DNA from: Candidatus Hadarchaeum sp.
Lineage (GTDB): Archaea > Hadarchaeota > Hadarchaeia > Hadarchaeales > Hadarchaeaceae
Direction: 5' to 3'
DNA: 35,334 nucleotides
Assembly (NCBI GenBank): GCA_020725055.1
Contig: DYFS01000007.1
Location: forward strand, 1 to 35,334
The position numbers were made by a program, and so were the translations under genes. This document shows positions 1-35,334 of the stretch, one piece after another; position 1 is the stretch's first letter, and each line of letters opens with the position of its first letter. The notes beneath the pieces were generated by a model. The model was not told where the DNA came from. It saw only the letters and a list, made by a program, of their open reading frames with translations, and ran no database searches.

Positions 1-44
1 GCAAAAACGCTATCTCGGGAATTCAAATCCCGGCCAGGGCGCCA
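1..44 (+). tRNA. 3' end of a tRNA, cut by the window edge
   Basis: The sequence ends in an acceptor strand (34-40), a G discriminator base (41) and an encoded CCA (42-44), followed at once by a T-run (46-50) that fits a terminator. A T-stem pairs 15-19 with 29-33. The T-loop, positions 20-28, has nine bases: the usual TTCAAAT preceded by two extra A residues. The anticodon lies outside the window, so the isotype cannot be read. The G73 base is compatible with tRNA-Ser among others. It may be a normal gene with an odd loop or a degenerate copy. Confidence 0.55.
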
Positions 45-140
45 GTTTTTTGCACGAAAGCCTTAAAAGACATAGCGTTGATTTTAAATAACGAAAGACA
101 TAAAAATGATGAATTTTCAGCCGCGTTTTCCACCGGTGGG

Positions 141-215
141 GGGCCCGTAGCGCAGTCTGGTCAGCGCACCGGCCTTTTAAGCCGGGAGTCGCGGGTTCGA
201 ATCCCGCCGGGCCCG
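141..215 (+). tRNA. tRNA-Lys(UUU)
   Basis: A complete cloverleaf can be folded by eye. The acceptor stem pairs 141-147 (GGGCCCG) with 208-214, the D-stem is GCGC/GCGC, and the anticodon stem 169-173 pairs with 181-185. The loop 174-180 (CTTTTAA) places anticodon TTT at 176-178. The T-stem is 191-195/203-207 with loop TTCGAAT, and the discriminator is G at 215. No CCA is encoded, unlike the two serine tRNAs in this window. There is no intron. Only 39 GC-rich bases separate it from rpoH, so the two may share a transcript. Confidence 0.95.
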
Positions 216-254
216 TTGGGCGGCGGGCGCGGCTGAGGCGCGGGGGGGGAAGCG

Positions 255-494
255 GTGGTCGAGCTCGACGTTCGCAGGCATGTGCTCGTGCCGAAGCATG
301 AGATTTTACCGGCTGAGCAGGCAAAAGAAGTTCTTGAGAAATACAGGGTAACGCCGCACCAGCTTCCGTTGATCAAGGCATCTGACCCGGTTGCAAAGGC
401 AATAGGGGCGAAGCCTGGCCAAATCCTAAGGATCACCCGCGATAGCCCGACCGCAGGCAGGGCAACAGCCTACAGGTACGTGGTGGAGGGATAG
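255..494 (+). CDS. rpoH: DNA-directed RNA polymerase subunit H (Rpb5 C-terminal domain homologue)
   Basis: This 79-residue protein matches the small archaeal subunit H, equivalent to the C-terminal domain of eukaryotic Rpb5, which sits at the lower jaw of RNA polymerase near downstream DNA. Recognisable family segments are the N-terminal [10 protein letters not shown] stretch, the central [19 protein letters not shown] region and the C-terminal TAYRYVVEG ending. It begins with GTG at 255, preceded by a purine-rich GGGGGGGAAG stretch that can serve as ribosome binding site. The stop is one base before the rpoB start, the standard archaeal rpoH-rpoB arrangement. The bases between tRNA-Lys and this gene show no TATA-like box. 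Confidence 0.95.
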
Positions 495-495
495 C

Positions 496-3400
496 TTGCA
501 GGACACGTGGCCGCTATTTGAAGCATTTTTCAGGGAAAAGGGACTCGTGCGCCAGCACCTCGATTCCTACAACAACTTCATCGAGCACGAGCTGCAGAAG
601 ATAATAGATGAGATAGGTAAAATCGATTTGGACATCGAGGGGCGGGAGGTAAGGTTTGGGCGCATCAGGGTAGGCGAGCCTCACGTTCGCGAGGCAGATG
701 GGTCGGCCTCACACATCATGCCGAATGAGGCGAGGCTGCGCAACCTCTCCTACTCGGCGCCGATCTACCTGGAGATGATCGCGGCCGAGCGCGGGCAGGA
801 GCGCCAGCCGGTCGAGGTTTACATAGGCGAGATGCCCGTGATGCTGAAGTCAAAGCTCTGCAGGCTCAACGGGCTAAACGAGGATAAACTGATTGAGGCA
901 TGCGAGGACCCGCTGGACCCGGGGGGGTACTTCATAGTCAACGGCTCGGAGCGCGTGATCGTTACCCAAGAGGACCTCGCCTCAAATGCCATCCTCATCG
1001 AGCGGGACGAGCGTATGGCAACGGAGGTTGCGAAGGTGTTCTCGACGCACCGCGGCTTCAGGGCGCTGGTCATAGTTGAGCGCAAGAAGGATGGAATTAT
1101 AGAGGTTTCATTCCCCGCCGTCCCAGGGCACCTGCCGTTCGTTGTGCTGATGCGGGCCCTCGGGCTCGAGAGCGACAAGGAGATAGTCGGCGTCGTCTCC
1201 GATGACCCAGAAATGATCAAGGAGATGTTTGAAAACCTGCAGGTGGCAGCCGAGGTGAAGACGAGGATGGACGCCCTCGACGTCATCGGCAAGAGGGTGG
1301 CAATCGGGCAGGCGGTGGATTATCGTCTGCAACGCGCCCAAGAGGTGTTGGACAAATACCTCCTTCCGCACATCGGCTCACGCCAGACCGATCGGATCCA
1401 CAAAGCCCACTACCTCGGGCGGATGGCCGAGCGGGTGATAGAACTCGCGCTCGCGCATCGCGATGTTGATGACAAGGACCACTACGCGAAGAAGCGCTTG
1501 AAGCTTGCGGGGGACCTGCTCGAGAACGTTTTCAGGCTGGCGTTCATCAACCTGACAAGGGACATAAAATACCAGCTCGAGCGGGCCCACGCGCGAGGCC
1601 GCGAACCAAACGTTAGGACCTCGGCCCGCGCTGATGTGCTCACCGAGCGGATCAGGCACGCGCTGGCGACCGGGAACTGGCCTGGGGGGAGGACCGGAGT
1701 CAGCCAGCTCTTGGACCGCACGAACTACATGGCGACGATTTCCCACCTCCGCCGCATCGTTTCACCGCTGAGCAGGAGCCAACCTCACTTCGAGGCCCGC
1801 GACCTGCACGCCACCCACTGGGGGAAGATATGCCCAGTTGAAACACCCGAGGGCCCGAACTGCGGCCTCGTCAAGAACCTCGCGCTGGTGGCCATAATCT
1901 CAACCGGGGCCGACGAGGAAAAGGTTGAGCGCCTTCTGGGCAAGCTCGGTGTGGCGAGGGTGCAAAAGGGCAGCGAGCGCTTGGGCAAGGCGAGTGTTTT
2001 CATAAACGGGCGCTTAGTCGGGGTGGTGGAGAACGGAAAGATCCTTGCCGAGCAGCTCAGGCAGCAGCGCCGTAAGGGAGCCGTCGACGAGCAGGTCAAC
2101 ATCGCTTATCACGATGACACGAACGAGGTCTCGGTCAACACTGACTCTGGCAGGGTGAGGAGGCCGCTCATCGTGGTCGGGGGCGGGGAGCCGCTTTTGA
2201 CTGACGAGCACATCCAGAAAGTTGCGGCGGGTGAACTGGGATTGTCTGATTTGGTTCAGGCGGGTGTGGTCGAATACCTAGATGCGGAGGAGGAGGAAAA
2301 TACGCTCATCGCCATCACCCCGGCGAATCTCACCCCGAAACACACGCACCTCGAGCTTCACCCCCTCTCCATTTTAGGGATAAGCGGGGCGCTCGTCCCC
2401 TACACCGAAAACAACCAGTCCCCGCGTAACACGTACGGGGCGAACATGGCGAAGCAGGCGCTAGGTGTGGCGGCAACCAACTTCCAGAAGCGCCTCGATA
2501 CCCGCGGGTATTTCCTCCACTACCCCCAGACGGCGCTCGTCTGGACGAAGGTGATGGGGGCCGTCGGTTTCGACCGCCGCCCAGCTGGGCAAAACTTTGT
2601 GGTAGCCATCGCCACCTACAGCGGCTACAATATGGAGGATGCATTGGTAATCAACAAACAATCGATCGACCGGGGCCTCGCTCGCTCGATGTTCTGTAGG
2701 CTCTACGAGGCGGAGGAGGGCCGTTATCCGGGTGGCCAGGAGGACAAGTTCGAGATGCCGAGCGAAGAGATCCGGGGGTATGCGGACGCCAGCTTGTACC
2801 GCAACCTCGGCGAGGACGGACTAACGGAGGTCGAGGCCGAGGTGCGCGGCGAGGATGTTTTGATCGGGCGAACGAGCCCACCGCGGTTCCTGGAGGAGGT
2901 GGACGAGTTTGGCATCGCCGTCGAGCACGGGCGCCGGGAAAGTTCTATAAGGGTGAGGCCGAGCGAAGGGGGGATTGTTGACGTAGTCCTCCTCAGCAAG
3001 ACGATAGACGGGAACAAGCTCGCCCGGATCGGCGTGCGTGATCTGAGGGTGCCTGAGATAGGGGATAAGCTGGCCTCCAGGCACGGCCAGAAGGGGGTTA
3101 TAGGGCTTGTACTCGATGTAGCCGACATGCCGTTCACGGAGGAGGGCATAGTGCCGGATGTCATCATCAACCCCCACGCGATACCCTCGCGCATGTCGGT
3201 TGGTCAACTTTTGGAGATGGTGGCTGGCAAGGTTGGGGCGATGAGTGGGCAACGCATCGATGGCACACCGTTCAGCGGCACGCCGGAGAAGCAGCTCCGG
3301 GAGGCGCTGCAGGAGTGCGGGTTCAAGCACACGGGTAGGGAAATCATGTACAACGGGATGACGGGGGAGATGTTCCCAACGGATATCTTCATCGGGGTCT

Positions 3401-3798
3401 GCTACTATCAAAAATTGCACCACATGGCTGCGGACAAAATCCATGCCCGTGCCCGTGGCCCAGTACAAGTTCTCACGCGCCAGCCGACCGAGGGCAGGGC
3501 GCGCGAGGGGGGCCTGCGGTTCGGTGAGATGGAGCGTGATTGCTTGATCGGGCATGGTGCGGCGATGCTGCTGAAGGAGCGCCTGCTGGACAGCTCGGAC
3601 TGCTACACGGCCCTAGTATGCGGCAAGTGCGGAAGCCTTGCTGTTCACGATAGACGCCGCGACCGGATGTACTGCCCAACGTGCGGGGAGGAGTCGGACA
3701 TAAACGGGGTGGAGGTATCGTACGCGTTCAAACTGTTGCTCGATGAACTCCGGTCGATGTGCATGGCGCCGAAGTTGAAGTTGAGGGATAAGGCGTGA
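496..3798 (+). CDS. rpoB: DNA-directed RNA polymerase subunit B (unsplit)
   Basis: At 1100 residues this is the one-piece second-largest subunit; many euryarchaea carry it as separate B'' and B' genes. It forms one side of the active cleft. Hallmarks include the [15 protein letters not shown] region, the [12 protein letters not shown] segment, the [10 protein letters not shown] motif that contributes to nucleotide and catalytic-site contacts, and a C-terminal zinc-binding pair CGKCG (residues 1042-1046) with CPTCG about 15 residues later. The chosen start is TTG at 496, with GGAGGG just upstream in the rpoH tail; there is no ATG close by. It is followed after 9 bases by rpoA1. No frameshift or intein is seen. 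Confidence 0.97.
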
Positions 3799-3807
3799 GG
3801 TGATGGC

Positions 3808-7907
<4,100 letters not shown>

Positions 7908-8336
7908 ATGGGAGTTAAGCTTGGCGCGGACGAGATGAGGTATATCGCGCTCCTCGAGAAGTTGACGGGCGCCAACGTGTGCGACTGCCTGGTGGACGAA
8001 AGAGGAAATGAGGTCACCTTCGTCGTCAGGTCCGGGGATATCGGGTTGGCGATAGGAAAAGGAGGGTGCAGGATCAAGAGGGTCAAGCAAATGATGGGCA
8101 AAAGCGTGGAAGTCATAGAGTATTCTGACGATCCGGCTGAGTTCGTCAAAAATGCGCTTGGTCCCGCGAAGGTTAGAGGGGTCACCATCGCCGAGCGCGA
8201 GGGCAAGAAAGTGGCGCTCGCTGAGGTAGAGAGCTTAAACAGGGGGCGAGTGATCGGCCGCGGCGGTAAGAACATCCAACGCGCAAAACTTCTCGCGCTC
8301 AGGCACCACGACATCCACGACATCTCGCTGGCGTGA
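7908..8336 (+). CDS. nusA: Archaeal NusA-family transcription factor
   Basis: This 142-residue protein is the short archaeal NusA, which has only the two KH RNA-binding domains and lacks the N-terminal polymerase-binding and S1 domains of bacterial NusA. The KH loops are visible as AIGKGGCRIKR (first) and VIGRGGKNIQRAK (second). It is encoded immediately after eL30 with zero spacing and closes the polymerase operon. A T-rich stretch begins two bases after its stop; this may serve both as terminator and as the TATA box for uS12. The role in termination or elongation is known only by family analogy. Confidence 0.95.
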   Translation: MGVKLGADEMRYIALLEKLTGANVCDCLVDERGNEVTFVVRSGDIGLAIGKGGCRIKRVKQMMGKSVEVIEYSDDPAEFVKNALGPAKVRGVTIAEREGKKVALAEVESLNRGRVIGRGGKNIQRAKLLALRHHDIHDISLA

Positions 8337-8337
8337 G

Positions 8338-8345
8338 TTTTTTAT
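8338..8345 (+). promoter_or_regulatory. Probable TATA box for the uS12-uS7 transcript
   Basis: A TTTTTTAT run stands in otherwise GC-rich DNA about 40 bases before the uS12 ATG. An archaeal transcription start would be expected near 8367, giving a short leader with GGTGG at 8373-8377 as ribosome binding site. The same T-run could act as an intrinsic terminator for nusA. Confidence 0.5.
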
Positions 8346-8381
8346 GACGCAAAAGCGAAACATCTCATCAACGGTGGAAGA

Positions 8382-8816
8382 ATGAAAGGGAGCAGGGGGG
8401 AGTTTGCTGCACGCAAGCTCAGCCGCACTAGGCAACGATTCAGGTGGAAGGCGGCTGATTACAAGCGGCGGGTGCTGCGGTTGGACGAGAGAGCAGACCC
8501 GCTAGAGGGGGCACCGCAAGGCAGGGGAATCGTCCTCGAAAAGGTTGGCATAGAGGCGAAACAGCCGAACTCCGCGATCCGGAAGTGCTGCCGCGTACAG
8601 CTGGTGAAAAACGGGAGGCAGGTCACGGCCTTCACCCCAGGTGATGGCGCGATAGGCTTCATCGACGAGCACGACGAGGTGATAATCGAGGGGATAGGCG
8701 GCGCGAAGGGCGGCGCTTATGGGGATATCCCCGGCGTTCGGTACAGGGTTGTATCGGTGAACAACGTCTCGCTACGGGAGCTCGTGTTGGGCCGTAAGGA
8801 GAAGCCGAAGCGGTGA
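8382..8816 (+). CDS. rps12: Ribosomal protein uS12
   Basis: The 144-residue product has the invariant KQPNSAIRK loop (about residues 60-68) that reaches into the decoding centre of the small subunit and influences tRNA selection accuracy. The archaeal/eukaryotic N-terminus ([20 protein letters not shown]) and the [21 protein letters not shown]-terminal region support the call; length is close to the usual 145 or so. The ATG at 8382 follows a GGTGG site at 8373. uS7 begins four bases after the stop, so the two are co-transcribed. Confidence 0.97.
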
Positions 8817-8820
8817 TCCT

Positions 8821-9426
8821 GTGGGTTTCAAACACTTCGGGAAATGGGATGCGGAGGGTGTCGTCGTCCAGGATCCAGGTCTCCAGAAGTACATCCGCCT
8901 CCAGCCAACCGGTATTTTACACAGCGGCGGGCGGCACGCGAAAAAACAATTCGGGAAGGCGGAGATGACAATAACCGAGCGGTTGATCAACAAGCTGATG
9001 CGTTCGGGCCCGGGGGCCAGAAAGCTCGGTGGCAGAGTGATTCGGGGGGCCAGCGCGTGCGGGAAAAAAAACAAAGCGCACAACATCGTGCGCAGGTCGT
9101 TCGAGATCATCGAGCAAAAGACTAAAAAAAACCCGATTCAAGTTCTGGTCGACGCTATTCAAAACTCCGCCCCGCGGGAGGAGACGACCCGCATAAGCTA
9201 CGGCGGCATCACCTATCACCACGCCGTTGACTCTGCTCCCCAGCGCAGGCTTGACATCGCGCTGAAAAATATCGCGGGGGGAGCGTTTTTGGCCTCCTTC
9301 AGCAGCAAAAAGCCGATTTGGGAGTGTCTGGCTGAGGAGACGATAATGGCCTCGAACAACGACATGAAGAGCTTTGCGGTCGCGCGCAAGGAGGAGACCG
9401 AGCGGATAGCGAAGGGGGCCAGGTAG
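8821..9426 (+). CDS. rps7: Ribosomal protein uS7
   Basis: At 201 residues this is the longer archaeal form of uS7, a primary 16S rRNA binder that organises the small-subunit head near the E site. Family signatures are the ERLINKLMRSG stretch near residue 55, NPIQVLVDAIQNSAPREETTRI in the middle, and the RRLDIALKNIAGGA helix. GTG at 8821 is the start, in the order uS12-uS7-EF-1alpha seen across archaea. A TATA-like element follows the stop, so the EF-1alpha gene probably has its own promoter. Confidence 0.96.
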   Translation: MGFKHFGKWDAEGVVVQDPGLQKYIRLQPTGILHSGGRHAKKQFGKAEMTITERLINKLMRSGPGARKLGGRVIRGASACGKKNKAHNIVRRSFEIIEQKTKKNPIQVLVDAIQNSAPREETTRISYGGITYHHAVDSAPQRRLDIALKNIAGGAFLASFSSKKPIWECLAEETIMASNNDMKSFAVARKEETERIAKGAR

Positions 9427-9430
9427 GTAG

Positions 9431-9448
9431 CCGAAATGCTTTTTAAAG
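9431..9448 (+). promoter_or_regulatory. Probable BRE/TATA promoter for EF-1alpha
   Basis: The stretch CCGAAA followed by TGCTTTTTAAAG fits an archaeal purine-rich BRE plus TATA box. Its centre is about 50 bases before the chosen ATG, predicting a transcript start around 9468 and a leader that carries the GGAGGG site at 9479-9484. This spacing also argues against the upstream TTG at 9465 as a start codon. Confidence 0.55.
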
Positions 9449-9491
9449 GCTCTATCAAGTTATATTGAGCCAGCTGATGGAGGGATATCTC

Positions 9492-10754
9492 ATGGCGAAG
9501 CCACATATGAACATGGTTGTGATAGGGCACGTGGACCACGGTAAGTCTACAACCCTAGGCCGGATGTTCTTCGAGAAGGGCCTAGTAGATGCATCTGTGA
9601 TCAAAAAATTTGAGGAGATGGGCGATAAGGGGAAGACCTTCAAGTTCGCTTGGGTCATGGACCGCCTCGAGGAAGAGCGGGAGCGCGGGGTGACGATTGA
9701 GATCTCATACGGCAAGCTCGAAACACCAAAGAACGAAATCACCATCATCGATGCCCCGGGGCACCGAGACTTCGTCAAGAACATGATTACAGGTGCCAGC
9801 CAGGCGGATGCGGCCGTGCTCGTGGTCGCGGCGGACGACGGGATAATGCCCCAGACGCGGGAGCACGCGGCGCTCGCCTTCACCTTGGGGGTCGGGCAGC
9901 TTGTCGTTTGCATAAACAAGATGGACCTCGTCGGATACAAGGAGGACATCTGCAACAAGCTGAAGGCGGAGATAATCGAATTGCTGAGGGGGATCGGCTA
10001 CCGCGCCCCCGAGAAATTCGTGTACGTGCCGGTTTCAGGCTTTCACGGCGATAACGTGACGAAGCGAAGCGACAAGATGCCGTGGTACACCGGGCCGCTG
10101 TTTGAGGAGGCCCTCAACACCTTCATCGTACCAGAGAAGCCCCTCGACAAGCCGCTGCGCTTGCCAGTGCAGGATGTATACTCGATTACCGGTGTCGGCA
10201 CCGTGCCAGTGGGCCGCGTCGAGACCGGCGTGCTCAAAGCCGGCGACACGATAATCTTTGAGCCCGCGGGCAAGACGGCTGAGGTCAAGTCTATAGAGAT
10301 GCACCACGAGGCGATCCCGCAGGCGGTGCCCGGGGACAACATAGGCTTCAACGTGCGCGGTTTATCCAAAGCGGACATAAAGCGCGGCGATGTCGCTGGC
10401 CACCCTGACAAGCCACCAAAGGTTGCGAGCGAGTTCACTGCGCGAATCGCGGTCTTGCAGCACCCGACCGCGGTGGCCGCCGGTTACACCCCGGTGTTTC
10501 ACGCGCACACCGCGCAGGTCGCGTGCACGATATCAGAAATTTCGCAGAAGCTCGACCCGAAGACCGGTGCGGTGCTCGAGGAGAAGCCGGAGTTCATAAA
10601 GAAGGGGGACATGGCGACGATTAAGGTGGCGCCGACCAAGCCAATGGTAATCGAGAGGGCGGCTGAAATACCCCAGCTGAGCCGCTTTGCAATCCGTGAC
10701 ATGGGCATGACGATCGCAGCCGGCGTCTGCGTCGACATCACACCTGCGAAGTAG
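9492..10754 (+). CDS. tuf: Translation elongation factor 1-alpha (EF-Tu orthologue)
   Basis: This 420-residue GTPase delivers aminoacyl-tRNA to the ribosomal A site. The G1 loop GHVDHGKST spans residues 12-20; the G3 DAPGH and G4 NKMD motifs follow, and the switch region carries ERERGVTIE. The two C-terminal beta-barrel domains are present to the end, with [10 protein letters not shown] as the final residues. Two in-frame upstream starts exist (TTG 9465, ATG 9477), but the ATG at 9492 gives the family-standard MAKPHMN start and lies 7 bases after GGAGGG. The stop is 50 bases before uS10, the typical neighbour. Confidence 0.97.
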
Positions 10755-10760
10755 GGGCCC

Positions 10761-10774
10761 GAATTCTTTTATCC
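10761..10774 (+). promoter_or_regulatory. Possible TATA box for uS10
   Basis: An AT-rich GAATTCTTTTATC stretch lies between the EF-1alpha stop and uS10, about 35 bases before the preferred uS10 start. It could drive uS10 separately. The gap is only 50 bases, so read-through from EF-1alpha is equally possible. Confidence 0.35.
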
Positions 10775-10804
10775 CCTGCGCTCTTCTATAGGGTGGGGAC
10801 TAGG

Positions 10805-11113
10805 TTGCAGAAGGCACGAATTCGCCTCTCGAGCGCTGACGCGAAGAAGCTCGATGAGGTTTGCAGGCAGATCGTGGGCATAGCCGAGCGAACGGGTGTG
10901 AAGATATCCGGCCCCGTGCCGCTCCCGACGCGACGGATAGTCATTCCCACGAAGAAGGCGCCCGATGGGGAGGGCACCATTACTTGGGACAAGTGGGAGC
11001 TGCGTGTTCACAAGCGCCTCATCGACATGGAGGCGGACGAGCGAGCGATGCGACAGATAATGCGCGTTCAGGTCCCCGAGGACGTGCACATCGAGATCGA
11101 GCTCAGGGCCTAG
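10805..11113 (+). CDS. rps10: Ribosomal protein uS10
   Basis: A small-subunit head protein of 102 residues, the usual archaeal length when TTG at 10805 is taken as start; that choice gives the family-typical [10 protein letters not shown] beginning and places GGTGGGG a few bases upstream. A GTG at 10793 in frame would add four residues and overlap that ribosome binding site. Family motifs include [19 protein letters not shown] and HKRLIDMEA. In archaea uS10 follows EF-1alpha, as here. The gene is followed by 49 bases and tRNA-Ser rather than by the rest of an S10 operon. Confidence 0.95.
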
Positions 11114-11162
11114 CTTTTGATACCCATCATTTTTTAGCGAGTTGCGAGAGACTTTTATCCGA

Positions 11163-11250
11163 GCCGGGGTAGCCAAGCCAGGTAAGGCGCACGCCTTGAG
11201 AGCGTGTGGCCCTTTGGGCCTCAAGGGTTCAAATCCCTTCCCCGGCGCCA
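11163..11250 (+). tRNA. tRNA-Ser(UGA)
   Basis: An 88-base class II tRNA with acceptor GCCGGGG (11163-11169) pairing with CCCCGGC (11240-11246), discriminator G at 11247 and encoded CCA at 11248-11250. The anticodon loop is CTTGAGA between CACGC and GCGTG stems, giving anticodon TGA. A long variable arm (GGCCC TTT GGGCC) confirms a serine/leucine-type tRNA; G73 and the anticodon make it serine. A T-run near 11129-11135 is a plausible TATA box about 28 bases upstream. Archease begins only nine bases after the CCA end. Confidence 0.95.
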
Positions 11251-11259
11251 GGTGCCAAC

Positions 11260-11688
11260 ATGAAAAAATTCGAGTGGGTCGAACATCCATCGGACATCGG
11301 CTTTCGCGCGTACGGCCGTGATCTAGCCGAGGCCTTCGAGAACGCCGCGCTCGCGTTTTTCGAAGTCATGGTTGACACGAGCAAAGTGCGGCTGCGCGAG
11401 GAGGTCAAGGTCGAGATAGAAGCTGAGGATGAAAAAGCGCTGCTGTATGACTGGCTCGAGCGTTTTCTTTACCTGCACGATGCAAAAGGATTAGTCATGT
11501 CAAAATTCAAAGTTGAGAAACTCGAGCGCTCGGATGGAAGCTTCGAAATCAAGGCCAAGGCGTGGGGGGAGCGCTTCGATCCAAAAAAGCACGAGGCACG
11601 CACGGCGGTCAAAGCCGTGACTTACCACATGATGGAAATCAAGCGTGAAAAGGGCAAATGTTCGGCACAGGCGGTCGTAGACATTTAG
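11260..11688 (+). CDS. Archease, cofactor of RtcB RNA ligase
   Basis: Archease helps RtcB become guanylylated and turn over, so it supports tRNA splicing and RNA repair. This 142-residue protein has the family start FEWVEHPSDIGFRAYG with the conserved acidic metal-binding residues (E and D of EHxxDIG-type motif), a central DWLERFLYLHD segment, and the C-terminal AVKAVTYHMMEI. The ATG at 11260 has GGTG (11251-11254) directly after the tRNA-Ser CCA as its ribosome binding site; an in-frame upstream ATG would lie inside the tRNA and is rejected. RtcB itself follows about 1.2 kb downstream, separated by a two-gene module. Confidence 0.93.
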   Translation: MKKFEWVEHPSDIGFRAYGRDLAEAFENAALAFFEVMVDTSKVRLREEVKVEIEAEDEKALLYDWLERFLYLHDAKGLVMSKFKVEKLERSDGSFEIKAKAWGERFDPKKHEARTAVKAVTYHMMEIKREKGKCSAQAVVDI

Positions 11689-11693
11689 TTCCC

Positions 11694-11724
11694 AAATGTT
11701 TCCATATACGAAAACATTTATAAA
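11694..11724 (+). promoter_or_regulatory. Inverted repeat overlapping a TATA box: likely operator/promoter of the wHTH-NTase pair
   Basis: AAATGTTT (11694-11701) and AAACATTT (11712-11719) form a perfect 8-bp inverted repeat around a 10-base spacer. The right arm runs into TTTATAAA (11717-11724), a clear archaeal TATA box. Initiation would be expected near 11746-11750, only a few bases before the ATG at 11755, so the mRNA would be nearly leaderless. A protein bound here would block TBP/TFB; the adjacent wHTH gene product is the obvious candidate. Confidence 0.6.
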
Positions 11725-11754
11725 CGTGAACTCCGAGTGTTGTTTGGGGCACAA

Positions 11755-12249
11755 ATGGAATTCATAGACTCGCCAGCCAAAGCAAGCGTGATGAGGGCTT
11801 TTGTCAAGAATAGAGGCAAGTGGTTGGGCATTCGAAAAATTTCTGAATTTTCAGGTGCGAGCGTTTCTGTCGTATGGCGCCAAATGTCGACGCTTCTCAG
11901 ATACAGAATAGTCATCGAGGGGCGGAAGGGAAGCAAATATCGAGCATACAAGTTGAACGAAAAGAGCCGGCTGACAAGGGCGATCGCCAGTCTTTACGAT
12001 GAATTCGAAAAGGCGGCGCCGATAAGGGCACCGGCCGTCAAATACGAGGCGCTCAAGTCAACGAAAGTTAAGAATTTTGACAAGATTCTCGCGGCGATGG
12101 ATGCTTTTGAAGCTAGGCGGGGCGGCAGGCCAAAGTCTCGGGAGGAGATTCTAACGCTCACCACCGTATCAAGAAAAGCATGGAAAAGTGCGGAGGCAAA
12201 TGGGAGAATAATAAAGAAAGGCGAGGGGCTGAAGATAAATGTCGATTGA
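11755..12249 (+). CDS. Winged helix-turn-helix protein, putative antitoxin/regulator of a two-gene module
   Basis: This 164-residue protein is not one I can name. Its N-terminal 65 or so residues look like a winged helix-turn-helix: GKWLGIRKISEFSGASVSVVWRQ gives a helix-turn-helix pattern, followed by a wing-like EGRKGSKYRAYKL. The C-terminal half is basic and helical, with a second possible helix-turn-helix around SREEILTLTTVSRKAW. It overlaps the next gene by 11 bases, so the two are translated together. Organisation (DNA-binding protein first, nucleotidyltransferase second) resembles AbiEi/AbiEii-type type IV toxin-antitoxin pairs; the resemblance is one of layout and fold class, not recognised sequence identity. 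GC content is visibly below that of the flanking genes. Confidence 0.65.
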   Translation: MEFIDSPAKASVMRAFVKNRGKWLGIRKISEFSGASVSVVWRQMSTLLRYRIVIEGRKGSKYRAYKLNEKSRLTRAIASLYDEFEKAAPIRAPAVKYEALKSTKVKNFDKILAAMDAFEARRGGRPKSREEILTLTTVSRKAWKSAEANGRIIKKGEGLKINVD

Positions 12250-12811
12250 AGAAGAGTTCCGCCAGGTTTGCGAGAAGGCAAAAAAATTGAAATACCCTGA
12301 TGATTGGCTCCTCATCAGCGCATTTATCGCCGATAAAATTGCGGGTGGAAAATTGGTGCTTGTCGGGGGCATCGTGGTTGGGATCTACACGCGCGGCCAG
12401 TACATAACTGGAGATGTCGATGCTTCATGCACAGTTGCCGACGAAGTAAAACAAAAATTGCTCAAACTCGGCTTTGAGCGAGTCGGGCGTCATCTCGTAT
12501 ACCCTGAGCTGAACTATCTCCTCAAGATGCCTTCATCTTGGTTAGGCAAGCGGAAGGTCGTGCCGGTGGAGGTGGGTGATTACAAGGTTGATCTTCTCAG
12601 CCCAGAAGATATAATCGTCGATCGGCTTTGTGCGTACAAGTTCTGGAAATCCCAGACAGATTTTAGTCAAGCGGCGATGGTGTTCGCCGCCCAGCAGGAG
12701 CGTATCGATGAGAATTATCTGCAGGCGCGGGCGCGGGAAGAGGGCGTTGAAGACGCTTTTAAAAAGCTAAAGTCAGAACTCAGGAAGATTAAAATTAGTC
12801 AAATAAGTTAA
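12239..12811 (+). CDS. Nucleotidyltransferase-fold protein (AbiEii/DUF6036-like), putative toxin
   Basis: A 190-residue protein with the polymerase-beta-type nucleotidyltransferase signature: VGG at residues 42-44, then IYTRGQYITGDVDAS with the metal-binding aspartates D59 and D61. A later SPEDIIVDRLCAYKFW helix and a QAAMVFAAQQERIDENYL segment match the C-terminal part of AbiEii/DUF6036-type NTases, where such domains act as toxins or antibiotic-type adenylyltransferases. Substrate cannot be told from sequence. It starts with ATG 11 bases inside the wHTH gene. The pair interrupts what would otherwise be an archease-rtcB neighbourhood. It could instead be a housekeeping MNT-type enzyme. Confidence 0.65.
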   Translation: MSIEEEFRQVCEKAKKLKYPDDWLLISAFIADKIAGGKLVLVGGIVVGIYTRGQYITGDVDASCTVADEVKQKLLKLGFERVGRHLVYPELNYLLKMPSSWLGKRKVVPVEVGDYKVDLLSPEDIIVDRLCAYKFWKSQTDFSQAAMVFAAQQERIDENYLQARAREEGVEDAFKKLKSELRKIKISQIS

Positions 12812-12825
12812 GATTGAAAATAGAA

Positions 12826-12834
12826 GCTTTTATC
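12826..12834 (+). promoter_or_regulatory. Probable TATA box for rtcB
   Basis: GCTTTTATC lies about 35 bases before the rtcB ATG in a short AT-rich gap. It predicts a transcription start near 12857, which would just include the AAGGTGG ribosome binding site at 12855-12861. It suggests rtcB, and perhaps the following SPOUT gene, is transcribed independently of the wHTH-NTase pair. Confidence 0.4.
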
Positions 12835-12865
12835 GTTCACCTCCTAATTCAACTAAGGTGGACGC

Positions 12866-14320
12866 ATGAGTTGGACGAGCAAAATCAGGCAAATTGACGA
12901 CGTACGATGGGAGATCCCGCAGGACTTCAGGCGCGGTATGCGCGTGCCAGCTAGGATTTACGCAGACGCAGAGATGCTCAACGAGATGCAGAAGGACCTG
13001 ACGCTGGGGCAGGCCGTGAATGTGACTTTCCTGCAGGGAATCTACAAGTATTCGATAACGCTTCCAGATGGGCATCAGGGATATGGCTTTCCTATAGGCG
13101 GGGTCGCCGCTACCGACGCTGAAACCGGCGTCATCAGCCCGGGGGGTGTTGGGTACGATATCAATTGCGGCGTCCGGCTACTGCAGACAAATATGGAAAA
13201 AAAAGACATCGAGCCAAAGCTGCGCGAGATAGTCGAAGCGTTGTTCAGGAACGTGCCCTCTGGCTTGGGCAGCACGGGCCACATTAAACTAACACCAGCC
13301 CAGCTCGACGAAGTGCTCGAGCACGGCGCGGGGTGGGCTGTCGAGAACGGCTTTGGCTGGCGCGAAGATCTAGAGCGGCTTGAGGAGAAAGGTTGCATGG
13401 CGGGCGCAGATGCAAAGCGCGTGAGCGCGGAGGCAAAGCATCGCGGCTTTCCACAGCTCGGAAGTTTGGGCAGCGGCAACCATTTCTTAGAGGTACAAAA
13501 AGTTGACAAAATCTACGATCGAGAGGTCGCTAAAAAATTCGGCATCGATCACGAGGGGCAGGTCACTGTCATGATCCACACCGGCTCCCGGGGGTTGGGG
13601 CACCAAGTCTGCTCCGATTACCTGCGGACGATGGAGAGGGTCGTCCGCCAGTACAAGATAGAGCTGCCGGATCGGGAGCTTGTCAACGTGCCGGTGACAT
13701 CACCCGAAGGCCAAGCTTACTTCGCGGCCATGGCGTGCGCTGCCAACTACGCTTGGGCCAACCGCCAGATGATAGTGCACTGGGTCAGGCAGAGCTTCGA
13801 GCAGGTATTCGGGAAGGACGCCGAGGGCTTGGGTTTGCACATAGTTTACGATGTGGCGCACAACATCGCGAAGCTCGAGGAGCACCACGTGGACGGCGAG
13901 AAAAAGATGGTTTACGTGCACCGGAAGGGGGCGACGCGGGCGTTCGGCCCTGGGCACCCCGACATCCCTTCCATTTACCGCGAGGTGGGGCAGCCAGTCC
14001 TTATCCCAGGGGACATGGGCACCGCCTCCTACGTGCTCGTTGGCACCGAGCAGGCTATGGGGGAGACTTTCGCCTCAACCGCCCATGGCGCCGGGCGCCA
14101 CATGAGTCGGACAGCAGCCCTTAAGCGATTCTGGGGTGAGAACGTGAGGAGGGAGCTGGAATCGAAAGGCATCGTCGTGCGGGCGGCCAAGGTTTCCGTG
14201 ATTGCGGAGGAAGCACCAGGGAGCTACAAGGACGTGGACCGTGTCTGCGAGGTATCCCACAGGGCAGGAATCGCCCGGAAGGTGGCGAGGCTCGTACCAA
14301 TGGGCGTCGCGAAGGGGTAG
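12866..14320 (+). CDS. rtcB: tRNA-splicing ligase RtcB
   Basis: RtcB joins RNA 2',3'-cyclic phosphate and 5'-OH ends using GTP, sealing tRNA halves after intron removal. The 484-residue length is standard and there is no intein, although RtcB is an intein host in some archaea. Active-site pieces are visible: DINCGVRL with metal-binding Cys101, [18 protein letters not shown], and [12 protein letters not shown] with His407, the counterpart of the guanylylated histidine in Pyrococcus RtcB. ATG at 12866 follows AAGGTGG. The SPOUT methyltransferase gene starts 12 bases after its stop. Archease, its partner, is upstream beyond the two-gene insertion. Confidence 0.96.
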
Positions 14321-14332
14321 TTGGAGGGTTTT

Positions 14333-15181
14333 TTGCTGCCAAGACTGTCAATTTTCGTGCTGTTACCGTCTTCTTTAGCCGCAGACGCTCTAGACCTCCG
14401 ACAGAAAACCTTAAAGGTGGGCTCGGTCGGCCGCGCACTGGCGATTTTTCGCGTGGACAAGGTTTGCGTTTATAACGACGACGATTCCCGCGTGAAAAAC
14501 CAGACCGCTGAGGCCAAGCTCATAACGGCGCTGCTCCGCTACATGGAGGCGCCGCAGTACCTGCGCAAGCTCCTTTTTCCCCGCACGGAAGAGCTCCGCT
14601 ACGCCGGCTTACTTCCGCCCATGCGCACGCCGCACCACCCGCTTGAAGGCGAAAAATGTGGGCCCGGAGATTACCGCGAGGGGGTGGTTATCGAGGTCGG
14701 CAGGGACCGAAGCCTGCTGGAGATAGGCCTGCCCGAGAAGGCCACGACCGGTGAGAAACTCAGGGTCGGCCAGCGATTAACGGTCAGGCTTGACAAACGA
14801 TCGGGCAATCTGATAGCTGTCACACCTGTGACAAAAGCCGAGATCCCGGAGTATTGGGGCTACGAAGTCCTAACGGCAAAAAGCCTTGCAGATGCCTTAA
14901 ATGATTTGAAAGCTGATTATGTTGTAGGGACCTCGCGGTACGGCCAAAATTTATATGAGGCCGTACAGGCGATAAAGAGTAACAACCCTAGTAGCGCGGC
15001 AGTGGTCTTCGGGGGCCCTTACACGGGCCTCTTCGAGATCTGCGAGCGCCAAGGCGTCGACGCGGACAAGCTCTTCGACGTCGTGGTAAATACCATCCCC
15101 GAGCAGGGGGTCGCGACGGTTCGAACCGAGGAAGCGCTCCTAACGACGCTCGCACTACTGAATGTGCTGGTCCTGGGGTAA
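14333..15181 (+). CDS. SPOUT-class RNA methyltransferase of the ribosomal operon (DUF171/COG2106 family)
   Basis: The 282-residue protein belongs to the putative RNA methyltransferase family commonly found immediately upstream of uL3 in archaea. The N-terminal ALAIFRVDKVCVYND segment, a middle beta-rich OB-like insertion (REGVVIEVGRDRSLLEIGLP), and a C-terminal knot-like VVFGGPYTGLFEI region support a SPOUT trefoil-knot fold with an OB insertion. Eukaryotic relatives have been linked to rRNA uridine methylation; the archaeal substrate is inferred. TTG at 14333 is chosen because GGAGGG at 14323-14328 is well placed for it; TTG at 14321 would overlap that site. uL3 starts four bases after the stop. 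Confidence 0.85.
   Translation: MLPRLSIFVLLPSSLAADALDLRQKTLKVGSVGRALAIFRVDKVCVYNDDDSRVKNQTAEAKLITALLRYMEAPQYLRKLLFPRTEELRYAGLLPPMRTPHHPLEGEKCGPGDYREGVVIEVGRDRSLLEIGLPEKATTGEKLRVGQRLTVRLDKRSGNLIAVTPVTKAEIPEYWGYEVLTAKSLADALNDLKADYVVGTSRYGQNLYEAVQAIKSNNPSSAAVVFGGPYTGLFEICERQGVDADKLFDVVVNTIPEQGVATVRTEEALLTTLALLNVLVLG
14938..14966 (+). promoter_or_regulatory. 8-bp inverted repeat around an AT-rich, TATA-like core inside the SPOUT gene
   Basis: GTACGGCC (14938-14945) and GGCCGTAC (14959-14966) are perfect inverted copies around AAAATTTATATGA. The core is unusually AT-rich for this coding region and resembles a TATA box. It is about 220 bases upstream of the uL3 ATG. It could be an internal promoter/operator for the S10 genes or a hairpin; it could also be chance. 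Confidence 0.3.
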
Positions 15182-15185
15182 AAAA

Positions 15186-16196
15186 ATGGGAAGGAGACCG
15201 CATCACCCGAAGCGCGGCTCGCTGGCATACATGCCGCGGGTCCGGGCGCCGAGACCGGTAGCCCATGTGCGGGCATGGCCAGTGGACACTAGCCTGCGCC
15301 TACAGGGCATTGCCGGCTACAAGGCTGGCATGACCCACGTTTTCACGATCGATGACCGCAAGGGGAGTCTAACGGCCGGGCAGGAGATCTGCATCCCCGC
15401 GACCGCGATCGATGTCCCGCCTTTGATCATCTGCGGCGTTCGCTTATACGGCGAAACGACGCGCGGTTTCAACACCCTGACCGAGGTTTGGGCGGGCGAT
15501 CTCTCGAAGGACCTTGCCCGTTTGTTGACCCTTCCCGAAAAATACGATCAGCAAAGAGCCCTAGCCGAGGCAGAGTCGCTCATTCAAGAGGGGGGAGTCG
15601 CTGATGTGAGGGTTCTCTTGCACACTCAGCCTCGCTTGAGCGGCGTGCCGAAGAAGAAACCTGACATCATCGAGGTGGGCGTCGGCGGCCCCTCGGTCGC
15701 GGAGAAGTGGGGTCACTGCAAGAGTATGCTCGGTAAGCAGGTTCGTGCAGGCGAGGTGTTCAAGGAGGGTGAGCACGTCGACGTGCTGGCGATTACAAAG
15801 GGCAAGGGTTTCCAGGGCCCGGTCAAGCGCTGGGGCATCAAGGTCTTGCCGCGCAAGCAGGACGATGGGGCGCGCCAAGTGGGTACCCTCGGCCCGTGGA
15901 AACCGACGCGCGTGATGTGGAGCGTGCCTGGACCAGGGCAGATGGGCTACCACCAGCGCACGGAGTTCAACAAGCGCATCCTGAAGCTAGGGAGCGAGGG
16001 CAAGGAGGTAACGCCCAGCGGTGGGTTTGTGCGCTACGGGCCCGTGAAGGGCGATTTTGTGCTGGTTGCGGGCTCGGTTCCGGGGCCGACAAAGCGCCTC
16101 GTGCACCTCAGGCGGGCCATCAAGCAACCGCCCGGTGCTCAGATTTTGACCCCGGTGATCACAAGTGTGAGCACGGTTTCTCAGCAAGGTGTGTAA
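15186..16196 (+). CDS. rpl3: Ribosomal protein uL3
   Basis: uL3 lies at the entrance to the peptidyl transferase centre and is an early assembly protein. The 336-residue length and GRRPHHPKRGSLAYMPRVRA start are archaeal. The central GIAGYKAGMTHV, the TKGKGFQGPVKRWG motif that touches rRNA, and the PGPGQMGYHQRTEFNKRI segment are diagnostic. ATG at 15186, four bases after the SPOUT stop, is preferred over an upstream in-frame ATG at 15162 that lies inside that gene and gives a non-homologous MCWSWGKK extension. uL4 starts one base after the stop. Confidence 0.97.
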   Translation: MGRRPHHPKRGSLAYMPRVRAPRPVAHVRAWPVDTSLRLQGIAGYKAGMTHVFTIDDRKGSLTAGQEICIPATAIDVPPLIICGVRLYGETTRGFNTLTEVWAGDLSKDLARLLTLPEKYDQQRALAEAESLIQEGGVADVRVLLHTQPRLSGVPKKKPDIIEVGVGGPSVAEKWGHCKSMLGKQVRAGEVFKEGEHVDVLAITKGKGFQGPVKRWGIKVLPRKQDDGARQVGTLGPWKPTRVMWSVPGPGQMGYHQRTEFNKRILKLGSEGKEVTPSGGFVRYGPVKGDFVLVAGSVPGPTKRLVHLRRAIKQPPGAQILTPVITSVSTVSQQGV

Positions 16197-16197
16197 A

Positions 16198-16977
16198 ATG
16201 CCTCGCGTTTATTCGATCGAGGGAAGTGCTGTGGAGGAGATTGCGCTGCCGCCGATCTTCGAGACGGAGATCAGGCCGGACCTCATCAGGCGAGCCGTCA
16301 TCGCTGCCCAGAGCGCTAGGGTTCAGCCATGGGGGGCCGACGAGATGGCAGGCAAGCGAACCTCCGCGGAGACATGGGGGAAAGGCCACGGCGTTGCCCG
16401 CGTCCGCCGCGTGAAGGGTAGCCGGCACCCAGCAGCTGGGCGCGGGGCGCTAGCGCCCCACACGGTTGGTGGAAGGCGAGCGCACCCGCCGAGGGCCGCA
16501 GGGGTGCGGCGGGAGCTGATAAACAGGAAGGAGCGGCGGCTGGCGATCCGTTCGGCGATAGCCGCGACGAAGGAGAAAAAGCTGGTCGAATCCCGCGGCC
16601 ATGCTATGGGAAAAGTCCCGGAACTTCCCGTGATCGTTGCGGACGAGCTCGAAGAAATCACAAAGGTGAAGCAGGTGAAGGTGGTGCTTGAGAAGCTCGG
16701 CGCATGGCAGGATGTCGAGCGCGTGGCGGCAAGCACCAAGATTCGGGCCGGTAGTGGGAAGATGCGCGGGAGGCGTTATCGTCAAGCGGTTGGTCCACTG
16801 ATTGTGGTCGGCAAGGAGAGCGGCATTAGGCAGGGGGCCGGGAACCTCCCAGGCGTAGATGTTGTGGCGGTAGAAAATCTCGGAGCCGAGGTTCTAGCCC
16901 CAGGTGGCGTGCCCGGGCGGCTGACGGTATGGACAAAATCTGCGATTCAAAAGCTCGCCGGGGGGATGTTTGGATGA
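16198..16977 (+). CDS. rpl4: Ribosomal protein uL4
   Basis: uL4 lines the nascent-peptide exit tunnel. The product is 259 residues. It carries the archaeal FETEIRPDLIRRAVIAAQSAR segment, the tunnel-loop region around TWGKGHGVARVRRVKG, and the later RAGSGKMRGRRYRQAVGPL stretch. ATG at 16198 is used rather than an in-frame ATG three codons upstream that overlaps uL3. The stop overlaps the uL23 start as ATGA, indicating translational coupling. Confidence 0.96.
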   Translation: MPRVYSIEGSAVEEIALPPIFETEIRPDLIRRAVIAAQSARVQPWGADEMAGKRTSAETWGKGHGVARVRRVKGSRHPAAGRGALAPHTVGGRRAHPPRAAGVRRELINRKERRLAIRSAIAATKEKKLVESRGHAMGKVPELPVIVADELEEITKVKQVKVVLEKLGAWQDVERVAASTKIRAGSGKMRGRRYRQAVGPLIVVGKESGIRQGAGNLPGVDVVAVENLGAEVLAPGGVPGRLTVWTKSAIQKLAGGMFG

Positions 16978-17237
16978 TGGATCCGCACAAGGTGTTGCTC
17001 CACCCCCAAATGACCGAAAAGGCGGTGAAGCTAATCGAGGCTGAGAACAAGCTGATTTTCGTTGTAGCTCGGGAGGCCACGCGCCGCGAGGTCAAGGGAG
17101 CGGTCGAAACCCTGTTCGAGGTAAAGGTGGAGGATGTGAAAATAGAAATCACCCCAGATGGGCGCAAAAAGGCCTACGTCAAGCTAGCGCCGGAGTTCAT
17201 GGCAGACGAGATAGCGAGCAAGCTGGGGATGGTGTGA
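16974..17237 (+). CDS. rpl23: Ribosomal protein uL23
   Basis: An 87-residue protein at the tunnel exit, a docking point for signal recognition particle. The HPQMTEKAVKLIEAENKLIFVV start and the later EVKVEDVKIEITPDGRKKAYV region are typical. Two consecutive ATG codons (16974, 16977) follow a GGGGGG-rich ribosome binding site; the first gives a four-base overlap with uL4. The stop overlaps the uL2 ATG by one base. Confidence 0.96.
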   Translation: MMDPHKVLLHPQMTEKAVKLIEAENKLIFVVAREATRREVKGAVETLFEVKVEDVKIEITPDGRKKAYVKLAPEFMADEIASKLGMV

Positions 17238-17944
17238 TGGGCAGGCGGTTGAGGATCCAGCAAAGGGGAAAGGGCACTCCCGCATACCGCGCGAAGTCGT
17301 GGAGGCGGCTTGGTGAGATCAGGCTTCCGCCGGTGTCGCCGGAGAGCGCCGAGGCTGTGGTCGTTGACATCATGCACGACCCCGGCCGCGCTGCCCCCGT
17401 TGCGAGGATAAGGTACGCGAGCGGGCAAGAACGCTTGGTCTTGGCTCCAGAAGGCGTGAAGATAGGGGATCGTTTAACGTGCGGCGTTTCGGCGCCGGTT
17501 GAGCCGGGCAACACACTTTACTTGGCGGAGGTCCCGGAGGGCACGCTGGTCCACAATATTGAGGCTCACCCGGGTGACCGAGGGAGGTTCGTGCGTGCAG
17601 CAGGCGCTTTCGCCACGCTGATTGCGCACGACGTCGGGCAGGCGATCCTCCAACTGCCATCGGGTGAGATAAGGCCATTTGATCCCCGCTGCTGTGCGAC
17701 CGTCGGCGTGGTCGCCGGGGGTGGCCGCATGGAGAAGCCGTTCATTAAGGCGGGCAAGCGGCACCACGCGATGCTCGCGAAGGGCAAGCCATACCCGCGC
17801 GTTCGAGGGGTCGCGATGAACGTCGTTGACCACCCGTTCGGCGGCAGGGGCAAGCACGCAGGTAGACCTAAGATCATCGCGCGGGGAGCGCCGCCTGGCC
17901 AGAAGGTCGGGTTAATAGCCGCGAGGCGAACGGGTAAGAGGTGA
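17237..17944 (+). CDS. rpl2: Ribosomal protein uL2
   Basis: A core large-subunit protein needed for peptidyl transferase function and subunit association, 235 residues. The conserved C-terminal stretch [22 protein letters not shown] contains the histidine region close to the catalytic centre; the N-terminal [20 protein letters not shown] is archaeal. ATG at 17237 overlaps the uL23 stop by one base; an in-frame GTG three bases earlier is less likely. uS19 starts four bases after the stop. Confidence 0.97.
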
Positions 17945-17948
17945 GCGC

Positions 17949-18344
17949 ATGCCGAAGAAGTTCACGTTTAGAGGCTACGGTCTGGAGGAGCTGCAGAAGA
18001 TGTCGATGGACGAGTTCGCCAAGCTTCTGCCCTCGCACCAAAGGCGGTCGCTCCTTAGGGGATTGCCAACTAGGCAGAAAAAGTTGCTCGAAGACATCAG
18101 GGCGGTGAGGGAGAGGGGGAAAGAAGCGGTAATCCGCACCCACTGCAGGGATATGGTGGTTCTGCCAGAGATGGTTGGTCTGAAATTCGGTGTTTATAAC
18201 GGAAAAGAATTCGTGGTTGTTGAGATCAAATCCGAGATGATCGGGCACCGCCTGGGGGAGTTTGCCCAGACGCGCAAGAAGGTTACGCACGGCACACCTG
18301 GCATAGGTGCAACTAGGAGCTCGATGTATATCCCGCTGAAGTGA
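17949..18344 (+). CDS. rps19: Ribosomal protein uS19
   Basis: This 131-residue small-subunit head protein contacts uS13 and the A-site tRNA region. The archaeal N-terminus [16 protein letters not shown] and the highly conserved [18 protein letters not shown] near the end identify it. ATG at 17949 follows GGTGAGC. Four bases separate its stop from uL22. Confidence 0.97.
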
Positions 18345-18348
18345 TGCC

Positions 18349-18807
18349 ATGCCGAGGTTCGGTTATTCAGCTAAGGTGGAGGGGCCATGCGCGAAGGCGA
18401 TCGGGAAGGAGATCAGGGTTTCGCCGAAGCACGCGGTCGAGGTCTGTCGCGCGATTCGTGGCATGAGGCTGGCGGCGGCGAAGGAGTACCTGCAGGCCGT
18501 GGTAGAAAAGGAAAAGGCCGTGCCCTTCAAGAGGCATCGCAAGAAGCTGGCCCATCGCGGGGCGCTGCAGGGAGGGGATGTAGGCAAATACCCTGTGAAG
18601 GCCGCGCGCGCGATACTGGGGGTTCTTGAAAACGCCGAGGCGAACGCGAGGTACAAGGGGTTGGATGAGGAGAAGCTGAGGGTGATCCACGCGGGCGCAC
18701 AGCGGGGCATAATTATCCCCGGTTTCAAACCGCGGGCATTCGCTAGGGCGAGCCCCTTCAACACCCCGACGACAAATGTTGAGATAATTTTGAAGGAGGT
18801 AGCCTAG
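18349..18807 (+). CDS. rpl22: Ribosomal protein uL22
   Basis: uL22 contributes a hairpin to the exit tunnel constriction. The 152-residue protein has the family segments GKEIRVSPKHAVEVCRAIRG and the C-terminal RAFARASPFNTPTTNVEI, the latter forming the tunnel hairpin. Start ATG at 18349 follows GTGATGCC. It abuts uS3 with no gap, as expected in the S10 operon. Confidence 0.96.
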   Translation: MPRFGYSAKVEGPCAKAIGKEIRVSPKHAVEVCRAIRGMRLAAAKEYLQAVVEKEKAVPFKRHRKKLAHRGALQGGDVGKYPVKAARAILGVLENAEANARYKGLDEEKLRVIHAGAQRGIIIPGFKPRAFARASPFNTPTTNVEIILKEVA

Positions 18808-19563
18808 ATGCCGGTCGAGCGCGAGATCATAAAGCGGGGGATGAAGCGGGCTGGGCTCGAGAAGTTCTTAGAAAAGGAGCTCGAGCGTGCCGGCTACGGG
18901 GGGGTAGATGTGAAGCGGGTCCCGATGGGCACGAGGGTCGCGCTGTACGTCGAGCGCCCCGGCATCGTGATAGGGCGGAAGGGCAAGAGCATCAAAGATC
19001 TGACGGACACGCTTGCTAGGGAATACAGGATAGAAAACCCGCAGGTTGAGGTGGTTGAGATCAAGACCCCGGAGCTCAGCGCGCCGATCATGGCTAAGCG
19101 TCTCGCGCTCATGCTCGAGCGCGGCATAAATTTTAGGCGGGCGGGGTACATCATCCTGCGCAGGATAATGAATGCCGGGGCCAGGGGGGTGGAAATCGTG
19201 ATATCTGGAAAGATAACCGGGGAACGCCACCGCTCGCAGCGGTTTTACGCCGGCTACCTCAAGAAGGCGGGCGAACCGGCGTTGAGGCTCGTCAGCTACG
19301 GATACGCGGTTGCCAAGCCGAAGCCTGGCGTGCTTGGAGTTAAGGTGAGGGTAATGCCGCCCGATGTGCGGCTGCCAGACGAGATAAGGCTGAAGGAGGA
19401 GGAGAAGAAAGCGGAGGCCAAACCGGCGGAGGCTGCGCCACCGGCCGAAATGGCCCCAGCAGAAGCGCCGGGAGGGGAACAAATCACCGCGCCGGAGGAG
19501 CCGGAGATTGTGGAGAGCAAGGAGTTGCGAGAGGGGGAGGAGAGTGGCGATACTCAGGGCTGA
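18808..19563 (+). CDS. rps3: Ribosomal protein uS3 with an acidic C-terminal tail
   Basis: uS3 sits at the mRNA entry channel. The KH loop is seen as PGIVIGRKGKSIKD, and the C-domain as GRKITGERHRS-type sequence (here ISGKITGERHRSQRFYAGYLKKAGEP in two adjacent parts). Total length is 251 residues, of which the last 55 or so are low-complexity, rich in Glu, Ala, Pro and Lys. Such tails occur in archaeal uS3. ATG at 18808 directly follows the uL22 stop with GGAGGTAG upstream. The 3' end overlaps uL29 by 20 bases. Confidence 0.96.
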   Translation: MPVEREIIKRGMKRAGLEKFLEKELERAGYGGVDVKRVPMGTRVALYVERPGIVIGRKGKSIKDLTDTLAREYRIENPQVEVVEIKTPELSAPIMAKRLALMLERGINFRRAGYIILRRIMNAGARGVEIVISGKITGERHRSQRFYAGYLKKAGEPALRLVSYGYAVAKPKPGVLGVKVRVMPPDVRLPDEIRLKEEEKKAEAKPAEAAPPAEMAPAEAPGGEQITAPEEPEIVESKELREGEESGDTQG

Positions 19564-19759
19564 TGAGCTGCGGGACATGAACCTCGATGAGCTCAAGGCG
19601 AAGCTCAGGGAGCTGAGGGCGGAACTTGCCAGGGAGCGGGCAATAGCCGCTTCCGGCGGCTCGCTCGAAAACCCTGGCAGGATGCGCGAGCTAAAGCGCA
19701 CGATCGCGCGGATAATAACTATCGTAAAAGAGACTCGGGAGAAGAAAGGAGGTGTTTGA
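19544..19759 (+). CDS. rpl29: Ribosomal protein uL29
   Basis: A 71-residue, mostly helical protein at the tunnel exit next to uL23. The family core is visible as [25 protein letters not shown] and [21 protein letters not shown] at 19544 is chosen because GGGGGAGGA lies just upstream and the resulting [10 protein letters not shown] start is typical; longer in-frame starts would run deep into uS3. It overlaps uS3 by 20 bases and is followed by aIF1 after four bases. Confidence 0.95.
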
Positions 19760-19763
19760 TCAG

Positions 19764-20072
19764 GTGCCAGAAGTGTGTTCTGTGTGCGGGTTGCCCAAGG
19801 AACTCTGCGTGTGCCAAGAAATCGCGCGCGAGCAGCAGCGGATAAGCGTGTACGCGATGAGGCGAAAATTCGGGAAAGAAGTGACGATTGTGGAGGGCAT
19901 CGATGAGAAACAGCTGGATCCGAAAGAACTGACAAAAAAACTGAAGTCGAAGCTCGCGTGCGGTGGGACGTGGAAGGAAGGCAAAATCGAGTTGCAGGGA
20001 AACCACAAGGCAAGGGTTAAGGAAGTGCTGGTTGGGATGGGCTTCTCGCCGGACATGATCAACATAAAATAG
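19764..20072 (+). CDS. Translation initiation factor aIF1 (SUI1 family)
   Basis: aIF1 promotes start-codon fidelity on the small subunit. This 102-residue protein has a Cys-rich N-terminus ([13 protein letters not shown]), typical of archaeal forms, then the SUI1 core with [13 protein letters not shown] and [19 protein letters not shown] at 19764 gives the family-length protein starting MPEVC, with GGAGGTG at 19748-19754 as ribosome binding site; an in-frame GTG at 19752 lies within that site. Its position between uL29 and rnp1 is the euryarchaeal order. Confidence 0.94.
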
Positions 20073-20080
20073 GTGATGGA

Positions 20081-20353
20081 ATGCCGGTAACGAGGCGCAA
20101 CGTGCTGCGGCATGAGTTGATTGGCCTAGAGGCGAGGGTGGTCAACAGCTCAGATCGAAATCTGATAGGGACTTGTGGCGCGATAATCGACGAGACGCGG
20201 GATATGCTCGTCATTGACCAAGGGGGGAAGCCGAGGGTTGTGCAAAAAGCGACATCAATTTTCCTCATAACCCTGCCGAGCGGCGAGGAGGTCGAGGTGG
20301 ACGGCGAGAGGCTCGTCGCACGGCCAGAGGATCGGATAAAGGGGCGCGGGTGA
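20081..20353 (+). CDS. rnp1: Ribonuclease P protein component 1 (Rpp29/Pop4)
   Basis: Rpp29 pairs with Rpp21 to support the specificity domain of archaeal RNase P RNA in 5' processing of pre-tRNA. The 90-residue product shows the family Sm-like beta barrel: NVLRHELIGLEARVV, GTCGAIIDETRDMLVI and the IFLITLPSGEEVEVDG stretch. ATG at 20081 follows AGGTGATGG. It lies between aIF1 and uS17, its usual site in Euryarchaeota. Confidence 0.95.
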   Translation: MPVTRRNVLRHELIGLEARVVNSSDRNLIGTCGAIIDETRDMLVIDQGGKPRVVQKATSIFLITLPSGEEVEVDGERLVARPEDRIKGRG

Positions 20354-20357
20354 GTTC

Positions 20358-20675
20358 ATGGTCGGGTTAGGTATCGAGCCGCCAAAGGAAAAATGCGAGG
20401 ACCGGAATTGCCCGTTCCACGGCGTGCTATCGGTGCGGGGGCGCGCCTTTGCCGGGGTCGTGGTGAGCGACAAGATGTTGAGAACGGCGACGGTCGAGCT
20501 GGAGCACATGCACAAGATTGCGAAGTACGAGCGCTACGAGCGCCGCACGTCGAAGCTCCACGCACACAACCCGCCATGCATCGCGGCGCGCGTGGGTGAC
20601 AAGGTCAAGCTGATGGAGTGCAGGAGGCTCAGCAAGACGAAGAGCTTTGTGGTCGTTCAAAAGATGGGGGCATAG
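20358..20675 (+). CDS. rps17: Ribosomal protein uS17
   Basis: A primary 16S rRNA-binding OB-fold protein of the small-subunit body, 105 residues. The archaeal N-terminus with [19 protein letters not shown] and the following [25 protein letters not shown] region are diagnostic, as is the late [24 protein letters not shown] at 20358 follows GGGTGAG. Two bases separate the stop from the uL14 TTG. Confidence 0.96.
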
Positions 20676-20677
20676 AT

Positions 20678-21103
20678 TTGGGTAAGAGAGGCGCTGGGGC
20701 ATCGGTTGGTGTATCGCCGGTCACGCCGGTTAGGGTGTTGGTGTCTGGCAGCAGGCTCACGTGCGCGGACAACACCGGGGCGAAGGAGCTGCAGATAATC
20801 ACCGTGGCGGGGTATGGGGGGACGCGCAGGCGCATGCCTAAGGCTGGCGTGGGCGACATGGTGATAGCATCGGTCAAAAAGGGCACCCCGGAGCTCCGGA
20901 AGCAGATCGTCCGGGCGATCGTCATCAGGCAGGCGAAGGAGTACCGCCGCATAGACGGGATGCGGATAAAATTTGAGGACAACGCCGCAGTGTTGATGAC
21001 CCCTGAGGGGGCCCCCCGCGGCTCAGAAATTCGGGGACCGATTGCCCGGGAGGCGATCGAGCGTTGGCCTCGCGTGGCGGGGATAGCGACGATTGTGGTG
21101 TAA
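20678..21103 (+). CDS. rpl14: Ribosomal protein uL14
   Basis: A subunit-interface protein that also forms the aIF6 binding site. With TTG at 20678 the protein is 141 residues and begins [19 protein letters not shown], matching the archaeal N-terminus; the longer in-frame start at 20618 lies inside uS17 and adds unrelated sequence. Conserved segments include [31 protein letters not shown] and [15 protein letters not shown]. uL24 starts four bases downstream. Confidence 0.95.
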
Positions 21104-21107
21104 GTAA

Positions 21108-21485
21108 ATGATCACAAAGCAACCACGGAAACAACGTTTGGCCCTGTACGCGGCGCCGCTCCACCTGAGGCACAAGCACCTCGGAGCCCCCCTCAGCGCG
21201 GAGCTCAGAGGGAAGTACGGGTGCAGGACGCTGCCCGTGCGGAAGGGCGACAAGGTAAAAATCATGCGTGGCGATTTTGCCGGGCATGAGGGCGATGTCA
21301 CCGAGGTTGATCTAAAGCGCTACCGTGTCTTCGTGACGGGGGCGGCCGCGGCTAAGGCGGATGGCACGCAGGTCAACAAACCAATCCACCCTTCGAACGT
21401 CATGATAACGAAGCTCAAGTCGGATAAGGAGCGCGACAAGGTGCTCGAGAGGAGGTTAAAAGTTGGCGAGAAAGGGGCAGAGTAA
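21108..21485 (+). CDS. rpl24: Ribosomal protein uL24
   Basis: An early-assembly large-subunit protein, 125 residues. The KOW motif is clear as [19 protein letters not shown] followed by [14 protein letters not shown]. The N-terminal [15 protein letters not shown] is archaeal/eukaryotic. ATG at 21108 follows GTGTAAGTAA without a strong ribosome binding site, so reinitiation from uL14 is possible. It overlaps eS4 by 23 bases. Confidence 0.95.
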
Positions 21486-22194
21486 GCACCTCAAGCGGTA
21501 CGCTGCGCCGAGAGCGCTGAAGCTGCCGCGCAAATCGATTGTCTGGGTGGTGAAGCCAGCCCCCGGGCCGCACCCCGGCGATAAGAGCATACCGTTGCGC
21601 CTCATCCCCCGGGAATACCTAGGGCTGGCGCGGACGGCCTGCGAGGCAGACAGGCTGCTGAGCGAGCGACATGTGCTTGTCGACGGGAAAGTTAGAAGGG
21701 ATTCAAAGTTCCCGACCGGCCTCATGGACGTGGTACAGCTGCCGGCGTTGAACAAGAGCTACAGGGTTTCGCTCAACCGGAGGGGGCGTTTAATCCTATA
21801 TGAAATCCCGCAGGCCGAGGCGCAATTCAAGCTGTGCAGGGTCGTCCGAAAGGACATCGCCCCGGGCAAGAAAATCCAGCTCACTTTTCACGACGGCAAA
21901 ACGCTTGTTGGCGATTTCGGGGAGTTCAAGCCGCGCGACGTAGTGAAGCTCACCCTGCCCAAGCCAAGGGCGCTCGAACGGGTACCGTTCGAGAAGGGCG
22001 CGTTTGCCTTGGTCACGGGCGGTGAGAACGTCGGCAGGGTTGGAAAAATCGCAGAGATAAAACTCATCGAGAGCACCAAGCCAAATATCGTGACCCTCGA
22101 GGCCACGGACGGCACAACTTTCCAAGCGCCCGAGGATTATGTGTTTGTTGTCGGCAAAGAAAAGCCGCTCATCTCGTTGGAGGTGGGTGGGTGA
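21463..22194 (+). CDS. rps4e: Ribosomal protein eS4
   Basis: A small-subunit protein shared by archaea and eukaryotes, 243 residues. The N-terminal [16 protein letters not shown] region is typical. An S4-type RNA-binding segment ([18 protein letters not shown]) lies near residues 65-85, and a KOW motif ([13 protein letters not shown]) near 185. TTG at 21463 is used, preceded by GAGGAGG in the uL24 tail. The stop overlaps the uL5 GTG as GTGA. Confidence 0.96.
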
Positions 22195-22697
22195 ATCCAA
22201 TGCGCGAAATCAGGATAGAAAAAGTGACGCTGAACATCGGCGTCGGCGAGGGCGGCGACAAGCTTGTGAAGGCTGAGAAAATTTTAGAAAAGATCACCGG
22301 CCGCAAGCCGGCTAGAACCTTCGCGAAGAAGTCCATCCGCGATTTCAAGATCAGGCGCGGTGACCCGATAGGCTGCAAGGCTACCCTACGGGGCGAAGAG
22401 GCAGAGGCAATCCTAGAGCGCATGTTTGAGGCGGTCGAGAAAAAATTGAACGGGTCAGCGTTCGATGCCCAAGGGAATTTCGCGTTCGGCGTCAAAGAGC
22501 ACATAGATATCCCCGGCGTGGAATACGACCCAGAGGTAGGGATTTTCGGCCTGGATGTCTGCACCACGCTTTGCAGGCCGGGCCACCGCATCAAGCACCG
22601 AAGGCGCCAGGCGAAAAATGTGCCGGCGGCTCACCGCGTGACCAAAGACGATGCCATAAATTTCGTGAGGCAGAGGTTCGGGGTGCAGGTGGTCTGA
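22191..22697 (+). CDS. rpl5: Ribosomal protein uL5
   Basis: Central-protuberance protein that binds 5S rRNA and contacts P-site tRNA; 168 residues. Family segments: [43 protein letters not shown] and the [24 protein letters not shown] region. GTG at 22191 is five bases after GGAGGTG (22179-22185) and overlaps the eS4 stop; ATG at 22200 is in frame but further from that site. The stop overlaps the uS14 start by one base. Confidence 0.95.
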
Positions 22698-22843
22698 TGG
22701 TGAAGCGAAAGTTCGGCAAGGGGGCGCACAAGTGTGCGAATTGCGGAAGGTCCGGGCTAGTCTACCAATCCCACGGGTTGAACCTGTGCCGCAGGTGCTT
22801 CCGTGAGCTCGCACCGAAGATAGGGTTCAAAAAATATCACTAG
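22697..22843 (+). CDS. rps14: Ribosomal protein uS14, zinc-binding type
   Basis: A 48-residue small-subunit head protein. It has a CxxC...CxxC zinc-binding arrangement (CANCG and CRRCF) around [12 protein letters not shown], and the terminal [13 protein letters not shown] is conserved. The longer open frame beginning inside uL5 is rejected; the ATG at 22697 shares its first base with the uL5 stop and gives the normal short archaeal form. Confidence 0.95.
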
Positions 22844-22851
22844 GTGAAAAA

Positions 22852-23241
22852 ATGCTGATAGACCCGCTAGCAAACGCGCTTTCGGCGATAAAAAGCTACG
22901 AGAGAGCTAGGAAGAGGGAAATCACCCTGGCTCCGGCCTCGAAGCTGATTGCCGACGTGCTGCGCGTCATGCAGCAGGATGGTTTCATCGGCGAGTTCGA
23001 GTTCATCGATGATGGCAAGGCTGGCAAGTTCAGGGTTCGATTGTTCGGGAAAATAAACGACTGCGGCGTAATCAAACCGAGGCACGCCCTCAAGCGCACG
23101 GAGTATGAGAAGTGGGAGAAGCGCTACCTCCCCGCCGTGGGATTCGGAACCATCATCGTTTCAACACCGAAGGGGGTACTGTCCCACCCAGCGGCGAAGG
23201 AGCAAGGGCTCGGGGGACGACTTCTGGCTTATGTGTACTAG
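22852..23241 (+). CDS. rps8: Ribosomal protein uS8
   Basis: A central-domain 16S rRNA binder of 129 residues. The [20 protein letters not shown] start, the [21 protein letters not shown] middle and the [27 protein letters not shown] end are characteristic of archaeal/eukaryotic uS8. ATG at 22852 follows AGGTGAAA. Ten bases separate its stop from uL6. Confidence 0.96.
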
Positions 23242-23250
23242 GGTGTTTGG

Positions 23251-23778
23251 ATGGCAGCAATCACAGAGGAGATAAAAATACCCGAGGGCATTGAGGTAAA
23301 GCTCATAGGTAAAACCGTCGAGGTCAGCGGACAGAAGGGCAAGTTGGTCCGCACCTTCGACGTTCGGGGCATCGAGTTGAGGCAAGGGGCAGACGTAATA
23401 GTGGTTGAGGCGGCGCCCCTGCACCGCGAGCAGCGCGCGGCGATTGGGATGGTTAGGTCACATCTGAACAACATGTTCAAGGGGGTTAAAGAGGGGTTCG
23501 TTTACAAGCTGAGGGTGGTGTACGCACATTTCCCGATAACGGTTAAGGTCGAGGGCAAGAGGGTCCTGGTTCAGAACTTCTTGGGTGAGAGGAGCCCAAG
23601 GGCGGCAGAGGTCGTCGGGGGATCCAGCGTCAGGGTTGAGGGCGATGAGATAATCGTGGAGGGAGTGAACAAGGAGGAGGTCGGACAGACGGCGGTTAAC
23701 ATCGAACAGGCCACCAGCGTGAAATACCGCGACCGGAGGACGTTTCAGGATGGGATTTACATAATTTCAAGGGAATGA
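23251..23778 (+). CDS. rpl6: Ribosomal protein uL6
   Basis: uL6 lies close to the sarcin-ricin loop and factor-binding site. The 175-residue protein has two repeats of the L6 fold: an N-terminal IPEGIEVKLIGKTVEVSGQKGKL-like half, and a second half with AHFPITVKVEGKRVLVQNFLGER and VEGVNKEEVGQTAVNIEQ. ATG at 23251 follows GGTGTTTGG. The stop overlaps the eL32 start as ATGA. Confidence 0.96.
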   Translation: MAAITEEIKIPEGIEVKLIGKTVEVSGQKGKLVRTFDVRGIELRQGADVIVVEAAPLHREQRAAIGMVRSHLNNMFKGVKEGFVYKLRVVYAHFPITVKVEGKRVLVQNFLGERSPRAAEVVGGSSVRVEGDEIIVEGVNKEEVGQTAVNIEQATSVKYRDRRTFQDGIYIISRE

Positions 23779-24179
23779 AAATGAAAAAAATACGCGAGCG
23801 CAAGCGGTGCATGCCGAAGTTTAGGCGGCAGGAGTGGTTCCGCTTCGCACGATTGGGCGAAAAGTGGCGCAAGCCGCGTGGGTTGGACAGCAAGATGCGC
23901 TTGGGCAAAAGCGGTAAGCCGGCCATGCCCTCGGTTGGCTATAAGTTGTCTAGGGGAGTCCGGGGCCTCCATCCCTCTGGGCTAGTTGAGGTGATCGTGG
24001 GGAACGTGAAAGAACTGGAGGGGGTGGACCCAGCCAAGCAGGCCGTGAGAATCTCCGCATCAGTCGGTGCGAAAAAAGGGGAGCAAATAACAAAACGCGC
24101 TCAAGAGCTCAAGATCAAGGTACTCAATCCAAGGGGTGCTAAGGGTGAGGCTGAACACGCAGAGAAGATTGGCGGCTAA
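23775..24179 (+). CDS. rpl32e: Ribosomal protein eL32
   Basis: A large-subunit protein of archaea and eukaryotes, 134 residues. The core FRRQEWFRFARLGEKWRKPRG and the following SKMRLGKSGKPAMPSVGYKLSRGVRGLHPSG are diagnostic. Two in-frame ATG codons (23775 and 23781) are possible; the first gives the ATGA overlap with uL6. Its last 35 bases overlap the preferred start of eL19, the longest such overlap in the run. Confidence 0.95.
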   Translation: MKMKKIRERKRCMPKFRRQEWFRFARLGEKWRKPRGLDSKMRLGKSGKPAMPSVGYKLSRGVRGLHPSGLVEVIVGNVKELEGVDPAKQAVRISASVGAKKGEQITKRAQELKIKVLNPRGAKGEAEHAEKIGG

Positions 24180-24594
24180 AATCATGGGAGTCGGGGTGAA
24201 CCGCGTCTGGGTGGACCCGGCGAGAATCACAGATGTTTCCACCGCGATCACCCGGGAGGACATTAAGCGCCTGATTCGGGACGGCGTCATAAGGGCTAGG
24301 CCAGAGCTTGGGATAAGCCGCGCCAGGGCCCGCGAGCGCTCGATGAAACGCGAGAAGGGGAGGAGACGGGGCATCGGGAGCCGCAGGGGGACAGCGAAGG
24401 CTAGGCAACCGAAGAAAGCGGCGTGGATCAAGACTGTGCGGCCGCTGCGCGGGATGTTGAGCGAGCTTCGCGATAAGGGCGCAATCGATGTTAGGGAGTA
24501 CCGCCGCCTCTACAGGATGGTCAAGGGTGGCTCGTTCAAGAGCAAAGCGCACCTGCAGACCTACCTCAGGGAGCGCGGGTTGTTGAAGGGATAG
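24145..24594 (+). CDS. rpl19e: Ribosomal protein eL19
   Basis: A large-subunit protein whose long helix forms an intersubunit bridge; 149 residues from the chosen start. Typical sequence: QRRLAAKIMGVGVNRVWVDPAR, the basic REKGRRRGIGSRRGTAKAR region, and RRLYRMVKGGSFKSKAHL. GTG at 24145 gives an N-terminus of family length and has GGGGTG about six bases upstream; GTG at 24136 would overlap that site. It reads through the end of eL32 in another frame. uL18 begins two bases after the stop. Confidence 0.93.
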   Translation: MRLNTQRRLAAKIMGVGVNRVWVDPARITDVSTAITREDIKRLIRDGVIRARPELGISRARARERSMKREKGRRRGIGSRRGTAKARQPKKAAWIKTVRPLRGMLSELRDKGAIDVREYRRLYRMVKGGSFKSKAHLQTYLRERGLLKG

Positions 24595-24596
24595 CC

Positions 24597-25193
24597 ATGC
24601 CGAAAATCGGGCCGCGTTGGAGGGTGGGATTCAGGCGGAAGCGCGAGGGCAAGACGGATTACCGCCTGCGCCTCAGGCTCCTGCGCTCGGGCAAGCCCCG
24701 CCTCGTGGTGAGGATTTCGCTCAAGCACGCCTCGGCCCAACTCATTCGCGCTACCAAAGGGGGCGACGTGACCCTAGCTTCCGCGCACTCTAAGGAGCTC
24801 GAGAGGCTTGGCTGGAAGGCCCACACGTCAAACTTGCCGGCGGCGTACCTCGTCGGCCTGCTGTGCGGCCTTCGCGGCCGTAAAGGGGGGATTGAGGGAT
24901 GCGTCTTGGATTTGGGCATGCAGGTTCCAGTTCCCGCTGGGAAGGTGTTTGCCGCGTTGAAAGGCGCACTCGACGCGGGTTTGAATATCCAGCACGGCGA
25001 GGGGGTGCTGCCAGCCGAGGAGAGGATCAGGGGTGAGCACATCGCGCAGTATGCGGCGAAGCTGAAATCTGATGACGAGGGCGCGTACAAAGCGAGGTTT
25101 TCCTGCTACCTTCAAAGGGGTCTCCTGCCCGAGCAACTACCCCAGCACTTCGATCAAATAAAGCAGGCGATAATCACACAGCACGGGGTGTGA
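24597..25193 (+). CDS. rpl18: Ribosomal protein uL18
   Basis: A 5S rRNA-binding protein of the central protuberance; 198 residues, the long archaeal form. The FRRKREGKTDYRLRLRLL start, the ASAQLIRATKGGDVTLASAHSKEL region and GNIQHGEG-type sequence (here LNIQHGEGVLPAEERIRGEHI) are diagnostic. ATG at 24597 follows AAGGGATAGCC. Its end overlaps or closely precedes uS5. Confidence 0.95.
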   Translation: MPKIGPRWRVGFRRKREGKTDYRLRLRLLRSGKPRLVVRISLKHASAQLIRATKGGDVTLASAHSKELERLGWKAHTSNLPAAYLVGLLCGLRGRKGGIEGCVLDLGMQVPVPAGKVFAALKGALDAGLNIQHGEGVLPAEERIRGEHIAQYAAKLKSDDEGAYKARFSCYLQRGLLPEQLPQHFDQIKQAIITQHGV

Positions 25194-25195
25194 GG

Positions 25196-25858
25196 ATGGA
25201 AAAGAAAGTCGATCTCTCGCTCTGGCAGCCGCGGACGGCGATCGGGCGGATGGTCAAAGAGGGGAAGATAACGAGCCTGTCCGAGATTTTGGGTAAAGGG
25301 CAACGGCCGCGCGAGCCGGAGATCATCAATGCCTTGGTGCCGAACCTCGAGGAGGATGTGCTAGGCATCGCCAGCGTGCAGCGCATGCACAAGTCCGGCC
25401 GCAGGGCGAGGTTCAGGATCGTCGTGGTCGTCGGCAACCGCGATGGAGTCGTTGGGGTGGGGCACACCAGCGTCCGCGAGATCGGGCCGGCGATACGCAA
25501 GGCGGTCACCGCCGCAAAGCTGAACGTGATAGAGGTCGCCCGGGGGTGCGGGAGCTGGGAGTGCGGGTGCGGCAAACCCCACTCCGTGCCGTTCCAGGTT
25601 ACCGGGCACAGCAGCAGCGTGCACGTCACATTGAAACCGGCACCGCGCGGCCTGGGCCTGGCGGCGGCGGAGGTACCAAAGATAATCTTGAGGCTAGCCG
25701 GCATCAAAGACGCGTGGGTGCAGTCGCGGGGCCAAACGCGCACCACGATTAATTTTGCGCTCGCGACGTTCGATGCGCTGAGGGAAACGAGCAGGGTCGC
25801 GCTGCGCGAGCCCCAGAGGAGGGGCGTTTACATCGGCAAGGGTGAGGGAAGTGGTTAA
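25196..25858 (+). CDS. rps5: Ribosomal protein uS5
   Basis: uS5 lines the mRNA entry channel and affects decoding accuracy. From ATG 25196 the protein has 220 residues; GTG at 25190 in frame would add two and overlap uL18. The double-stranded RNA-binding-like N-domain contains QRMHKSGRRARFRIVVVVGN, and the C-domain has the archaeal GCGSWECGCGKPHSVPF with LKPAPRGLGLAAAEV. The Cys cluster is family-typical. It overlaps uL30 by about eight bases. Confidence 0.95.
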   Translation: MEKKVDLSLWQPRTAIGRMVKEGKITSLSEILGKGQRPREPEIINALVPNLEEDVLGIASVQRMHKSGRRARFRIVVVVGNRDGVVGVGHTSVREIGPAIRKAVTAAKLNVIEVARGCGSWECGCGKPHSVPFQVTGHSSSVHVTLKPAPRGLGLAAAEVPKIILRLAGIKDAWVQSRGQTRTTINFALATFDALRETSRVALREPQRRGVYIGKGEGSG

Positions 25859-26318
25859 GCTCGCGGCGGTGCGGATACGCGGAAGCGTGGGGGTTCGCAG
25901 GGATGTGGGCGAGACCCTGAGGATGCTCGGTCTGACGCGGGTCAACCACTGCGTTGTCGTTGATGATGACCCCTCGCACGTGGGCATGCTTCGGAAGGCG
26001 AAAGACTTCATCGCATGGGGGGAGATCGGGCAGGGCGCACTTGAGGCGCTTCTGCGCAAGCGCGGGCGGTTGGCGGGGGATGTGAGGTTGTCCGATGAGT
26101 ACATCAAATCCAACACCCCCTTCGCGTCTGTCGCTGAGCTCTCAAAGGCCGTTTTGGCGGGCGATTTCAAGCTGGCCGCGCTTCCTGGAATAAAAAAAGT
26201 TTTCCGGTTGCACCCACCGAGAAAGGGGTACAAGGCGACCAAACGCCCGTTTAGGGACTTAGGTGATTTGGGCTACCGCGGTGAGAAGATAAATGAGTTG
26301 ATTCTCCGAATGGTGTAG
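25851..26318 (+). CDS. rpl30: Ribosomal protein uL30
   Basis: A large-subunit protein in its long archaeal form, 155 residues. The ferredoxin-like L30 core is at the start (LAAVRIRGSVGVRRDVGETLRMLGLTRVNHC in two adjacent pieces) and the C-terminal extension carries FRLHPPRKGYKATKRPFRDLGDLGYRG. GTG at 25851 directly follows GGTGAGG (25841-25847); GTG at 25842 lies within that site. uL15 starts seven bases after the stop. Confidence 0.94.
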   Translation: MVKLAAVRIRGSVGVRRDVGETLRMLGLTRVNHCVVVDDDPSHVGMLRKAKDFIAWGEIGQGALEALLRKRGRLAGDVRLSDEYIKSNTPFASVAELSKAVLAGDFKLAALPGIKKVFRLHPPRKGYKATKRPFRDLGDLGYRGEKINELILRMV

Positions 26319-26325
26319 TGGTGCC

Positions 26326-26772
26326 ATGGTAGTTCGAAGGCGTAGAAAGATAAGGGGGCTGCGCGGCTCCCGCACCGTTGGGAGGGGTTGCGCCAAACGC
26401 GGCCGCGGCTCGGGTGAGAAGGGGGGCAAAGGGCTCAGCGGCGGCCACAAGCAAAAATGGTCGTATATCCTCCGCTACATGCCGGAGTACTTCGGCAAGC
26501 ACGGCTTCGTTCGCCCGGCTGAGGTAAGCGCGGCAGTCAGCGCGATCAACGTTGGCGACATCGACGAGCACCTCGACAAGCTCGTGAGCGCCGGTGCTGC
26601 GAGGCGGGAGGAGAATAAATTTGTTGTCGATGCGACGAAGCTCGGGTTTGATAAGGTGCTCGGGGGCGGAAAGGTGACGCGGCCAATCGAGGTCACCGCG
26701 AAAGAATTTTCAGCATCGGCGAAGCGCAAGCTCGAGGAGGCCGGCGGCAAGGCTGTTGCGGGAGGGGCTTGA
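26326..26772 (+). CDS. rpl15: Ribosomal protein uL15
   Basis: A late-assembly large-subunit protein of 148 residues. The Gly/Arg-rich N-terminus (RKIRGLRGSRTVGRGCAK, GSGEKGGKGLSGGHKQKW) that threads into 23S rRNA is clear, and the C-domain carries DATKLGFDKVLGGGKVTRP. ATG at 26326 follows GTGGTGCC. Its stop overlaps the secY ATG by one base. Confidence 0.95.
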   Translation: MVVRRRRKIRGLRGSRTVGRGCAKRGRGSGEKGGKGLSGGHKQKWSYILRYMPEYFGKHGFVRPAEVSAAVSAINVGDIDEHLDKLVSAGAARREENKFVVDATKLGFDKVLGGGKVTRPIEVTAKEFSASAKRKLEEAGGKAVAGGA

Positions 26773-28160
26773 TGGAAGAGGCAAAGCCACGCTCCAAGCT
26801 CTACGTCCTTGAGCCACTCGTCCGCAAGTTGCCTGAGATCGAGGTCCCGAAGCGCCGCGTTTCTTTCAAGGAGCGGTTCCTCTGGACGGGAGTTGTGCTG
26901 GCGATCTTCTTTGTGATGGCCGCGGTCCCGCTGTACGGCATGATAAGGGGCCCCAGCGAGTTCTTTGGGTACCTGCGATATGTACTCGCCAGCCACGCGG
27001 GCACCATAGTTGAACTCGGGATAGGGCCGATAGTGACAGCCGGCATCATAATGCAGCTCCTCGTTGGGAGCAAGATCATAGGCCTCAACTTGAGGGAGCC
27101 CGAGGATCGCGCGTTGTTCACAGGCGTCCAAAAAATCGCTGCAATAGTGATGGCGGTATTCCAGGCGTCGATGTTCGTTTTCGGTGGCTGGTACGGCGGG
27201 AGGGCTGAGCTCGGCCTGGGGAGGATGCTCTTCCTGATCCTGCAGCTGGTGTTCGGCTCGGTCATCTTGATTTACCTCGACGAGCTCGTCTCCAAGTACG
27301 GCTTCGGCAGCGGCATCAGCCTCTTCATCGCGGGCGGCGTGGCGGCAGAGATATTCTGGAGGGCGTTCACCCCCATTGGACCCGAGTACGGGGCGGTACC
27401 GAATCTTATCAGGGCGTTTATTCCGGGTTCGCCGGTTTCAATACATGACGCGTTTTTCACGACTACAAATTCGATGATGGGCGTGCTGGCCATGCTGATG
27501 GTCTTTTTCATCGTCGTGTATATCGAAAACCTGCGTGTCGAGATACCACTGGCGTATGGGCGCTTCGGGGGGGTACGAGGGCGTTATCCCATCAAGTTCA
27601 TGTACACCTCGGTCATCCCGGTTATCCTAGCGATGACGCTTTTTGCGAATCTCAGAATACTAGCGATGCTCATGGAGGGCCGGGGGTACCCGTTTTTGGG
27701 CACGGTCGGGGGCGGGGGGGTGCCAGCTACAGGTTTCGTCTCCTTCCTCAGCCCACCCGAAGGGATAGGTGCGGTTATGGCTGAGCCACTCCGAGCGGCG
27801 GTGTACCTCGCGATCCTGGCGGTCACCTGTATCGGGTTCGCCTGGTTGTGGGTTCAGATGACCGGCATGGGCCCACGGGATGTTGCCGAGCAGCTTTACG
27901 AGTCGGGGCTCTCCATCCCAGGCTTCAGGCGCGACGTCAGGGTGATGGGGTGGGTCCTCGGGCGCTACATCAACACGGTGACCATACTCAGCGGTGTTTT
28001 CATAGCGGTGGTCGCCTGCCTCGCGGATTTCACCGGGGCGCTCGGCTCGGGCACGGGCATCCTGCTCACCGTAGGGATTATCTATGGGCTGTACGAAGAG
28101 ATTGCGAGGGAGCGCGTCTCGGAGATGTTCCCAGCCATGAGGAGGTTATTCGGTGAATAG
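26772..28160 (+). CDS. secY: Preprotein translocase subunit SecY (Sec61 alpha)
   Basis: The channel subunit of the Sec translocon, 462 residues with about ten hydrophobic segments. The first membrane helix begins near residue 38 after a basic stretch. Typical archaeal features are the plug-region GTIVELGIGPIVTAGIIMQLL, the YLDELVSKYGFGSGISLFIAGG segment near residue 165, and the cytosolic loop ENLRVEIPLAYGRFGGVRGRYPIKF. ATG at 26772 overlaps the uL15 stop by one base; TTG three bases earlier is less likely. It overlaps adenylate kinase by 8 bases, the conserved spc-operon end. Confidence 0.97.
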   Translation: MEEAKPRSKLYVLEPLVRKLPEIEVPKRRVSFKERFLWTGVVLAIFFVMAAVPLYGMIRGPSEFFGYLRYVLASHAGTIVELGIGPIVTAGIIMQLLVGSKIIGLNLREPEDRALFTGVQKIAAIVMAVFQASMFVFGGWYGGRAELGLGRMLFLILQLVFGSVILIYLDELVSKYGFGSGISLFIAGGVAAEIFWRAFTPIGPEYGAVPNLIRAFIPGSPVSIHDAFFTTTNSMMGVLAMLMVFFIVVYIENLRVEIPLAYGRFGGVRGRYPIKFMYTSVIPVILAMTLFANLRILAMLMEGRGYPFLGTVGGGGVPATGFVSFLSPPEGIGAVMAEPLRAAVYLAILAVTCIGFAWLWVQMTGMGPRDVAEQLYESGLSIPGFRRDVRVMGWVLGRYINTVTILSGVFIAVVACLADFTGALGSGTGILLTVGIIYGLYEEIARERVSEMFPAMRRLFGE

Positions 28161-28728
28161 AGTGGTGGTGGTGACAGGCACCCCTGGCGCCGGGAAGAGC
28201 ACCGTCATCGCGGGGGCGCTGAAAGAGCTCAAAACTAGGGGTACTGAGTACAGCTTGATCAACTATGGTGATGTCATGCTCAAGCTGATGCGCGCGCGTT
28301 TCAAGGGTACCGACCGCGATGAGATGCGGAAGGTCCCAACGGGCCCCTACCGCAAAATCCAGCGCGAGGCGGCCAGGCGAATCGTACACGCCGCGGAGAA
28401 AAACCCGGTGTTGGTTGACACCCACTGCTTGGTCAAAAAGCCGGAGGGCTACTACCCCGGGCTGCCGAGGTGGGTTCTCGAGGAGCTGAACCCGGAGTCG
28501 ATCGTCATCATCGAGGCGCCGGCCCGGGAGGTGCTGGGGAGGAGGAGCAGGGACATCGGGCGGTGCCGGGACAGAGATGCGCTGGCCGAGGTAGAGGAGC
28601 ACCAGCAGCTGAACCGCGCGATCGCCATGGCGTACGCGGCCCTCACTGGGGCGACGGTGAGGATAATCGTAAATAGGGATGGAAAACTGAGTGAAGCTGT
28701 AAAAGAGATGGTTGAGGTTCTGGGGTGA
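28153..28728 (+). CDS. adkA: Adenylate kinase, archaeal type
   Basis: Converts AMP and ATP to two ADP. The 191-residue protein belongs to the archaeal family distinct from bacterial Adk: the P-loop is GTPGAGKST (residues 9-17), and INYGDVMLKLM, DTHCLVKKPEGYYPGLP and RRSRDIGRCRDRD are family segments. GTG at 28153 overlaps secY by 8 bases with AGGAGG upstream at about 28140. It precedes the membrane-protein gene, as in many euryarchaea. Confidence 0.94.
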   Translation: MNRVVVVTGTPGAGKSTVIAGALKELKTRGTEYSLINYGDVMLKLMRARFKGTDRDEMRKVPTGPYRKIQREAARRIVHAAEKNPVLVDTHCLVKKPEGYYPGLPRWVLEELNPESIVIIEAPAREVLGRRSRDIGRCRDRDALAEVEEHQQLNRAIAMAYAALTGATVRIIVNRDGKLSEAVKEMVEVLG

Positions 28729-28732
28729 TGCG

Positions 28733-29554
28733 GTGCGGCGGATGTTGGCAGCTGCGGTTGTTGTGGTCGTATTGATCGCCGGACTCGCTGGTTTAGCTAG
28801 GGCCCAACCAGCCCAAGCTGATCAGGCTGCCCTCAAACAAACCCTGTACAATCTCGACATATCGATCGACTCGCTTCGAAAGGGGCTTACCGGCGAAGCG
28901 AAGTCACACTTGAGAGACGCTTTTGCCCTGTACAGCATTGGCCTCAACCGCGACGGGAGAATCGAAAATACGGACAGCGCACTCCACACCCGCATAAGCG
29001 AAAGCTTTAACTCGCTTTCCCAGTCACCCGAGGAGGACAACATCAGGACCCTGCGCGCCGATGTCGAGCTGGCCGCGAGCAAAATTGGGATTTCGCTGTC
29101 GTTCTTTTACCGGCATGCGTTGTTTGTCATCCTACTCATCTCGCTCGTCTTCTCCGTCATCGTGACCCTAATCAGCAAGCGCGTCGTCAACTGGGAGCGG
29201 GTAAAACAGATAAAGGCGGAGGTTGGCGATTGGCAGAAGAAGCTTTTGGACGCCCAGCGCAAGCGGGATTTCAAGACGGTTCACAAGCTCCAGCAGGACC
29301 AGGGACGCATCTTCTCCCTGCAGGGCGAGGTAATGAGGGCTTCCTTCAAACCGACGATCTTCTATATAGTCCCCTACTTCTTGCTGTGGTGGCTGCTGTC
29401 CAAGGCGTACGCCGATTGGACGGTCGCGTGGCTGCCGTTCAGCCTGCCGCTGCCGTTCGTGGGGACAATGGGCTCACTCGGGTTCCTCGGCTGGTTCCTG
29501 CTCTCCTACTTCGGCCTCTCATACATCGTGCGAAAGCTGCTGATAGGCGATTAG
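28733..29554 (+). CDS. EMC3/TMCO1 family (DUF106) membrane insertase-like protein with an extra N-terminal domain
   Basis: DUF106 proteins are archaeal members of the Oxa1/EMC3/TMCO1 superfamily and are thought to help insert membrane proteins. The C-terminal part (about residues 125-273) fits: membrane segment near 128-148, a charged coiled-coil-like cytosolic stretch (WERVKQIKAEVGDWQKKLLDAQ), then membrane segments near 208-225 and 245-266. Ahead of it is an N-terminal hydrophobic segment (residues 5-22) ending in ARA, like a signal peptide, and about 100 hydrophilic, helical residues. That extra domain is not part of the usual short DUF106 protein I know. GTG at 28733 is chosen for GGGGTGATG upstream; TTG 28712 and ATG 28742 are alternatives. 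Confidence 0.82.
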   Translation: MRRMLAAAVVVVVLIAGLAGLARAQPAQADQAALKQTLYNLDISIDSLRKGLTGEAKSHLRDAFALYSIGLNRDGRIENTDSALHTRISESFNSLSQSPEEDNIRTLRADVELAASKIGISLSFFYRHALFVILLISLVFSVIVTLISKRVVNWERVKQIKAEVGDWQKKLLDAQRKRDFKTVHKLQQDQGRIFSLQGEVMRASFKPTIFYIVPYFLLWWLLSKAYADWTVAWLPFSLPLPFVGTMGSLGFLGWFLLSYFGLSYIVRKLLIGD

Positions 29555-29555
29555 G

Positions 29556-29819
29556 ATGCCTGCCCGGAGGTACCGCTCGAGGACGTACAAGCGGCGATTC
29601 GTGAGCGTGCCCGGCGGCGTCAGCATGCGTTATATGGAGAAGCGGGGGAAGGTTTCGAGGTGTGCGCGGTGCGGACGCCCCTTGGCGGGTGTCCCCCCCG
29701 CTAGGTCGGGCGAATTGCGGGCGCTGGCGAGGAGCTCGCGCAGGCCGACCCGCCCATACGGAGGCAATTTGTGTCCAGCTTGCACCCGTCAGGCGATCAA
29801 AGAAGCGGTTAGGGCGTGA
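29556..29819 (+). CDS. rpl34e: Ribosomal protein eL34
   Basis: An 87-residue large-subunit protein with a CxxC...CxxC zinc site: CARCGRPLAG in the middle and CPACTRQAI near the end. The N-terminal RRYRSRTYKRRFVSVPGG is diagnostic. ATG at 29556 begins one base after the previous stop. It is kept by some archaeal lineages and lost from others, so its presence is a weak taxonomic clue. CMP kinase follows after four bases. Confidence 0.94.
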   Translation: MPARRYRSRTYKRRFVSVPGGVSMRYMEKRGKVSRCARCGRPLAGVPPARSGELRALARSSRRPTRPYGGNLCPACTRQAIKEAVRA

Positions 29820-29823
29820 GGCC

Positions 29824-30366
29824 ATGGTGGTCGTCGCGATCAGCGGCTTGCACGGCGCGGGTAAGACCACGGCTGCTCGGGCACTTGTGAGGCGGTTCGG
29901 GCTCAAGTACGTGTCGGCCGGCGAGGTCTTCAGGCAGCTCGCGCGCGGGCGGGGCATTACCCTCGACGAGTTTTCACGCTACGCCGAGCGCCACCCGGAA
30001 ATCGACCGCCAGATCGATAGCAGGACCGCGGAGGCCGCGAAAAGGGGGAACGTGCTCATAGACGCCCGGCTGGCAGGCTGGATGGCGAAGGGGGCGGACA
30101 TCAAAATCCTGCTCTACGCCCCGCTGAAGGTGCGGGTCCAGCGCATAGTCGGGCGTGAGGCGCGCGCGTACAAGGAGGTGCTCAGGGAAACCGCGGTCAG
30201 GGAGCGCAGCGAGGCGAGGCGCTTCAAGCGGTTTTATGGCATAGACGTCAACGATTGGTCGGCGTTCGACCTCGTGCTCAATACCGAGCACTTCAGCCCG
30301 AGGGAAATGGCGAGGTTGCTCGAGCTCACGGTTGAATTTATCGGCAAGCGAAGGGGGCGTGGCTAA
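29824..30366 (+). CDS. cmk: Cytidylate kinase, archaeal type
   Basis: Phosphorylates CMP and dCMP with ATP. The 180-residue protein has the P-loop GLHGAGKTT near residues 8-16, then the CMP-binding FxGEVFRQLARxRGITLDEF-type segment (here SAGEVFRQLARGRGITLDEFSRYAE), a DARLAGWMA motif and the Arg-rich lid VRERSEARRFKRFYGIDVND. The ORF extends upstream inside eL34 but the ATG at 29824, after GTGAGGCC, is the family start. It sits between eL34 and eL14, the conserved archaeal order. Confidence 0.94.
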   Translation: MVVVAISGLHGAGKTTAARALVRRFGLKYVSAGEVFRQLARGRGITLDEFSRYAERHPEIDRQIDSRTAEAAKRGNVLIDARLAGWMAKGADIKILLYAPLKVRVQRIVGREARAYKEVLRETAVRERSEARRFKRFYGIDVNDWSAFDLVLNTEHFSPREMARLLELTVEFIGKRRGRG

Positions 30367-30368
30367 AA

Positions 30369-30614
30369 GTGGTTACGGAAGTTGGGCGGGTTTGCGTGAA
30401 GCTGGCCGGGCACGAGGCTGGCAAGCGATGCGTCATCGTCGAGGTGATCGATCGCACCAACGTTTTGATCGCAGGCCCGGGGGTCAAGCGGAGGCGCTGC
30501 AACATCGCACACCTCGAGCCGCTGCCGCAGAAATTGGGGATCACAGAAGGCGCCACGGACGAAGAGATCAAGCGCGCACTCGAAGCGGTTGGTGCTGGTG
30601 GGGCAGTTGGGTAG
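30369..30614 (+). CDS. rpl14e: Ribosomal protein eL14
   Basis: An 81-residue large-subunit protein with a KOW-type beta barrel: VGRVCVKLAGHEAGKRCVIVEVID followed by VLIAGPGVKRRRCNIAHLEPL. GTG at 30369 starts two bases after the CMP kinase stop. The last 20 or so residues (Gly/Ala-rich) overlap the ribosome binding site and start of cbf5. Confidence 0.94.
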   Translation: MVTEVGRVCVKLAGHEAGKRCVIVEVIDRTNVLIAGPGVKRRRCNIAHLEPLPQKLGITEGATDEEIKRALEAVGAGGAVG

Positions 30615-33219
30615 GCTTCCATCGGATGTCGTGCGCGAGGTGCTCGTGCGAACCCATGATGTAACCGACCCCCGCTACGGCTGTAGACCGGGCGAGAGGC
30701 CGATGCGCGAGCACATCAGGCTGGGCGTGATAAACCTCGACAAGCCAATCGGACCGACGTCGCACGAGATAGTCGCGTGGGTTAAGCGCGTGCTCGAGGT
30801 CCGCCGCGCCGGGCACAGCGGGACACTCGACCCAAAGGTCAGCGGGGTGCTCCCGGTCGCCCTCGGGGATGCGACAAAACTCACCCAGGCGCTGCTACCG
30901 GCCGGCAAAGAGTACACGTGCGTGATGCACCTGCACGGCGAGGTCCCCAGGCACAAACTCGAGCAGGCGTTGCGGGAGTTCGAGGGTGAGGTGTACCAGC
31001 GACCCCCGGTGCGGGCCGCGGTGAAGCGGGCCCTGCGGAAGAGGCGGATTTACTACATCGAGCTTCTCGAATGCGAGGGACGTGACGTGCTCATGCGCAT
31101 CGGCTGCGAGGCTGGCACCTATGCGCGGAAGCTCTGTTTATCACCCCATACCGAGCTTTTCCTAACAAATGGGGGACTCGTGAGAATCAAAGATTTGGTT
31201 GAAAGTCCAGGTTTTACCAAAGATGGTAGGCATAAAGCATGCAGAACACCGACGCTTGCAGATTCCTTCCAAATAGGAGATAACGATATTGTGGCTTTTC
31301 AAAAACTGTCCGCGCCAAAAGAGATGGTTAAGATAACCACAAGCTCAGGGATAAGTCTGGAGGTAACCCCAGAACATGACATCTTAATTGATGCGGATGT
31401 CGGGAGTAAATGGTGCCCCGCGGGAAAACTTAAAAAAATAGATTTTATCTACTCTCCTCGCGTCATAGATCTTCATGAGGAAACACCTTACTTGATAGAC
31501 CTTTTGGATGAAGGTGTACTTGTTAACGACAAATCGATTAAGAACGCTTGCAAAGAGATTCTCCGGGGAAAATTTGGAAACATACGCAGGGCTGCGAAGA
31601 GATTAAACTTGAATCGAAGGGCGTTTTTTCCAGATAGTGAGCTGGGAATCAGTGTCAAAAATATCCAAAAGATCTGTGAAAACTGGGATGAACTAAAAAA
31701 ATGGATCGGTGAGCTTAAAGGGGAATCCGGTCAGATCGTGCGCTTGCCTCGGCGCACAGTAAACGAAGATTTAGCATATCTGCTCGGGCTACTCGCTTCG
31801 GATGGTTGCATCGTATTTGACATCAAAAGACATGTCCGGCCTCACAGGATTATATTTCACAATACAAGCGCGAAATTGAAAGATGAGTTCGTCAAACTCC
31901 ATAAAAAACTGTTCCCCGAGGTGCCGATTCACGTTAGGAGAGTTAGAAAAGATTTGTTCGAGGTAAAAACCGATAATTTTGTTCTAGCCGGGGTGGCCTT
32001 TTCTCTCGGTATCCGAAGCCCAAATGAAGAGTCAGAACTCGCACCACTACTCACACTTCCCAAATCCGCGATAGCAGCGTTTTTGAGGGGATATTTTGAT
32101 GGGGATGGTTTAGCCTTTTGCAAAAAGAAAACTCGAACAAAAGCATATGATACATTTATCCTGTTTACAACGGCAAACTACAAGACATCTAAACGGCTCT
32201 ATCAGCTCCTCAAAAGGATCGGCATTCGCAGCAAGATACTGCCAAGAAAAACACTCGGTGGTTTCCACCAATCTAATTCAAGGGCTTATGACGTGGTGGT
32301 AAATACTCCTGGCGACAAACTCAGGTTCATGGAAGAGATTGGGAGTTTCCATCCGCATAAACGAAAAGTTTTTGAGAGAATCAAAAAAGTGCTAAAACGA
32401 CACAGAGCCGTAGACGATTTTGATTACGTGAGCCAAAAATGTGTGCGCCTTATCAAGACCATCATGGGAAAACATAATGTTTCTAGAAATCAGTTGCGGT
32501 GCGGTGGGAGCATTTACGAAATTCTAAATGAAGAACGAAAGCCCATCCGCTATATTGTTAGAAAGATTTTGCATCGTTTTGATGAAATTGGTATTAGCGA
32601 CATGAATCTTGACGAGTTAAAAAAACTGTGTGAAGGCCAGTATTACCTAGAGAAAATCAAGTCCATTAGAAGAGTCAAAGCCAATGACCCCCACGTATTC
32701 GATTTAACAGTCGACTGCACCCACAATTTTATCCCCGAAGGAGCAATCGTTGTAAGCAATTGCTTCGACATCGGAGAGGTTCTGGGATGCGGCGCCCATA
32801 TGGCCGAGCTCAGGCGGACGCGGGCCGGACCGTTCCGCGAGGACGAAACGCTCACAAAACTGCACGATTTGGCGGACGCCTACGCGTTCTGGCGCGAGGA
32901 GGGAAGCGAGGAGTACCTCCGGAGGACGATTCTTCCTGTGGAGGCGGCAGTCGGGCACCTGCCGAAGCTGGTCGTCCGGGACGGGGCTGTCGATGCACTC
33001 TGCCACGGCGCGAGCCTAGCCGCCCCCGGGGTGCTGACGGTTGAAACCGGCATCTCGCAGGGTGACCTGGTAGCGCTGATGACGCTCAAGGGAGAGCTGA
33101 TATCCCTCGCGAGAGCCGAGATGGCATCGAAGCAGATTTGCGAAGCCGATCACGGCATAGTCGCGAAGCCCGAGCGCGTGGTGATGTCTCCAGGGGTTTA
33201 TCCAAAGAAGTGGAAGTGA
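30607..33219 (+). CDS. cbf5: tRNA/rRNA pseudouridine synthase Cbf5 precursor, interrupted by an intein
   Basis: Cbf5 (dyskerin homologue) is the catalytic subunit of H/ACA ribonucleoproteins and can also make tRNA pseudouridine 55. The precursor is 870 residues from TTG 30607. Removing the intein leaves 176 + 152 = 328 residues, the normal length. The N-extein has VINLDKPIGPTSHEIVAWVK and HSGTLDPKVSG with catalytic Asp75; the C-extein has GAHMAELRRTRAGPF, then a PUA domain (AAVGHLPKLVV, GDLVALMTLKGELISLA). The junction splits GTYARKL from CFDIGEVLG, a continuous stretch in intein-less Cbf5. In-frame TTG 30589 and GTG 30592/30598 are alternatives. It overlaps eL14 by 8 bases. Confidence 0.95.
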   Translation: MGRLPSDVVREVLVRTHDVTDPRYGCRPGERPMREHIRLGVINLDKPIGPTSHEIVAWVKRVLEVRRAGHSGTLDPKVSGVLPVALGDATKLTQALLPAGKEYTCVMHLHGEVPRHKLEQALREFEGEVYQRPPVRAAVKRALRKRRIYYIELLECEGRDVLMRIGCEAGTYARKLCLSPHTELFLTNGGLVRIKDLVESPGFTKDGRHKACRTPTLADSFQIGDNDIVAFQKLSAPKEMVKITTSSGISLEVTPEHDILIDADVGSKWCPAGKLKKIDFIYSPRVIDLHEETPYLIDLLDEGVLVNDKSIKNACKEILRGKFGNIRRAAKRLNLNRRAFFPDSELGISVKNIQKICENWDELKKWIGELKGESGQIVRLPRRTVNEDLAYLLGLLASDGCIVFDIKRHVRPHRIIFHNTSAKLKDEFVKLHKKLFPEVPIHVRRVRKDLFEVKTDNFVLAGVAFSLGIRSPNEESELAPLLTLPKSAIAAFLRGYFDGDGLAFCKKKTRTKAYDTFILFTTANYKTSKRLYQLLKRIGIRSKILPRKTLGGFHQSNSRAYDVVVNTPGDKLRFMEEIGSFHPHKRKVFERIKKVLKRHRAVDDFDYVSQKCVRLIKTIMGKHNVSRNQLRCGGSIYEILNEERKPIRYIVRKILHRFDEIGISDMNLDELKKLCEGQYYLEKIKSIRRVKANDPHVFDLTVDCTHNFIPEGAIVVSNCFDIGEVLGCGAHMAELRRTRAGPFREDETLTKLHDLADAYAFWREEGSEEYLRRTILPVEAAVGHLPKLVVRDGAVDALCHGASLAAPGVLTVETGISQGDLVALMTLKGELISLARAEMASKQICEADHGIVAKPERVVMSPGVYPKKWK
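31135..32760 (+). mobile_element. Intein with LAGLIDADG homing endonuclease, in cbf5
   Basis: Residues numbered from intein Cys1. Block A is CLSPHTELFLTNGGLV. Block B contains TPEH (Thr78-His81), the residues that assist N-S acyl shift. Two dodecapeptide endonuclease motifs are intact: LLGLLASDG with Asp223 and LRGYFDGDG with Asp324, so the endonuclease may be active. Block F is HVFDLTVDCTHNF with His530, and block G ends VVSN before extein Cys+1. The penultimate residue is Ser541 where His is usual. Length is 542 residues. GC is lower than in the host: by hand count 21 of 60 bases at 32101-32160 against 37 of 60 at 32881-32940. That composition points to horizontal acquisition. Confidence 0.95.
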
Positions 33220-33244
33220 AAAATCAGCTTCCCCCCAAAATTTA

Positions 33245-33260
33245 TGTTACATATGTAACA
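33245..33260. promoter_or_regulatory. 16-bp perfect palindrome TGTTACATATGTAACA, copy 1
   Basis: The sequence reads the same on both strands and lies 25 bases after the cbf5 stop, about 86 bases before tRNA-Ser(GGA). A second copy at 35271, differing only at the two central bases, shares the flanks TTTTATG-like on the left and GTAAAATC on the right. It is either a regulator-binding site or a short dispersed repeat. No protein is identified for it. Confidence 0.6.
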
Positions 33261-33313
33261 GTAAAATCAAAACCCAGTTTTCTCGTTTGTGAAATCAACC
33301 CGCTGAAGAAAGA

Positions 33314-33321
33314 GCATATAG
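33314..33321 (+). promoter_or_regulatory. Probable TATA box for tRNA-Ser(GGA)
   Basis: CATATAGC is centred about 30 bases before the tRNA 5' end at 33347, the expected archaeal spacing, and stands in a locally AT-rich gap. Confidence 0.4.
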
Positions 33322-33346
33322 CTTGAAAAACCGTAATCAAACTTGG

Positions 33347-33434
33347 GCCGGGGTAGCCAAGTCAGGTAAGGCGCATGCCTGGAGAGCATGTGGCCCTTCG
33401 GGCCTCCAGGGTTCAAATCCCTGCCCCGGCGCCA
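33347..33434 (+). tRNA. tRNA-Ser(GGA)
   Basis: An 88-base class II tRNA with acceptor GCCGGGG pairing with CCCCGGC (33424-33430), discriminator G at 33431 and encoded CCA at 33432-33434. The anticodon loop CTGGAGA lies between CATGC and GCATG stems, giving anticodon GGA. The long variable arm is GGCCC TTC GGGCC. It differs from tRNA-Ser(UGA) at 11163 at about seven positions, most of them compensated stem pairs or the anticodon. No intron is present. Confidence 0.95.
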
Positions 33435-33715
33435 AACACTTCTGGTGACTGTTGTCCCAAAACCTGTATGTGTACTTAGCTCACGCGCCGGGGATTGTAA
33501 TTCCAGTAGCCTTGGCCCGTGCATCAACACCCCCGTTGATCCTTGCAGCCCTCACAAAAATCAACACCCCTGTTGACAGCGGTGCGTGGACCCTAAAACG
33601 CGATGTGAACGTCGTCTCGATGCCCACCGCAAACGACAGAACAGTTAAATGCATACGTTTGCCCAGCCATTCGAAGGTGCTTAATACGACTTCAAACAAA
33701 CTAGAAGAAGATGGT
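33435..33715. other. 281-base non-coding interval ahead of uS13, with paired inverted repeats
   Basis: No recognisable gene lies here. An in-frame extension of uS13 is open across the whole interval from 33452, but its translation resembles no family and would precede the family-standard uS13 start. The interval holds the two repeats described separately and a possible TATA element GTTAAATGCA at 33644-33653, which would give a transcript starting near 33675. Confidence 0.6.
33523..33577. repeat. Two copies of an ATCAAC...GTTGAY inverted repeat
   Basis: ATCAACACCCCCGTTGAT (33523-33540) and ATCAACACCCCTGTTGAC (33560-33577) match at 16 of 18 bases and are 37 bases apart. Each contains TCAAC and GTTGA arms around a six-base C-rich centre. 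They lie roughly 140-190 bases before the uS13 ATG. They could be paired operator sites or RNA hairpins in a leader. Confidence 0.55.
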
Positions 33716-34270
33716 ATGCCGGTGGAATTCAAGCACATCGTGCGCCTTGCGGGCAAGGACCTGAGCGGCGAGAAGCGGGTCCAGCTCGCGCTTGCCGACC
33801 TCAAGGGCGTGAGCGTGATGATGGCCCGCGCGGTCGCATATGCGGCGAAGGTGAACCCGATGGTGAAGCTGGGCAGCTTGGACAAGGAGGAGATAAAGAG
33901 GCTGGAGGAGGTGGTTTCCCAGCCCCAAGCCCACGGCGTCCCGGGCTGGATGCTCGACCGCAGGAAGGACCAGGACACCGGCAAGGACATCCACATCATA
34001 GGCGCCGAGATCGATCGGAGGGTCCGCGCGGACATCGCCTTGGAGCGCAGGGTAAGGAGCCGGCGCGGCATAAGGCACGAGCTCGGCCTGCCTGTTAGGG
34101 GGCAGCGGACCCGCTCGACCGGCCGCAGGGGGATGGTGGTCGGGGTTAAGCGCAAAGAGATCCGCATCCGCGAGGCAGAGGCCGCCGCGAAGCGCGGGGA
34201 GGCTCCGAAGCGCGGGAAGGTGAAGGAGGAGAAGCCGGCGGAAGAAAAGGAGGCGAAGGAGGAGAAGTGA
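33716..34270 (+). CDS. rps13: Ribosomal protein uS13 with a charged C-terminal tail
   Basis: A small-subunit head protein contacting P-site tRNA; 184 residues from ATG 33716, which gives the archaeal start MPVEFKHIVRLAGKDL. The DLKGVSVMMARAVAYAA helix region and the C-terminal SRRGIRHELGLPVRGQRTRSTGRRG are diagnostic. The last 35 or so residues are a Lys/Glu-rich tail, common in archaeal forms. The longer open frame upstream is rejected. uS4 starts four bases after the stop. Confidence 0.95.
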   Translation: MPVEFKHIVRLAGKDLSGEKRVQLALADLKGVSVMMARAVAYAAKVNPMVKLGSLDKEEIKRLEEVVSQPQAHGVPGWMLDRRKDQDTGKDIHIIGAEIDRRVRADIALERRVRSRRGIRHELGLPVRGQRTRSTGRRGMVVGVKRKEIRIREAEAAAKRGEAPKRGKVKEEKPAEEKEAKEEK

Positions 34271-34274
34271 TCGC

Positions 34275-34841
34275 GTGGGCGACCCCAAGAAGCAGCGAAA
34301 GAAATTCCTCAGGCCATCCCACCCGTGGGAGAAGGAGCGGATAGAGGCGGAGAACAAACTGCTCAGCCGGTACGGGCTACGCCGGAAGGAGGAGGTCTGG
34401 AAGGCCGAGACGGTGCTCCGCGGCTTCAGGCGGAACGCCCGGCGCCTGCTCACGGCATCCGGGCCGCAGGCGGAGCTCGAGACTAGGCAGATGCTGGAGA
34501 GGTTCCGCCGCCTCGGTTTGGTGGCGGGCGATGCAACCCTCGACAGCGTGCTCGGTCTGACGGTTGAGGACATCTTTGGGAGGCGCCTGCAGACGCTCGT
34601 TCACAAAAAGGGTCTGGCGAGGACGCTGCTCCAGGCGCGCCAGCTCGTGCTCCACGGCCACATCACGGTCGGGGGCAGGCGCGTGGCCGTGCCGGGTTAC
34701 CTCGTGAGCGTGGCCGAGGAAGGGGTGATCGACCGCGTCGGGGGTATGCCGACAGAGGAGCGACCAAAGCCGGAGGAGCCAGCGACCAAGGTTGGTGAAG
34801 CCCAAGGCGCCCAAGGGCAGGTTGAACCGGAGGAGGGATGA
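34275..34841 (+). CDS. rps4: Ribosomal protein uS4
   Basis: A primary 16S rRNA-binding assembly protein, 188 residues. The archaeal N-terminus [17 protein letters not shown] and the S4 domain ([35 protein letters not shown], seen in adjacent parts) are clear. The last 30 residues are Glu/Pro/Gly-rich and low-complexity. GTG at 34275 follows AGGAGAAGTGATC. The stop overlaps the uS11 ATG as ATGA. Confidence 0.95.
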
Positions 34842-35233
34842 GCGTGCCAGAGGGTAAGTGGGGGGTGGCTCACATATTTTCATCTTTCAACAACACCATC
34901 GTGCACGTAACGGACCTGACAGGCGCGGAGACCGTTTCGCGCTGGTCGGGCGGCATGATTGTGAAGGCCGACCGCGAGGAGTCCTCACCGTACGCGGCGA
35001 TGCAGGCGGCTGCTCGAGCTGCCGAGGAGGCGATGGAAAAGGGCTTCACGGGCGTCCACATCAAGGTCCGCGCCCCGGGGGGCAGCGGTTCCAAGAGCCC
35101 GGGGCCGGGAGCTCAGGCCGCGATCCGGGCGCTCGCGCGAGCTGGCATGCAGATAGGGAGAATCGAGGACGCAACGCCGACGCCGCACGATGGGGTCAAG
35201 CGCAAGGGCGGAAGGAGAGGCCGCAGAGTCTAG
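34838..35233 (+). CDS. rps11: Ribosomal protein uS11
   Basis: A platform protein of the small subunit close to mRNA and the E site; 131 residues. [20 protein letters not shown] at the start, [21 protein letters not shown] in the middle and the ending [23 protein letters not shown] identify it. ATG at 34838 overlaps the uS4 stop by four bases. In most archaea rpoD follows in this operon, but the DNA after 35233 looks intergenic to the window edge with palindrome and promoter-like elements. Confidence 0.96.
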
Positions 35234-35270
35234 ATTGATGGGCCCCCACTCCCAGATGCTTCAATTTTTA

Positions 35271-35286
35271 TGTTACACGTGTAACA
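35271..35286. promoter_or_regulatory. 16-bp perfect palindrome TGTTACACGTGTAACA, copy 2
   Basis: It lies 37 bases after the uS11 stop and repeats the palindrome at 33245, with CG in place of TA at the centre. The right flank GTAAAATC is identical in both copies. It sits just ahead of a TATA-like element, so a regulatory role for whatever gene follows the window is possible. Confidence 0.6.
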
Positions 35287-35304
35287 GTAAAATCGCCCTG
35301 AAAA

Positions 35305-35314
35305 GTTTTTAAGT
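35305..35314 (+). promoter_or_regulatory. TATA-like element near the window end
   Basis: GTTTTTAAGT follows an A-rich BRE-like GAAAA stretch and lies 18 bases after the second palindrome. The gene it would serve is outside the window. Confidence 0.35.
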
Positions 35315-35334
35315 AGTTAATTAAACGGCCCAGA

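Follow-up and report, generated by a model that had tools for sequence, protein, structure and literature searches.

The archaeal pseudouridine synthase Cbf5 as host of a full-length intein whose homing endonuclease appears intact

The cbf5 gene of the window analyzed here, a stretch of 35,334 nucleotides from Candidatus Hadarchaeum sp., is interrupted by an intein of full length, and the homing endonuclease inside this intein appears to be intact. Taking all lines of evidence together, this is very probably an ordinary mobile intein of class 1, equipped with a homing endonuclease with two LAGLIDADG motifs and inserted before the Cys of the Cbf5 active-site motif GTY-x-R-K-L-C. Comparison with other archaeal genomes suggests that the element is one allele of a single-site family with a patchy distribution across several archaeal phyla.

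The cbf5 Gene and the Insertion Site

In the archaeal assembly, which comprises 1.09 Mb in 53 contigs and is about 90% complete, the window is contig C30. Upstream of cbf5 are genes for RNA polymerase subunits, ribosomal proteins, SecY and an EMC3/TMCO1-like protein, and a tRNA-Ser gene is located downstream (33347-33434). Both exteins and the intein are encoded in one frame (Table 1). Read from the alternative TTG at 30607 to the stop at 33219, this frame is continuous for 870 codons as originally predicted; we infer that translation starts either at this TTG or at the one at 30589. The extein matches the NCBIfam Cbf5 models NF003280 and TIGR00425 with about 435 bits, far above the cut-off, and contains all features of the host protein, namely DKCLD, the TruB_N, TruB_C_2 and PUA domains and the catalytic Asp. 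Joining the exteins results in a Cbf5 of 328 residues, which can be aligned over its full length to Pyrococcus Cbf5 and is gap-free at the junction. Inspection of the sequence revealed no RNA intron at the catalytic-Asp codon of this gene. This cbf5 is the only TruB-family gene detected in the roughly 90%-complete assembly and no second copy was found there, in agreement with a single-copy host gene. Therefore, the host would need the spliced Cbf5 product. RtcB is a known intein host, and the rtcB gene of the window (12866-14320, 484 residues) is without an intein.

The intein is positioned in-frame between GTYARKL and CFDIGEVLG, and these flanks are contiguous in intein-free relatives, just as had been claimed for ordinary Cbf5. 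In the relatives examined, the uninterrupted motif reads GTY[I/M/V/L]RKL-C-x-D-[I/V/M]-G, and its conserved Cys is the +1 nucleophile position of the intein. Near the junction, the residue between GTY and R is Ala in the window (GTY-A-R) but Ile, Met, Val or Leu in nearly all relatives, a deviation which may count against the intein reading. In structures of TruB and Cbf5 the GTYxR motif packs against the catalytic Asp. Because the intein directly adjoins this active-site motif, the unspliced chain is probably inactive. In two relatives of the same family (L018 and L019) a Met replaces the conserved Cys at the insertion point. By sequence, these sites would be unsuited to provide the +1 nucleophile for this intein and are possibly intein-resistant.

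Table 1. Features of the cbf5 gene in the window and of same-site inteins in other genomes.
Feature	Location	Strand	Remarks
cbf5 precursor ORF (N-extein, intein and C-extein in a single frame)	30589..33219	+	876 codons
Cbf5 N-extein: DKCLD and first part of TruB_N, ends with GTYARKL	30607..31134	+	Pfam; collinear with PDB Cbf5
Catalytic Asp codon of Cbf5 (GTLDP), kept	30829..30831	+	Sequence; role from PMC2738675
Full-length intein of 542 residues (Cys1 to Asn542) with class 1 layout and Ser541 as penultimate residue	31135..32760	+	
Splicing (Hint) domain, N-terminal part, blocks A and B (Cys1; T78-P-E-H81)	31135..31449	+	Pfam PF14890, TIGR01445; inner border approximate
Helical insert, residues 133-180, helix-turn-helix-like	31531..31674	+	Helices in AlphaFold2 model
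LAGLIDADG motif 1, LLGLLASDG (block C), catalytic Asp223	31780..31806	+	
LAGLIDADG motif 2, LRGYFDGDG (block E), catalytic Asp324	32083..32109	+	PF14528
Splicing domain, C-terminal part, blocks F and G (VFDLTV..THNF ... VVSN)	32641..32760	+	TIGR01443
Cbf5 C-extein: Cys+1 FDIGEVLG..., rest of catalytic domain, TruB_C_2, PUA	32761..33219	+	Pfam; collinear with PDB Cbf5
Same-site inteins, Bathyarchaeia	L079, L085		
Same-site inteins, Woesearchaeota/Nanoarchaeota	L080, L082, L083, L084, L088, L089		
Same-site intein, Aenigmarchaeota	L086		
Same-site intein, Thermoproteota AUK152	L087 1592-3085	-	
Same-site intein, truncated copy	L091 (JAFCCF010000019.1)		Contig binned as Aminicenantes bacterium
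Putative RNA intron inside the catalytic Asp codon of cbf5	L079 1606-1627; L085 639-656; L086 2500-2514		Oriented nt

Motifs, Domains and Predicted Structure

The inserted block comprises exactly 542 codons, from C1-LSPHTELF to VVSN-542, followed by Cys+1. The originally predicted full-length intein was thus confirmed by the frame, by Pfam and NCBIfam and by homologues at the same site. The Pfam models PF14890 (Intein_splicing) and PF14528 (LAGLIDADG_3) reached 57 bits (cut-off 35.8) and 58.6 bits (cut-off 22.5), and the NCBIfam models intein_Nterm and intein_Cterm were both above their cut-offs. As in other class 1 inteins, Cys1, the TxxH of block B, D523 and H530 of block F, Asn542 and Cys+1 are present, and the exception is the penultimate position of block G, where the usual, albeit not universal, His is replaced by Ser541. 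All of the predicted blocks A, B, C, E, F and G were found in this way, with block G as a variant that ends with Ser-Asn instead of His-Asn. The endonuclease part has two LAGLIDADG motifs and has kept both catalytic aspartates at the predicted positions, D223 in LASDG (220-224) and D324 in FDGDG (321-325).

AlphaFold2 modelled the intein with confidence (mean pLDDT 88.7, pTM 0.90), whereas a model of the unspliced precursor reached a pTM of 0.64 and was poor near the junctions. In the intein model the splicing domain adopts the Hint fold, and the best PDB match is the intein-endonuclease TliVMA (7qss, E 2e-20, TM 0.63/0.78), followed by 2cw7 and PI-PfuI (1dq3). TliVMA (7qss) and PhoVMA (7qst) share with the Cbf5 intein a Hint domain with an inserted two-motif LAGLIDADG endonuclease, but these VMA inteins reside in ATPase subunit A, show 17% identity, contain another inserted helical region and end with His-Asn and not with Ser-Asn. 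PI-PfuI (1dq3) and PI-PkoII (2cw7) have the same full-length archaeal class 1 intein-endonuclease layout and differ in their hosts, with 14-16% identity over the fold. Furthermore, the model contains extra helical segments at residues 133-180 and 435-499. The helix-turn-helix-like first segment is also present in TopoVI-B inteins of relatives, and its FGxIRxxxxxLxxxRxxF pattern is conserved across the Cbf5 inteins except the degenerate one. Based on the model, it seems feasible that the extra segments, notably 133-180, may help the intein to bind DNA.

Inteins at the Same Site in Other Archaea

Cbf5 was detected in 25 of the 27 phylum relatives searched, and none of the 25 carries the insert; all frames are uninterrupted with a length of 327-411 residues, compared to 916 for the open frame here. 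One Cbf5/TruB match (G047:C6:4367-4708) lies in a 528-residue frame, which is longer than usual and uninterrupted across TruB_N. Insertions at this site in other Cbf5 proteins, a search already proposed with the original prediction, were sought in 84,980 species genomes using a degenerate DNA pattern for C-x-[AS]-G-T-Y-x-R-x-[LMIF]-C-x-x-x-[QHNKDE]-[ST]. Thirteen records matched, and 11 of them are Cbf5 with an intein at the identical site, ten of these complete with 493-532 residues and one truncated (L091). As the junction pattern is strict, these counts are lower bounds. The element is not unique to this genome: at least ten further archaea carry an intein at this position. The truncated copy probably derives from an archaeal Cbf5 contig misbinned as Aminicenantes. 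In the class of G263, a true junction match was present in two of 330 genomes (G263 itself and G544). Two pattern matches in G565 read GTYKRTNC and were rejected, by motif not being Cbf5, and the pattern match on a viral contig (L092) was discarded as a viral carrier as it has no GTY.R frame. The intein scan of viral contigs gave no match, and neither phages nor plasmids matched the element.

Cys1, T78, H81, D523, H530, N531, F532, S541 and N542 are invariant in the 11 aligned inteins, and the Ser-Asn ending is common to all complete Cbf5 inteins. Judged from this alignment, the penultimate Ser is a family trait. A penultimate His is usual in inteins and assists the cyclisation of Asn. Inteins without this His can splice, some of them less readily, and restoring it improves some and worsens others (PMC4031507). 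Ser541 in place of His therefore counts against splicing, though the Ser does not vary within the family. Both LAGLIDADG motifs are kept in ten of the 11 aligned inteins. In the remaining one, L087, both are lost (LISLKLD, FDCCGF) and every splicing residue is kept, a pattern to be expected if selection acts on splicing and the endonuclease can be dispensed with. L087 would thus be a decaying endonuclease allele, as expected for a late stage of the homing cycle. For the two closest pairs, dN was well below dS (NG86) in the splicing as well as in the endonuclease part, with dS near saturation.

The nearest relatives outside Cbf5 in the genomes searched are the inteins L097 (G133), L098 (G049), L024 and L027, with full-length matches at E-values of 3e-98, 4e-81, 5e-54 and 2e-49, respectively. 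Their hosts are predicted to be a NuoB-like oxidoreductase subunit (L097), AtpB (L098) and TopoVI-B (L024 and L027). These inteins differ from the Cbf5 intein in host and site and are not alleles of the Cbf5 site; the hosts of L097 and L098 may be of interest for intein catalogues.

Composition, Age and Transfer

A recent arrival of the intein had been proposed from its AT-rich sequence. The block is indeed AT-rich, with a GC content of about 0.43 compared to about 0.65 on either side, and a third-position GC of 0.43 compared to 0.79 in the exteins and 0.758 ± 0.031 in 19 genes of the window. The conclusion on age is weak nonetheless. Two further inteins are encoded in the same genome on contig C28, L037 in AtpA and L048 in TFB. 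The AtpA intein is inserted in the P-loop of A-type ATP synthase subunit A, between Lys and Cys of GGFGTGKC, and the TFB intein starts with Ser1 and ends with Ser-Asn. Both are AT-rich as well (GC of 0.49 and 0.46 versus 0.69 and 0.73 in their exteins), three inteins in relatives are likewise AT-rich, and all complete Cbf5 inteins have a lower overall GC content than their own exteins. AT-richness is general among these inteins and is therefore no clear clock of arrival. In addition, the nearest known allele of the Cbf5 intein shares 42% protein identity, and the exteins of the same pair share 54%.

When intein and extein phylogenies were compared, as had also been proposed originally, the large, phylum-level groups did not conflict significantly (AU p 0.198). 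Within the intein tree L083 groups with L084, and a grouping of L082 with L084 is rejected (p 0.0009); the extein tree does not reject L083 with L084 (p 0.133). Horizontal homing is thus supported by the patchy distribution and not by the tree topology. The presence in one genome together with the absence from 25 relatives favours a gain in this lineage, with repeated loss as the less likely alternative.

Splicing, Homing and Alternative Explanations

The analysis shows where the element lies, its reading frame, its motifs, its predicted fold and its homologues at the same site, and from the conservation of the residues concerned we infer that it can splice, cleave and move. The precursor would be translated as a single chain of about 870 residues, in which Cys1 would start the N-S acyl shift, Cys+1 would take over the N-extein and Asn542 would cyclise, so that the exteins are joined to a Cbf5 of about 328 residues. 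Once released, the intein would serve as an endonuclease and cleave cbf5 genes that lack an intein, and repair would copy it into the cut gene.

It could be argued that foreign intein DNA was joined to cbf5 during assembly or binning, as the metagenome-style assembly consists of 53 contigs and the GC content changes abruptly. The probability of such an artefact is negligible, since the insert is codon-exact with an open frame within a typical row of ribosomal-protein genes, and homologous inserts interrupt cbf5 between the same two codons in independent assemblies. This recurrence in other genomes also sets chance aside. The penultimate Ser would be in line with a relic that no longer splices, in which the intein cleaves or stays inert while the host uses another pseudouridine synthase or tolerates the loss. 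We consider this highly improbable, because all splicing nucleophiles are kept in 11 of 11 alleles, including the one with a dead endonuclease, no second TruB-family gene was found, and the Asp and the motifs of the extein are intact.

A mobile class 1 intein that splices could in addition serve as a conditional switch, with splicing dependent on temperature, redox state or RNA binding and gating H/ACA-guided pseudouridylation. Such a switch would fit the location of the insertion site, which is the catalytic motif of a gene that is essential and present in a single copy. It would also fit the invariant Ser, since a slowed last step could have been conserved as a trait, and the retention of the splicing residues in L087 after loss of the endonuclease. 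However, each of these points would be just as likely for a selfish element that resides in an essential gene, and the distribution is sparse: 25 of 25 phylum relatives are without the intein, and in the class of G263 only two of the 330 genomes have a true match. In this reading the intein would be kept because it is useful and not only because it is selfish; we regard it as improbable. The same low probability applies to a maintained post-translational checkpoint, in which the conserved Ser would slow splicing and a cellular condition would set the level of active H/ACA pseudouridine synthase. A regulatory role, such as the originally proposed gating of ribosome and tRNA modification, is speculative though possible, and the evidence does not place it above the simple persistence of a selfish element in this essential gene.

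Novelty and Significance

In the open-access literature searched, we found no report of Cbf5 as an intein host. NCBIfam has models for intein-containing RtcB-related and Tes proteins, and none is shown for Cbf5. This is in line with the view that Cbf5 is unfamiliar as a host. Both host and insertion site appear to be new, whereas the kind of element is well known, and an earlier listing is possible. In archaea and bacteria, 62-67% of the catalogued inteins are found in genes of replication, recombination and repair (2018 review, PMC5874633). The Cbf5 site is the catalytic motif of a core RNA-modification enzyme, and its alleles occur in several phyla including DPANN, one of them being endonuclease-dead.

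In L079, L085 and L086, the cbf5 frame is also broken upstream of the intein, by 22, 18 and 15 nt, respectively (Table 1). These breaks lie where a pre-mRNA (BHB) intron is known in archaeal cbf5, at the catalytic-Asp codon, with published lengths of 16-44 bp (PMC2738675). Like the Cbf5 intein, it interrupts the gene at an active-site codon and has to be removed to obtain the enzyme; unlike the intein, it is short, lacks an endonuclease and is removed from the RNA. Therefore, these three cbf5 genes seem to require both the removal of an intron from the RNA at one active-site motif and the splicing of the protein at a second one. With the allele series it could be tested for what reason inteins insert at active sites, how well an intein with a Ser-Asn end splices and if splicing can govern an essential RNA-modifying enzyme.

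Follow-up and report, generated by a model that had tools for sequence, protein, structure and literature searches.

Paired palindromes ahead of uS13 in a hadarchaeon: most likely an orphaned operator array of a putative self-linked XRE/Cro-like regulator

Introduction

Three kinds of described system come closest to the locus reported here. The C proteins of restriction–modification systems, such as C.Esp1396I and C.Kpn2I, are small XRE-type autoregulators whose gene lies beside paired dyads near its own promoter, and C.Kpn2I additionally forms an elongation roadblock from a site within its own gene (PMC6237814). A second precedent is provided by the phage repressors CI, Cro and P22 c2 and by the stoperators of cluster A mycobacteriophages, where the sites co-vary with the repressor (PMC6550527). 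Finally, the attC cassettes of integrons have palindromic sites flanking a single small gene, and integrons have been detected in 3-4% of Hadarchaeota genomes (PMC9668308).

Each of the three systems resembles the archaeal loci analysed here in part and also differs from them. Unlike the targets of C proteins, the archaeal sites include many dispersed copies at housekeeping genes, and no restriction or methylase gene was found among the Pfam-tested neighbours, which are of CBM96/pilin type around the unit on contig C41 and of T2SSE/T2SSF type around the units of genomes G016 and G017. Stoperators are asymmetric 13-bp sites, whereas those described here are dyads and lie on archaeal chromosomal genes. 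The R-box of integrons has the consensus GTTRRRY; in contrast, the present sites are ~20 bp long, do not fit this consensus and accompany one gene family only. No such family of regulators and palindromes was found described in the literature searched, which partially covered Hadesarchaea HTH proteins, Hadarchaeota genomes and archaeal palindromic operators. On sequence grounds, we consider it probable that the repeats are operator-like dyads belonging to self-linked regulator/operator units of this archaeal family.

Results

A pair of palindromes occupies the gap between tRNA-Ser and uS13

The window, i.e. the whole stretch of 35,334 nt that was analysed, ends in the ribosomal protein genes uS13, uS4 and uS11 (Table 1). 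The first-pass annotation had reported two 18-base copies in an unusually long gap ahead of these genes, and both observations were confirmed: the copies are identical at 16 of 18 positions, start 37 nt apart and are each a dyad, while the gap measures 281 nt from the end of tRNA-Ser(gga) at 33434 to the uS13 start (taken as 33716). Because the upstream neighbour is this tRNA gene, the gap runs from tRNA to uS13. Copy 2 is better written as two 6-bp arms flanking CCCC (TCAACA-CCCC-TGTTGA).

Table 1. Coordinates of features at the tRNA-Ser/uS13 locus of the window
Feature	Position	Strand	Remarks
tRNA-Ser (anticodon gga)	33347..33434	+	ARAGORN; insertion begins after 3′ end
Insertion without counterpart in relatives, approximate extent	33435..33665	.	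Gap lengths; right edge = conserved TTCGAA...CTTAATA
Left arm; homology to C41 to the left of site 1 there	33477..33522	+	
Palindrome 1, operator-like dyad	33523..33540	+	ATCAACACCCCCGTTGAT
Spacer between palindromes	33541..33559	+	Homologous to C41 spacer, sites 2-3
Palindrome 2, operator-like dyad	33560..33577	+	ATCAACACCCCTGTTGAC
Right arm; homology to C41 beyond site 3 there, on its downstream side	33578..33656	+	
CTTAATA, TATA-like box of uS13	33680..33686	+	Aligned with 8 relatives; promoter role inferred
uS13	33716..34270	+	Pfam PF00416
uS4	34275..34841	+	Pfam PF01479 above cut-off, PF00163 below
uS11	34838..35233	+	Pfam PF00411

When the 281-nt gap was shuffled with its dinucleotides preserved, at least one 6-6-6 palindrome arose in 62 of 1000 shuffles and a 17-mer direct repeat matching at 16 or more of 17 positions in none (0/1000). 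An isolated palindrome of such a size is thus common and unremarkable, whereas the pair is not, and a chance origin of the pair was rejected.

The organism's own genome, which comprises 1.09 Mb in 53 contigs and is 90% complete, contains four forward matches to ATCAACN6GTTGAY, namely the window pair and a second pair on contig C41, both with the 37-nt spacing. An additional, unpaired reverse match lies on C13; the reversed control pattern gave no matches in this genome. The 15-mer CAACACCCCNGTTGA is found exactly five times, twice in the window and three times on C41. Genomes G040 and G131 contain one copy each of the 15-mer; these were taken as chance and do not enter the tally of dispersed sites given below.

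The palindromes lie in an insertion upstream of a conserved TATA-like box

Since uS13 was found in 19 of the 22 genomes of the family, including the organism's own, 18 relatives could be compared. ARAGORN places a tRNA-Ser ahead of uS13 in 11 of them and detects no intact tRNA there in the other seven. Where an intact tRNA-Ser is present, 54-77 nt separate it from uS13 in ten relatives and 310 nt in G004. In an alignment with eight relatives, the TTCGAA...CTTAATA stretch that precedes uS13 proved to be conserved, and the window retains it on the downstream side of the repeats. The repeats therefore lie within an insertion of ~220 nt. Besides C41, the only match to the insert was one of 33 nt in G002, coding-like by eye. 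The 310-nt gap of G004 seems by eye to contain a related remnant; its site has a broken right arm and is the sole dyad-like copy among the fetched uS13 loci of relatives, a few of which contain a bare ACACCCC.

These data bear on the proposal, made in the first-pass annotation, that the repeats could be RNA hairpins for ribosomal-protein autoregulation, with uS4 or uS13 acting on its own leader. The repeats do precede uS13-uS4-uS11 in a long gap, and read-through from the tRNA could still transcribe them. However, they are part of an insertion, the conserved uS13 box lies downstream of them, and the same array adjoins an HTH gene in pilin/CBM96-type surroundings on C41. The comparison of relatives, which that annotation had itself put forward as a possible refutation, revealed an element that is not conserved across orthologous operons: 17 of the 18 relatives lack the repeats and G004 retains one degenerate site. 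We therefore rejected a ribosomal-protein leader element, regard autoregulation through these repeats as extremely improbable, and remove a false lead on ribosomal-protein control.

In three relatives a tyrosine-integrase ORF adjoins the 3′ part of the tRNA-Ser ahead of uS13 (G018, L122; G020, L123; G019, L124). Pfam was run on two of these ORFs and identified PF00589 in G018 (1.2e-9) and only a SAM-like domain in the G019 fragment. With integrase ORFs at this position in three genomes, the tRNA-Ser looks like an integration hot spot. The tRNA-Ser/uS13 gap emerges as a landing place for foreign DNA.

A homologous array on C41 encloses an HTH gene

Window positions 33477-33660 align with C41 6023-6560, with 143 of 163 aligned columns identical (also found by blastn). 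The window lacks one 367-nt block, whose length equals the spacing of sites 1 and 2 on C41, and within this block the minus strand codes for a ~98-aa XRE/Cro-like HTH protein (G000:C41 6089-6382). By reading, the gene begins with TTG behind a TATA-like box, and sites 2 and 3 are situated just upstream of that box. The insertion that separates tRNA-Ser from the conserved uS13 promoter region thus holds the array of the C41 unit but not the HTH gene. Of the two functions that the first-pass annotation had offered, the operator fits this arrangement, in which the same palindromes flank the HTH gene and lie just upstream of its TATA-like box; the RNA hairpin for ribosomal-protein autoregulation is not supported.

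A structure model of the HTH protein is all helical (pLDDT 82.6, pTM 0.74). Its best matches among solved structures include XRE regulators, C.Esp1396I, P22 c2 and 434 Cro, at E values of 0.4 or more that are not significant. NCBIfam, PADLOC and PHROGs searches with the protein returned only weak, mixed HTH matches.

A second unit of the same genome, on C32, likewise corresponds to an orphan pair, which is located on C12 between two convergent ORFs and whose spacer is homologous to that of the unit (84% over 94 columns).

In the model that we favour, each unit consists of a ~98-aa XRE/Cro-like HTH gene accompanied by its own palindrome in several copies. The C41 protein would bind the dyads as a dimer, control its own promoter and be able to bind dispersed copies in trans. 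Having lost its regulator gene, the window pair would most likely be a relic or an orphan bound in trans, with little direct effect on uS13-uS4-uS11.

HTH genes of the family are linked to paralogue-specific palindromes

A profile built from 14 of the HTH proteins was searched against 28 genomes of the phylum. Strong matches numbered 17, in 8 of the 28 genomes (family f1 plus G022 of family f2), and G011 gave a weak one; the 17 include the 14 profile rows, and all of them had already been found by single-protein search. Close matches in named records, at seven loci, all came from Hadesarchaea relatives. For the analysis of linked sites we used 16 loci, leaving out G011:C134 (the weak match) and G003:C6 (one in-frame stop); 14 of the 16 are profile rows. 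Within 450 bp, two or more palindromes centred on CCCC were present at all 16 HTH loci versus 1 of 61 control segments, and such palindromes numbered 52 in 17,085 bp of HTH loci versus 5 in 92,336 bp of control DNA, which consisted of window positions 1-33300 and the uS13 loci of relatives.

The arms of these palindromes are specific to each paralogue. Those preceding CCCC include TGTCAACA, AACTTYACA, AACTACACA and TTGTTCGCA, with ACAACT and GGACAY as others, while further paralogues have, read on the other strand, GTTTAAACY, TCGGACT, TGTAACY, GTGGAAACY or TTCGTACY. Regulator and site can be read together at each locus, giving a naturally occurring set of some eleven arm types, each with its protein, from which it may be learnt how XRE-like proteins shift DNA specificity while dispersed sites follow. 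Pfam mostly reported HTH families below cut-off; the G014:C24 member passes HTH_3 (27.3 versus 23 bits). Two hallmarks of an XRE/Cro-type autoregulator are found here: an HTH protein of that type, and operator-like dyads beside its own promoter, their position at the TATA-like box being judged by eye.

Divergent HTH paralogues were also seen by eye to share a TATA-like box followed by a CCTCCACCCAAAGCMTCGGCGGGA-like leader although their arms differ; this holds for L058, L060, L061, L063 and L064, all of them HTH genes from G000 or G003.

Of the 23 matching genomes among 394 searched, 15 lie outside the phylum and contribute 17 matches (E 1.6e-13 to 7.3e-6). Eleven of these matches were inspected, and none has two CCCC palindromes; two had one weak palindrome each. 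We also considered a viral origin and rejected it: tandem palindromes of similar letters occur on L161, yet the 53 candidate stretches of viral contigs encode no relative of the HTH protein. The L161 repeats, at 3690-3880 of this IMG/VR contig, are tandem TCAACAGGGGTGTTGACCCCAGG-like units whose relation to the archaeal sites is perhaps one of chance.

Dispersed sites recur at orthologous genes

Across the 22 genomes of the family, the core ACACCCCTGT was counted 144 times, compared with 31 times for the reversed control; 18 of the 22 contain it. Within the fetched loci, 105 sites passed the dyad filter and have the start of an ORF at -8 to +220 nt: 42 are of the window type, group A (TMA|TKA), 48 belong to group B (TTY|RAA) and 15 to neither. 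Distances from site to start are approximate, since a crude rule was used to call ORFs. Sites recur at orthologous genes: among the matches listed, at an mnhC-like gene in at least eight genomes, an MbhD-like gene in at least seven, HisA/HisF in at least five and type I dehydroquinase in at least four (gene identities come from Pfam runs on single members). The arms at such genes differ from genome to genome: the HisA/HisF sites have, again among the matches listed, group-A arms in G000, G003 and partly G014, and group-B arms in G010 and G016. The start-codon sites of housekeeping genes (HisA/HisF, dehydroquinase, mnh-type antiporter subunits, secretion-type ATPase) point to a testable regulon.

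The position of many group-B sites raises the question of whether the palindromes act as RNA hairpins, in which the GGGG strand would expose AGGGGTG in a loop as a Shine–Dalgarno sequence and a protein or the fold itself would control translation. Consistent with this, 37 of the 48 group-B sites are GGGG-sense and lie -8 to +20 nt from an ORF start, where AGGGGTG could be a Shine–Dalgarno sequence, a fraction that is conditional on the set holding only sites near ORF starts. However, the window sites are CCCC-sense with respect to uS13 and, like the sites at HTH-A genes, lie upstream of a TATA-like box. Moreover, the variable base differs between the two halves in 15 of the 42 group-A sites, giving hybrids unable to pair, and shows no significant association between halves (p = 0.12); such independent variation favours DNA half-sites over an RNA stem. 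Control through RNA hairpins is accordingly judged very unlikely, and we return to DNA operators as the preferred reading.

Within genomes, group-B arms are largely uniform. They are all TTT in G005 (5), G014 (8) and G021 (3), and TTC in 10 of 12 in G016, 6 of 7 in G010 and 6 of 7 in G017; two hybrids occur in G019 and one of each in G020. At their HTH-B genes, G014, G016 and G017 have arms that match the group-B sites of the same genome. Part of this uniformity may reflect shared ancestry. The profile search did not find the family HTH gene in the site-bearing genomes G002, G005, G010 and G018-G021; G002, which is 92% complete, has six group-A sites.

The usual distance from site to start at HTH-A genes is ~50 nt among the matches listed. 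The TATA-like box of uS13 begins ~100 nt beyond the window repeats, and compared with the usual HTH-A spacing the window sites seem too far from it. Taken as a whole, the comparison of sequences indicates that the repeats are a real feature, and that this insertion next to tRNA-Ser most likely contains an operator array that has been orphaned.

The HTH gene is present or absent between sites at the same junction

The window and C41, with the array lacking and containing the HTH gene, could also be read as the empty and filled states of a mobile unit bounded by the palindromes, whose HTH cassette enters and leaves pre-existing sites. The same alternation is seen, for another group of sites, between a T2SSE-ATPase and a T2SSF-like gene: in G010:C66 and G016:C100 the junction reads site-8 nt-site, and with the same flanking genes the HTH gene lies between the sites in G016:C91, G017:C188 (where the contig ends in the right-hand sites) and G014:C31. 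In addition, G014 contains two near-identical HTH copies whose surrounding DNA diverges just past a site, although only one edge per copy is visible because the contigs end inside the repeat. Against mobility, deletion between short direct repeats would explain loss of the gene without it, the unit contains no recombinase, and no gain has been polarised on a tree. We therefore regard an empty mobile-unit site in the window as unlikely.

The same low probability attaches to the broader idea that an HTH gene with its own palindromes constitutes a minimal self-addressing mobile cassette, which would enter copies of its own operator and leave an operator pair when lost. If so, units would change their address (the arms) yet keep a fixed CCCC core, and a small archaeal genome would carry several mutually insulated units with sites settling at host start codons.

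The secretion-type junction occurs in the G016 MAG both with the HTH gene (C91, L051) and without it (C100, L114), representing either two loci or two strains.

Other features of the window

Upstream of the tRNA-Ser, positions 30589-33219 encode an intein-containing pseudouridine synthase of the Cbf5/TruB type (Pfam Intein_splicing, LAGLIDADG_3). The perfect palindrome TGTTACANNTGTAACA is found twice in the window, at 33245-33260 and 35271-35286. Across the organism's own genome it occurs at 12 places exactly and at three more with one mismatch, compared with none for the reversed control; it is an independent dispersed motif and possibly another operator.
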